Assembly: GCF_010131535.1 (NCBI RefSeq)
Contig: NZ_WUBS01000001.1
Location: forward strand, 124,001-188,000
Reading direction: 5' to 3'
Source: Acerihabitans arboris
GTDB lineage: Bacteria; Pseudomonadota; Gammaproteobacteria; Enterobacterales; Enterobacteriaceae
DNA length: 64,000 nt
Of this stretch, positions 1 through 64,000 are shown one piece after another; position 1 is the stretch's first letter; each line of letters starts with the position of its first letter. Under the pieces are notes generated by a model. The model ran no database searches, had not been told where the DNA came from, and saw only the letters and a program-made list of their open reading frames with translations. Both the position numbers and the translations under genes were made by a program.

Positions 1-1251
1 GTTGACGCCGACCACCGCCCCGCCAATCACCCGATGGCTTTCTTTATCGAAAATCAGCTTGGTCATGCCGTCCTGGCAGTCGGAGGCGATGGCGCGGCCT
101 GACGCCGCCCACGGGAAGGTCGCCACTTCGTAGCTGATGCCCTTATCCTTCGCTTCTTTCTCGGTCACGCCGACCCAGGCCACTTCCGGCTCGGTATAGG
201 CAATGGACGGGATCACCTTGGGGTCAAAGTAATGTTTCTTGCCGGCGATAACTTCCGCCGCCACATGGCCCTCATGGGTACCTTTGTGCGCCAGCATCGG
301 CTGCCCGACGATATCGCCGATGGCATAGATATGCGGCACATTGGTGCGCAGCTGTTTATCGACGCGGATAAACCCGCGATCGTCCACTTCCACCCCGGCC
401 TTGCCGGCGTCAAGCAGCTTGCCGTTCGGCACGCGGCCGATGGCCACCAGCACCGCGTCGTAACGCTGCGGCTCGGCGGGCGCCTTCTTGCCTTCCATGG
501 TGACGTAGATGCCATCTTCCTTGGCTTCCACGGTGGTCACCTTGGTTTCCAGCATCAGGTTAAACTGCTTGCTGATGCGTTTGGTATAGACCTTGACGAT
601 ATCCTTATCCGCCACCGGGATCACCTGGTCGAACATTTCAACCACGTCGATCTTGGAGCCCAGCGCATAGTAGACGGTGGCCATTTCCAGGCCGATAATG
701 CCGCCGCCCATGACCAGCAGCTTTTCCGGCACGGTTTTTAACGCCAGCGCGTCGGTGGAATCCCATACGCGCGGGTCGTCATGGGGAATAAACGGCAGCG
801 TAATCGGCCGCGAGCCGGCGGCGATAATCGCATTGTCGAAATTGATGGTGGTGGTGCCTTTTTCGCCTTCCACCACCAGGGTGTTGGCGCCGGTGAATTT
901 GCCCACGCCGTGCACGACATTCACTTTACGGGCTTTGGCCATGCCGGTCAGACCGCCGGTCAGCTGGTTGACTACCCGTTCTTTCCAGGTGCGCACTTTA
1001 TCGATATCGGTTTTCGGCTCGCCGAAGGTGATGCCGTTTTCGCTTAACGCTTTTGCTTCTTCAATCACCTTGGCGACATGCAGCAGCGCCTTGGAAGGGA
1101 TACAGCCAACATTCAGGCAAACACCGCCCAGCGTCGCGTAACGTTCGACCAGCACGGTCTCCAGACCTAAATCGGCACAACGGAAGGCGGCGGAATATCC
1201 CCCCGGGCCCGCCCCAAGTACCACGACCTGGGTTTTGATTTCAGTACTCAT
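1..1251 (-). CDS. lpdA: Dihydrolipoyl dehydrogenase (E3), partial at left edge
   Basis: E3 component shared by the pyruvate and 2-oxoglutarate dehydrogenase complexes and the glycine cleavage system; it reoxidises dihydrolipoyl groups with FAD and NAD+ in the cytoplasm. The frame is open from 1251 to the window edge, giving the first 417 residues of a family usually about 474 long. Visible are the N-terminal FAD dinucleotide motif GAGPGGYSA (residues 13-21) and the redox-active disulfide GGVCLNVGC with C45 and C50. Two ATG codons stand in tandem (1254 and 1251). I chose 1251 because AGAGG lies at a better distance from it and the product then starts MSTEIKTQ like the E. coli enzyme. It is the last gene of the pdhR-aceE-aceF-lpdA unit, but the 233-base gap to aceF leaves room for its own promoter, as known in E. 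coli. C-terminal dimer domain is outside the window. Confidence 0.97.
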   Translation of the reverse strand, partial: MSTEIKTQVVVLGAGPGGYSAAFRCADLGLETVLVERYATLGGVCLNVGCIPSKALLHVAKVIEEAKALSENGITFGEPKTDIDKVRTWKERVVNQLTGGLTGMAKARKVNVVHGVGKFTGANTLVVEGEKGTTTINFDNAIIAAGSRPITLPFIPHDDPRVWDSTDALALKTVPEKLLVMGGGIIGLEMATVYYALGSKIDVVEMFDQVIPVADKDIVKVYTKRISKQFNLMLETKVTTVEAKEDGIYVTMEGKKAPAEPQRYDAVLVAIGRVPNGKLLDAGKAGVEVDDRGFIRVDKQLRTNVPHIYAIGDIVGQPMLAHKGTHEGHVAAEVIAGKKHYFDPKVIPSIAYTEPEVAWVGVTEKEAKDKGISYEVATFPWAASGRAIASDCQDGMTKLIFDKESHRVIGGAVVGVN

Positions 1252-1458
1252 CATGACCTCTTAGTTGTTTGTCCGGCGGGTAAGGCGTTAATTTTCTGGC
1301 GAATTAAAGGCATAACGCGCCGACACCACCGGGACGCCTCCATCAAAACCAGTTTACAGAAATGTTAATAATCTGCAAAGCGCGTTCAGACGGCGCGTGA
1401 CCTGTTTGCTCTGCCGGAGGGAAATCCTGCCCGCCGGCAACGTCACATTAAACAATCA

Positions 1459-1478
1459 GGCCGGCCCTGGGGCCGGCC
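1459..1478 (-). terminator. GC hairpin just after aceF, possible partial terminator
   Basis: A perfect 8-base inverted repeat GGCCGGCC with a 4-base loop starts 6 bases after the aceF stop codon on the minus strand. It is followed only by a broken T-run (TGATTGTTT), so it may protect the 3' end or attenuate readthrough into lpdA rather than terminate fully. Confidence 0.5.
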
Positions 1479-1484
1479 ACGGGC

Positions 1485-3416
1485 TTACATCACCAGACGA
1501 CGAATATCGGACATTACGTTGTTGATGAAACTGATAAAACGAGCACCCGCCGCGCCGTCGATAACCCGATGGTCATAGGACAGGGACAGCGGCAGCATCA
1601 GGCGCGGCGTGAATTCCTTACCGTTCCAGACCGGCTTCATCGCCGATTTGGACACGCCTAGGATGGCCACTTCCGGCGCGTTGACAATAGGCGTAAACGA
1701 GGTGCCGCCGATGCCGCCCAGGCTGGAGATGGTGAAACAGCCGCCCTGCATATCGGAGGACGTCAGTTTGCCGTCACGGGCCTTTTTGGAGATTTCGGCC
1801 AGTTCGCGCGACAGTTCAAAGATCCCTTTCTTATTCACGTCGCGGAACACCGGCACCACCAGGCCGTTCGGCGTATCCACCGCCACGCCGATGTTGATGT
1901 ATTTCTTCAGCGTCAGCTTCTGGGCATCTTCGGACAGCGAGCTGTTGAAGCGCGGCAGTTCTTCCAACGCCTTGGCCACGGCCTTCATGATAAACACCAG
2001 CGGGGTGATCTTCACGTCCAGCCGTTTCTTTTCCGCTTCGGCATTCTGCTGTTTACGGAAATTCTCGACCTCGGTGATATCGGCTTCATCGAACTGGGTG
2101 ACATGCGGGATCATGACCCAGTTGCGGTGCAGGTTGGCGCCGGAAATCTTCTGGATGCGGCCCAGTTCGACTTCTTCCGTATCGCCGAACTTGCTGAAAT
2201 CCACCTTCGGCCATGGCAGCAGTCCCGGCAGCGAACCACCGGTAGCGCCTGCGGCGGGCGTGGACTCGGCGCGCTTTACCGCGTCCTTGACGTAGGTCTG
2301 GATATCTTCGCGCAGGATACGGCCTTTACGTCCGGTCCCCTTCACTTTAGCCAGGTTAACGCCAAATTCCCGCGCCAGGCGGCGGATAACCGGGGTGGCG
2401 TGCACATAGGCGTCGTTTTCGGCAAACTCGCCCTTGCCTTCGGTTTTAGGCGCAGCCTGGGCCGCGGCGTTTTTATTCGCCTGCGATGCCGGGGCCGGCG
2501 CCACCGCGGCGGCGGTTTCGGTCTTCGCGGCAGCGGACGGAGCAGCGCCTTCCACCGCAAATACCATGATCAGGCTGCCGGTGCTGACCTTGTCGCCGGT
2601 GCTGATTTTGATCTCTTTAACGGTGCCCGCGAACGGAGCCGGGACTTCCATCGAGGCTTTATCGCCTTCAACGGTAATCAGCGACTGTTCGGCGCTGACC
2701 TTGTCGCCGACCTTGACCAGCACTTCGGTGACTTCCACTTCGTCGCCGCCGATATCCGGTACGTTAACCTCTTTCGTGCCGCCGGCATCGCCGCCGGATT
2801 GTGCCGGCGCCGCGGCGGCAGGCTTGCTGTCCGCGGCAGGCGCGGCCGATTCACCGCCGGCGCCCGCCACTTCAAACACCATGATCAATGAACCAGTGCT
2901 GACTTTGTCGCCGGTGTTAACCTTGATTTCCGTGACTTTGCCGGCAAACGGCGCAGGGACTTCCATCGAGGCCTTGTCGCCTTCAACGGTTATCAGCGAT
3001 TGTTCAGCCGTCACGGTGTCGCCGACCTTGACCAGCACTTCGGTGACTTCAACTTCGTCGCCGCCGATATCCGGCACCTCGACATTCTTGCTTGCCGCGC
3101 CACCGGCCGCCTGCGGCTTGGCCCCGGCGGGTTTGGCGTCGCTTGACGCCTCGGCCTGCGCCGGCGGTTTTTCCGCCGCGCCGTCGGCATCTTCAAACAC
3201 CATGATAAGCTTGCCGGTGGTGACCTTATCGCCCACCGCCACTTTCAGCTCTTTGATAACCCCCGCCTGCGGCGAGGGAACTTCCATGGACGCCTTGTCG
3301 CCTTCGACGGTAATCAGCGATTGTTCGGCTTCAACTTTATCACCCACGCTTACCAGCACTTCGGTGACTTCAACTTCATCGGCACCGATATCCGGTACGT
3401 TAATTTCAATAGCCAT
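1485..3416 (-). CDS. aceF: Dihydrolipoamide acetyltransferase (E2) of pyruvate dehydrogenase
   Basis: Core E2 subunit of pyruvate dehydrogenase: its lipoyl arms carry the acetyl group from E1 to CoA. The 643-residue protein (E. coli about 630) has three N-terminal lipoyl domains, each with the GDKAS motif, lipoylated lysines predicted at K41, K148 and K253. They are joined by Ala/Pro-rich linkers that act as swinging arms. An E3-binding domain follows at roughly 335-380 ([17 protein letters not shown]) and then the catalytic domain with the DHRVIDG motif (H616, D620). The three lipoyl repeats are close to identical in DNA, so unequal recombination could change their number. It starts 15 bases after the aceE stop, so is cotranscribed with it. 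Confidence 0.98.
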
Positions 3417-3431
3417 TGATTTCTCTACCTC

Positions 3432-6101
3432 TTATGCCAAACGCGGGTTGACTTTGTCCGCGTCGATGCCGAACTTGGTAATCGCCTTGGCGACCACGTC
3501 GGCGTCGATTTCGCCACGCTTGGCCAGTTCACCCAGCGCCGCCACGACCACGTAAGACGCATCCACCTCGAAATGATGACGCAGGTTCTCGCGGCTGTCG
3601 GAACGACCGAAACCATCGGTACCCAAGACCCGGAACTCGCTGGCCGGGATAAAGTTACGGATTTGTTCGGCAAACAGTTTCATATAATCGGTGGAAGCCA
3701 CCGCCGGCGCATCGCTCAGGATCTGGGCAACATAAGGCACGCGCGGTTTTTCAGCCGGGTGCAGCATGTTCCAGCGTTCACAATCCTGCCCGTCGCGCGC
3801 CAGTTCGGTAAAGGACGTGACGCTATAGACATCGGAGCCGACGCCGTAATCCCTGGCCAGGATGCCGGCGGCTTCGCGCACGTGGCGCAGGATGGCGCCG
3901 GAGCCCATCAGCTGTACCTTGCCTTTGCTGCCGTCGATGGTTTCCAGTTTATAAATACCCTTGCGGATACCCTCTTCCGCGCCTGCCGGCATGGCCGGCA
4001 TATGGTAGTTTTCGTTCAGGGTGGTCAGGTAGTAATACACGTTTTCCTGCGCTTCGCCGTACATACGGGTCAGGCCGTCATGCATGATGACCGCGACTTC
4101 GTAGGCATACGCCGGATCGTAGGAGATGCAGTTCGGGATGGTCAGCGACTGGATGTGGCTGTGGCCGTCCTCATGCTGCAGGCCTTCGCCGTTCAGGGTG
4201 GTGCGCCCGGAGGTGCCGCCGATCAGGAAGCCGCGCGCCTGCTGGTCGCCCGCCGCCCAGCACAGATCGCCGATACGCTGGAAGCCGAACATGGAGTAAT
4301 AAATATAGAACGGGATCATCGGCAGGTCATTGGTGCTGTAGGACGTTGCCGCCGCCAGCCATGAAGACGCCGCGCCCAGTTCGTTGATCCCTTCCTGCAG
4401 GATTTGGCCTTTCTCGTCTTCACGATAGTAGGCGACCTGCTCACGGTCCTGCGGGGTATACTGCTGGCCGTTCGGGCTATAGATGCCGATCTGGCGGAAC
4501 AGGCCTTCCATACCGAAAGTACGCGCTTCGTCGGCGATAATCGGCACCAGGCGATCCTTGATCGACGGGTTCTTCAGCATCACGTTCAATACGCGGACAA
4601 AGGCGATGGTGGTGGAGATCTCTTTCTTCTGTTCTTCCAGCAGCGCGCCGAAGTCCTGCAGCGTAGGCAGTTCCAGCGGTTTGGTGAAGTTCTTCAGGCG
4701 GCTTGGCAGGTAGCCGTGCAGCGCCTTGCGGCGTTCATGCAGGTACTCGTACTCTTCCGAGCCTTCCTTGAAGGTAATGTAGGGCAGTTGTTCGATAGTG
4801 TCTTCGGGCACCATCGGGGACAGGTTGAAACGGTCGCGGAAATAACGCACGCCGTCCATGTTCATCTTCTTGACCTGGTGGGCGATGTTCATGCCTTCCG
4901 CGGTCTCGCCCATGCCGTAGCCCTTAATGGTATGGGCCAGGATGACGATAGGTTTGCCGGTGGTTTTCTGCGCTTTTTGCAGCGCGGCGAAAACTTTTTT
5001 CGGATCGTGGCCGCCACGGTTCAATGCCCAGACTTCGTCGTCGCTCATATCCTTGACCAGCGCGGCGGTTTCAGGATATTTACCGAAGAAGTGCTCGCGC
5101 ACATAGGCGCCGTTCTTGGACTTGAAGGTCTGGTAATCGCCGTCGACGGTTTCATTCATCAGCTGGATCAGCTTGCCGCTGGTATCCTTGCGCAGCAGCT
5201 CATCCCAGCGGCTGCCCCAGATAACCTTGATCACTTCCCAGCCGGCGCCGCCAAAGATGCCTTCCAGCTCGTTGATGATCTTGCCGTTGCCGGTAACCGG
5301 GCCGTCCAGGCGCTGCAGGTTACAGTTGATGATGAAGACCAGGTTGTCCAGTTTTTCACGCGTGGCGATGGTAATCGCGCCCTTGGATTCCGGCTCGTCC
5401 ATTTCACCGTCGCCCAGGAAAGCGTATACCGTCTGCGCGGTGGTGTTTTTCAGGCCGCGGTGGTTCAGGTATTTCAGGAATTTAGCCTGGTAGATGGCGC
5501 TGATCGGGCCCAGGCCCATCGAGACGGTCGGGAACTGCCAGAATTCCGGCATCAGTTTTGGATGCGGGTAGGAAGACAACCCTTTGCCCTGTACTTCCTG
5601 GCGGAAATTGTTCATCTGGTCTTCGGTCAGGCGGCCTTCGAGAAAGGCGCGCGCATAGATCCCGGGGGAAATATGGCCCTGGAAGTAAACCAAATCGCCG
5701 CCGTCCTGGTCGCTGCGCGCGCGGAAGAAATGGTTGAAGCAAACTTCATAAACGGTGGCGGACGACTGGAAGGACGCCATATGGCCGCCCAGATCCAAAT
5801 CTTTTTTCGATGCGTGCAATACCGTCATCACCGCGTTCCAGCGGATGGCGGAGCGAATGCGGCGCTCCAATTCCAGGTTACCGGGGTACTCAGGCTCGTC
5901 TTCAACCGGAATGCTGTTGATGTAGTTACGGCCCGAGGCACCCGCAGCGATACTGACGCCACCTTTACGCGCGCCGTCAAGTACCTGATCAATCAGGAAC
6001 TGTGCGCGTTCAATACCCTCTTCACGGATAACCGATTCGATCGCCTGTAGCCAGTCGCGTGTCTCGATCGGATCCACGTCATTGTATAAACGTTCTGACA
6101 T
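3432..6101 (-). CDS. aceE: Pyruvate dehydrogenase E1 component, homodimeric
   Basis: Thiamine diphosphate-dependent decarboxylase that turns pyruvate into an acetyl group on the E2 lipoyl arm; entry point to the TCA cycle. Length 889 residues against 887 in E. coli. The TPP/Mg signature GDGEMDE...NCN is at residues 230-261. The start at 6101 gives MSERLYNDVDPIETRDW, matching the family N-terminus. It follows pdhR after 139 bases containing a long hairpin, and is followed closely by aceF. Expression is expected to depend on PdhR through the operator in front of pdhR. Confidence 0.98.
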   Translation of the reverse strand: MSERLYNDVDPIETRDWLQAIESVIREEGIERAQFLIDQVLDGARKGGVSIAAGASGRNYINSIPVEDEPEYPGNLELERRIRSAIRWNAVMTVLHASKKDLDLGGHMASFQSSATVYEVCFNHFFRARSDQDGGDLVYFQGHISPGIYARAFLEGRLTEDQMNNFRQEVQGKGLSSYPHPKLMPEFWQFPTVSMGLGPISAIYQAKFLKYLNHRGLKNTTAQTVYAFLGDGEMDEPESKGAITIATREKLDNLVFIINCNLQRLDGPVTGNGKIINELEGIFGGAGWEVIKVIWGSRWDELLRKDTSGKLIQLMNETVDGDYQTFKSKNGAYVREHFFGKYPETAALVKDMSDDEVWALNRGGHDPKKVFAALQKAQKTTGKPIVILAHTIKGYGMGETAEGMNIAHQVKKMNMDGVRYFRDRFNLSPMVPEDTIEQLPYITFKEGSEEYEYLHERRKALHGYLPSRLKNFTKPLELPTLQDFGALLEEQKKEISTTIAFVRVLNVMLKNPSIKDRLVPIIADEARTFGMEGLFRQIGIYSPNGQQYTPQDREQVAYYREDEKGQILQEGINELGAASSWLAAATSYSTNDLPMIPFYIYYSMFGFQRIGDLCWAAGDQQARGFLIGGTSGRTTLNGEGLQHEDGHSHIQSLTIPNCISYDPAYAYEVAVIMHDGLTRMYGEAQENVYYYLTTLNENYHMPAMPAGAEEGIRKGIYKLETIDGSKGKVQLMGSGAILRHVREAAGILARDYGVGSDVYSVTSFTELARDGQDCERWNMLHPAEKPRVPYVAQILSDAPAVASTDYMKLFAEQIRNFIPASEFRVLGTDGFGRSDSRENLRHHFEVDASYVVVAALGELAKRGEIDADVVAKAITKFGIDADKVNPRLA

Positions 6102-6142
6102 GGTGGTGTTCCTTATCTATCGCTATTAAATTGGTTTAGTTG

Positions 6143-6200
6143 GAGCCTGTCTTCCTGCGCTCGTTATCGCTTACGCTTAAGAACACACGAAGACAGGCTC
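6143..6200 (-). repeat. Long imperfect-loop hairpin between pdhR and aceE
   Basis: A perfect 12-base inverted repeat (GAGCCTGTCTTC at 6143-6154 and its complement at 6189-6200) encloses a 34-base loop that itself holds a weaker inverted repeat (GCG...CGC). There is no T-run on either side, so it is more likely an RNA-processing or stability element, or an intergenic palindromic repeat, than a terminator. No second copy was noticed in this window. Confidence 0.55.
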
Positions 6201-6240
6201 ATTATTACGTTGCCGTTTTTCAGCTCCCGTTGCCGGAGGC

Positions 6241-7005
6241 TTAGTCCTTGCGTTGCTGGAGCCGGCGCAGCGATCGTTCGCGGCGGCTGTGTTCCCGACT
6301 GAGGTCCAGCAAAATTTCCTCAATAAACGCCAGATGGCGGTGAGAAGCCTCGCGCGCTTTTTCCGGCTCGCGTGCCACTATCGCCGCAAAAATCCCGGCG
6401 CGGTGACTGCTCACCTGCGCCAGCATTTCCCGGCGCGAGTAGAGCAATTCAAAATTCTGACGTACGTTTTTTTCCAGCATCGGTCCCATGCAGCGCACCA
6501 AATGTAATAAAACCGCATTGTGAGCGGCTTCGGTTACGGCGATTTGATACTGCAGGACGGCGTCGGCTTCGGCGTCGAGGTCGCCGTTTTCCTGGGCCTG
6601 CTGGATAATCTGGTGGCAATCGCGTATGCGGTCGAGATCTTCTTCCGTGCCGCGCAGCGCGGCGTAATAAGCGGCAATACCCTCGAGGGCATGGCGGGTT
6701 TCCAGCAGATCGTATTGTGATTCCGGGTGTTCGGCCAGCAATTCAGCCAGCGGATCGCTGAAGCTTTGCCAAAGATTGCTTTGTACAAATGTTCCGCCGC
6801 CCTGTCGACGCAGGAGCAGGCCTTTTCCTTCGAGGCGCTGTATGGCTTCCCGCAGGGAGGGTCGGGAAACGTCGAACTGTTTTGCCAGTTCGCGCTCCGG
6901 GGGCAGCTTTTCGCCGGGACGCAATGTCCCTTCCAGGATTAAGTATTCCAGTTGCTGCTCGATAACATCCGAAAGTTTCGCTTGGCGGATTTTACTATAG
7001 GCCAT
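6241..7005 (-). CDS. pdhR: Pyruvate-responsive transcriptional repressor PdhR
   Basis: GntR-family (FadR subfamily) repressor of the pyruvate dehydrogenase operon that releases DNA when pyruvate binds. 254 residues, as in E. coli. The N-terminal winged helix-turn-helix spans about 10-75 ([30 protein letters not shown]), and an FCD-type all-helical sensor domain follows from about 90. It is first in the operon and is itself downstream of a perfect PdhR operator at 7037-7053, so autoregulation is expected. Basic, arginine-rich C-terminal tail ([15 protein letters not shown]). Confidence 0.97.
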
Positions 7006-7036
7006 TTATAATCATCTTTGCGAATTGCGCGGAGTC

Positions 7037-7053
7037 AATTGGTAATACCAATT
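7037..7053. promoter_or_regulatory. PdhR operator
   Basis: AATTGGTAATACCAATT is a perfect palindrome (AATTGGT, 3-base spacer, ACCAATT) placed 32 bases before the pdhR start. It matches the known PdhR recognition sequence, with only the central spacer differing from the E. coli pdhR site. Confidence 0.9.
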
Positions 7054-7192
7054 TCATAAACGTGACGCTAAAGTAACAAAGTATTCACCTCCTGTCCATG
7101 ACGGCATTGACCTAAATCATTAAACACCGCACATTTAAACAATTGCACTAAGCTTGTGCTGCATTTTGATAACCATCCAGTTCCATCCACTG

Positions 7193-7212
7193 AAAATGTG
7201 AAATGACATTTT
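7193..7212. promoter_or_regulatory. 20-bp palindrome of unknown role between pdhR and aroP
   Basis: AAAATGT, a 6-base spacer, then ACATTTT: a perfect 7-base inverted repeat in an AT-rich intergenic region. The geometry is operator-like. It has one TGTGA half similar to a CRP site but the second half (ACATT) does not fit CRP, so I do not assign a regulator. Confidence 0.4.
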
Positions 7213-7490
7213 TAACCTTTACGTAACGCCAAATAGCCCAAGCTGAACCGTTTGAGCAAAGAATTAAGCGTTAAAAATAGCCAAAAAATGCATGCCTGAC
7301 GGAAAAAATAACATTTTTGCCACATCAGCATCCACCTGCCCGTCGCCGGCAGCCGGCCGGCAGAAAATGCGTAAGATCATGCTGGTTTTGAATTTCCCGC
7401 GCCGCCCCGATAAATCAGGTGCAAACTTTTTTACATACCACTATTCTTGTGCCAACGGCAGCCCGCGACGGCAATTGGCTCAACGGTTAG

Positions 7491-7531
7491 CGTAAAATAT
7501 AACGTACATAAAACGTAATGCAGGGATTACA
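7491..7531 (+). promoter_or_regulatory. Tandem TyrR boxes upstream of aroP
   Basis: Two sites resembling the TyrR consensus TGTAAA-N6-TTTACA lie side by side: CGTAAA-N6-CGTACA at 7491-7508 and CGTAAT-N6-ATTACA at 7514-7531, each about 9 of 12 matches, with starts 23 bases apart. E. coli aroP is controlled by two adjacent TyrR boxes with similar spacing. The second box ends 53 bases before the aroP start. The rest of 7054-7490 shows no gene I can support. Confidence 0.6.
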
Positions 7532-7584
7532 TACCGCAATTTACGCTGGGGTGGTCCACTGACCGTAACACATGAGGATTTTCG

Positions 7585-8961
7585 ATGGATGGTAAACAGC
7601 GCGGAGAGACGCTCAAACGCGGGTTAAAAAACCGCCATATTCAGCTTATTGCCTTAGGCGGCGCGATTGGCACGGGCCTGTTCCTGGGGATTGCCCAAAC
7701 GATTAAAATGGCTGGTCCGTCGGTTATACTGGGTTATGCCATCGGCGGTTTTATCGCTTTCCTGATCATGCGCCAGTTAGGCGAGATGGTAGTCGAGGAG
7801 CCGGTCGCCGGTTCGTTTAGCCACTTCGCCTATAAATATTGGGGCAATTTTGCCGGTTTCGCCTCCGGCTGGAATTACTGGGTACTGTATGTGCTGGTTG
7901 CCATGGCCGAACTGACCGCCGTGGGCATCTATATGCATTACTGGTGGCCGGACCTGCCGACCTGGATTTCAGCGGCGATCTTTTTCATTATCATCAACGT
8001 CATCAACCTGGCCAATGTCAAAGTCTATGGCGAGATGGAGTTTTGGTTCGCCATTATCAAAGTGGCGGCCATCATTGCGATGATCCTGTTCGGCGCCTGG
8101 CTGTTGATAAGCGGCCACGGCGGCCCGGATGCCAGCGTGACCAACCTCTGGGCCCAGGGGGGATTTTTCCCCAACGGCGTCAGCGGCCTGATCATGGCGA
8201 TGGCGGTCATCATGTTTTCGTTCGGCGGCCTGGAGCTGGTGGGCATTACCGCCGCCGAAGCCGACAATCCCGAAAAGAGCATCCCGAAAGCCACCAACCA
8301 GGTTATCTACCGCATCCTGCTGTTTTATATCGGTTCGCTGGCCATCCTGCTGTCGCTGTATCCGTGGGGCAAGGTGGTGGAAGGCGGCAGTCCGTTTGTG
8401 CTGATTTTCCATGCGCTGAACAGCGACTGGGTGGCGGCCATCCTCAACCTGGTGGTGCTGACCGCGGCGCTGTCGGTATACAACAGCTGCGTTTACAGCA
8501 ATAGCCGTATGCTGTACGGCCTGGCGCGCCAGGGCAACGGCCCGAAAGCGCTGGCCAGCGTCGACCGCCGCGGCGTGCCGGTAGCGGCTATCGGCGTATC
8601 GGCCCTGGCGACCGCCATCTGTGTGCTGATCAACTATTTGATGCCCGGTAAAGCCTTTGGTCTGCTGATGTCGCTGGTGGTTTCCGCCCTGGTCATCAAC
8701 TGGGGCATGATAAGCCTGGCGCACCTGAAGTTCCGCCGCGCCATGGCCCGCCGGGGAACGGTAACCAAATTCCAGGCATTGTGGCATCCGTTCGGCAATT
8801 ACCTCTGCCTGCTGTTTATGGCCGCCATCCTGGTGGTAATGCTGATGACGCCGGGCATGGAAATATCGGTCTACCTGATTCCGGTTTGGCTTTGCCTGCT
8901 GGGCATCGGTTTTTACTTTAAACAGAAAAACCAACGCACCGCCGGCGCGCTCAGCCGCTAA
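7585..8961 (+). CDS. aroP: Aromatic amino acid permease
   Basis: Proton symporter of the APC superfamily (amino acid transporter family 2.A.3.1) for phenylalanine, tyrosine and tryptophan, in the inner membrane with 12 predicted membrane segments. 458 residues. The N-terminal signature LIALGGAIGTGLFLG begins at about residue 22, and EPVAGSFSHFAYKYWGNFAGFASGWNYW segments are typical of AroP rather than PheP. The start has AGGATTTTCG just before ATG (GAGGATTTTCGATGG). It is preceded by TyrR-like boxes and followed directly by a strong terminator, so it is a single-gene unit. Confidence 0.93.
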   Translation: MDGKQRGETLKRGLKNRHIQLIALGGAIGTGLFLGIAQTIKMAGPSVILGYAIGGFIAFLIMRQLGEMVVEEPVAGSFSHFAYKYWGNFAGFASGWNYWVLYVLVAMAELTAVGIYMHYWWPDLPTWISAAIFFIIINVINLANVKVYGEMEFWFAIIKVAAIIAMILFGAWLLISGHGGPDASVTNLWAQGGFFPNGVSGLIMAMAVIMFSFGGLELVGITAAEADNPEKSIPKATNQVIYRILLFYIGSLAILLSLYPWGKVVEGGSPFVLIFHALNSDWVAAILNLVVLTAALSVYNSCVYSNSRMLYGLARQGNGPKALASVDRRGVPVAAIGVSALATAICVLINYLMPGKAFGLLMSLVVSALVINWGMISLAHLKFRRAMARRGTVTKFQALWHPFGNYLCLLFMAAILVVMLMTPGMEISVYLIPVWLCLLGIGFYFKQKNQRTAGALSR

Positions 8962-8967
8962 ACCCCG

Positions 8968-9001
8968 CCCTTCCCCGGCCTGCGGACCGGGGAAGGGTTT
9001 T
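8968..9001 (+). terminator. Rho-independent terminator of aroP
   Basis: Perfect 11-base stem CCCTTCCCCGG / CCGGGGAAGGG with an 8-base loop, followed by TTTT, starting 7 bases after the aroP stop codon. Confidence 0.9.
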
Positions 9002-9160
9002 ACTTCCGTTCCGCCGCCGCGAAATGCCACCCTGTTCACATTTTTCCCCTGATAACCCGTTTGTCCATTACATCAACCCGTTCCTGCCGATCCTTTGCCG
9101 CCGAATAGGCCAATACTGCCTGTTGTACTTCATGTTCTGTTTACAACGGAGAGTAGAACC

Positions 9161-10564
9161 ATGAAAACGCAGGCTTTGTCCTTAAAAGAAAAAATCGGTT
9201 TCGGCATGGGTGACGCCGGCTGCAATATGGTATGGGGTTCCATAACCATGTTTCTGGCCTATTTCTACACCGACGTTTTTGCCCTGGCGCCGGCCCTGGT
9301 GGGCGTATTATTGCTATCGGTGCGTATCATCGACGCGGTCACCGACCCGATCATGGGCGCCATCGCCGACCGTACCCGTTCCCGCTGGGGCAGGTTCCGG
9401 CCCTATCTGCTGTGGCTGGCGGTCCCGTTCGCGGTGTTCAGTATTCTAATGTACACCACGCCGGACTGGAGCTATTCCGCCAAGGTGGTGTACGCCTTCG
9501 TCACCTATTTCCTCATGTCGCTGATTTACACCGCCATCAATATCCCCTACTGCTCGCTTGGCGGGGTGATATCCAACGATCCCCAGGAACGCGTATCCTG
9601 CCAGTCCTGGCGTTTTATCCTGGTCGGCGTGGCGACGCTGATCATTTCGCTGACCCTGCTGCCGATGGTGGATTGGTTTGGCGGCGGCAACCGGGCCAAA
9701 GGTTTTCAATGGGCCATGACGGTGTTATCGATTATCGGCTGCCTGATGTTCCTGTTCTGCTTTGCCACCGTGCGCGAGCGCGTCAAACCGGCCGTGCCGA
9801 CCAATGACGCGCTGAAAGCCGATCTGCGCGATATTTGGAAAAACGACCAATGGGTTCGCATTCTGCTGCTGACCTTTTTTAACGTCTGCCCCGGATTTAT
9901 CCGCATGGCGGCCACCATGTATTACGTCACCTACGCCATGGATAAGGCCTCCGGCTTCGCCAGCATGTTTATCAGCCTGGGCGTGGTGGGCATGATGATC
10001 GGCAGTTGGCTGGCCAAACCGCTGACCGATCGCTTTTGCAAACTGAAGGTCTTTTTCTGGACCAATATCATCCTGGCGCTGTTTTCCAGCGGCTTCTATT
10101 TCCTTAATCCCCACATGACCGCGCTTATCCTGGTGATGTACTTCGTGTTGAATATACTGCACCAGATCCCGTCGCCGCTGCACTGGTCCCTGATGGCGGA
10201 CGTGGATGACTACGGCGAATGGAAAACCGGCAAACGCATAACCGGCATCAGCTTTTCCGGCAACCTGTTTTTCCTTAAGGTCGGGCTGGCGGTGGCCGGC
10301 GCATTTGTCGGTTTTATCCTGTCAGCCTACGGTTACCGGGGCGACGCCATGACGCAAACTCCCGGCGCCGTGCAGGGTATCGTGCTGCTGTTTACCGTGA
10401 TCCCGGGCGTGGGTTACCTGATCACCGCCGGGGTGGTCAGGTTGTTGAAGGTGGATCGTGAGCTGATGCGCCAAATACAGGACGATCTGGAAAAACGCCG
10501 GGAGAATTACCATGAACTGGGCGAATGGCGCGAGGATAAACTGCTGGAAACCAAACATCCCTAA
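9161..10564 (+). CDS. GPH-family sugar:cation symporter (YicJ/YagG/XynP-like)
   Basis: Glycoside-pentoside-hexuronide:cation symporter, MFS fold, 467 residues with 12 predicted membrane segments. Family marks are the N-terminal GFGMGDAGCNMVW, the loop 2-3 motif DAVTDPIMGAIADRTRSRWGRFRPYLLW, and LHQIPSPLHWSLMADVDDYGEWKTG in the second half, which is typical of the YicJ/YagG/XynP branch that carries oligosaccharides such as xylosides. The start at 9161 is chosen because GGAGAG stands 9 bases before it; an upstream in-frame ATG at 9095 has no support. The next gene, a GH43 glycosidase, begins 27 bases after its stop, so the two form an uptake-and-cleavage pair, probably for arabinose- or xylose-containing oligosaccharides (inferred). 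Confidence 0.9.
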   Translation: MKTQALSLKEKIGFGMGDAGCNMVWGSITMFLAYFYTDVFALAPALVGVLLLSVRIIDAVTDPIMGAIADRTRSRWGRFRPYLLWLAVPFAVFSILMYTTPDWSYSAKVVYAFVTYFLMSLIYTAINIPYCSLGGVISNDPQERVSCQSWRFILVGVATLIISLTLLPMVDWFGGGNRAKGFQWAMTVLSIIGCLMFLFCFATVRERVKPAVPTNDALKADLRDIWKNDQWVRILLLTFFNVCPGFIRMAATMYYVTYAMDKASGFASMFISLGVVGMMIGSWLAKPLTDRFCKLKVFFWTNIILALFSSGFYFLNPHMTALILVMYFVLNILHQIPSPLHWSLMADVDDYGEWKTGKRITGISFSGNLFFLKVGLAVAGAFVGFILSAYGYRGDAMTQTPGAVQGIVLLFTVIPGVGYLITAGVVRLLKVDRELMRQIQDDLEKRRENYHELGEWREDKLLETKHP

Positions 10565-10591
10565 GCCGCAGACCAAACAGGAGATGCCATC

Positions 10592-11551
10592 ATGCACGCA
10601 GGACTTTGGCCGAATCCGCTGATTGAGCAGCGCGCCGATCCCTTTATTTACCGCCATCACGACGGCTATTACTATTTTATCGCCTCGGTGCCGGAATACG
10701 ACCGGCTGGAGATCCGCCGGGCCGTCACGCTCGCCGGCCTGGCGCGGGCCGAGCCGGCGGTGGTGTGGCGTAAGCATGCCCAGGGTGAAATGAGCGCGCT
10801 GATCTGGGCGCCGGAACTGCATTTTATCGAGGGGAAATGGATCATCTATTTTGCCGCCGCCCACTCGCCCGAGATTGTCGACGGGCTGTTCCAGCATCGC
10901 ATGTATGCCCTGGAGTGCGGCGCGGATAATCCGTTGACCGGGCAATGGCATGAAAGAGGCCGCATCATCACCCCGCTGGACACCTTTTCCCTGGATGCGA
11001 CGCACTTCGTCCACCAGGATAAGCATTACTACCTGTGGGCGCAGAAAGACCCGGCCATCCGGGGCAATTCCAATCTTTACCTGGCTGAAATGGCGACGCC
11101 CTGGCGGCTTAAAACCCCGCCGTCGATGATAAGCCGGCCGGAGCTGCCGTGGGAAATCATCGGCTTTTGGGTGAACGAAGGCCCGGCGTTCATCCGCCAC
11201 GGCCGGCGGCTGTTTATTACCTACTCGGCCAGCGCCACCGACGAGAATTATTGTATCGGTCTGTTATGGGCCGACGCGGACGCCGACATTACCGACCCGG
11301 CGCAGTGGCATAAGCTGCCGCAGCCGGTGTTTCGCACCCAGTGGCAACACCGCCAGTTCGGGCCGGGCCATAACAGCTTTACCGTCGGGGAACACGGCGA
11401 GGACGTGTTGGTCTATCACGCCCGCCCCTATACGGAAATCACCGGCGACCCGCTGTACGATCCCAACCGGCACACGCGGGTGAAAGCCTTTGGCTGGGAT
11501 GAGGAAGGCATGCCCCGCTTCGGCGAACCACCGGCGGACACTGTGGGATAG
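10592..11551 (+). CDS. Glycoside hydrolase family 43, probable alpha-L-arabinofuranosidase
   Basis: Five-bladed beta-propeller glycosidase of 319 residues without a signal peptide, so cytoplasmic. The GH43 catalytic trio can be placed: general base D16 (RADPFIY), pKa-modulating D135 (SLDATHF) and general acid E196 (WVNEGPAF). Overall it resembles bacterial single-domain GH43 arabinofuranosidases rather than the longer (about 535-residue) XynB/YagH xylosidases that usually accompany this transporter type in E. coli. Start codon ATG is preceded by AGGAG. It sits 27 bases after the GPH symporter gene. Substrate is inferred from the family only; beta-xylosidase activity is possible. Confidence 0.85.
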   Translation: MHAGLWPNPLIEQRADPFIYRHHDGYYYFIASVPEYDRLEIRRAVTLAGLARAEPAVVWRKHAQGEMSALIWAPELHFIEGKWIIYFAAAHSPEIVDGLFQHRMYALECGADNPLTGQWHERGRIITPLDTFSLDATHFVHQDKHYYLWAQKDPAIRGNSNLYLAEMATPWRLKTPPSMISRPELPWEIIGFWVNEGPAFIRHGRRLFITYSASATDENYCIGLLWADADADITDPAQWHKLPQPVFRTQWQHRQFGPGHNSFTVGEHGEDVLVYHARPYTEITGDPLYDPNRHTRVKAFGWDEEGMPRFGEPPADTVG

Positions 11552-11624
11552 CGCGATGAATACCGGTACGCGGAGCTGACCAGTGCTAACGCCTGCGGCC
11601 GATTGGCCGCGAACGCTCTCCGGG

Positions 11625-12475
11625 TTAAACCAGCGCGCCGTAAATGGTAAGCAGCGCAACCACCACCAGGATCACCTGGGTGATTTTTTTCGCCAGCGAT
11701 ACCGCCGCGCGCGGCGTCAGCACATCGTCCAGGTGCGGTTCCCGCGCCAGCGAGAACTGCGCCAGCCGGGTTAACACCTGATATTGCCCGGTATGCACAT
11801 CCGCCAGGGAGGCAAACCACGCGGGCAGGGCTTTTTCGCCGTGGCCCAGCAGCGCGTAGGCCACGCCCGCCAAACGTACCGGCGCCCAGTCCAGCCAGTG
11901 CAGCAGCATATCGATACCGGACTGCGCCCGCTTGAGCGGCGTGGAGCGACGCGCCATCCAGGTCTGGTACGCGCGCAGGAAAGCATAACCGGCCAGGACG
12001 ACCGGACCGTACGGGCCGCCGGCCACCAGCCAGAACAGCGGCGCCAGGTAGAAACGGAAATTGATCCACAACAGGGCGTTTTGCAGCTCGCGCAGGCGCT
12101 CTTCTTTATCGCAATCCACCGGCAGCCCGTGGATCAAGGCCAGTTCTTCGCTCATGGCGTCGCAGGCGTGGCTGTCGCTGGCGGCCGCGGCCCGCAGATA
12201 GGCCCGATAGTGCTTACGGATGCCGCCGGCGCCGATGCATAATAGTGAAATGACAATCCACAGCAGCAGCAGCGGCACGCCATAGAACCAGTTCGCCAGC
12301 AGCCGCAGGCATAACGCCACGATAATCATCCAGCACAGGGTCATGAGGATGGTCAGGGCCAGGGAGGCATGACGGAAGCGGACAAACACCCGTTCCAGAT
12401 GATGATCCAGCTGCCAGTGTTCGCCCTGTTTAAACAGGCGTTCCCAGGCCAGAACCAGTAGTAGTGTAAACAACG

Positions 12476-12479
<4 letters not shown>
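11625..12479 (-). CDS. ampE: Inner membrane protein AmpE
   Basis: Integral membrane protein linked to beta-lactamase induction signalling with AmpD; molecular role not settled. 284 residues, the same length as E. coli AmpE. It starts [29 protein letters not shown] and has four or so membrane segments, with a cytoplasmic-looking middle. Its start overlaps the ampD stop by 4 bases, so the two are translationally coupled as ampDE. Confidence 0.95.
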
Positions 12480-14038
<1,559 letters not shown>

Positions 14039-14157
14039 CTGCTCATTATGGCCCCTACGAAGCCGCTTCCCCACCGCGGTATACGGACGCTTCATACCCT
14101 ATGGGCGCTCCGGGCAGTTCGCTGGCATCAGGCAGGCGCGCCATACGCGCTGCACAG

Positions 14158-14187
14158 GCCTTCGGTCATCTCCGAAGGCTTTTTTTT
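14158..14187 (+). terminator. Terminator downstream of nadC
   Basis: Stem GCCTTCGG / CCGAAGGC with a 6-base loop followed by eight T residues (14180-14187), about 120 bases after the nadC stop. Confidence 0.85.
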
Positions 14188-14350
14188 ACTCTCCTTGTCG
14201 TTGATTTTGCGGTTTCCCACGCAAAATTCCTAAACCGCAGGTAACCTATCGCGTTTTTTTGCCATCAGCTGTCCTGTATGGCGGTTTGCCACTGTCCGCC
14301 CACCGCCGTTAACGCTAAGGTCGGCACAGGATCAACAGCGAGGGAAACGC

Positions 14351-14791
14351 GTGATTAATCAACAGGGATTTACGCTGGTGGAGCTGATGGTGGTGATCGC
14401 CATCATTGCCATGCTCAGCGCCATCGGCCTGCCGGGCTATCAGCGCTACCTGGATAAGGCCGCCATGACCGATATGCTGCAAATGCTCACGCCCTATAAG
14501 TCGGCGGTGGAGCTGTGCGCGCTGCAACAGGGCGAGGTCAAGGCGTGCCACGCGGGCACCAGCGGCATCCCCGAAAGCATGACGTCGCGTTATGTGGAAC
14601 GGGTAACGGTTCAAGACGGCGTTATCAGCCTGACCGGGCGGCAGGCGCTCCAGGGGCTTGCCCTGACGCTGACGCCCGGGCGCCACGGCACCGGGCTGCG
14701 CTGGAGCAGCGCCTGCCAGGCCACGGAAAATGCCGGCCATCTGGTCGGGCCCTGCCAGGGGTTGTTTCGCATGGACCACGGGCGGGAGTAA
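14351..14791 (+). CDS. ppdD: Type IV major prepilin PpdD
   Basis: Type IVa pilin subunit. 146 residues; a very short leader MINQQG precedes the prepilin peptidase site G/FTLVELMVV, with the conserved Glu at mature position 5, followed by the hydrophobic assembly helix MVVIAIIAMLSAIGLPGYQRYL. A C-terminal disulfide pair is likely (C119/C133 region; also a pair at about 57 and 66). The start is GTG with AGGGA upstream. It leads the ppdD-hofB-hofC cluster, the same order as in E. coli, where the pilus is made by these plus other hof genes located elsewhere. Confidence 0.93.
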   Translation: MINQQGFTLVELMVVIAIIAMLSAIGLPGYQRYLDKAAMTDMLQMLTPYKSAVELCALQQGEVKACHAGTSGIPESMTSRYVERVTVQDGVISLTGRQALQGLALTLTPGRHGTGLRWSSACQATENAGHLVGPCQGLFRMDHGRE

Positions 14792-14796
14792 GCGGG

Positions 14797-16089
14797 ATGA
14801 CGACACCCTATGATGAAACGGCGCTGGACGACTATATCGGCGCGCTGCTGGATCAGGCCCTGGCGCTTAAGGCGTCCGATATCCATATCGAGCCCGTGGG
14901 CGCGGCGGAATATCGCATCCGGCTGCGCGTGGACGGCCTGCTACGGGAAAGCGCCCATTGCGCGCCCTTGCTTGCCGCCAGGCTGCTGGTGTGTCTGAAA
15001 ATGCGGGCGCGGCTGGATATTGCCGAGCGGCGGCGGCCCCAGGACGGGCAGTTTGCGTTCGGCCCGCCGGACAGGCGCTGCTCATGCCGGCTCTCCACCC
15101 TGCCCACGCTGCGCGGCGAAAAGCTGGTGCTGCGCCTGCTACGCGGCACGCCGGAAAACCTGACCCTGGAACGCCTGGGCATGCCGACGGCCATGCGCCG
15201 CCGGTTCCTGCGTATCCTGCATCGTCCCCAGGGGCTGATTTTGCTTACCGGGCCGACCGGCAGCGGTAAAACCATGACGCTATACAGCGCCCTGAATGCC
15301 CTGGCGGGCGACAGGCTTAATATTTGCAGCGTCGAAGATCCGGTGGAAATACCGCTGCCGGGCATGACCCAGTGCCAGGTCAACGTCAAGGCGCAGCTAG
15401 ATTTTCCGGTGCTGCTGCGCGCCCTGCTCCGGCAGGATCCCGATGTCATCATGGTAGGCGAAATACGCGATCGCGAGACCGCCGCCATGGCGGTCAATTC
15501 CGCCCAGACCGGGCATCTGGTGCTGGCTACCCTGCACGCCCTGTCGGCCGGCGACGCCGCGCGGCGGCTTACCCAGTTTGGACCGCGGGCGGGGCAGGTG
15601 CACTCCGCGCTGCTGCTGGTGATGGCCCAGCGCCTGGTCAGGCTGCTATGCCCCCGGTGCCGGCGCGAGGTCCGCACGCACGATGAACCGGTGGTGCGGC
15701 TGCCGCCCGGCTGGGTCCCGCAACGCGTTTGGCAGGCAGCTGGCTGCGAGCATTGCCACCAAGGTTATGCCGGACGGCGCGGGATTTTTCATTTGCTGCC
15801 GTCGCAGCCATTCGCCCGTGACAAAACGTACCCGGGGGAAGGTATAGCAGACGGCACCGGGCAGGTAGCGGATAGCGCCATAGGCGAAGCGGCAAGCATT
15901 GGGGCTGCGCCGGTAAGCAGCGGATACCTGACAGCGGGCGGTGGGCGCAGCGTGAAAAATCCCGGGGAGATATCGAACGGCCAGCGTCGGCGGGGTCCCT
16001 CGGGGCTGTGGCGCGCGGGCCTGATATTGGCGGCGCGGGGAGTCACATCCCTTGATGAACTGGCGCGGGTACTGGGGGAGCCGGTATGA
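14797..16089 (+). CDS. hofB: Type IV pilus assembly ATPase HofB (GspE/PilB family)
   Basis: Secretion ATPase that powers pilus polymerisation from the cytoplasmic face. 430 residues (E. coli HofB 461). Walker A GPTGSGKT at 152-159, Asp box and Walker B VIMVGEIRDRETA at about 217-229, and a zinc-binding tetracysteine CPRC (285-288) / CEHC (317-320). It starts at ATG 14797, 5 bases after ppdD, with a GCGGG purine stretch only. Residues about 342-403 are Gly/Ser/Ala/Arg-rich and do not look like the rest of the family, although the following WRAGLILAARGVTSLDELARVLGE is a normal family C-terminus. Ends overlapping hofC by 4 bases. Confidence 0.93.
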   Translation: MTTPYDETALDDYIGALLDQALALKASDIHIEPVGAAEYRIRLRVDGLLRESAHCAPLLAARLLVCLKMRARLDIAERRRPQDGQFAFGPPDRRCSCRLSTLPTLRGEKLVLRLLRGTPENLTLERLGMPTAMRRRFLRILHRPQGLILLTGPTGSGKTMTLYSALNALAGDRLNICSVEDPVEIPLPGMTQCQVNVKAQLDFPVLLRALLRQDPDVIMVGEIRDRETAAMAVNSAQTGHLVLATLHALSAGDAARRLTQFGPRAGQVHSALLLVMAQRLVRLLCPRCRREVRTHDEPVVRLPPGWVPQRVWQAAGCEHCHQGYAGRRGIFHLLPSQPFARDKTYPGEGIADGTGQVADSAIGEAASIGAAPVSSGYLTAGGGRSVKNPGEISNGQRRRGPSGLWRAGLILAARGVTSLDELARVLGEPV

Positions 16090-17291
16090 CTGGTTATTGG
16101 CTCTACTCCTGGCGCGGACTGTCACCGGCGGGGGACATTCAGGCGGGACACAGTATCGGCCGGGATAAAACCTCGGTGCGCCAATTATTAATCCGCCAGG
16201 AGTTGCAGCCGTTCCGCGTACGCACTATCGGCTACCTGGGGACCGGTTATTGGCAAAAACCCCAGCTTGCCAGTATCACATCACAGTTGGCCGCGCTGCT
16301 CGGCGCGGGGTTGCCGCTCAGGGAGAGCCTGCATCTGCTGGCTGAGGATCACCCACGCGCCGGTTGGCGATGCCTGCTGCGGCTGCTGGGCGATAAAATC
16401 GAGCAGGGCCTGACCTTTTCCCAGGCCATGGCCGATTTTCCCCAGGTGTTCCCGCCGGTCTACTGCGCCATGATGACGCTTGGCGAGCTTACCGGCCGGC
16501 TGGACCGCTGCTGCCTGGCGCTTGCCGACCACGAGGAACGGCTCGGGCGGTTAAAACAGAAGGTGCTGGGCGCGCTGCGTTATCCGGCGTTTATCCTGCT
16601 GACGGCAACGGCGGTCATGGCGCTTATCCTGATCTGGGTACTGCCGGAATTTGCCCGGCTGTACGCCGGGAGCAATGTGCCCCTGCCCTGGCCGACCCGC
16701 TGCCTGCTGGCCATGGCGCAGGGCGCGGCGGACCATGCGCTGCCGCTGCTGATCCTGCTGACGACTATCTATGCATGCTGGCGTCGGTTAGGTTATCACC
16801 ATGGCCGATGGCGGCGGCTCATCCAGGCTGGATTGTTATATCTGCCCGGTGTGGGAACGCTGATGCGCCATCACGCCACCTGCCAGTTGTTCCAGACCCT
16901 GGCCATGACCCACCCGGCCGGCGTGCCGCTGGATAGCGGGCTGGAGATGGCCGCGCGCACCCTGGGCCACCCCGCATATGGCGATGCCGTCACGCAGCTG
17001 CGCCGGCATATCCAGCAAGGATACGCCCTGCACCAGGCATTTTACCGCCATCGCCTGTTCCCGCCCCATTGCCATCAGCTTATCAAGACCGGCGAGTATT
17101 CCGGCACGCTGGATGAGGTGTTCCGCCAGTTGGCGCGGATACATGAGCAGCAAACGCGCCAGCGCGCCGACGCGCTGGCGCAACTGGCCGAGCCTCTGCT
17201 GCTGTTTATTATGGGCGGACTGGTCTGCGCGCTGGTGATGGCGCTGTATTTGCCGCTGCTGCAAATCGGCGACCTGTTCGGCCGCCTATGA
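16086..17291 (+). CDS. hofC: Type IV pilus inner-membrane platform protein HofC (GspF/PilC family)
   Basis: Polytopic platform protein of the pilus machine. 401 residues (E. coli about 400) with two GspF repeats, each followed by membrane segments: PAFILLTATAVMALILIWVLPEF near 165-190 and LLLFIMGGLVCALVMALYLPLL near the C-terminus. Motifs GAGLPLRESL and GELTGRLD (first repeat) and KTGEYSGTLDEVF (second repeat) are typical. ATGA overlap with hofB indicates coupled translation. Confidence 0.94.
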   Translation: MTGYWLYSWRGLSPAGDIQAGHSIGRDKTSVRQLLIRQELQPFRVRTIGYLGTGYWQKPQLASITSQLAALLGAGLPLRESLHLLAEDHPRAGWRCLLRLLGDKIEQGLTFSQAMADFPQVFPPVYCAMMTLGELTGRLDRCCLALADHEERLGRLKQKVLGALRYPAFILLTATAVMALILIWVLPEFARLYAGSNVPLPWPTRCLLAMAQGAADHALPLLILLTTIYACWRRLGYHHGRWRRLIQAGLLYLPGVGTLMRHHATCQLFQTLAMTHPAGVPLDSGLEMAARTLGHPAYGDAVTQLRRHIQQGYALHQAFYRHRLFPPHCHQLIKTGEYSGTLDEVFRQLARIHEQQTRQRADALAQLAEPLLLFIMGGLVCALVMALYLPLLQIGDLFGRL

Positions 17292-17350
17292 GAACAATGA
17301 GCAGCCAGCTATCGTGCGCGGTGGATAATAGCTGGAAACAGAAACAGGGA

Positions 17351-18394
17351 TTAGAGCTGAGTAAACACCTGGTTTTCCTGCTCGGCCACCCGGATAAAGG
17401 TGGTGCGCTTGGTCAATTCCTTTAAGCGCGAGGCCCCCACATAGGTACAGGCCGAGCGCAATCCGCCCAGGATATCGCGAATCGAGTGTTCTACCGGCCC
17501 GCGCAGCGGTAGCCTGACGGTTTTACCTTCCGCCGCCCGATACTGTGCCACGCCGCCAACGTGGCGATTCATGGCGGACTCGGAGCTCATGCCGTAGAAC
17601 AGCATGAATTTCTCGCCGTTCTCTTCCACCAGCGTACCTTCACATTCGTCGTGTCCGGCCAGCATGCCGCCCAGCATGACAAAATCCGCGCCGCCGCCAA
17701 AGGCCTTTGCCACGTCGCCCGGCACCGAGCAGCCGCCGTCGCTGACAATCTGGCCGCTCAGGCCATGGGCGGCGTCCGCGCATTCGATAACCGCGGACAA
17801 CTGCGGATAACCGACGCCGGTCTTGACCCGGGTAGTGCACACCGAGCCCGGCCCGATACCCACCTTGACAATATCGGCGCCCGACAGGATCAGTTCCTCG
17901 ACCATTTCGCCGGTGACCACGTTACCGGCGCAGATAACGTTATTGGGGCAGGCCTCGCGCGCTTTCTGCAGAAAATTGACGAAATGTTCGGAATAACCGT
18001 TAGCCACGTCGATACAGATAAAGGTCAATAACGGCGACAAGGCCAGGATCTGCTTCATTTTCACGAAGTCGGCTTCCGACGTGCCGGTGGAGACCATCAC
18101 ATGGCGTAAAATTGATTCCGGGACCCGCGCAACAAAAGCGCGCCATTGTTCCACGGTATAGTGTTTATGCACCGCGGTGACGACATCAAAGGACGCCAGC
18201 GCTTCCGCCATGCGGAAGGTGCCGACGGTATCCATGTTGGCGGCGATGATGGGGACGCCCGACCAGGTGCATCCAGGGTGCTTAAAGGTAAACTCACGTT
18301 GCAGTTCTACGTCGGAGCGACTTTTCAGGGTCGAACGCTTGGGGCGGATCAGTACGTCTTTAAAACCTAACTTAATATCTTCTTCAATACGCAT
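17351..18394 (-). CDS. guaC: GMP reductase
   Basis: NADPH-dependent deamination of GMP to IMP in purine salvage. 347 residues, same as E. coli. IMPDH/GMPR barrel with catalytic C186 in [10 protein letters not shown], the N-terminal NMDTVGT loop and the [23 protein letters not shown] phosphate-binding region. Divergent from coaE across 191 bases, convergent with hofC. Confidence 0.97.
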
Positions 18395-18585
18395 AACGGA
18401 TTTTCCTGGTCAATGGCGACGAATCGCTTATAAAGTTCGGGTACGTAATGCCAATTCCAGTAACGGTATCATACGCCGGATTATTCTTACGGCAAGACTG
18501 CGAAAACCGCCCGATATACGCTACAATCGTACCAATTTATCTGCGAACGGGCGGAAAGGGATACAGTAAGGAGAGAATAGACTGT

Positions 18586-19200
18586 ATGCGTTATATTGTT
18601 GCATTAACAGGGGGAATTGGCAGTGGCAAAAGTACCGTGGCCAACGCTTTCGCCGAACTGGGTGCCACGATTGTCGACGCCGATGTAATCGCCCGCCAGG
18701 TTGTGGAGCCGGGTACCGACGCGCTGCGGGCAATACATGCCCGTTTTGGCGCCGGTATCATGTTGCCCGACGGCCGGCTTGACCGCGCGCTGCTGCGGCA
18801 ACACGTATTCAGTTCCCCGGCCGATAAGGCATGGCTTAACCGTTTGCTGCATCCGCTTATTCAACAAGAAACCCGCCAACAGATGGCCCGCGCCGACGGA
18901 CGTTATGTGCTATGGGTGGTGCCGCTGTTAATTGAAAACCAGTTGCAGTCCCAGGCAGATCGGGTACTGGTGGTCGATGTCGGCACCGATGTCCAGATCG
19001 CCCGCACCCTGAGCCGCGACGGCATCAGCCGCAGCCAAATAAACAACATTCTTGCCGCGCAGGCTTCACGCGAACAGCGTCTGGCCTGTGCCGACGATAT
19101 TATCGATAATAGCGGGCGTCCCGAAGAGATAACGGCCGAGGTGGCAAACCTGCACCGCCGTTATCTTCAGCTTGCGGCATCAGCAACCCGACAGGATTAA
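18586..19200 (+). CDS. coaE: Dephospho-CoA kinase
   Basis: Last step of coenzyme A synthesis: phosphorylates the 3'-hydroxyl of dephospho-CoA. 204 residues; P-loop GGIGSGKS at 9-16, DADVIARQV substrate region. I take the start at 18586 ([10 protein letters not shown]), which matches the family; the in-frame ATG at 18448 would add 46 unsupported residues. AAGGAG is about 12 bases upstream. First gene of coaE-zapD-yacG, with zapD 5 bases away. Confidence 0.96.
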
Positions 19201-19205
19201 TTATA

Positions 19206-19961
19206 ATGAGTGACGTCTACTCGACAACGGTGCTTTTTGAGCATCCGCTAAATGAAAAAATGCGCACCTGGCTGCGTTTGGAATTTTTACTGCAACAACT
19301 TTATAACTATCCGACGTTGTCTGACATCTCGAGCGCGCTGCCGTTTTTTCGCAGCCTATCCGATTTGCAGGATGTGCTCGAACGCGGCGATGTACGCACC
19401 GAAATGCTCAAGGAACTGGACCGGCAGCAGCAAAAGATGCTGCAATGGGACGGAGTGCCGGGCGTCGACAGCGATCGCGTGCGGGCGCTGCGCGGCGAAT
19501 TAAAACACTGCGCCGCGGTGTTGATGGCCGCGCCGCGCCTGGGCCAGGCGGTGCGCGAAGACCGTTTGATCGGCTCGGTGCGTCAGCGCCTGTCAATCCC
19601 CGGCGGCTGCTGCAGCTTCGATCTGCCCGGCCTGCATATCTGGCTGCATTTGCCGCAAACCGTGCGCGACCAGCAGGTAAACATTTGGCTGAAAACCTTC
19701 GAACCGTTGCACAACGCGTTAACCATTACGCTTGATCTCGTACGCCATTCCGAACCCTTTAAGAACCAGATCAGCCTGAACGGTTTTTTCCAGGATAACG
19801 CCGAGGACGCCGATCTGCTGCGTATGCGCATCCCGCTGGTGTCCCAGCTCTATCCGCAGGTTTCCGGCCATAAAACCCGCTATGCCATCCGGTTTTTATC
19901 CCTGGACAGCGAAAACGGCGTGGTGCCAAACCGTTTGCCCTTCGAATTGGCCTGCTGCTGA
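19206..19961 (+). CDS. zapD: Cell division protein ZapD
   Basis: Cytoplasmic Z-ring-associated protein that crosslinks FtsZ filaments through the FtsZ C-terminal tail. 251 residues (E. coli 247); DUF1342 family, N-terminal [19 protein letters not shown] and [19 protein letters not shown] are conserved. Only 5 bases after coaE, so cotranscribed; its partner ftsZ is encoded about 6 kb away in the same window. Confidence 0.96.
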
Positions 19962-20039
19962 TCTATTGCGTTATGATAGAAGGCTAGCTTGGCGGCTAAG
20001 GTGCGGCCAGACGGGTTGTTAAGGTTCCAGGAGTTAATA

Positions 20040-20237
20040 GTGAATAACGATATCATCGTAGTAAACTGCCCCACCTGCGGCGCGGACGTCGAGTGGAATG
20101 CACAAAGCAAGTTCCGGCCTTTTTGCAGCAAACGCTGCCAGCTGATCGACCTTGGCGAGTGGGCCGATGAGGAAAAATTTATTCCCAGCGACGCGCAGAT
20201 CAACGACAGCGAAGACTGGAGCGAGGATCAGCGCTGA
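20040..20237 (+). CDS. yacG: DNA gyrase inhibitor YacG
   Basis: Small zinc protein of 65 residues reported in E. coli to bind GyrB and inhibit gyrase. Zinc ligands C10, C13 (NCPTCG) and C29, C33 (FCSKRC), then the conserved [12 protein letters not shown]. The start is GTG at 20040: AGGAG at 20029-20033 is 6 bases before it, and this matches the family length. Third gene after coaE-zapD. Confidence 0.93.
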
Positions 20238-20260
20238 ATTCCAGCGCTGCGCGCATAATG

Positions 20261-20279
20261 TCGCCCCGTGGCGGGGCGA
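20261..20279. terminator. Hairpin between convergent yacG and mutT
   Basis: Eight-base stem TCGCCCCG / CGGGGCGA with a 3-base loop lies 24 bases after yacG and 15 bases after mutT (reading each strand). Neither side has a clear T-run, so termination activity is uncertain. Confidence 0.4.
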
Positions 20280-20293
20280 TGGGATGGGGTAGG

Positions 20294-20692
20294 TTAAGTC
20301 GCGGCGATAAGCTGGCGAATAATCGACGCATTGGCGGGCGGAAATTCATCGGCCCGCAGTTCCGCCTGGGGGCACCAGCGCACCGGCTGCCCCTCTTTAC
20401 CATAAGGCGTGCCCTGCCAATCCTCGACCAGGAAAAAATAGAAGGCCATGTTACGATCGGCAAACTGGTGCTGGCTGGTCGCCAACAGCTCGACCCGCTC
20501 AACCTTGATGCCCGTCTCTTCCAGCAGCTCCCGGATTAACGCCTGTTCCGGGGTTTCGCCTGCTTCCATTTTACCGCCGGGAAACTCCCAGAAACCGCCC
20601 ATATGCGCATCCGCCGGCCGCTGGGCGATAAAAATCTGATGTTGCGCATTACGGATAATGCCTACGGCAATTGTGCGTATATTCATTGTCAC
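20294..20692 (-). CDS. mutT: 8-oxo-dGTP diphosphatase MutT
   Basis: Nudix hydrolase that clears 8-oxo-dGTP and prevents A:T to C:G transversions. 132 residues; Nudix box GGKMEAGETPEQALIRELLEE. The start is probably GTG at 20692 with GGAG 5 bases upstream; ATG two codons downstream (20686) is the alternative. It lies downstream of secA and may be read from the same transcript, as in E. coli secM-secA-mutT. Confidence 0.95.
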   Translation of the reverse strand: MTMNIRTIAVGIIRNAQHQIFIAQRPADAHMGGFWEFPGGKMEAGETPEQALIRELLEETGIKVERVELLATSQHQFADRNMAFYFFLVEDWQGTPYGKEGQPVRWCPQAELRADEFPPANASIIRQLIAAT

Positions 20693-20746
20693 AGGTACTC
20701 CGATAAAATGATCCTGGTGCTCGTCAGACTCATCGGCAGGTTGGCA

Positions 20747-23464
20747 TTATTGCTGTAACTTGCCGTGGCACTGTTTGTATTTTTTGCCTGAACCGCAGGG
20801 GCACGGGTCATTGCGGCCGACCTTGCGCCCTTCATGTACCGGCATATTGGCCATGAGGGCGCCATCGGCCAGCATCGGCTCCGGCTGATGGCTGAGCTGC
20901 TGCTGGCGCGCCAGGCGCTCGGCCTCTTCGCGGCGTTGCAGCTCCAGCGCTTCCACTTCTTCCGGCATCCGCACCTGGACCTTGCTCAGGGTGCTTATCA
21001 CCTCGTATTTCAGCGACTCCAGCATGGCGGCAAACATGGCAAAGGATTCGCGTTTGTATTCCTGCTTCGGATCCTTTTGGGCGTAGCCGCGCAAATGAAT
21101 GCCCTGGCGCAGGTAGTCCATCGCCGCCAGGTGCTCTTTCCATAACGAATCAAGCGTTTGCAGCATGACGCCCTTTTCAAAGCTGCGCATCATCTCGATG
21201 CCGACCACTTCTTCCTTACGCTGGTACTGTTCCAGCGTTTTTTCCAGGATGCGCTCGCGCAGGGTTTCCTCATGCAGACCGGGCTCTTTATCCAGCCAAT
21301 CGGCAATCGGCATCTCCAGGTCGAAATCGTCTTTCAGGCGCTTTTCCAGCCCCGGCACGTCCCACATTTCCTCCAGCGACTGCGGCGGAATATGGTTGTC
21401 GAGCACGGTTTTCAGCACGTCCTCGCGGATGCTGGTAATGGTTTCGCTGATATCGGCCACATCCAGCAGCTCATTACGCTGGCTATAGATAGCCCGGCGC
21501 TGGTCGTTGGCGACGTCGTCGTATTCCAGCAGCTGTTTACGGATGTCGAAGTTACGGCTTTCCACCTTGCGCTGCGCATTGGCAATGGCTTTGGTAACCC
21601 AGGGATGCTCGATGGCCTCGCCCGGTTTCATGCCCAGCTTACGCATCATGCCGGTCACGCGGTCGGAAGCGAAGATGCGCATCAGGGCATCCTCCATCGA
21701 CAGGTAGAAACGGGAAGAACCGTCGTCGCCCTGACGGCCGGAACGGCCGCGCAGCTGGTTATCGATACGGCGTGATTCATGGCGCTCGGTGCCGATGATA
21801 TGCAGGCCGCCGGAGGCCAGTACCGCGTCGTGGCGAATCTGCCAGGCGGCCTTGAGCGCGATGATATCCTCTTCGCTCGGATCTTCCAGATGGGAGATCT
21901 CCGCCTGCCAGCTGCCGCCAAGCACGATATCCGTACCACGACCGGCCATATTGGTGGCAATCGTGACCGCGCCCGGCGAACCGGCCTGGGCGACGATATC
22001 CGCTTCCATGGCGTGGAATTTGGCGTTCAGTACCTTATGTTCGATACCGGCTTTTTCCAGCTCGCGCGACACCACTTCGGATTTTTCAATGGAGATGGTC
22101 CCCACCAGCACCGGCTGCCCTTTGGCGGAGCAGGCCTTGATATCATCGATGATGGCGTCGATCTTCTCTTTTTCGGTCATATAGACCAGATCCGGCAAAT
22201 CCTTACGGATCATCGGACGGTTGGTCGGCACCACGATAGTATCGAGCTTATAGATCGAACTGAATTCAAAAGCTTCGGTATCGGCGGTACCGGTCATGCC
22301 GGCCAGTTTTTCATACAGGCGGAAATAGTTCTGGAAGGTGATCGAGGCCAGCGTCTGGTTTTCGTTCTGGATCGCCACGTGTTCCTTGGCCTCCACCGCC
22401 TGGTGCAGGCCGTCCGACCAGCGGCGTCCCGGCATGGTGCGGCCGGTGTGTTCGTCGACGATGATGACCTCGCCGTCCTTGACGATATAGTCGACGTCGC
22501 GTGAGAACAGCACGTGGGCGCGCAGCGCGGCGGTAACATGATGCATCAGCATGATATTGGCCGGGGAGTAAAGCGACTCGCCTTCCTCCATGATGCCGGC
22601 CTGGACCATCAGCTCTTCAATCAGCACCAGGCCGCGTTCGGTAAGATTGACCTGGCGGGATTTTTCATCCACCGAGAAGTGGCCCTCGCCCTGGAACGAG
22701 TCGGAGTCCTCTTTATCCTGGCGAATCAGGTGGGGAATAAGCTTATCCACCCGAATGTACATTTCGGAGCTGTCTTCCGCCGGGCCGGAAATAATCAGCG
22801 GCGTACGCGCCTCATCGATCAGGATGGAGTCGACTTCATCCACCAGCGCATAGTGCAGTTTACGCTGTACGCGCTCTTCCGGACTGAACGCCATGTTATC
22901 GCGCAGGTAATCGAAACCGTATTCATTGTTGGTGCCGTAGGTAATATCGGCGGCGTAGGCGGCGCGTTTGGCCGGGGCCGGCATGTTCGGCAGGTTGATG
23001 CCGACGGTCAGTCCGAGGAACTCAAACAGCGGCCGGTTGTTTTCGGCGTCGCGCTGGGCCAGGTAGTCATTGACCGTCACCACGTGGACGCCTTTACCGC
23101 TCAGGGCGTTGAGGTACGCGGGCAGGGTGGCGGTCAGCGTTTTACCTTCACCGGTGCGCATTTCCGCGATGCAACGGTCATTCAGCACCATGCCGCCCTG
23201 TAGCTGTACGTCGAAGTGACGCATGCTGAATACGCGTTTACTGGCCTCGCGCACCACGGCGAAGGATTCCGGCAACAGGCTGTCGACGCTTTCGCCTTTC
23301 TCCAGGCGGGCGCGGAACTCAATGGTCTTGGCGGCCAACTGTTCGTCGGTCAGCTTTTCCAGCTCCGGTTCCATCCGGTTAATCAGCTCAACGTTTTTAC
23401 CCATGCGGCGCAGGGTACGATCGTTGCGACTACCAAAAACTTTTGTAAGCAGTTTAGATAACAT
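20747..23464 (-). CDS. secA: Preprotein translocase ATPase SecA
   Basis: Motor of the Sec pathway that pushes unfolded precursors through SecYEG. 905 residues (E. coli 901). N-terminal DEAD-type ATPase with Walker A MRTGEGKT near 102-109 and [13 protein letters not shown], a second helicase domain with [12 protein letters not shown], and the C-terminal zinc tail [14 protein letters not shown] for SecB and lipids. It follows secM by 88 bases; translation should be upregulated when SecM stalls. Confidence 0.98.
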
Positions 23465-23552
23465 AATTATTTAAATCTCGTCACGGCCGGCGCTGATTAT
23501 CAGGCAGCGGCCAATAGATGCATAAGGGGTAGAAAAATTCCGTGATATACGG

Positions 23553-24074
23553 TTAGCTGACGCGGGCGGGTCCGGCGCGAATTCCCTGTACCTGGGCCAG
23601 GCGAATTCCTGTACGATGATCGGTAACGGGCAGGTAGTCCGCCCGGGCGATATGGCGAATGACGGCGGGCAGCTTAGGCTCGTGAGTCAGCAGCGCGTTC
23701 AGGGTGCTTAATAATACCTGGCGCTGCACAATCAACGGGACGACAGGGTCCGCCGCTGATGACGGGACGCCGACATATGCGGGAGCCCAGGCAATGGACA
23801 AATGACGGATAACGGTGCGTATGGCATGCTGATGCCAGTAATCCACGGTAAACGAAGGGCGGCGCTGCGCGTCTTTCAGTAAAGCCAGGTGGGTAAAGCC
23901 GGCGTTATAGGCGTTTTGCCGGCTCAGGCTCGGCAGGGTGTTGGCCAGGTGCGCCTGTTCCTGCCCGCTGTTGAGGGCATAAGGCACGCCAAAGCCGGCC
24001 GCGACCATCCCCAACAGGAGATGAGGCCAGAAATAACGTCTGCCAAATTGTCGCCAACGATTTAAAATACCCAT
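23553..24074 (-). CDS. secM: Secretion monitor SecM, divergent arrest motif
   Basis: Secreted regulatory peptide whose translation arrest exposes the secA ribosome binding site when secretion is poor. 173 residues: long Sec signal sequence (hydrophobic LLLGMVAAGFGVPYAL about 19-34), then a periplasmic body. The C-terminal arrest core GIRAGP is intact at 164-169. But the E. coli motif residues Phe150, Trp155 and Ile156 align to H153, R158 and L159, and the sequence reads GIRLAQVQGIRAGP with a partial duplication of GIR at 156-158. The gene lies directly before secA and divergent from the dciA-like gene. Confidence 0.9.
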   Translation of the reverse strand: MGILNRWRQFGRRYFWPHLLLGMVAAGFGVPYALNSGQEQAHLANTLPSLSRQNAYNAGFTHLALLKDAQRRPSFTVDYWHQHAIRTVIRHLSIAWAPAYVGVPSSAADPVVPLIVQRQVLLSTLNALLTHEPKLPAVIRHIARADYLPVTDHRTGIRLAQVQGIRAGPARVS

Positions 24075-24101
24075 TACTTAATGTATTCCGCCGGAGTTGT
24101 T

Positions 24102-24629
24102 ATGCGCGACAGTCGTCCACAATCCATTGATATCCTGTTTACTGTTCTTGCGACGCCTGAACGCCAAACGCTGCAGCAGATCCAGCAACGCGCCATGGCG
24201 CTGTTAAAGCTGAACCAGGCGGTAGCAGCACTGCTCCCCGCCCCGATGAAACCCTGGTGCCGCGTAGCTAATTTCCGGCAAGGCGTATTGGTGCTTGAAA
24301 CCGCCAATGCCAGTTGGATGATGAGGTTACGCTATGAACAATCAGGGTTATTATCCGCGTTACGTGCGCAGATTCTACCATCATTGTCTTCCATCGACAT
24401 CAGGATTAACCCGACACTGGCAACAAAAGGGCATCTGATGACGCAAAACAGCAGTGACAGGCAGAAAAAAGATCGGGGAGAGGTCGTGCAAAGGCGCAGG
24501 CTAAGCCCGCAGAGCGCCGAGGCGATTCGCCATCTGGCGGCGCGTAGCCCCGAGAAGCTGCAAAAACTGCTTGAACGGCTGGCGGGGCTGGCCGGAGAAG
24601 GTGCCAACCCCACCCGTCGTGGGAAGTAG
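24102..24629 (+). CDS. DUF721 / DciA-like protein
   Basis: 175 residues with a DUF721-type N-terminal domain at about 10-95 (LKLNQAVAALLPAPMKPWCRVANFRQGVLVLETANASWMM is characteristic of this family) and a basic, charged tail (DRQKKDRGEVVQRRRLSPQSAEAIRHLA). Members of the family (DciA) load or assist the replicative helicase DnaB in bacteria without DnaC/DnaI. In Vibrio the gene also stands near secA. E. coli has no gene here. Start at 24102 chosen because CCGGAG lies 5 bases upstream; an ATG at 24081 would overlap the divergent secM promoter region. Helicase-related function is inferred from family only. Confidence 0.8.
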   Translation: MRDSRPQSIDILFTVLATPERQTLQQIQQRAMALLKLNQAVAALLPAPMKPWCRVANFRQGVLVLETANASWMMRLRYEQSGLLSALRAQILPSLSSIDIRINPTLATKGHLMTQNSSDRQKKDRGEVVQRRRLSPQSAEAIRHLAARSPEKLQKLLERLAGLAGEGANPTRRGK

Positions 24630-24667
24630 CAGTACGTTATACCGCGCTGGCAAACAAACCGTTGCCG

Positions 24668-25585
24668 TCAGGCAATGACAAACGAGGGCGCGGCAAATGC
24701 CAGCGGCATTTCGGCCTCGTCTTCGAAGGTCACCATTTCCCAGGCTTCCTGGCGTGCCAGGACGGTCTGCAGCAATTTGTTGTTCAGCGCGTGTCCCGGC
24801 TTATACGCCGTGAACGAACCGATGATGTTGTGGCCGCACATATACAGGTCGCCGATGCCGTCGAGCATTTTGTGGCGCACAAATTCATCTTCGAAACGCA
24901 AGCCGTCCTCGTTCAGCACTTTATAATCGTCGACGACGATAGCGCAGTCGAAACTACCGCCCAGGCACAGGCCCCGGGACTGGAGGTATTCGATGTCGCG
25001 CATGAACCCGAAGGTGCGCGCGCGGCTGATTTGCCGGACGAAAGACTCGGCGGAAAAATTAAGGCGATAACGTTGCGAGCTAGCATCGATCGCAGGATGT
25101 TTGAAATCAATGGTAAAATCGAGCTTGAAACCATTGTAGGGCGACAGCTCGGCCCATTTGTCGCCGTCTTCGACGCGCACCTTATCCTTGATGCGCAGGA
25201 ATTTCTTGGCGCAGTTAAGCTCCTCGATTCCGGCGTCCATCAGCAGATAGACAAAGGGGCTGGCGCTACCGTCCATTATTGGAATTTCTGGCGCATTGAC
25301 TTCAACGATGATGTTGTCGATACCCAAACCCGCCAATGCGGCATTAAGATGTTCGACGGTGGAAATACGAACATCATGCTCATTGACCAGACACGTGCAA
25401 AGCATGGTATCCCGCACCGATTTGGCTTCCGCCGGAAAGTCCACCGGAGGATTTAAATCCGTGCGGCGATAGATGACCCCGGTGTTAGCCGGTGCAGGGC
25501 GCAGGGTTAGTTTTACCTTTTTACCGGTATGTAAACCCACGCCTGTGGCCTGCACAATACGTTTTAGTGTCCGCTGTTTGATCAT
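24668..25585 (-). CDS. lpxC: UDP-3-O-acyl-N-acetylglucosamine deacetylase
   Basis: Zinc enzyme for the committed step of lipid A synthesis. 305 residues, as in E. coli. Starts [27 protein letters not shown] places zinc ligand H79, and later segments hold the other His/Asp ligands (HKMLDGIGD). The start at 25585 matches the family; an in-frame ATG at 25621 is too far upstream. It lies 100 bases after ftsZ. The C-terminal [11 protein letters not shown] resembles the degradation tail recognised by FtsH in E. coli, so regulated proteolysis is likely. Confidence 0.97.
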
Positions 25586-25685
25586 CAGTTTATCTCGCAA
25601 TGTTATCCATACCACCGACACATTATAGGCTACAGTCGGCGGGGCAGTTTAGCACAAAGAGCGGAGATTCCCAATTTCATCGGAT

Positions 25686-26846
25686 TTAATCGGCTTGCTT
25701 GCGCAAAAACGCCGGAATATCCAGGTAATCGGGTTCCTTGCCGGCCTGCGAGTTTTGCTCGTTGACCGCCTTGGCCGCTATCTTCTGCTCTTGCTGAATC
25801 GGCGACATACCGTGATTGTGCTGCTGATAACGGTTATCCATCACCGGCTGGCTGTTCTGCTTGTTGGTCACCAGGGTGATTTCAGGACGCTTGTCCATGC
25901 CGATACCGGTCGCCACTACCGTCACGCGCAGTTCGTCGTTCATATCAGGATCAAGGGAAGTACCGATAACCACGGTCGCGTTGTCCGAGGCAAACGCGCG
26001 GATAGTGTTACCCACGGTTTCGAACTCATCCAAACGCAGGTCGAAGCCGGCGGTGATATTGACCAGAACGCCGCGCGCGCCGGACAGATCGATATCTTCC
26101 AGCAACGGGCTGGAGATCGCCATTTCGGCCGCTTCTTCAGCACGGTCCTCGCCAGAGGCGACGCCTGAGCCCATCATCGCGTAGCCCATTTCGGACATGA
26201 CGGTGCGCACGTCGGCGAAGTCGACGTTCATCAGGCCGGGACGGGTAATCAGCTCGGCGATACCCTGCACCGCGCCTTTCAGCACGTCATTGGCCGCGCC
26301 AAATGCGTCCAGCAGCGAAATACCGCGGCCGAGCACCTTCAGCAGCTTGTCGTTAGGGATGGTGATAAGCGAATCCACATGCTTGGACAGCTCGGCGATC
26401 CCCTGCTCGGCAAAGGCCATACGCTTCTTGCCTTCGAAATTGAACGGTTTGGTGACCACTGCCACGGTCAGGATGCCTAATTCCTTGGCGACTTCAGCCA
26501 CGACCGGGGCCGCGCCGGTGCCGGTGCCGCCGCCCATGCCGGCTGCGATAAACACCATATCCGCGCCTTCCAGCGCGGCGCGCAGCGCTTCGCGATCTTC
26601 CTCGGCGGAATTGCGCCCCACTTCCGGATTAGCACCGGCTCCCAGACCTTTGGTGATGCCGCCGCCAATCTGGATGGTTTGGCCAACCGCGGTTTTACGC
26701 AATGCCTGGGCATCGGTATTGACCGCGAAAAATTCCACGCCTTCGATGCGTTCGCGCACCATATGCTCAACGGCGTTGCCGCCGCCGCCGCCGACGCCGA
26801 TGACTTTAATCACCGCGTCGTTGGTTAATTCCATAGGTTCAAACAT
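25686..26846 (-). CDS. ftsZ: Cell division tubulin homologue FtsZ
   Basis: GTPase that polymerises into the Z-ring. 386 residues (E. coli 383). Tubulin signature GGGTGTG at 105-111, T7 loop [11 protein letters not shown], and a conserved C-terminal tail [14 protein letters not shown] for FtsA, ZipA and ZapD contacts. The start at 26846 has GGAGAG 6-7 bases upstream; an in-frame ATG at 26909 runs into ftsA spacing and is rejected. Last gene of the division cluster. Confidence 0.98.
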
Positions 26847-26917
26847 AGTTTCTCTCCGTTTTGTGCCTGTCGCATCGGAGCCGGCCGCCTGCACAGCATG
26901 GCTCCGCAAGTAAACAA

Positions 26918-28174
26918 TTAAAACTCTTTCCTCAGCCAGCTGCTGATCCGTTTGACCCAGTTGCTTACCGAGGTACGTTTTTCCACTTCAATCTCACCGC
27001 TCAAATGAGATTCTTTACCGTAATGCAATAACCCGACAGCGGTAGAATAATACGGTGCCTGCGCGTAATCCGTCAGACCGGTAATATTCAGCGGTTGGCC
27101 GATACGCACCTGCGTATGGAACACCCGTTGGGCGCAGGCCGCCAGGCCGTCAATTTGCGCCGCGCCGCCGGTTAACACGATACCGGCGGCCAGATGGTGC
27201 TTAACTCCCTGCTGGCGAAGCTGCTCCTGCAACTGCAGGATCTCATCGTTCACCAGGTTTAGTAATTCCGTATAACGCGGCTCAATCACTTCAGCCAGGG
27301 TCTGCCGTTGCAGGCTGCGCGGCGGCCTGCCGCCGACGCTCGGTACTTCGACGGTTTCGTCTTTGCTGACCGCCGACCCCAGCGCGCAGCCGTGGCGCAC
27401 CTTAATCGCTTCCGCGTCTGCCGGCGGCGTGCCGAACGCATAGGCGATATCGCTGGTCACCACGTTGCCGGCATAAGGTATCACCTTGGTGTGCCGCAGC
27501 GCGCCGGCGGTATAAACCGCTATATCCATGGTGCCGCCGCCGATGTCGACCACGCAGACGCCAAGCTCGCGCTCGTCTTCGGTCAGGACCGCGTAGCTGG
27601 AAGCCAGGCCCGCAAAAATCAGCTGGTCTACTTTCAGGCCGCAGCGCTCGACGGCTTTGACAATGTTCTTTGCCATATCATTATGGCAGGTAATCAGATG
27701 AACCTTAGCCTGCATGCGCACGCCGGATAATCCGACCGGGTTCTTGATACCCTCCTGGTAATCTATGGCATAATCCTGGGGTATCACATGCAAAATCCGG
27801 TGTTCATCGCGAACCCGCACGGATTTGGCGGTATGTACCACATTTTCAACATCTTCCTGCGTAACTTCTTCTTCCGAAATAGGAACCATCCCTATTTCGT
27901 TCTGGCAACTTATATGTTTACCGGATAAAGCAAGGTATACCGAGGAGATCTGGCAGTCCGCCATCAGCTCGGCCTGATCGATGGCGCGCTGTACGCATTT
28001 CACCACCGATTCGAGATCGTTGACGCCGCCTTTATCCATACCCCGGGAAGGACAACTGCCCACCCCGATAATATTGACCATGCCATCGGGCAGAACTTCC
28101 CCTACCAATGCGGCGACCTTTGCCGTACCGATCTCCAGTCCAACTACCAGTTTTCTGTCCGTCGACTTGATCAT
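26918..28174 (-). CDS. ftsA: Cell division protein FtsA
   Basis: Actin-like ATPase that tethers FtsZ to the membrane. 418 residues. Actin-family phosphate loops [15 protein letters not shown] and [15 protein letters not shown], and the C-terminal amphipathic membrane-targeting helix [13 protein letters not shown]. The gap to ftsQ is 2 bases, so translation is likely coupled. Confidence 0.98.
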
Positions 28175-28176
28175 TA

Positions 28177-29010
28177 TTATTTAGCCTGTGCCTGATTCTG
28201 TTGCGAAATACTATTTTGTTGCTGATCGATAAACGCCGGCGCCCAACCTACCGCGACTCCCGCGTCATAGCGCAAATCCACGTAACTGATACGTTTGTTA
28301 TCGGTCCGGGCCTGCTGGAGAAGGACCGGATAGATCCCGATAAAACGCTGCAGGCGCCGTGCCCTGTCATCCCGGCCCAACTCAAGCCGGATATCATCCT
28401 GTAACGTCAGCTGCCAGGAGTGGCGGGCGCTCATGCTGACGGTTTTTAACTGAAATTTATTGGCCGTCATCACCTCGCTCATGGTGCGATAGCCCGTCAG
28501 CACATCCTGCTCGCTGCCCTCCGGCCCATACAGCATCGGCATGGCTTTATTGCCGATCCGCTCGGCGGGGACGCTGAAGGACTTGCCGCTGGCGTCCAGC
28601 ATATGCAAATCGTTCCAACGCGCCACCGGCACATACTCCACCAGGTGGATTTTCAATTCATCCGGCCACTGCTTGCGCACGCTGGCCTGTTTTATCCACG
28701 GTAGCCGCTCGATCTGCTGCTGGATGACGTTCACGTCCTGGGTCATGAACGTGCCCGGCGCGCCCAGCGCCAGGATCGCCTGCCGGATGTCGTCGTTGGT
28801 GGTGTAATACCGTTGCCCGGTCACCACCAGCTTTGACAGCGGCAGGCGATGCGCATCCTTCATCCAGCCGACCACCATCCAGCCGCCCCAGACGATGGTG
28901 CCGAGCACCATCATCAGGAACACCAGCCCCGCCAACTGGCTGCCGTTGCTGCGCCCGGAAGCGACGTTTTCCGGCTCGCGGCTGCGTATGTTTATCGCTG
29001 CCTGGGACAT
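28177..29010 (-). CDS. ftsQ: Cell division protein FtsQ
   Basis: Bitopic divisome protein that recruits FtsL-FtsB. 277 residues: short cytoplasmic N-terminus, one membrane segment ([25 protein letters not shown], about 26-50), POTRA domain ([15 protein letters not shown]...), then beta domain. Its start lies one base after the stop of the 27-codon ddlB remnant, where other enterics have complete ddlB. Confidence 0.97.
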
Positions 29011-29011
29011 A

Positions 29012-29095
29012 TCAGTTCGCCACGGTATTCACGGGCCGCAACGGCGCGCGGTGGATAACGGATACGCCGCCCGGCGGATGGTTGTTATCAGGCAT
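29012..29095 (-). pseudogene. ddlB: 27-codon in-frame remnant at the ddlB position
   Basis: A small ORF fills exactly the gap between murC and ftsQ. It begins MPDN by the same ATG-overlapping-the-murC-stop arrangement (ATGCCTGA) that E. coli ddlB uses for its MTDK start, and it ends VAN-stop one base before the ftsQ ATG, where E. coli DdlB ends LAD-stop. About 280 codons of D-alanine-D-alanine ligase are missing in between and the frame is closed correctly. I read this as an internal deletion of ddlB that preserved coupling; the middle residues (HPPGGVSVIHR) do not resemble DdlB, so descent is inferred from both ends and position. Another Ddl (DdlA) must exist elsewhere. Confidence 0.6.
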
Positions 29096-30563
29096 GTCGT
29101 CCCTCGGTTATCGGTCGTGGCTGCAAATGGCTGTCGGCCAGTTTGCGCGCGATTTTGCCTACGGTTCCGGCGCCCTGCATCAGCACCAGGTCATTATCCT
29201 GCAACGCCAGCGCCAGCATTTCCGGCAGCGCCTCCATATCCGGCACCATGATCGGGTCGATCTTGCCCCGGCCCCGGATAGTGCGGCACAGTGAACGGCT
29301 GTCGGCGCCCGGGATCGGCGGCTCGCCGGCGGGATACACATCCAGCATCAGCAGCACGTCCACCCCGGACAGCACGTTGGCGAAATCCTCGTATAAATCC
29401 CGCGTACGGGTGTACCTGTGGGGCTGGAACACCATCACCAGGCGTTTATCCGGCCAGCCGGCGCGCGCCGCCTTGATGGTGGCGTCCACCTCGGTCGGAT
29501 GGTGACCGTAGTCGTCCACCAGCATGACCTCGCCCGTTTTGCCGTTTACATTATCCAGCGGATAGCTGCCGAGGAAATCGAAACGACGTCCAGTACCCTG
29601 GAATTGGAACAGCGCCTGCAAAATACTGCCGTCGTCGATGCCTTCCTCAGTCGCCACCGCTATCGCCGCAGCCGCGTTGAGCGCGTTGTGACGCCCCGGA
29701 GCGTTTAAGGTTACCGCCAGCGCCGGTTTATCCAGGCGATGGAGATTAAAGCTGCCCTGCGCGCCCTGCTGGCGATAATCGGTGATGCGCACGTCGGCTT
29801 CGTCGTGAAATCCGTAGGTGGTGATATGGCGGCCCACTTTCGGCAGCAGCTCGCGGATCACCGGATCGTCCATGCACATTACCGCGCGGCCATAAAACGG
29901 CAAATTGTGCAAAAAGGTAATAAACGTCTGCTTTAACAGTTCGAAGTCGCCCTGGTACGTATCCATATGGTCGGCTTCGATATTGGTGATGATGGCGACC
30001 ATCGGCTGCAGATGCAGGAACGAGGCGTCGCTTTCATCCGCTTCGGCAATCAGGTAGCGGCTGCATCCCAGCCGGGCGTGCACGCCCGCCGCCTTGACCA
30101 GCCCGCCGTTAACGAAGGTCGGATCCAGCCCGGCCTGGGCGTAGATACTGGCCACCATGGCGGTAGTGGTGGTCTTGCCGTGGGTACCGGCGATGGCGAT
30201 GCCATGGCGAAAGCGCATCAGCTCCGCCAGCATTTCCGCGCGCTGGATAACCGGAATCCTGGCCTCTTTGGCCGCCACGATTTCCGGATTGTCGCCGGCG
30301 ATGGCGCTGGAAACGACGACGACGCTTGCCTCGCTGATATTTTCCGGGCGATGATTAAAGAAGATCTTCGCCCCCAGCTCGGTTAACTGCTGCGTAACGG
30401 CATTCGGCGCCAGATCGGAACCGCTGATTTGATAGCCTTCGTTCGCCAGCACTTCCGCGATACCGCCCATACCCGCGCCGCCGATGCCGACAAAATGGAT
30501 TTGCCGGACACGCCGCATCTCGGGTACAAAAGTTCGCAGTTTCGCCAGTTGTTGTGTATTCAC
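29088..30563 (-). CDS. murC: UDP-N-acetylmuramate--L-alanine ligase
   Basis: Adds L-alanine to UDP-MurNAc, the first amino acid ligation of peptidoglycan synthesis. 491 residues. N-terminal Rossmann motif [20 protein letters not shown] loop [12 protein letters not shown] (about 124-135), and [14 protein letters not shown] in the C-terminal domain. Its stop overlaps the start of the small ORF at 29012-29095. The gap to murG is 58 bases. Confidence 0.98.
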
Positions 30564-30621
30564 GTTTTAACCACTTAAGTATGTTGTTACAACAGAGGGA
30601 CCACGTCCCGTCCGGTATCGG

Positions 30622-31713
30622 TCATATTGCCGCGGCGCGCCGCACATCCGCCTTCGCCGCCGCCGCCACTTCCCGCGCCACCCGCTCCGTTGCGTCCGGA
30701 ATCGCCGCCTGGCGCGCATTCTGCGCCATCGCCAGCAGCGTCAATCGATCCCAGCCGGCCAGCGTTTCGCTTACGCTGTCCACCGAGAACTGCGGTTGTT
30801 CTATAATCCTGGCCGCCCCCGCCTGCTCCAGGGGACGGGCGTTCCAGTACTGCTGGCGATCCTTATGCAAAAACGGTACAAAAATCGCCGGCAGCCCGGC
30901 GGCGGCGATTTCACTCACCGTCAGGGCGCCGGAGCGGCAGACCACCACATCGGCCCAACCGTAGGCCGCCGCCATATCGTCGATAAACTCGGTCACTTTA
31001 TGCCGCGTTTGTCCCGCCGCGGCATAGGCCTGGTTAACCTCCCCGAGCGCCCCTTTGCCCACCTGGTGCCAGAGGGTAATACGCTCGCCCAGCCTGGCGG
31101 CCACGCCCGGCATGGTCTGGTTGAGGACGCGCGCGCCCTGGCTGCCGCCAATCACCAGTACCCGCACCGGGCCTTGCCTGTCCCGCAGGCGCTCGGCGGG
31201 TAACGGCAGCGCCAGCACATCGGTGCGCACCGGGTTGCCCACCACGGCGGCGTTGGCAAACGCGCCGGGAAACGCCTGCAATACCGTTTTGGCGATCTTC
31301 GACAGCCAGCGGTTGGTCAGCCCGGCGATGCCGTTTTGCTCATGCAGGACAATCGGCACCCCGCACAGCCAGGCCGCCAGGCCGCCGGGGCCCGACACAT
31401 AGCCGCCCATGCCCAGCACCACATCCGGCCGGTAGGCGCGCATAATCGCTCTTGCCTGCCGCACCGCGCGCCAGATGCGCACCGGCGCGTACAGCTGCGC
31501 GCGCCAACCCTTGCCACGCAATCCGCTGATGCGGATAAAATCGATTTCGATGCCGTTTTTCGGCACCAGATCGGCTTCCATGCGGTCGGCGGTACCCAGC
31601 CAGCGCACCTGCCAGCCCTGCGCCATCAGGTAATGCGCCACCGCCAGTCCGGGGAACACATGGCCGCCGGTGCCGCCGGCCATCACCATCAAACGCCTGG
31701 TCTTCCCGTTCAT
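30622..31713 (-). CDS. murG: Lipid II synthase MurG (GlcNAc transferase)
   Basis: Peripheral membrane glycosyltransferase (GT28) that adds GlcNAc to lipid I. 363 residues (E. coli 355). Glycine-rich loops [16 protein letters not shown] and [11 protein letters not shown] at the N-domain, and [13 protein letters not shown] plus [23 protein letters not shown] in the UDP-sugar-binding C-domain. Overlaps ftsW by 4 bases. Confidence 0.98.
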
Positions 31714-32912
31714 CGGGGTCCCCTTACAAACGCCTGCGCCTTGGTCAGGCGCGTTTCATAATCGATGCGCAATAACAGCACGATGGCGGTAGACATAATC
31801 AGCAAACTCGAGCCACCGTAGCTGATCAGCGGCAGCGTCAGCCCCTTGGTGGGCAACATGCCCGCCGCCGCCCCGACGTTGACCAACGCCTGGAAACTGA
31901 ACCAGATGCCGATGGCGCAGGCCAGGAATCCGGAAAACCGCTGATCGATTTCCAGCGCCTTGCGTCCGATGGACATGGCGCGAAAAGCGACGAAGAATAC
32001 CATCAACAAAGCCAAAACCACACCGAAATAGCCAAGTTCTTCACCTAAAATCGCAAAGATGAAGTCGGTATGCGCCTCGGGCAAATACTCCAGTTTCTGC
32101 ACCGAGTTGCCCAAACCCTGTCCCCAGAATTCACCGCGGCCGAACGCCATCAGTGATTGGGTCAGCTGGTAACCGCTGCCGAAGGGGTCCTGCCACGGAT
32201 CCCAGAACGAGGTGACGCGGCGCATACGGTAAGGCTCGGCGATAACCAGCAGCACCACGGCAAAAATGCCCGAGCCGATAATCGACAAAAACTGCCACAG
32301 CTTGGCGCCGGCCAAAAACAGCATCGCCAGCGTGGTCACGAATAATACCACCACGGTCCCCAGGTCCGGCTGCGCCAGCAGCAGCACCGCCAGCACCACC
32401 ATCACGCCCATGGGTTTGCAGAAGCCCCAGAAGTTAGTGCGCACTTCCTCGACCTTGCGCACCAGGTAACTGGCGAGATAGCAAAACAGCGACAGCTTGG
32501 ATAACTCCGCCGGCTGGATACGCAGCGGTCCGAGCGCTATCCAGCGCGAGGCGCCGTTTACCGAGCTGCCCACCACCAGCACCACCAGCAGCATCACCAT
32601 GGTGACCAGCAGCATGCCCGAGCTATAGCGCTGCCATACTTCCATCGGTATGCGCAGCGTCACCAGCGACAGGCCGAACGCCAGCGCCAGGTAAAAGGCA
32701 TCGCGCTTGGCAAAGTAGAACGGATCGTCCGACAACCGCTGGCCGATGGGCATCGACGCCGAGGTCACCATGATAAAACCCAGGCAGGCAAGGCCCAGCG
32801 TCAGCCAAAGCAGGGTGCGATCGTAAAGCACATTGGTGGGCGCCTCGACGTCGCGCACGCCCATAATCCAATCTTTAAGTCCGCCAAAACGGCTCAGCCC
32901 CGGCATATGCAT
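31710..32912 (-). CDS. ftsW: Septal peptidoglycan polymerase FtsW
   Basis: SEDS-family glycosyltransferase working with FtsI at the septum. 400 residues, ten predicted membrane segments. Conserved regions [63 protein letters not shown] and [15 protein letters not shown]. Start ATG 32912 overlaps the murD stop by one base; an ATG two codons later is an alternative. Confidence 0.97.
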
Positions 32913-34228
32913 CAGCCCAACTCCTTAGCCAACCGCGCGAATTCATCGCCGCGATGCTCAAAACTGCGAAACTGATCAAGACTGGCGCACGCGGGCGACA
33001 GCAGGACCATGTCCCCTGCCCCGCATTGACCGGCGATCAGTTTCATCGCCTGCTCCATGGTATCGGTCAGGGTGGACACTTCCGGGCGCAGGCCGGCCAG
33101 TTGGGCGCCGTCGCGGCCGAAACAGTAAAGCCTTACCCGCTCGCCCTGCAGCAACGGCAGCAGGGGGGAGAAATCCGCTGATTTACCGTCGCCGCCCAAC
33201 AGCAGGTGCAGCGTACCCGCGATCACCAGTCCGTTCAGCGCCGCTTCGGTACTGCCGACGTTGGTGGCCTTGGAATCATTAATCCAGCGCACGCCGCGGT
33301 GCTCATAGGCCAGTTGGAATCGGTGTGCCAGGCCGGTAAAGGTCTTCAGCGCCAGCAGGCCGGCCGCGCGCGGGATAGCCACCGCATCGGCCAGGGCCAG
33401 CGCCGCCAGGGCGTTGGCATGGTTATGGCGGCCGGTCAGCTTCATGTCGGCGGTATCGAGCACATCCTCGCCCCTGACGTTCAGCCATTGGCCGTCCTGG
33501 CGCAGGTCGAGCCGATAATCCCCGGCGCCGACGCCAAAACTGACGCAGCGCGGGTCATTGCCGCGCACCGGCATGGTCAGGACGTCGTCGGCGTTCACCA
33601 CGCAAACCTGCGCCTGCTCATAGATCTTTAATTTGGCCGCGCGGTACTGCTGCATGCCGAGCGGATAGCGATTCATATGATCCTCGGTCACGTTCAGGAT
33701 GGTGGCGGCGGCGGCGCGCAGGCTGGATGTCGTTTCCAATTGGAAGCTCGACAGCTCGAGCACATACAGCTGGTACGGCTGGTTGAGCAGCATCAGCGCC
33801 GGCCAGCCGATATTGCCGCCCACGCCCACCTGCCAGCCGGCGCTCTTGGCCATCTCGCCCACCAGCATGGTGACGGTGCTCTTGCCGTTGGACCCGGTGA
33901 TCGCAACGATTGGCGCCCGTGCCTCGCGACAAAACAGTTCGATGTCACCGACGATTTCCACTCCCGCGCCGGCGGCGGCGGCAAGGGACGGATGCGAAAG
34001 CGCGATGCCGGGGCTGGCCACGATCAGATCCGCGTCCAAAAGCCAGTCTTCATTCAGGCCGCCCAGATGCCGTTCCACGGCGTCGGCGAGCTTGTCCAGC
34101 CCCGGCGGATTGAAACGGGTATCCATCACCCGCGGCGTTACGTTTCGGCTGATAAAAAAATCAACGCAGGAGAGACCGGTCAGTCCCAACCCGATGATGA
34201 CAACTTTTTTACCCCGATAGTCGGTCAT
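32912..34228 (-). CDS. murD: UDP-N-acetylmuramoyl-L-alanine--D-glutamate ligase
   Basis: Cytoplasmic ligase adding D-glutamate. 438 residues, identical in length to E. coli. N-terminal [20 protein letters not shown] loop [14 protein letters not shown], and [22 protein letters not shown] in the C-terminal domain. Separated from mraY by 2 bases. Confidence 0.98.
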
Positions 34229-34230
34229 AG

Positions 34231-35313
34231 TTACCGCACCTTCAGCGTCGCCAGTCCAATCAGGACCAGCATCAGCGAGATTATCCAGAAGCGCACGATC
34301 ACGCGCGGTTCCGGCCAGCCTTTCAGCTCATAATGATGATGAATCGGCGCCATGCGGAAAATCCGCTGGCCGCGCAGCTTAAATGAGCCCACCTGCAGGA
34401 TCACCGACATGGTCTCCATGACAAACACGCCGCCCATGATCACCAGCAGGAACTCCTGGCGCAGCAGTACCGCAATGGTGCCGAGCGCCCCACCCAGCGC
34501 CAGCGAGCCGACATCACCCATGAACACCTGGGCCGGGTAGGTGTTAAACCATAAAAATCCCAACCCGGCGCCGACGATGGCGGTACAGACGATCACCAGT
34601 TCCCCCGCGAAACGGATATAGGGGATATGCAGGTAGTTGGCAAAGTTCATATTGCCGGTGGCCCAGGCCACCAGCGCCAGCCCGGCGGCGACAAATACCG
34701 TCGGCATAATCGCCAGCCCGTCCAGCCCGTCGGTCAGGTTGACCGCGTTGCTGGTGCCGACGATGACAAAGTAGGCCAGCAGGACATACAGCAGGCCGAG
34801 CTGGGGCATGATGTCCTTGAAAAACGGCACCACCAATTGGGTGGCCGGCGTCCCTTTGCCTACCGCGTACATGGTGAACGCCACCGCCAGCGCGATGACG
34901 GACTGCCAGAGATATTTCCAACGGGCAATCAGCCCCTTGGTATCCTTGCGCACCACCTTGCGGTAGTCGTCGATAAACCCGACCACCCCGTAGCCCAGCA
35001 GCACGAACAATACGCACCAGACATAGGGATTCGACGGATAAGCCCACATCAGCACCGAAATCGTAATCGACGTCAGTATCAGCAGCCCGCCCATGGTGGG
35101 TGTGCCTCGCTTGCTGAAATGGGACTCAGGCCCGTCGCTGCGCACCACCTGGCCGATTTGCAGCTTCTGCAGCCAGGCAATCATGTGCGGTCCCATCCAC
35201 AACGAGATAAATAGCGCGGTCAGCAGACTGACGATGGCGCGGAACGTCAAATATGAAAAGACGTTAAAACCCGAATAAAATTGGACCAAATGTTCGGCCA
35301 GCCAAACTAACAT
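34231..35313 (-). CDS. mraY: Phospho-N-acetylmuramoyl-pentapeptide transferase
   Basis: Integral membrane enzyme that makes lipid I from UDP-MurNAc-pentapeptide and undecaprenyl phosphate. 360 residues, ten membrane segments. Conserved [11 protein letters not shown], the Asp pair GFIDDYRKV and [11 protein letters not shown], and [15 protein letters not shown] histidine loop. Overlaps murF by 7 bases. Confidence 0.98.
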
Positions 35314-36680
35314 GTCGCTTTCTCCTGTAACGCGCGCACTACCTGCTCCATTGCGGAACTACGTGAACCTTTGACTAATAGGGTAATTACCGCATGCTCA
35401 GACAGTAACCGCGCCAGACCGGAGGTCAGCGACGCTTTATCCTGAAAATGTTCGCCACGGCCGCTGGCCTCGCTTATCAAATGGCTCAGCCTGCCGACGC
35501 TCAACACTTTATCGATGCCCGTCATCCGTATGGCATCGCCCACCTGGCGATGGCACTCCTCCTCCCCGTCTCCCAGTTCGGCCATATCGCCCACCGCCAT
35601 CACCCGGTAACCGGGCATGTCGGCCAACGTCTGCGCCGCGGCGGTCATGGAGCCGACGTTGGCGTTATAGCTGTCGTCGAGCAGCAGTTTTCCCGCGCCA
35701 AGCGTGATGGGAAACAGCCGGCCCGGCACGGCGGCGAGCTGCGCCAGGCCGCCCACGACGGCCTCGAGAGTGGCGCCGACCGACAGCGCCAGCGCGCTAG
35801 CCGCCAGGGCGTTCGCCACATTGTGGCGCCCCGGCAGCGGCAGTTTCACCCGACATTCGCCCAATGGGCTGTGCAGGGTAAAGTCGACGCCGCCCTGGGT
35901 AATGAGGATATCGCTGGCGTAAAAGTCCACCGCGTCGCCCTGCTGCGGCGAGAAGCGCCAGACCTGTTTATGCTGCAGCAGCGTCTGCCAGCGCGGCCAA
36001 TCGTGGCTATCGGCGTTGATAATGGCCCGGCCATGGGGCGGCAGGCTGCCGAAAATCTCGCCTTTGGCCTGCGCCACGCCGCTCAGGGAACCGAACCCGG
36101 CCAGATGCGCGGCGGACAGGTTATTCACCAGCGCGGTTTCCGGCCTGACTAAATCCGTGGTATAGGCAATCTCGCCGATATGGTTGGCGCCGAGCTCGAT
36201 GACCGCAAAGTCATCTGCGGGCGTCAGGCGCAGCAGCGTCAGCGGCACGCCGATATCATTATTGAAATTGCCGTCGGTATATAATACCTGCCCGCAACGG
36301 CGCAGGATGGCGGCGGTCATCTCCTTGACCGAGGTTTTGCCGGACGAGCCGGTGAGCGCGACAACGCGCGCGGGTACCTGCCGGCGCACCCAGGCGCCCA
36401 GCAGTCCCAAGGCGCGCCGGGTATCGGCCACCAGCAGTTGCGGCACATCCACCGGTAAGCGCTTACTTACCAATAAGGCCGTCGCGCCGGCCTTAATGGC
36501 GCGCGGCGCAAATTCATGGGCATCAAAGGTCTCGCCTTGCAGCGCCACGAACAACCCGGACTGCGCGGCGGCGCGCGAATCGGTGGACACGGCGCTGATA
36601 ACGCCGTCCAGGGCGCTGTCCGCGCCGATATATTCGGCGTTCAGCACCGGGGCCAGTGTCCTCAGGGATACGCTAATCAT
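35307..36680 (-). CDS. murF: UDP-N-acetylmuramoyl-tripeptide--D-alanyl-D-alanine ligase
   Basis: Adds D-Ala-D-Ala to complete the pentapeptide. 457 residues (E. coli 452). ATP loop [11 protein letters not shown] near 110, [13 protein letters not shown], and [18 protein letters not shown] in the C-domain. Overlaps murE by 4 bases. It needs D-Ala-D-Ala dipeptide, whose usual local gene ddlB is reduced to a remnant here. Confidence 0.97.
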
Positions 36681-38164
36681 GCAATCGCCCCCAGTAAACG
36701 CGCCACGGTGGTGCGATCGGAGTAATCCAGGCGACGCTGGCCGATCAGTTGGTAATCCTCATGGCCTTTACCCGCCACCAGCACCACGTCCTGCTCGCCG
36801 GCCTGCATCACGGCGCTGGTCACCGCTTCGGCGCGGCCCGGGATGACGGCGGCGGCGCCCGCGTTCAGCAAGCCCGCCAGGATATCGTTGATGATGGACA
36901 TCGGCGCCTCGCTGCGCGGATTGTCGTCGGTTATCACCACCCGATCGGCATACTGCTCGGCGATGCCGCCCATAAGTGGGCGCTTACCTTTATCACGATC
37001 GCCGCCGCAGCCGAACACGCACCATAGCCTGCCGTGGCAGTGCAGCCTGGCCGCCGCCAGCGCCTTTTCGAGCGCATCCGGCGTATGGGCGTAATCAACC
37101 ACCACCGTCGGCTTGCCGGCGGCATGGAACACTTCCATACGGCCGTTTACCGACTGCAGCATGCCCGCAGTGCGGGCCAGGTCAGCCAGCGGATAGCCCA
37201 GCGCCAGCAGGGTGCCCAGCGCCATCAGCAGGTTGCTGACGTTAAACTCGCCGATCAGGCGGCTGCGGATTTGTCCGCCGCCCCAGCTGGAATCGAAGCG
37301 GATTTCCACGCCGGCGGCGTGATACCGCACGTCGGTCGCCTGCAGCCAGCGGGCGGGCAAGGGCGACGGCAGGCGATGGCTGATGGAGATCGCCACCGCG
37401 CCGGGCAGCCCCGCCAGCCAGCGCAGGCCGACGTCGTCGTCGGCATTGATGATGCGCTGCCCGACATTGGGGCTGGCGAACAGCCGCCATTTGGCCGCTT
37501 CGTAATGCGCCATGTCGCCATGGTAATCAAGATGATCGCGGCTCAGGTTGGTAAACACGGCGGCGGCGAAATGCACATCGGCCACCCGGTGCTGGACCAG
37601 GCCGTGGGACGACACTTCCATGGCGGCGAAGCTTGCGCCCTGCCGATGCAACTGGTGTAGCGTCTGCTGGGTATCGACCGCCGAGCCGGTGGTATTTTCC
37701 ACCGGGACCACCTGGCCGAATAAACCGTTGCCCACGGTGCCCATGACGGCGCTCTTTTCACCCATCAGCTGCGTCCACTGCGCCAGCAGATGGGTGGTCG
37801 TGGTTTTACCATTGGTGCCGGTGACGCCGACCAGCCGCAACGCCTGGGACGGCTGTCCGTAGAAACGGCCGGCCAATGCCGATAAACGCTCGTTTAACCG
37901 GGCAAGATAAATCACCGGGACGCCATGCTGCTCACGCAGTTCGCCGTCCGCGGCCTCGCCTTCCGCTTCCGCCACCACGGCGGCAACACCTTGCGCAATC
38001 GCCTGGGAAATATAAGCACGCCCGTCCGCTTTATGGCCGACTACGGCCACAAACAGATCCCCGGCAGCCGCGGCGCGGCTGTCCAGCGTCATTTCCCTGA
38101 GCGCGCGCTCCGGCGCCTGGGGCACCCATGGAGCGAGCAGTTCGCGCAAATTAAGATCGGTCAC
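36677..38164 (-). CDS. murE: UDP-MurNAc-L-Ala-D-Glu:meso-diaminopimelate ligase
   Basis: Adds meso-diaminopimelate. 495 residues, as in E. coli. ATP loop [33 protein letters not shown], and the DAP-selective motif DNPRSE (residues about 413-418) that distinguishes it from lysine-adding MurE. Overlaps ftsI by 14 bases. Confidence 0.98.
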
Positions 38165-39914
38165 CTGATCCCTCTTTTTGATTAGTTACCATGTCATTTT
38201 TATCGCCGGTCTGAAGAGCATCCGGTTCCACGTTCATCGTACGTAATACGCCGCCCATGATGGCGCCGAACACCGGCGCGGACACCGCGCCGCCGTAGTA
38301 TTTGCCAGCCTGCGGATCGTTTATCACCACCACCAGCGCGAAACGGGGCTGGCTGGCCGGTGCGACGCCCGCCGTATAGGCGATGTATTTATTGATATAC
38401 TGTCCGTCCGGACCGACCTTTTTGGCGGTACCGGTCTTGATGGCGATGCGATAGCCCTTGATGGCGGCCTTGGTGCCGCCACCGCCGGGCAGCGCGACGC
38501 TTTCCATCATGTGCACCACGGTACGCACCAGGGCTTCCGGGAACACGCGCTCGCCCGCCACCGGCGGATCGACTTTGGTTATCGACAGCGGACGCAGGAT
38601 GCCCAGGCTACCGACGGTTGCATAGACCCGCGCTAACTGTAACGGCGTTACCATTAGCCCGTAGCCGAAAGAGAAGGTGGCCCTCTCTATGTCAGACCAC
38701 CGTTGTTTATGGGGAAATAAGCCACTGCTTTCTCCGACCAACCCCAAATTGGTCGCCTTACCCAGCCCAAAACGCGAGTAGGTATCTACCAGCGCCGAGG
38801 AGGGCATCGCCAACGCCAGCTTGGAAACGCCGACGTTACTCGATTTTTGCAAGACCCCGGTCAGGGTCAACTCGGCATAACGGGCCACGTCTTTGATTTC
38901 ATGGCCGTTAATATAATAAGGAATGGTATTGAGCACGCTGTTTTCCTTGATAACGCCGCGCTGTAACGCGGTCATTACCACCATCGGCTTCACCGTGGAA
39001 CCCGGTTCGAAAATATCGGTGATGGCGCGGTTGCGCATCACGTCCTTGGTCGTCCCGGTCAGGTTGTTGGGGTTATAGGAAGGACTATTGGCCATCGCCA
39101 GCACTTCGCCGGTATTGACGTCCACCAGCACGGCGGTGCCCGACTCGGCTTTATTAAACGCCACCGCGTTGTTCAGCTCCCGATAGACCACGGCCTGGAG
39201 CCGCTCGTCGATACTGAGCACCAGGTTATGCGCCGCCTGGCTGTCGACGGTGGAAATATCCTCGATCACCCGGCCAAAGCGATCCTTGCGCACCGTCCGC
39301 TCGCCCGGCTGGCCGGTCAGCCAGCGATCAAAGCTTTTTTCCACGCCTTCGATGCCCTCGCTGTCGATATTGGTAAAACCAATCAAATGGGCGGTTACCT
39401 GCCCCGCCGGATAATAACGGCGCGACTCCTGGCGCAGGAAGATACCGGGCAGCTTGAGTTTGTGGATGTAATCGCCGATGGCCGGATTCACCTGGCGGGC
39501 CAGATAGACGAAGCGCCCCTTGGGATTGGCGTTAATGCGCGATGACATTTGATCGAGGGGGATCGATAACGCGTCGGACAGCGCCTTCCAGCGGCTGTCG
39601 ACGGTGATGCCGCCGTGTTCGTTCACTTCCTTCGGGTCCGCCCAGATGGCGTTGACCGGCACGCTGACCGCCAGGGGACGGCCGGCGCGATCGCTTATCA
39701 TGCCGCGCGCGGTGGGTACTTCCTGCACGCGCAGCGAACGCATGTCGCCCTCGCGCACCAAACGATCCGGATTGATCACCTGCAGGTAGCCGACGCGAAA
39801 AACCAGGCCCAGCAACGCGAGTAAAATACAGCCGCACAACAACGCAAAACGCCAGCTGACAAAGCTGGCCTGATCTACATAGCGTTTCAATTTTATCGCT
39901 CGCGCGGCTTTCAT
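38151..39914 (-). CDS. ftsI: Septal peptidoglycan transpeptidase FtsI (PBP3)
   Basis: Class B penicillin-binding protein for septal crosslinking. 587 residues (E. coli 588). Short cytoplasmic tail, one membrane anchor ([19 protein letters not shown], 21-39), pedestal domain, then transpeptidase with the three motifs STVK (catalytic S306), SSN ([12 protein letters not shown]) and KTGTAKK. C-terminal extension after about 570 is likely processed, as in E. coli by Prc. Follows ftsL by 24 bases. Confidence 0.98.
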
Positions 39915-39938
39915 CTAATGTTGTGTTATCCGGTTGCG

Positions 39939-40259
39939 TTAAGGTTGAACCACAATATTTTCCTGTGAAGGATCCACATGCTGCATCATCAGTTTTTCCG
40001 TGGCGAACCGTTCGACACGGCTATGGTCGCCCAGGGCGTTTTCCTCCAGGATCAGGTTGCGCCATTCAATATCCAGCGCGTCCCGCTCCAAAACCAGTTG
40101 CTCGCGTTGGGCGGTTAAGCGCCGCGTCTCATGGGTGGTCGTCACCACCAGGATCGCGGACACCAACACGGCCACCAGCAAAATGACCGGTATCTTGCCC
40201 TTGCGCAGCAAATCGCCGCCGATAACGCCGACCAGGCCGTGCCGTTCGTTGCCCATCAT
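39939..40259 (-). CDS. ftsL: Cell division protein FtsL
   Basis: Small bitopic divisome protein with FtsB and FtsQ. 106 residues against 121 in E. coli, the difference being a shorter cytoplasmic N-terminus. One membrane segment ([19 protein letters not shown], about 23-41) then a periplasmic coiled coil ([32 protein letters not shown]). Start is one of two tandem ATG codons (40259/40256); the first overlaps the rsmH stop by 4 bases, giving coupled translation. Confidence 0.95.
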
Positions 40260-41200
40260 GACGACAGCTTCTCGGCAAAGCGTAAAACAGAGCTGCGCGC
40301 GCGCGGGTTAGCGGCCACTTCCCGCTCCGAGGGCTGCATTTTGCCCACCGGCCTCAGCTGCGCCTGGCCGCCCTGTTCGGCAATCTGCGCTTCGGTCAAC
40401 GGCATGCGCGCCGGCACCTGCGGTCCGCGGCTATGGTCGCGGATAAAACGTTTTACCAGCCGGTCTTCCAGCGAATGAAAACTGATGACCGACAGACGTC
40501 CGCCGGGAGCCAATACGCCAAGGGCGCTATCCAGCGCCCGTTCAAGTTCTTCCAGCTCGCTATTGATATAAATGCGAATCGCCTGGAAGCTCCGGGTCGC
40601 CGGATGCTTATGTTTTTCACGAAACGGGCTGGCGTTAACGATAAGCTCGGCCAGTTCGTGAGTCCGCGTCATCGGCGACTGCTGGTTTTTTTCCACGATG
40701 GCCTGGGCAATGCGTTTGGCAAAACGCTCTTCGCCAAAGGTCTTCAGCACCCAGGCAATATCGTCGGCGCCGGCCTTGGCCAGCCATTCGGAGGCGGACA
40801 TCCCGCGGCTGGTGTCCATGCGCATATCCAGCGGCCCGTCGCGCATAAAGGAAAATCCGCGCAGCGGATCGTCAAGCTGCGGCGATGACACGCCCAAATC
40901 CAGCAGTATGCCGTCGACCCGGCCGGTCAGCCCACGCTGCAACATGTAGTCGGCAATGGCTGAAAACGGCCCGTGAATAATGCTGAACCGGGAGTCATCT
41001 ATGGCGCGTGCGGCTTCAATGGCCTGCGGATCGCGATCGATAGCCAGCAGTTGTCCGTCCGCCCCAAGTTGGGACAGGATCAGACGCGAATGACCGCCGC
41101 GCCCAAACGTGCCGTCAATGTAAATGCCATTGGGGCGCAGGTTCAGGCCGTTAACCGCTTCATCCAGCAAAACGGTGGTATGTTGATAAGTTTCTGCCAT
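40256..41200 (-). CDS. rsmH: 16S rRNA (cytosine-1402-N4)-methyltransferase
   Basis: S-adenosylmethionine-dependent methylation of C1402 in the 16S rRNA decoding centre. 314 residues. [16 protein letters not shown] is the SAM-binding loop; [16 protein letters not shown] and [13 protein letters not shown] are family signatures. Second gene of the cluster, 2 bases after mraZ. Confidence 0.97.
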
Positions 41201-41202
41201 AG

Positions 41203-41661
41203 CTATAGTGACAAGTCTTGTAGTCGCGCAGAAAGTGGTTCCTGCGCCGACAGTTCAGCGTCGATGTCATCCTTGACCTGTTGATACCAGGTCTGTTCAT
41301 CCCACAATTCAAATTTATTGAATTGCCCAACCAGCATCACTTCTTTGGTAAGCCCGGCGTGGAGCCGTAGTGTTTGCGCGATCAGCAGCCGTCCGGCGCC
41401 ATCCATCTGGCATTCGCTGGCGTGACCCAGCAACAGGCGCTGCACGCGACGTTCGGCGGGGTTCATGCTCGACAGGCGGGAAAGCTTTTGTTCAATCACT
41501 TCCCATTCCGGTAAAGGATAAAGCAGCAGGCATGATTGGTGGAGGTCAATGGTACACACCATTAATCCTTCCGTTTCCTCGATCAGCTTCTCCCGGTAGC
41601 GGGTTGGCACGGCTAGCCTGCCTTTACTGTCGAGATTAACCAACGTTGCCCCACGGAACAT
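41203..41661 (-). CDS. mraZ: Transcriptional regulator MraZ
   Basis: AbrB-like DNA-binding protein that represses its own division/cell wall operon. 152 residues: two SpoVT/AbrB-type repeats, [23 protein letters not shown] and the second with [16 protein letters not shown]. Start at 41661 matches E. coli and excludes 15 codons that would cover the MraZ-binding repeats. First gene of the mra/fts cluster; operator and promoter are visible upstream. Confidence 0.97.
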
Positions 41662-41690
41662 TTGTCGATTTACCCCCGAAAAACCCTTTT

Positions 41691-41716
41691 CACCACGAAA
41701 CCCCACTTATTCCCAC
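41691..41716 (-). promoter_or_regulatory. MraZ operator, three direct repeats
   Basis: On the minus strand GTGGGA, GTGGGG and GTGGTG repeat with an exact 10-base period just upstream of mraZ. This is the known arrangement of MraZ-binding repeats, one per helical turn; the third copy is imperfect. Confidence 0.88.
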
Positions 41717-41723
41717 GCAAAAG

Positions 41724-41753
41724 AGTGTACGAATGGTATTAAAACATTGTCAA
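41724..41753 (-). promoter_or_regulatory. Candidate mraZ (Pmra) promoter
   Basis: Perfect -35 TTGACA (41748-41753) and, after 18 bases, -10 TACACT (41724-41729) on the minus strand. The MraZ repeats begin 8 bases downstream, covering the start point as expected for a repressor. Confidence 0.75.
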
Positions 41754-41947
41754 GCTACTAACGAGCAAGAATGGGATTATTTATGCATGAATTAAGAAAC
41801 TCTAACGGGAATTAGTTGCAGAGGGGCAAAAAAGTACACTAATAACATCATGATATTCATAACCGCGGTGTTTTGATTAAAAATTAGCAATTTTTTGATA
41901 TAAACCGAAACCAAGCCGCCGGAGAGGGGATGCGGTCGCCAGCGCTG

Positions 41948-41977
41948 ATTATACGCCCTTCGGCGCGGCGCGCTCAA
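41948..41977 (-). promoter_or_regulatory. Second promoter-like sequence upstream of mraZ
   Basis: TTGAGC, 18 bases, then a perfect TATAAT on the minus strand inside a short GC-rich block (about 41917-41996) within otherwise AT-rich DNA. It would read towards mraZ. The remaining DNA between mraZ and alaE (41754-42524) shows no gene except the remnant at 42368-42408. Confidence 0.4.
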
Positions 41978-42367
41978 TCGACATCTTGGCCCGGCGCCGG
42001 TGGATTTGTTTTAGCGCAGGTTTTTTATAAACTCAGTCACATTATGAAATGTAAAATGGCCGGAGGAATAAAAAGATGTACCGGCACTAATAATCTTGCC
42101 TTTACTTTTATTTACCAACAAAACTGGTGATTTTCTCGGCAATTTTATTTAAGAAAGTCCAGTTTAATTACCCAATCCAGAATATTCCTAGCGCCCATCT
42201 TTAGTGGAGAAATTAGTGCAATAATCCCCTATCCGTGAAAAAACGCCTCCTGGACCACACCTCCCCACGCCTAACCCTCAGTACATAACTTGTTGAAAAT
42301 AAGTCATTTAAGTTTTCAAGCCGAATGAAATAGCCTAACCTGAACAACAACATGGATTTTTAAGCAT

Positions 42368-42408
42368 AAGGAGCTGATCTTATGATTAAAATAAAAACTA
42401 TTAGCTAG
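42368..42408 (+). pseudogene. Strong Shine-Dalgarno with 8-codon ORF, signal-peptide-like remnant
   Basis: AAGGAG (42368-42373) is 8 bases before an ATG that encodes MIKIKTIS and then TAG. A shifted frame continues LLASSDVTYAP, so together the two frames look like the signal peptide of a small exported protein broken by an indel. The rest of the gene is gone. It could instead be a leader peptide for alaE, which starts 117 bases downstream. Confidence 0.35.
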
Positions 42409-42524
42409 TTAACTACTTGCATCCAGTGATGTAACCTATGCGCCATAGAATATGCACAATAAAACACTAGACAGCTGTATTGGCGCATCGACCAGCGACC
42501 GTTTTACCTTTGGAGCTACCTGTT

Positions 42525-42968
42525 ATGTTTTCGCGCTCGTCCCGTTTACGCATGGCCGCGGCTGACACATTTGCCTTAGTGGTGTATTGCTTTATCGCAG
42601 GAATGGTTATCGAGATCCTGCTGTCCGGCATGACGCTACAACAATCCTTATCTTCAAGACTGCTTTCGGTTCCGGTCAACATTGTCATTGCCTGGCCGTT
42701 CGGCCAGTATCGCGATGCGGTGCTTAAGTTGGCGCGGCGCCATGGCCCGGATCAATTTTGGGCGCGTAATATTGCCGATTTGCTGGCTTACGTCAGTTTC
42801 CAGTCGCCGGTCTATGTGCTGATCCTGTTGGCGGTCGGCGCGGATTCACAGCAGATCATGACGGCGGTCACATCCAACGCGGTGGGATCGATGATCCTGG
42901 GCGTGGCCTACGGCTATTTTCTCGAGTATTGCCGACGGCTGTTTCATGTGACGGGATACGTCAATTAA
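42525..42968 (+). CDS. alaE: L-alanine exporter AlaE
   Basis: Inner-membrane exporter of L-alanine. 147 residues (E. coli 149) with four predicted membrane segments; [61 protein letters not shown] and [11 protein letters not shown] match the family throughout. Start at 42525 fits the family N-terminus MFSRSSRLR. In E. coli alaE is elsewhere on the chromosome; here it stands between mraZ and cra. Downstream is the first copy of the palindromic repeat. Confidence 0.9.
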
Positions 42969-42987
42969 CGATAGTATGCAGCAATGC

Positions 42988-43080
42988 GCTTAAACCCGGC
43001 GAGTGTTGAAGGGAGAGCGTGGCGATGGGGCCGGGACGGGCATGGTTTTTCTGCCCGCCGCCACCCCGCCCATGATTTCC
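42988..43080 (+). repeat. Intergenic palindromic repeat, copy A
   Basis: A roughly 90-base element following alaE, very similar to the element at 44341-44430. Shared landmarks: ACCCGGCG, a GGGAGAGCGT/GGGGGCGT block, ATGGGG, then the hairpin CGGGCA (43037-43042) / TGCCCG (43052-43057), then CGCCCATG. It could fold into a branched hairpin at the alaE 3' end. Confidence 0.6.
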
Positions 43081-43186
43081 CGATGATCAATCGGGAATGG
43101 TTAGCTGCTCCAGAGCAAGCCGTCTAGATATAAGGCCCGCCATCACCCAATGTTAACGCAGGCGGGTTGAAGGGCCGGCTCGGCCC

Positions 43187-44191
43187 TCAGGCGCGACTGA
43201 GCGAGCCGCGACGAAACAGGCTGCGCCTGATACGGGTCAGCCCCGGTTTCGGCCTGTGCGGCTCATCCAGGCTGGCCAGCACCAGTTCCAGCACCCGCTC
43301 GGCCACCTCACGGTGGCGCTGCGCCACCGCCAGCACCGGGCATTCCAGGAAATCCAGCAGTTCGTTATCCCCGAAGGTGGCAATCGCCAGATCGGCCGGC
43401 AGCCGGCCGCTGCGCTTTAACGTCACGTCCATCACCCCCTGCAGCAGCGAAAACGAGGTGGTGAAGATGGCCTGCGGCATATCATGGCTCTCCAGGTACT
43501 GGCTGAACAGCGCCGCCGAGGACGAACGCTCATAGCTATTGGCATACAGGAAATCAGGCTTGCGGGCATCATCGCCCCATCCCTGCCGAAAGCCCTGCTC
43601 GCGCAGGAAGCTCACCGACAGTTCCGGCAACGCGCCCAAATATAAAATCGACTTACCGTTAAAACTGCGCAGCTCGCGCGACAGCATTTCCGCATCATCC
43701 CGATCCGCGCCCACCACGCTGATGAAATGGTCCGGATCGAGGGCGCGATCGAGGGCGATAATCGGGAAAGGATCGCTGGCCCAGCGCTGGTAAAAAGGAT
43801 GTTCCGGCGGTAGCGCGGTGGATACGATAATGGCGTCCACCTGTCGTTGCAGCAGGTGCTCGACACAGCGCATTTCATTGTCCGGCTGATCTTCCGAGCA
43901 GGCAATCAGCAACTGGTAGCCGCGCTGGCGCGCCTGGCGCTCGAGATAGTTGGCGATGCGGGTATAGCTGGTATTCTCCAGATCGGGTATCACCAGACCG
44001 ATGGATCGGGTCCTCCCTGCCCTAAGACCGGCGGCCACCGCGTTGGGATGGTAGTTATGTTCCCGCACCACCGCCATCACCTTTTCCACGGTTTTATCGC
44101 TAACGCGGTATTGTTTCGCTTTACCGTTGATCACATAACTGGCGGTTGTGCGCGAAACGCCTGCCAGGCGCGCGATTTCATCCAGTTTCAC
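43187..44191 (-). CDS. cra: Catabolite repressor/activator Cra (FruR)
   Basis: LacI-family regulator of carbon flow (glycolysis versus gluconeogenesis), released from DNA by fructose 1-phosphate / fructose 1,6-bisphosphate. 334 residues, as in E. coli. N-terminal helix-turn-helix [22 protein letters not shown] (1-22), hinge, then periplasmic-binding-like sensor domain. A 7-base hairpin AGGGCCG/CGGCCCT (43171-43187) abuts its stop codon but lacks a T-run. Flanked on both sides by copies of the same palindromic repeat. Confidence 0.97.
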
Positions 44192-44340
44192 AGAGACTCC
44201 TTTGCGCTGAAAGATTTAACAGTGACCCGATATATCCATAGTCTCATCGGGGTATATCATTATGCTACAACAATTATCGGCATAAAACGTTAAGAAGTGA
44301 ATTCGAACGGGGGAACGACCGGCAAACTGCTTAATACGGG

Positions 44341-44430
44341 CTTACACCCGGCGTGTCGAAGAGGGGGCGTGCCAATGGGGTTGTAGCGGGCATGGGGTTC
44401 CTGCCCGCCTCGCGCCCATGGCATGATAGG
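44341..44430 (+). repeat. Intergenic palindromic repeat, copy B
   Basis: Second copy of the element at 42988-43080, same orientation, lying between cra and ilvH. Inner hairpin GCGGGCA (44386-44392) / TGCCCGC (44402-44408), outer arms TGCCAATGGG (44370-44379) / CCCATGGCA (44415-44423). No gene is seen in 44192-44492 otherwise. Confidence 0.6.
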
Positions 44431-44492
44431 ACCGCCAACACCGAAGCCAAAGCAGGCGTGTTAACGGGAGAGCGTGCCGGCCACGCGGTTGA

Positions 44493-44990
44493 TCAGCGCA
44501 TCACCTTATCGCCGCGCGCCAGCCCGACGATGCCGGAACGGGCCACCTCGATGATGCCGCCCACGTCGCGAATAGTGGTCAGGAAGGCGTCCAGCTTGTC
44601 GCTGGTGCCCGCCAGTTGCACGGTATACATCGACGGGGTGACATCCACGATCTGGCCGCGGAAGATATCGGCGCAGCGTTTAACCTCCTCGCGCCCGGCG
44701 CCGTCGGCCTGCACCTTAACCAACATGATTTCCCGCTCGACGTGGGTGCCCTGCCCTTGCCCAAGCTCGCTGACGCGCAGCACGTCCACCAGCTTGTGCA
44801 GCTGCTTCTCGATTTGTTCCAGCACCTTGGCGTCGCCCATGGTCTGGATGGTCATGCGCGACAGGGTGGGGTCGTCGGTCGGCGCCACGGTAAGGCTCTC
44901 GATGTTATAACCGCGCTGGGCAAACAGGCCGATAACCCGCGATAACGCGCCTGACTCGTTTTCCAATAATACCGATAAAATCCGGCGCAT
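44493..44990 (-). CDS. ilvH: Acetolactate synthase III small (regulatory) subunit
   Basis: Regulatory subunit that binds valine and confers feedback inhibition on IlvI. 165 residues. N-terminal ACT domain ([35 protein letters not shown]) with the valine-site region near G14/N29, then a C-terminal ferredoxin-like domain. The start at 44990 matches the family; the gap to ilvI is 2 bases. Confidence 0.97.
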
Positions 44991-44992
44991 GT

Positions 44993-46711
44993 TCAGGTCC
45001 TCTCCGTTTTGCTTAACCACATTTCGTCCATGCCGCCGCCGCGAATCTGCATGGGATAGACGTGTTCCGTGCCGTCAACCATCACATCCACGAACACCAG
45101 ACGATTCTTCTGCGCCAGCGCCTGGGCCAGCTTGCTTTCCAGTTCGTCCGGCGACTGAATGGAAATGCCCACATGGCCGTAGGCTTCCGCCAGCTTGACG
45201 AAGTCCGGCAGCGATTCCATATAGGATTGGGAGTGGCGGCCGGAATAGATCATATCCTGCCACTGTTTCACCATGCCCAGGTAACGGTTGTTCAGGCTGA
45301 CCACCACCACCGGCAAATCGTATTGCAGCGCGGTGGACAGCTCCTGGATATTCATTTGGATGCTGCCGTCGCCGGTAATGCAGATCACCGTTTCCTCGGG
45401 CAGCGCCAGCTTGACGCCGAGCGCGGCGGGCAGCCCGAAGCCCATGGTGCCCAGGCCGCCGGAGTTGATCCAGTGGCGCGGCTGGTCGAACTGATAATAC
45501 AGCGCGGCAAACATCTGGTGCTGGCCGACATCCGACGTCACATAGGCCTTGCCGCCGGTCAGGCGGAACAGGGTTTCGATCACCGCCTGCGGCTTGATCT
45601 TGCCGCTACGATGATCGTAATCCAGACAGTGGCGGGCGCGCCAGCGTTCGATATCCTGCCACCAGTCGCGCAACGCGTCGAACTGTTGATGATTATCGCC
45701 CTGCTCCAGTTGCTCCAGCATTTGCGCCAGCACCTGGCGGGCATCGCCGACGATGGGCACGTCCGCCGTGACCGTTTTGGAAATAGACGCCGGGTCGATG
45801 TCGATATGCAACACCGTGGCATCCGGACAATATTTCAGGAGATTATTGGTGGTGCGATCGTCAAACCGTACGCCGACCGCAAAAATCACATCGGCGCGAT
45901 GCATGGCCATATTGGCTTCATAGGTACCGTGCATGCCCAGCATGCCCAGGCTTTGGCGGTGGGTGCCTGGGAAACTGCCCAACCCCATCAGCGAGCTGGT
46001 CACCGGGATATTGAGTTTTTCAGCCAATTGGCGCAGTTCTTCATGGCAACCGGCGGTTATTGCCCCGCCGCCGGTATAGATAACCGGACGCTCGGCGGCA
46101 AGCAGGCTTTGCAATGCGCGGCGTATCTGTCCCTTGTGGCCGTGTACCGTCGGGTTATAGGAACGCAGCGACACCGAATCAGGATACAAATAGGGAAATT
46201 TGTTGGCCGGATTAACAATGTCCTTGGGCACGTCAATCACCACCGGGCCGGGACGACCGGTGGAGGCCAGGTAAAAGGCTTTTTTCAGCACGCCGGGGAT
46301 ATCTTCGGTTTTTTTCACTAAAAAGCTGTGTTTTACCACCGGACGGGAAATACCTACCATATCGCATTCCTGAAAGGCGTCGAAACCGATCAGCGAGCTG
46401 GCGACCTGGCCGGAAATCACCACCAGCGGAATGGAATCCATATAGGCGGTGGCGATGCCGGTAATGGCATTGGTGGCGCCGGGGCCGGAGGTGACCAGCA
46501 CCACGCCCACTTTCCCGGTGGCGCGCGCGTAACCGTCGGCCATATGGACCGCGCCCTGCTCGTGACGCACCAGGACATGCTCAATCCCACCTACCGTATG
46601 CAGCGCATCGTAGATGTCCAGTACGGCCCCGCCGGGATAACCGAATATATGCTTCACGCCCTGGTCGATTAACGACCGGACTACCATCTCGGCTCCTGAC
46701 AACATCTCCAT
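44993..46711 (-). CDS. ilvI: Acetolactate synthase III large (catalytic) subunit
   Basis: Thiamine diphosphate and FAD enzyme for the first common step of valine, leucine and isoleucine synthesis. 572 residues. [19 protein letters not shown] start; [13 protein letters not shown] and the TPP motif [17 protein letters not shown]...NN near 425-460. I place the start at 46711, where GGAGG is 7 bases upstream; an in-frame ATG at 46855 would add 48 unrelated residues. Divergent from leuL across 405 bases, in which leuO is missing. Confidence 0.97.
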
Positions 46712-47045
46712 GGGTTTGCCTCCAGGCTTACGTAGGTTCTCCAACAGCGCAACCTGCCGCTGTCGCTTGGCACAGGGATGAAAATACAGCCCCTGAAATA
46801 TTTTTGTTATTAATTTATGACCGGTAACGATAACGCCAGATGATGGGGCAGGCAAATAGCAAAAATCAGCACGCCGCCGGGAGCAATAATTTTTACACTA
46901 GCGGATTCTGTTTTTACGCTATAATACACTGCTTTTATTTTAGCTTTAAACCCACCGCACTGCCTGACGGGACAATTACAGCATCTTAACATTTGCGCCG
47001 CATAGCCGCGAAATATGCGCGGCGATAAGCATTGCGTATGAAAGG

Positions 47046-47074
47046 TTGACACCCGGCACTGAATCCTGTACCAA
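47046..47074 (+). promoter_or_regulatory. leu operon promoter
   Basis: TTGACA (47046-47051), 17-base spacer, TACCAA (47069-47074), about 43 bases before leuL. The TTGACACCCG context resembles the E. coli leu promoter (TTGACATCCG). The rest of the ilvI-leuL gap (46712-47045) has no gene I support; it must hold the ilvIH promoter. Confidence 0.65.
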
Positions 47075-47116
47075 TAAATACAATTACTCATTCATGAACT
47101 GGGACGCAGATCTATA

Positions 47117-47200
47117 ATGTTCACTTCTTTCCGTCTACTAGGCCTACTACTACTCGCACTGTCGATGCGCGGTACGCTGGTACACGGAGTTCAGAACTGA
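47117..47200 (+). CDS. leuL: leu operon leader peptide
   Basis: 27-codon leader with a run of leucine codons at positions 7, 8, 10, 11, 12, 13 and 15; five of them are the rare codon CTA ([16 protein letters not shown]). Ribosome stalling at these codons when charged tRNA-Leu is short prevents the terminator that follows. It is one residue shorter than E. coli LeuL and only weakly similar beyond the leucine run. Too short for most gene finders. Confidence 0.9.
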
Positions 47201-47220
47201 CTCATACGTCCCAGATATAA

Positions 47221-47248
47221 AACCCGCGCACTGCGCGGGTTTTTTTTT
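47221..47248 (+). terminator. leu attenuator terminator
   Basis: Stem CCCGCGC / GCGCGGG with a 3-base loop, followed by nine T residues, 20 bases after the leuL stop and 40 bases before leuA. Classic intrinsic terminator in the position of an amino acid attenuator. Confidence 0.93.
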
Positions 47249-47288
47249 GCCTGCGCAACGTGTCCAGAAAACAAAGATAGGATTAATC

Positions 47289-49960
<2,672 letters not shown>

Positions 49961-49965
49961 ACAGT

Positions 49966-51366
49966 ATGAGCAAGTCGTTATATCAAAAATTATATGATGC
50001 GCATGTAGTCTACGAAGCGCCGGCAGAAACGCCTTTATTATATATTGACCGCCATTTGGTCCATGAAGTGACCTCACCCCAGGCGTTCGACGGCCTGCGC
50101 GCCATGGGACGCCCCGTGCGCCAGCCGTCGAAGACCTTCGCCACCATGGATCATAATGTCTCCACCCAGACCCGGGACATTAACGCCAGCGGCGAGATGG
50201 CCCGCATTCAGATGCAGGAACTGATCAAGAACTGCGCGGAATTCGGCGTCCAGCTGTACGACCTGAACCATCCTTACCAGGGTATCGTGCATGTTATCGG
50301 TCCCGAACAGGGCATGACCCTGCCGGGCATGACCATCGTCTGCGGCGATTCACACACCGCCACCCACGGCGCCTTCGGCGCGCTGGCCTTCGGCATCGGC
50401 ACCTCGGAAGTGGAGCACGTGCTGGCCACCCAGACCCTGAAGCAGGGCCGCGCCAAGACCATGAAGATCGAGGTAACCGGCCGCGCCGCGCCCGGCATTA
50501 CCGCCAAGGACATCGTGCTGGCGGTGATCGGTAAAACCGGCTCCGCCGGCGGTACCGGCCACGTGGTGGAATTCTGCGGCGACGCGATAACCTCCCTGAG
50601 CATGGAAGGCCGCATGACGCTGTGCAATATGGCCATCGAGATGGGCGCCAAGGCCGGGCTGGTGGCGCCGGACGACACCACTTACGCTTATCTGCAGGGC
50701 CGCCAGTTCGCGCCGAAAAGCGATAACTGGCTGCAGGCGATAGCCTACTGGAACACCCTGAAATCCGATGACGACGCGGTATTCGACAAGGTGGTGACCC
50801 TGAGCGCCGAAGATATCGCGCCGCAGGTGACCTGGGGCACCAATCCCGGCCAGGTGATCGCCATCAACCAGATTATCCCGTCGCCCGACTCCTTCAGCGA
50901 CCCGGCGGAACGCAACTCCGCCGCCAAGGCGTTGGCCTATATGGATTTGCAGCCGGGCATCCGCCTGACCGACGTGGCCATCGACAAAGTCTTTATCGGC
51001 TCCTGCACCAACTCGCGCATTGAGGACCTGCGCGCGGCGGCCGCCATCGCCAAGGGGCGCCGCGTCGCCGCCGGCGTACAGGCCATCGTGGTGCCGGGCT
51101 CCGGTCCGGTCAAGGCCCAGGCGGAAGCCGAAGGCCTGGACAAGATCTTTTTAGAGGCCGGTTTCGAATGGCGCCTGCCGGGCTGCTCCATGTGCCTGGC
51201 CATGAACAACGATCGCCTGAACCCCGGCGAACGTTGCGCATCCACCAGCAATCGTAATTTCGAGGGTCGCCAGGGCCGCGGCGGAAGGACCCATTTGGTC
51301 AGTCCGGCCATGGCGGCGGCGGCGGCGGTTAGCGGTCATTTTGCCGATATTCGCGAATTGAATTAA
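49966..51366 (+). CDS. leuC: 3-isopropylmalate dehydratase large subunit
   Basis: Aconitase-family isomerase subunit carrying the [4Fe-4S] cluster. 466 residues with this start, equal to E. coli. Cluster cysteines in FIGSCTNSR and [12 protein letters not shown] choose ATG 49966, which has GGGGG 10 bases upstream; ATG 49957 overlaps the leuB stop but its Shine-Dalgarno would be too close. Confidence 0.97.
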
Positions 51367-51379
51367 GGGAGACAGCTTC

Positions 51380-51982
51380 ATGGCTAAATTTACGCAACAT
51401 ACCGGGCTGGTGGTGCCGTTGGATGCCGCCAACGTGGATACCGACGCCATTATTCCGAAACAGTTTTTACAGAAAGTCACCCGTACCGGCTTCGGCCAGC
51501 ATCTGTTCAACGACTGGCGTTTTCTCGACGATGCCGGCCAGCAGCCCAATCCGGACTTTGTGCTGAACAAACCGCGCTATCGCGGCGCCAGCATTTTGCT
51601 GGCGCGGGAGAATTTCGGCTGCGGTTCGTCGCGCGAGCACGCGCCCTGGGCGCTGGCCGATTACGGCATCCAGGTGGTGATTGCGCCGAGCTTTGCCGAT
51701 ATCTTTTACGGCAACAGCTTTAACAGCCAACTGCTGCCGATTGCCCTGTCGCCGGAGCAGGTGGATGAAATGTTCATCCTGGTCGAGGCTAATGAAGGCA
51801 TGACCTTTACGGTGGATTTGGAACATCAGCGGGTGATTGCCGGGGATAAGCGCTATTTGTTTGAGATTGATGCGTTTCGTAAGCATTGCATGATTAATGG
51901 GTTGGATAGCATCGGGCTGACGCTGCAGCATGAAGGGTCAATTGCGGATTATGAGGCGAGCCAGCCGGCGTTTTTGCATTGA
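51380..51982 (+). CDS. leuD: 3-isopropylmalate dehydratase small subunit
   Basis: Swivelling-domain subunit that completes the LeuCD isomerase. 200 residues. [13 protein letters not shown] near the N-terminus and [16 protein letters not shown] are the family signatures. 13 bases after leuC; last gene of leuABCD. No convincing terminator is seen after it. Confidence 0.97.
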
Positions 51983-52002
51983 TTGAGGCGCGTTCGCTTG
52001 CG

Positions 52003-52077
52003 GCGGGCGACATCGGCACGCTGGGAGCGGGTTTCTCTTGCCGCGGGCGGCGGCGTCCCCTCTTGTCGCTTGCCCGC
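52003..52077 (+). repeat. Long imperfect inverted repeat downstream of leuD
   Basis: GCGGGCGACA (52003-52012) pairs with TGTCGCTTGCCCGC (52064-52077) with a short bulge, around a GC-rich loop. No T-run follows. May stabilise the leu mRNA 3' end. Confidence 0.4.
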
Positions 52078-52128
52078 GCCTGGCACAGCATAAAAATGCG
52101 CAATTTTCAGCAAGCGAAACTGTCACGA

Positions 52129-52234
52129 CACTCCCATGCCCCACAGCCGGCCAACAAAACCGCCAGCACTCCCATGCCCCACAGCCGGCAAACGCAACCG
52201 CCACAAAACGTCCCCATTCCCATGCCTACGGCAA
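52129..52234. repeat. Tandem direct repeat next to the sgrS 3' end
   Basis: The block CACTCCCATGCCCCACAGCC plus GGC occurs at 52129 and again at 52167 (period 38) and in a decayed form at about 52215 (CATTCCCATGCCTACGGC). The last unit runs into the T-run of the sgrS terminator on the other strand. Confidence 0.6.
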
Positions 52235-52564
52235 AAAAAAACCGGATTGCTCGCGCCGCCCGGTCGGTAGACCTCACCGCAATTAAAACATCTTACGTTT
52301 ATCACGGCAGCAGCATCCTTGCCGCTGCCGACACCACCAACAATGGACCTTAGGTCCAATGCTGGTACTCGTCCTCCGAAAGGGCATCAATATGCCATTG
52401 GGTAACCTGCAACAACAGCGCCATGCGCTGTCCGCTGCGGCCGCTATCGGGCCGGATCACGCCGCGCCCGCAGAGAGCGTTAAAATAACGCTGATAAAAC
52501 TGGCGCAAGACGGTAATTTTCATCATTCCATTCCCCACTCTGCCCTTTCGACCCGGCCAGTATC
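52233..52564 (-). ncRNA. sgrS: SgrS sugar-phosphate stress sRNA (candidate)
   Basis: Position (divergent from sgrR, downstream of leuD) and the embedded SgrT-like ORF identify this as SgrS, the dual-function RNA that blocks ptsG translation under glucose-phosphate stress. 3' end: hairpin ACCGG...CCGGT followed by nine T residues (52241-52233, minus strand), an Hfq-type sRNA terminator. 5' end is inferred from a TATATT -10 at 52570-52575. The predicted length of about 330 nt is longer than the 227 nt of E. coli, and I could not find the E. coli ptsG-pairing core GACTGAGTATTGG. Confidence 0.6.
52350..52526 (-). CDS. sgrT: SgrT-like small protein
   Basis: 58 residues; the segment LRQFYQRYFNAL (7-18 from this start) matches the N-terminus of E. 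coli SgrT (MRQFYQHYFTA), and later LLLQVTQW recalls LEGLMQW. SgrT (43 residues in E. coli) inhibits glucose transporter PtsG. Here the protein is longer at both ends. ATG at 52526 and 52523 are tandem; an in-frame ATG at 52538 is also possible, and a TTG at the SgrT-equivalent position cannot be excluded. Confidence 0.6.
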   Translation of the reverse strand: MMKITVLRQFYQRYFNALCGRGVIRPDSGRSGQRMALLLQVTQWHIDALSEDEYQHWT

Positions 52565-52618
52565 GGCCTAATATATAGGAAGAAAAACAGATGACTTTTA
52601 CTGGAGTGTTCCTCTTTT

Positions 52619-54298
52619 ATGTCTTCCCCACGCCTGCAACAACAATTTATCCGCCTGTGGCAAAGCTGCCAGGGCCAGCCGCAGGAAACTACTCTGGGTG
52701 AACTGGCGCAGGCGCTGAGCTGTACGCGCCGCCATGTCCGCTCGCTGCTGAAAACCATGCAGGAGATGGGCTGGCTGGAGTGGCAATCGGCCGCCGGGCG
52801 GGGCAAGCGTTCCCATCTGACTTTTCACTATACCGGCCTGGCGTTGCAGCAGCAGCGGGCGGAAGATTTGCTGGAGCAGGATCGTATCGAACAATTGGTC
52901 CAGTTGGTGGGGGATAAAGACGCGGTACGCCAGATGCTGCTCTCCCATCTGGGCCGCAGCTTTCGCCAGGGCAAGCATATTTTGCGGGTGCTTTATTATC
53001 GACCGCTGCTGAACCTCTTGCCGGGCAGCGCGCTACGGCGATCGGACAACCATATCGTGCGGCAGATCTTCAGCGGTTTAACCAAGATAAACGAGGAAAA
53101 CGGGGAACTGGAAGCGGATCTCGCCCATCATTGGCAACAGGTGTCGCCCTTGCAATGGCGTTTTTACCTGCGCCCGGCCATTCATTTTCACCATGGGCGG
53201 GAACTGGCCACCGAGGATGTGCGCCACTCGCTGCTGCGCCTGCGGGACAATCTGCTGTTCCGTCATATAAGAGATGTCTCGTCCCCCACCGCCAATACCG
53301 TCGATATCTTTTTATCCGAGCAGGACGACTGGCTGCCCTGGCTGTTGGGCAGCGTGCCGGCGATGATTTTGCCGCAGGAGTGGGCGACCATGCCGGACTT
53401 TGCCCGCCGTCCCGTCGGCACCGGCCCCTATGCGGTCATCGACAACCGGGACAGCCTGTTGAAGATCCGCGCATTTGATGATTATTTCGGCTATCGCGCG
53501 CTGATTGATGAAGTGAATATCTGGGTCTTGCCGGAGCTGACCGCCGAGCTCAGCTATTCCGGCGTCCAGCTGCAGGCGGACAACAGCGGTCATGACAAGC
53601 TGGAGACACGGCTGGAGGAAGGCTGTTATTTCCTGCTCTACGATCGGCGCTCGCCGCTGATGCAAAATGACGATATCCGCCGCTGGGTGAGTGAAAACAT
53701 CGATCCCATTTCCATGCTGGCCGAGGCCGGAACGGCCTACCAGCATTACTGGTCGCCGGCCTACGGCATCCTGCCGCGCTGGCGCCATAGCCGGGTCGCC
53801 ACGCCACGCCCCAAGCCCGAGGGGCTCAACAGCATCACCCTGACGGTGTACCACGCCCATTCGGAATTCGACGATCTGTGCCGCGCGCTCGGCGAGGTGC
53901 TGGCCCGGCAGGATATCGCGCTGGTGGTCAATACGGTGGATTACGCCACCTGGCATAATGGCGAAGCCCAGAGCGATATGTGGCTCGGCAGCGCCAATTT
54001 TTACCTGCCGCTGGACTATTCCCTGTTCGCCACCTTCTACGAGATGCCGCTGATGCATCATTGCCTGCAGGCCGGTTTAACCGACGATCTGCGGTTATGG
54101 CGCGGCAAAAGCCTGACGACGGCGCAATGGTGCCAATCGCTGGTCACCGACTACCGGCTGCACCCGCTGTTCCACCATTGGTTAATCCTGCAGGGACAAC
54201 GCAGCATGCGCGGTATCAGGATGAACACCCTGGGGTGGTTTGATTTTAAATCCGCCTGGTTCGCGCCGCCGGACGCGTCCAACCCGTCGGAGGCGTAG
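52619..54298 (+). CDS. sgrR: SgrR, activator of sgrS
   Basis: 559 residues (E. coli 551). N-terminal winged helix ([50 protein letters not shown], about 5-55) followed by a solute-binding-protein-like domain from about 165 that senses the sugar-phosphate signal. Divergent from sgrS with about 55 bases between. ATG at 52619, with GGAGTG upstream. Confidence 0.95.
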
Positions 54299-54342
54299 GC
54301 GGCGCTGTTAAGCCGATGATAAAACCTTTACACTTAAACCTG

Positions 54343-54446
54343 TTCTCAACGGGGTGCGAACCTCCGGCATGGCTTTAGCCGGGGCGCGAGCTGAGAGTAT
54401 ACCCGTCGAACCTGATCCGGCTAATACCGGCGAAGGGATTTGAGAG
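54343..54446 (+). promoter_or_regulatory. TPP (THI-box) riboswitch
   Basis: All core TPP aptamer parts are present in order: closing stem TCTCAA (54344-54349) / TTGAGA (54440-54445), GGGGTGC, GCTGAGAG (54399 on), ACCC, GAACCTGATC and TAATACCGGCGAAGGGA. It lies 53 bases before thiB, as in E. coli thiBPQ, and should shut down expression when thiamine pyrophosphate is high, probably at translation since no T-run follows. Confidence 0.96.
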
Positions 54447-54498
54447 TGCGCCGCGCTGCCTCAAACGCCTTTGCCGCCTTTTTTTCCAGGAGCGCAAA

Positions 54499-55479
54499 GT
54501 GTTAAAAAAATGGTTACCCTGCCTGTTATTGTTAGCCACCGCCCCGGCGCTGGCAAAACCCGTCCTGACGGTTTACACCTATGATTCCTTTGCCTCCGAA
54601 TGGGGTCCGGGACCGGCGATAAAAACCGCCTTTGAAAAAGAGTGCGGCTGCGAGCTGAAATATGTCGTGCAGGAAGACGGCGTCGCCCTGCTCAACCGTC
54701 TGCGCATCGAAGGCAAGAACAGCGGCGCGGATGTGGTGCTGGGCCTGGATAACAACCTGCTTAAGGCCGCGCAGGATACGCATCTTTTCACGGCGCATAA
54801 CGTCGCCACCGCTCATCTTACCCTGCCCGGCGGCTGGCATGACACCACCTTCCTGCCTTTTGATTACGGCTATTTCGCCTTTGTCTATGACAAGAACAAG
54901 CTGAAAAATCCGCCCAAGAGCCTGCATGAATTGATAGACGGCCCGCAGGCGCTGAAAATCATTTATGAAGATCCGCGCACCAGCACCCCCGGACTGGGCT
55001 TGCTGCTCTGGGTGCAAAAGGTCTATGGCGACCAGGCGCCCCAGGCCTGGCAACGGCTGGCGAAAAAGACCGTCACCGTGCCCAAGGGCTGGAGCGAAGC
55101 CTATGGGCTGTTCCTGAAAGGCGAAGCGGATATGGTGCTCAGCTATACCACGTCGCCGGCCTACCATATCAATGAGGAAAAGAAGGATAACTATGCGGCG
55201 GCGGCCTTCAGCGAAGGCCACTACCTGCAGGTCGAGGTTGCCGGACAACTGGTCGCCAGTAAAAATCCGCTGCTGGCGCAGCAGTTTATGCGTTTTGTCG
55301 TCTCCCCCGCCTTCCAGCAGACCATCCCTACCGGCAACTGGATGTATCCGGTGATCAACACCGCGCTGCCGGCCGGATTTGACGTTTTGCCGGCAACCAC
55401 GCTGAATTTCAGCGCGGACGAAGTGGCGGCTAAACGCGGCGGCTGGACCCGGGATTGGTTACGCTCCGTCAGCCAATGA
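54499..55479 (+). CDS. thiB: Thiamine ABC transporter, periplasmic binding protein
   Basis: Periplasmic receptor for thiamine, TMP and TPP. 326 residues with a Sec signal peptide (LKKWLPCLLLLATAPALA, cleavage near 18-19). FDYGYFAFVYDKNKL and SYTTSPAYH regions match TbpA/ThiB. Start is GTG at 54499 with AGGAG 7 bases before. Controlled by the TPP riboswitch. Confidence 0.97.
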   Translation: MLKKWLPCLLLLATAPALAKPVLTVYTYDSFASEWGPGPAIKTAFEKECGCELKYVVQEDGVALLNRLRIEGKNSGADVVLGLDNNLLKAAQDTHLFTAHNVATAHLTLPGGWHDTTFLPFDYGYFAFVYDKNKLKNPPKSLHELIDGPQALKIIYEDPRTSTPGLGLLLWVQKVYGDQAPQAWQRLAKKTVTVPKGWSEAYGLFLKGEADMVLSYTTSPAYHINEEKKDNYAAAAFSEGHYLQVEVAGQLVASKNPLLAQQFMRFVVSPAFQQTIPTGNWMYPVINTALPAGFDVLPATTLNFSADEVAAKRGGWTRDWLRSVSQ

Positions 55480-57065
55480 TACCCCGCTGGTTATGGCCGG
55501 GGCTGCTGGCCGCGCTGATGCTGACGGCCATTGCCATCGTGGCCGTCGGCGCCCTGTGGGCCAGCGCGCCGGCGCCCCACTGGCGCGTCTTGCTGTCGGA
55601 CAGCTATCTTTGGCATGTCCTGCGCTTCACCTTTTGGCAGGCGTTGCTGTCGTCCCTGCTGTCGGTGCTGCCCGCCATCCCCCTGGCGCGGGCGCTCCAC
55701 CGCCGCCGGTTCCCGGGGCGCCTGCTGCTGCTGCGTTTTTGCGCCATGACGCTGGTGCTGCCGGTGCTGGTCGCGGTCTTCGGCATCCTTAGCGTCTATG
55801 GCCGCCAGGGCTGGCTGGCGCAGTTATGCCTTTGGCTGCATATTCCCTACGGTTTTTCGCCCTATGGCCTGCCGGGGATCCTGCTGGCGCACGTTTTTTT
55901 CAACCTGCCGCTGGCCACCCGCCTGCTGTTGCAGGCATTGGACGGCATCCCGGTGGAGCAACGCCAATTGGCGGCGCAGTTGGGCATGACGGGCTGGAAT
56001 TTTTTTCGCATCCTTGAGTGGCCCTATTTACGCCGCCAGCTGCTGCCGGCGGCGGCCCTGATATTTATGTTGTGCTTCGCCAGTTTCGCCACCGTATTGT
56101 CCTTGGGCGGCGGACCGCGGGCGACCACGATTGAGCTGGCGATCTACCAGGCGTTAAGCTATGACTACGATCCCGCACGCGCCGCGATCCTGGCGTTGAT
56201 GCAAATGATCTGCTGCCTGGGGCTGGTGCTGTTCAGCCAGCGGCTGACGCGCGCTTTCCCGGTGGGGGCGACGCATTTCGCCCTGTGGCGCAATCCGGGT
56301 GATAATCTGGCGCGCAAATTGACCGACGGCACGATCATCACCCTGGCGCTGGCGCTCCTGGCGCCGCCCCTGCTCGCTGTGGCGGCGGGCGGCATTAACC
56401 TGGGCATGTCACGGGTGCTGTCGCAGGAGGCGCTATGGTCGGCCCTGCTGACCTCGCTGCGTATTGCGTTCGGCGCGGGGCTGTTGTGCGTGGCGCTGAC
56501 CCTGATGCTGCTGTGGAGCAGTCGCGAGCTCAGGCTGCGGCAACGGCCCTGGGCGGCGCAGCTGCTCGACCTCAGCGGGATGCTGATCCTGGCGATGCCG
56601 GGCATCGTGCTGGCCACCGGCTTTTTCCTGATCGCCACCAATAGCCTGGGGTTGCCCCGTTCCCCTTATGGGTTGGTCATACTGACCAACGCGCTGATGG
56701 CCATCCCCTATGCCTTGAAAATCCTTGAAACGCCAATGCTGGACCTGGCGGAAAGGTACAATCGCTTATGCTTATCCCTGGATATGGGCGGGCTGTCGCG
56801 TTTGCGCTGGGTGGAATGGCGGGCGCTGCGCCAGCCGATTGGCCGCGCCATGGCTTTCGCCTCAATTCTGTCGCTGGGAGATTTTGGCGTGGTGGCCCTG
56901 TTCGGCAATGAGCATTTCCGTACGTTGCCGCTATATCTTTACCAGCAAATCGGCGCTTATCGCAGCCAGGACGGCGCCGTCACCGCGCTTTTCCTGCTGG
57001 CGCTGTGTTTTTTATTGTTTACACTAATAGAAAAACTCTCGGGGCCATATGATAAAACTGGATAA
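55455..57065 (+). CDS. thiP: Thiamine ABC transporter permease
   Basis: Fused two-domain permease, 536 residues, about 12 membrane segments, with two EAA loops ([20 protein letters not shown] and [17 protein letters not shown]). Start assigned to TTG at 55455, giving [16 protein letters not shown], which aligns with the E. coli N-terminus MATRRQPLIPGWLIPG and overlaps thiB by 25 bases. An ATG at 55476 overlapping the thiB stop (ATGA) is the alternative and may be the real start. Confidence 0.94.
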
Positions 57066-57759
57066 GGCCACCTACCTCTACCAGCACCTGCCGATGCGTT
57101 TTGACCTGCGGCTGGCGGCGGGCGAAAAGGTTGCCGTCCTCGGTCCCAGCGGCGCGGGCAAAAGCACCCTGCTCAACCTGATTGCCGGTTTTTTACCCCT
57201 GCACAGCGGCGGCCTATGGTTAAACGGCCAGGATCACAGTGCTACGCCGCCCGCCCTGCGCCCGGTATCCATGCTTTTCCAGGAAAATAACCTGTTCGCC
57301 CACCTGACGGTGGCGGAAAATATCGGCCTGGGGCTGCATCCAGGATTAAAATTAACCACGGCGCAGCGGGACGCCCTAAGCGAGGTGGCGCGGCAGGTGG
57401 GGCTGCAGGAACTGCTGAACCGGCTGCCGGGACAGCTGTCCGGCGGGCAGCGGCAACGGGCGGCTCTGGCGCGCTGCCTGGTGAGGGACCGCCCCATCCT
57501 GTTGCTGGATGAACCGTTTTCCGCGCTCGATCCCGCCCTGCGCAACGACATGCTGCAACGGGTAGAAGACGTGTGCAACCAACGCGGCCTGACCCTGCTG
57601 ATGGTGTCGCATAACCTGGATGATGCCTTGCGTATCGCGCCGCGCACACTGCTAATAGTCGATGGCCGAATATATTATGATGGACTGACCTCAATGCTGG
57701 CGACAGGTGACGCGCCGCAAGCCGCCATACTAGGTATTTCACCGCGCCCAGGCGGTTAG
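57049..57759 (+). CDS. thiQ: Thiamine ABC transporter ATPase
   Basis: ABC ATPase, 236 residues. Walker A GPSGAGKS (about 33-40), Q-loop [12 protein letters not shown], signature [13 protein letters not shown], Walker [13 protein letters not shown] and H-loop MVSHN. Overlaps thiP by 17 bases. Last gene of the thiBPQ unit. Confidence 0.97.
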
Positions 57760-59114
57760 CGCCATGAATTAGCGCACGCTCGAACGGCCTTATAATTTAG
57801 TTGATCCCCTTCCCACACCCTTTATTTATAGGGTTTTTATTAAGTTACAATAAAAATCAGGGCAAATAGCCAAAAATGGCATTGTTGATCCGCTTCACAC
57901 TCCGCTAATAAAAACCTTACTATATTAGATTAAGGCGCTTTTTCAGCAGAAATTTTATGGTGTCGATAATAAGACGCCCGGTTCGGCATGCACTGATTTT
58001 TTAAGCATACCTGGAAAGCAATGACGCATTTTAGGTAGTATAGATAAAAAAACTTAAAATGCCACATTTTCAACGCCGGGGATTGTTTGAACATAATCAA
58101 TTATTGCGATAACTAAATAATTTCACACGCCGCGCCGACATAAGTTATATCAATATTGCATGCTAAATATTAGAATACGAATATAGTTGATGCCATCCTA
58201 TATGTTAAAATCCATATCCCCGGCAACACGTTGATTACGTTATCAAGACCAGCCTACCCTGTATTACCGGGCGAAGAATAAAGCGCCCGCGCCAATGCCG
58301 TGGAAATATGCGCACTACCGGAATTTTCTTTAAAATTATAACGCGCCACGAATAGACATCCGGCCCGGTTTAGCTGCGGCGGAACAAAGCATTACCATCA
58401 TATGTCCGCCATGCCATCCGCCATTTCCCCCTCAGGCTGTACCATACTCCACCGGGCCGGCCTCGAATCCCCACGGCAGCCGGTTCGTGACTCATTATCC
58501 CGGCGACTGCAGGAAAATCAGGCAAATTCAGCACATCCGCCGCCTGGTCCCCCTGCAAAAATGTACCCCTGGCTTTATCAACCACGACATCATCGACCAG
58601 GCATTTATCGCTACATCTACAATATAAAAAGTCCGCTAACTGATTTTTTTGCTACTGATTCCTAATTTGCAAATAACATATAAGCATTGTTTTATTATTA
58701 TCTGCTTATTTTCCATTAATTTTAATAAAAAATTTGGATTTTATAGACAAATGCCGGATTAAGGTTAAGACATTTTGATATTAGGGAAAACATTGACTTG
58801 CCTCACACTATTGATAGCGAATACTCTTTGATTTCTTTCAATTAGCGTTTATATTGATTAAATATAACAATTTAATTACTTATTAAATATCATCTTCGCT
58901 TATTGTATATAACGTACAATCGGCACTAGCTCTTTAAACAGAGCCTTTCAATATCAACAGCATTAATCTTTATGCGGACCGATCAGCAAAACATCATCTG
59001 CTACAAGGGATAATATATAACAGTGTTTCTATTCATTTTTTTCTCATTAAAACTCATGCAACCCATTAATCAAAACAACAGGAGATACTGATTCACCGCA
59101 GAAGGAGCGCCTTT
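57760..59114. other. AT-rich intergenic island, no supported gene
   Basis: 1,355 bases between thiQ and the small ORF at 59115. Mostly AT-rich, unlike the rest of the window, except for a GC-richer block about 58250-58600. In that block both strands have open frames (plus 58402-58665; minus 58370-58585, with NLPDFPAVAGIMSHEPAAVGIRG), neither with a ribosome binding site or a family I recognise. It may be a gene remnant. In E. coli the araBAD-araC region is close to this place. The AT-rich part from 58780 is probably the promoter region of the downstream pair. Confidence 0.5.
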
Positions 59115-59210
59115 ATGCAAGTCTTAATCAACACCAGGTTCTACATCAGGAATGCCGGCATGCATTGCCGACTGTCAATGACATCTTATATTATTGAGGG
59201 TTATCTATAA
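59115..59210 (+). CDS. 31-residue small ORF coupled to the pseudo-subtilase
   Basis: GAAGGAG (59101-59107) is 7 bases before ATG, the strongest Shine-Dalgarno in this region. The ORF encodes 31 residues (starts MQVLINTRFYIR, contains one Cys at position 18, ends YIIEGYL) and its TAA stop overlaps the ATG of the next gene by one base (TAATG). This geometry implies that the ORF is translated and drives translation of the downstream gene. No family recognised. It may be a leader, a substrate or partner peptide of the downstream protein, or only a coupling device; function is unknown. Confidence 0.55.
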   Translation: MQVLINTRFYIRNAGMHCRLSMTSYIIEGYL

Positions 59211-60616
59211 TGAGTGAAAAATTTCATAAAAAAATCGACTTCTTTGCTCAGCAGGGTGTAAAATACACCAATATTGTTTTCCAACTAAAAAGAAACAATG
59301 TCGGTTCGTATTACTTTTCGGAGGCCCAGAAAATTGAGCATGAACTGAAATTTAACTTTGAAACCATGGGGATTAATCCCTTATTTGACGTATCCGGCAG
59401 CCCTCGTGATGACTCAACCAGGGAGATGAATAAAAGATTTGGTTTAGATCGGTATTTTAAAGTTAAATTTTTCAATGACAATGTCAACTCGGCTGATTAT
59501 ATCAATGGAATACTGCATGCAATTGCGTTATTCAGCTCTGTCGAAACGGTCTATCCCTCGTCGGAACCGATATCACTGCGCTCCGGGGACATCCAGGATT
59601 TGTCTCATGCCGCCAAGCCCATCATCTATAATGAGACAAAATCGTCTGTGGAATCAGATATTCCCAATTTTGTATCCTTGCAGTATTACCTATGGCCGGC
59701 CAGGCACTGTTTTAATGGTTTTAAACTCGGCGGCGTAGACGGCGCCGCGGGCTTAGCCTACGAGGGCGGCAGGGGCGAAAATGTTACCATCATTACCAAT
59801 GAGCCTGACGCCTGGTTTACCGGACATAAAAACCTACCGCAGGAACGCGCGATTGTCGAGGGCGCCGTCACGGTGGGCAACGACGACACGGCATCTGTAG
59901 GCGTGATGGCGGGCCTGGAATTGGGCTACGGCATTCTGGGCATTGCCAGCCGGGCAAAGGTAGGATATGCCGCCCGTGGCCTGCAATATCTCTATAACCT
60001 TTATCACCGCCTGAAGGCAGGCGACGTCATCCAGATAGGTATGCAGCACCAAGGAGGCTGTATGACTTATCATAACCAGGGATGTTATGTTCCTGTGGAG
60101 TTTGAACCCGCCTGGTTTGATATGATTTCCGCTTTAACCACCAAGGGAATCCATGTTATCCAGGCGGCAGGAAATGGGGCGGTGAATCTGGATCACCCGG
60201 CGTTTAACGGCAAGTTCAATCGCAACCTGCAGGACTCAGGGGCGATCATCGTCGGCGCGCTCGACCCCAGGACCGGCCTCAGGGCCGCCTACAGCAATTT
60301 TGGTTCGCGTCTGGACAGCGCCAGCTGGGGCGATTATGTGGTGACGACGGCCTATGGGTATGCCACCCTGCTCAATCAAACCAACGCTTGGTATATTAAT
60401 AATTACTCCGGCAATTCCCCAGCCAATCCCATCGTGGCAGGGGTGGTCGCATGTCTGTCAAGCATCGCAATCGCCAATAAAAAAAGCGTCTCACCTATCC
60501 AATTCAGGGAGTTATTAACCAATACGGGAACCGTGTTGGAGGAAAATCTTTCCTCGATTATCGGCACCCAGCCAGACCTGGGTAAGGCGATCTACGCGTT
60601 ATTTTCCGATTACTGA
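59210..60616 (+). CDS. Subtilisin-like (S8) protein, predicted catalytically inactive
   Basis: 468 residues, no signal peptide. Residues 1-150 form an N-terminal domain I do not recognise. From about 175 it follows the S8 fold: GRGENVTIITNEPDAW (187-202), VEGAVTVGNDDTASVGVMAG (216-235), QAAGNGAVNLDHP (318-330), GAIIVGALDP, and YSGNSPANPIVAG (399-411). Against active relatives of this branch the catalytic Asp position is N197 (or T196), the His of the usual DHGT is aspartate (D225-D226, T227; no His there), while the oxyanion Asn (N322) and the Ser (S403 in GNSPA) remain. So it looks like a pseudoprotease. It is translationally coupled to the 31-codon ORF, lies in AT-rich DNA, and is convergent with yabI 9 bases away. 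Likely acquired by transfer (inferred). Confidence 0.8.
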   Translation: MSEKFHKKIDFFAQQGVKYTNIVFQLKRNNVGSYYFSEAQKIEHELKFNFETMGINPLFDVSGSPRDDSTREMNKRFGLDRYFKVKFFNDNVNSADYINGILHAIALFSSVETVYPSSEPISLRSGDIQDLSHAAKPIIYNETKSSVESDIPNFVSLQYYLWPARHCFNGFKLGGVDGAAGLAYEGGRGENVTIITNEPDAWFTGHKNLPQERAIVEGAVTVGNDDTASVGVMAGLELGYGILGIASRAKVGYAARGLQYLYNLYHRLKAGDVIQIGMQHQGGCMTYHNQGCYVPVEFEPAWFDMISALTTKGIHVIQAAGNGAVNLDHPAFNGKFNRNLQDSGAIIVGALDPRTGLRAAYSNFGSRLDSASWGDYVVTTAYGYATLLNQTNAWYINNYSGNSPANPIVAGVVACLSSIAIANKKSVSPIQFRELLTNTGTVLEENLSSIIGTQPDLGKAIYALFSDY

Positions 60617-60625
60617 ATCATCTCG

Positions 60626-61393
60626 TCAAAATTTTAATACTTTCCATAATTGAGCGGCGTAAATAGGCATCAGCGGATGCTGGATTAGCGCGATAAGTGC
60701 CGCAACAGCAGCCATCAGGCATAACGGCGCCAGCCAGCGCAACCGCGATAACGGCAGCCACCCGGCAAGCCTGCCCGTAGTGCGTTTGCCACTGCGAAAC
60801 CAACGCCACACCAGCCAGCCGGCCAGCCATACCAGCAGGGCAACACCCAACAGCAAGCCACGGAATTGCCCGGTATGCTGGCCGGCTGGAATATTAATTG
60901 CCACCCCGGCCAGGATGCCGGGCATAAAATAAGCCGGAGGCCAGCTCAGGCAACCAATAATATTAGGCAGCGCGAATTTAAGGGGCGGCAAATCCAGCAT
61001 GCCCGCCACCAACGGTATCAGCGGACGAGTCGGGCCAATGAACCGGCCGGCCAATATGGTCAGGTTGCTGTGCCGGTGCAAGGCGTGTTCGGTTTTATGG
61101 AGCATGGCGCGGTGCTTTTTCAGGAACGACCATTTCTTCAACGACTTTTTACAACCGTGACCGATAAAATAGGAAATCCAATCGCCAAGGAAACATCCAA
61201 CGATGCCGGCGGCCCAGGCGGGGTAAAACCCCAGGGTACCGCTGCCGATAAACGCGCCCAGCGTCGCCATCATCAACGTACCCGGCAACAGCAGTCCGAC
61301 AAAAGCCAGGGATTCAAGGAATGCCACCAACGCTACGGCAGTAAGCGAGAAAGCCAATGATTGTGTTACCCAATGCGCTAAAAAATCTTGCAT
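60626..61393 (-). CDS. yabI: DedA-family membrane protein YabI
   Basis: 255 residues, several membrane segments. DedA/VTT-domain protein; the family is implicated in undecaprenyl phosphate or phospholipid flipping and membrane homeostasis. Conserved ESLAFVGLLLPGTLMMATLGAFIGSG with the family Glu, GDWISYFIG, and the GRFIGPTRPLIPLVAGM motif with functionally important arginines. Divergent from polB. In E. coli araC-araBAD separates these genes; here they are adjacent. Confidence 0.94.
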   Translation of the reverse strand: MQDFLAHWVTQSLAFSLTAVALVAFLESLAFVGLLLPGTLMMATLGAFIGSGTLGFYPAWAAGIVGCFLGDWISYFIGHGCKKSLKKWSFLKKHRAMLHKTEHALHRHSNLTILAGRFIGPTRPLIPLVAGMLDLPPLKFALPNIIGCLSWPPAYFMPGILAGVAINIPAGQHTGQFRGLLLGVALLVWLAGWLVWRWFRSGKRTTGRLAGWLPLSRLRWLAPLCLMAAVAALIALIQHPLMPIYAAQLWKVLKF

Positions 61394-61512
61394 AACCCTC
61401 TCTTGTTTATTTAAGCCGACGGATTGTCAGGGCTGGATGGCGCCGGCGTCAATGTAACAATTGTATATAGATTTGGCGGGGATTGACGTTCGGCGGCGCA
61501 ACTGGACAAACA

Positions 61513-61528
61513 CTGTATAAATAATCAT
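61513..61528 (+). promoter_or_regulatory. Degenerate LexA-box-like sequence upstream of polB
   Basis: CTGTATAAATAATCAT matches the left half of the E. coli polB SOS box (CTGTATAAAACCACAG) but the right half ACAG is lost (TCAT). It lies 62 bases before polB. Also AT-rich promoter-like DNA on both sides. Confidence 0.35.
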
Positions 61529-61589
61529 AATTATAAGATTATGTAAAAACCATTATCCCTCTTTTACTTTAACCGGATATCCAGACGCC

Positions 61590-63965
61590 ATGCCAGACCA
61601 ATCCCTGCCCGGCCAGGGTTTTGTTCTCACCCGCCACTGGCGGGATACTCCCGGCGGCACCGTCATCGACTTCTGGCTGGCGACCGATCGCGGCCCGCAA
61701 AAAATCAGCCTGCCGCCGCAGTCCGCCGTTGCGTTTATGCCGGCGGAGTGCATGGCGCGCGCGCAACCTTTGCTGGACACCATCCCCGGCTGCGAGCCGC
61801 GTACCCTGGCGCTGCGGGATTTTCACCGCCGCCCGGTGGCGGGCATTTACTGCCGGCACTATCGCGAGCTGGGGCGCCTGGAAAAACTGTTTAAAGAATC
61901 CGGCATACCGCTCTATGAGGCCGACATCCGGCCGCCTGAACGTTATCTGATGGAACGCTTTATTACCGCCCCGGTCTGGTTTGAAGGCCAACGTCAGGAA
62001 AATGGCGTTATTACCGCGGCGCGTCTCAAGCCGGCGCCCGACTACCGGCCCACGCTCAGGCTGGTTTCGCTGGATATCGAAACCAATCGCGCCGGCGAAC
62101 TTTACTGCATCGGCCTGGAGGGGTGCGGGCGGAGGCAGGTCTATATGCTGGGCGATCCGCCGTCCGCGGACGTCGGCTGGGCCGACGGCAGCCTGGAATA
62201 CGTCCCTACCCGCGCGTTATTGATCCAGCGCCTGAATCAATGGTTCGCGACACATGACCCCGACGCCATCATCGGCTGGAACCTGGTGCAGTTCGATTTA
62301 CATATCCTGCAAAAACAGGCGGAACGCTACCATCAACCGTTGCTGCTCGGACGCGGTGGTGAAACGCTGGAATGGCGCGAACATGGCGTCAAGGCGGGGC
62401 ATTATTTCGCCAGCGCCGCCGGACGACTGATTATAGACGGCATCGAGGCGTTAAAATCCGCCTTTTGGCAATTTTCGTCGTTTAGCCTGGAAAATGTGGC
62501 GCAGACCCTGCTGGGCGAAGGTAAGGATATCTCCACGCCTTACGCGCGCATGGATGAAATAGACCGGCTGTACCGGGAGGATAAGCCGGCGCTGGCGCGC
62601 TACAACCTCAAGGATTGCGAGCTGGTGACGCGCATCTTCGGGCACACCCGACTGCTGGCGTTCCTGCTTGAGCGCGCCACCGTCACCGGGCTGGCGGCGG
62701 ACCGCAGCGGCGGCTCGGTGGCCGCGTTTAACTGGCTCTACCTGCCGAGGATGCACCGCGCGGGGTATGTCGCCCCTAACCTTGGCGATATACCGATGCA
62801 GGCCAGCCCGGGCGGTTATGTCATGGAATCGCGTCCCGGCCTGTATGACTCGGTGCTGGTGCTGGATTATAAAAGCCTCTACCCGTCGATTATCCGAACT
62901 TTCCTGATCGACCCGGTGGGCTTGATTGAAGGCCTGGCCGAGGACGATCCGGCCCGGACGGTCGATGGTTTTATCGACGCGCGTTTCTCGCGCACGCATC
63001 ACTGCCTGCCGGAAATCGTCCGGGAACTCTGGCAAGGCCGCGAACGGGCGAAACGGGACCAAAACCAGCCTTTATCCCTGGCGCTGAAGATTATCATGAA
63101 CGCCTTTTACGGCGTACTGGGCGCGCCCGGCTGCCGGTTTTTCGATGCCCGCCTGGCCTCCTCCATTACGCTGCGCGGCCACGCCATCATGCATCAAACG
63201 CGGGAGCTTATCGAGGCCCGGGGTTATCCGGTCATCTACGGCGATACCGACTCTACCTTCGTCTGGCTGAAACCGGCCCGGGATGCGGACGCCGCCAACG
63301 CTATCGGCCAAGACCTGGTCAAGGATATTAACCAATGGTGGCGGACGCACCTGCGTGAGACCATGGGGCTGGACAGCGAGCTGGAGCTTGAGTTCGAAAC
63401 CCACTTCAGCCGTTTCCTGATGCCGACTATCCGTGGCGCTGAGCTGGGCAGTAAAAAACGTTACGCCGGCCTGGTGCAAGACGATCGGGGCGGGCACATG
63501 GTGTTCAAAGGCCTGGAAACGGTGCGCAGCGACTGGACGCCGCTGGCCCAGCAATTCCAGCAGCAGCTTTATGAGCTGGTTTTCCGCCGCCGGCCCTATC
63601 AGGATTTTGTGCGCGATTATGTCCGCCGGACCCTGGACGGCGAACTGGATTCGCTGCTGGTCTACCGCAAGCGCCTGCGGCGCAAGTTAAGCGAATACCA
63701 GAAGAACGTGCCGCCACAGGCGCGGGCGGCGCGCATTGCCGACGAGTATAATGCCCGCAACGGTCGGCAGCAGCAGTACCAGAACGGCGGCTGGATAAGC
63801 TATATCATGACCGCCCACGGCCCGGAGCCGCTGGAAATCACGCAAAGCGCGCCGGATTACGATCACTACCTGACCAAGCAGCTGCAGCCGGTGGCGGATG
63901 CCATCCTTCCCTTCCTGCAAGATGACTTTGCTACGCTTATATCAGGCCAGATGGGGCTGTTTTGA
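61590..63965 (+). CDS. polB: DNA polymerase II
   Basis: Family B DNA polymerase used in replication restart and translesion synthesis during the SOS response. 791 residues (E. coli 783). N-terminal domain, 3'-5' exonuclease with Exo [11 protein letters not shown] (D162, E164) and Exo III region [10 protein letters not shown], then polymerase motif [14 protein letters not shown], motif [13 protein letters not shown] and motif [12 protein letters not shown] at 61590 fits the family start; only a weak ribosome binding site (CCGGAT). The stop is 35 bases before the window edge. Confidence 0.97.
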
Positions 63966-64000
63966 TGAGAAAGAGATGGATTGGTAGGTGACGAAGGGGC

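Follow-up and report, generated by a model that had tools for sequence, protein, structure and literature searches.

A putative subtilase-derived pseudoprotease of a new lineage beside thiQ in Acerihabitans arboris, in a family that probably uses glutamate as its triad acid

The gene that follows thiQ in a 64,000-nucleotide stretch of the Acerihabitans arboris genome (the window) raises the question of what a subtilase is still kept for once its active site has been taken apart. A preliminary description had seen in it a subtilisin-fold pseudoprotease with a retained role in binding, sensing or immunity, lying in a foreign-looking island. The open reading frame and the S8 scaffold on which that view was built are both confirmed (Table 1). 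Peptidase_S8 (PF00082) covers residues 305-443 of the protein at 37.9 bits (cut-off 21.8), and the Pfam scan found no other family; in the fold comparison, 245 residues of the 313-residue domain align with the 275-residue subtilisin, and descent from the S8 family is thus seen in both sequence and fold. The predicted models are middling (pLDDT 62 and 61), with residues 222-228 of the window protein below 50.

Table 1. Positions in the window of the S8-fold gene, the stretch before it, and the domains and active-site columns of its product
Feature	Residues	Positions	Strand	Basis
AT-rich stretch, thiQ to S8 gene		57760..59209	.	without recognisable gene or Rfam family
S8-fold pseudoprotease gene (putative)	468 aa	59210..60616	+	ORF with ATG start; Pfam PF00082; fold
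Prodomain-like N-terminal domain (putative name)	~17-118	59258..59563	+	counterparts in intact relatives
Subtilisin-fold domain	154-466	59669..60607	+	fold comparison
T196 column	T196	59795..59797	+	Asp in 15/30 intact relatives, Ser in 8 intact SxE-clade members
Most likely triad-acid position	E198	59801..59803	+	acidic in 29/30 intact relatives
Catalytic His position, lost	D225	59882..59884	+	alignment with relatives
Oxyanion-hole Asn, kept	N322	60173..60175	+	alignment with relatives
Catalytic Ser position, kept	S403	60416..60418	+	alignment with relatives

The residues were compared in a family alignment of 33 proteins, 30 of which have His, Asn and Ser all present and are called intact here. 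Where the relatives read xHGT or xH[DN]T, the window protein reads N224-D225-D226-T227, as had been observed from the sequence, and D225 stands in the column of the catalytic His that an active S8 peptidase requires. The catalytic Ser and the oxyanion Asn, equally required, are present at the places first proposed for them, S403 being flanked by two residues altered relative to the clade (T402N and S404P). The triad acid had been placed at N197 or T196, and on that count two of three triad residues were lost. The E198 column is the more probable place of the acid, being the only one with an acidic residue in nearly every intact protein (E 23, D 6, Q 1); the T196 column holds D 15, S 8, H 5, I 1 and L 1. 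From the E198 column to the conserved His of the next motif the spacing is seven residues in 21 of the 30 intact proteins and eight in nine, and in subtilisin Asp32 and His39 are seven apart.

A profile of 17 family proteins set E198 on the catalytic Asp, ungapped, in the five alignments listed, four of them with StmPr1, and in profile-profile comparison with seven canonical subtilases the E198 column fell on the catalytic Asp in three of five profiles (the DxE group, the HxD group and all 33 proteins). SxE-only profiles dissent, E198 of the SxE clade alone lying one residue off the catalytic Asp in the same comparison, and so does a profile of six DxE proteins, whose own Asp, in the T196 column, was matched to the catalytic Asp of the PDB sequences across a gap of two residues (four alignments listed, all StmPr1). 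We consider it likely that E198 marks the triad acid. In that case the window protein would have Glu for the acid, Asp in place of the His, Asn at the oxyanion hole and Ser at the nucleophile position, and a single triad residue, the His, would be lost; the 'Asp' position thought to be altered carries Ser or Thr throughout the 11-member SxE clade, in which eight proteins retain His, Asn and Ser. Two nearby candidates for the triad also fall away, since D200 is not conserved among the intact clade members and H206, invariant in the family, sits in a separate HxxL motif, presumably the counterpart of His39 of subtilisin and not of its catalytic His. Glu-triad subtilases were not found in the portions of the literature searched, which included parts of PMC5371821.

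In a tree built with the catalytic columns masked, the window protein is sister to copy A of genome G001 and to the protein of G004 (trio 100/100, pair 100/99), the genus clade with G005 and copy B of G001 is recovered at 99/97, and the 11-member SxE clade (100/99) adds the proteins of G406, G169, G707, G238 (two copies) and G466. The thiQ tree gives the same order of the window genome (G000), G001 and G004 (96/95, 99/96), and a 381-base piece of polB groups the same three (97/96) without fixing the order within them; because the S8 tree agrees with both, the gene is, as the trees have it, inherited vertically within the genus. The active site has been eroded differently in each member of the trio: His has become Asp in two and Asn has become His in two, Ser is lost in two and Glu in one, and G004, the other ortholog with Asp at the His column, has lost Ser, Asn and Glu too. 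Two of the changes common to orthologs require parallel change or reversal, the His-to-Asp change in the window protein and G004 meaning either two parallel changes or one change with a reversal in G001A. What the three have in common is an incomplete catalytic set; the substitutions themselves, whose conservation the preliminary description had proposed to check in homologues, are not fixed among them.

Among the 69 columns invariant in the eight intact clade members, 8 are changed in the window protein, 9 in G001A and 18 in G004, while 49 stay fixed across the trio. Of the 13 that belong to the active site, which were picked after the alignment had been viewed, nine are changed in the trio combined (P 0.001), eight in G004 (P 0.003) and four in G001A (P 0.057); the window protein taken alone shows weak enrichment (four, P 0.036). 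In the leave-one-out control each intact member, compared with the other seven, had 0/13 active-site changes, including G466, which had changed at 19 of 88 columns elsewhere. For the four catalytic columns by themselves, all four are changed in G004 (P 0.0035), two in G001A (P 0.080, borderline) and one in the window protein (P 0.40, not enriched). The scaffold has been retained, as first claimed, with the changes clustering in active-site columns, and catalysis has very probably gone from the window protein.

All three ORFs of the trio are free of stops and frameshifts, and an apparent 'stop' in copy B of G001 is its natural C-terminal end. This holds at a saturated synonymous distance (NG86 dN 0.24-0.31, dS 2.2-4.1), the three genes differing at 0.26-0.30, 0.17-0.22 and 0.55-0.58 of first, second and third codon positions, respectively. 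Neutral simulation of the window gene to a third-position difference of 0.55 left 17% amino acid identity and a mean of 19.6 stops, none of 1000 runs being stop-free, against an observed 60-65% identity and zero stops. Part or much of this purifying selection may predate the loss of catalysis. The gene also evolves faster than its neighbours, the 60-65% identity within the trio comparing with 78-89% for thiQ, dedA, thiB and polB between G000 and G001.

The locus itself is old. While thiQ was found in all six genus genomes, the S8 gene is present in four, namely the window genome, G001 (two copies), G004 and G005, after thiQ in every carrier and with dedA next in three; copy B of G001, in which His, Asn, Ser and Glu all remain, sits between dedA and polB. 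The contigs of G001 (JAATFX010000009.1) and G004 (JAATGH010000211.1) are both from MAGs named 'Enterobacterales bacterium', and in G004 (L056 3023-3112) only a weak 30-residue dedA match lies between the gene and polB, which may mean that most of dedA has gone or that the contig is misassembled. The S8 gene is lacking in G002 and G003, where nothing of the kind separates thiQ from dedA, so the genus can do without it. Its absence from E. coli was borne out by blastn, with no match in 5,426 E. coli genomes. Of the foreign-looking island, the composition stands (39.8% GC over the first 450 bp of the gene and 54.1% over the remainder, with neighbours mostly at 55-64%), but a recent island is ruled out by the common locus, after thiQ in four of six genomes, and by the match between the S8 and thiQ trees. 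An Rfam scan of 57000-61500 returned no match, and 15 promoter-like sites, where shuffling predicts 7.8, were put down to AT-richness. A role in immunity finds no support: the window protein has no PADLOC match, and around its gene lie thiBPQ and the genes for a VTT/DedA-type membrane protein and for DNA polymerase II. Relatives of the protein give weak matches to one PADLOC subtilase model (E 4e-6 to 4e-4). Elsewhere in the window we noted a TPP riboswitch upstream of thiBPQ (54340-54456), a Leu_leader (47110-47246), a tp2 sRNA match (6105-6229) and, in the gap before sgrR, two repeats of a 38-base unit (91% match, 52129-52203).

By tblastn, relatives occur in 16 of 72,556 plasmid records and 4 of 50,697 phage records (three of Sodalis phage phiSG1, one of a Paenibacillus larvae phage), and 12 of 99 related whole genomes match at E 1e-3, the window's own genome counted. 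A profile built from the five proteins of the genus matched 22 of 392 genomes in the family at E 1e-15 and, at E 1e-30, 8 of 394 in the order and 3 of 398 in the phylum, these three genome sets overlapping; a viral scan with the profile of intact relatives gave two loci. A Serratia fonticola plasmid (L020 4479-7343) carries a relative that retains His, Asn and Ser, followed after some 500 bases by a gene whose annotation is cytolethal distending toxin subunit B family. The Paenibacillus larvae phage relative lies near amidase genes and has Gln in the acid column with Asp two residues earlier. In another relative, from an IMG/VR contig (L057 496-2058), the catalytic His, Asn and Ser are all present, the acid column is Glu and the T196 column His.

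The first 150 residues had been left unassigned, and they do lack a Pfam match, nor did a profile of the N-terminal domain find anything in the PDB better than E 0.29, which is chance. Counterparts of residues ~17-118 nevertheless occur in intact relatives, and the model of this part runs strand-helix-strand-helix-strand, an order that would fit a subtilase prodomain. Judged on hydropathy alone, the five intact SxE proteins from outside the genus (G406, G169, G707 and two of G238) have a Met-initiated, hydrophobic, leader-like start, their top 12-residue values being 1.8-2.7 against 0.2-1.4 in the five genus proteins, which begin with Met about where those leaders would end. G466 has a leader-like stretch but no Met start in the ORF as read. 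It also carries PKD and CBM_5_12 above the Pfam cut-off, and a weak PKD, below the cut-off, occurs in G406, G169 and G707.

What, then, is the protein for? The reading we favour, and hold to be fairly probable, is that of a subtilase-derived pseudoprotease whose catalytic residues are lost, whose S8 scaffold is under purifying selection and which is used for binding. Because catalytic residues have gone in differing combinations while the remainder is conserved, it is probably kept as a binding protein and not as an enzyme. Decay offers another account, in which loss of the signal peptide made the protease useless, the active site relaxed first with the rest following, and no function is left. 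The lack of any single fixed set of lost residues, the absence of the gene from two of six genomes and its faster evolution are all compatible with this, but three orthologs with no stop or frameshift, 61% amino acid identity at a third-codon difference where neutral drift leaves ~17%, and scaffold columns that hold (49/69) where active-site columns change (9/13) make it unlikely.

A hydrolase with a rebuilt site would use S403, N322 and E198 with D225 for His, as a carboxylate-only arrangement like the Ser-Glu-Asp of sedolisins. Ser, oxyanion Asn and Glu are indeed kept, and His has become Asp in two of three orthologs; yet G004, with the same Asp, has lost the other three, T402N and S404P alter the nucleophile turn, S8 is the sole Pfam match, and in sedolisins Glu, not an Asp, stands in place of His, all of which renders such an enzyme very improbable. 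That the protein regulates an active subtilase, as an inhibitory decoy or a propeptide chaperone in trans, is suggested by the intact copy B adjacent in G001 and by the prodomain-like part, but this too is improbable, the window genome having a single PF00082 match and a single family member, the S8 gene itself.

Returning to the pseudoprotease kept for binding, its likely ancestor would be a secreted S8 peptidase with a prodomain and a Glu-His-Ser triad, PKD and chitin-binding domains being found in some relatives. Within the genus, the gene between thiQ and dedA would have shed its signal peptide together with whatever C-terminal domains it had, and on the branch comprising the window genome and the two sister genomes closest to it the catalytic residues would then have gone while selection preserved the scaffold. 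Without its His the protein could presumably not remove its own prodomain, which would for that reason remain over the old active-site cleft; probably cytosolic, it may bind a peptide or protein through cleft or surface.

From alignments and trees, the window protein appears to be a subtilase pseudoprotease of a new lineage, in a family that probably has Glu for its triad acid. More tentatively, a widespread subtilase group with Glu as triad acid (DxE, SxE, HxE) may have given rise, in one branch, to leaderless binding proteins that keep the prodomain permanently, with the series from active Glu-type enzyme to pseudoenzyme seen at a single locus within one genus. That locus offers orthologs that are intact, partly degenerate and fully degenerate, which makes the step from enzyme to binding protein testable, and the wider family would be a test of whether a subtilase can work with Glu for Asp in its triad.

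Bacterial pseudoproteases of known role are few, CspC and CspA of Clostridioides difficile being those found in the literature searched. They have the subtilisin fold and a degenerate triad in common with the window protein, their prodomain staying unprocessed. According to PMC6636752, their non-catalytic role has been demonstrated, and CspC has a ~130-residue jelly-roll insert in the subtilase domain, with G485 and T170 degenerate and D105 kept. The window protein belongs to a different lineage and setting, and since its 313 residues align over 245 with the 275-residue subtilisin, its domain has no room for such an insert. gp48 of Sodalis phage phiSG1, which carries CBM_5_12, and the S8 protein of S. 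praecaptivus pHS1 belong to the same wider family and likewise lack a leader-like N-terminus, whereas their identity to the window protein is 28-30%, their His, Asn and Ser are intact and their acid column holds Asp. Subtilisin (PDB 1scj, 1s01) has the fold, the Ser and the oxyanion Asn in common with it at 23-24% identity, but with an Asp-His-Ser triad. Sedolisins (S53) have a Ser-Glu-Asp site, motifs of their own and Asp at the oxyanion position, where the window protein, S8 alone in Pfam, has Asn. The SxE relatives (G406, G169, G707, G238 twice and G466) share with the window protein the domain, a T196 column occupied by Ser or Thr, a one-residue insertion after E198 and a prodomain-like N-terminus; unlike it, they have kept His, Asn and Ser, and five of the six a Met-initiated leader-like start.
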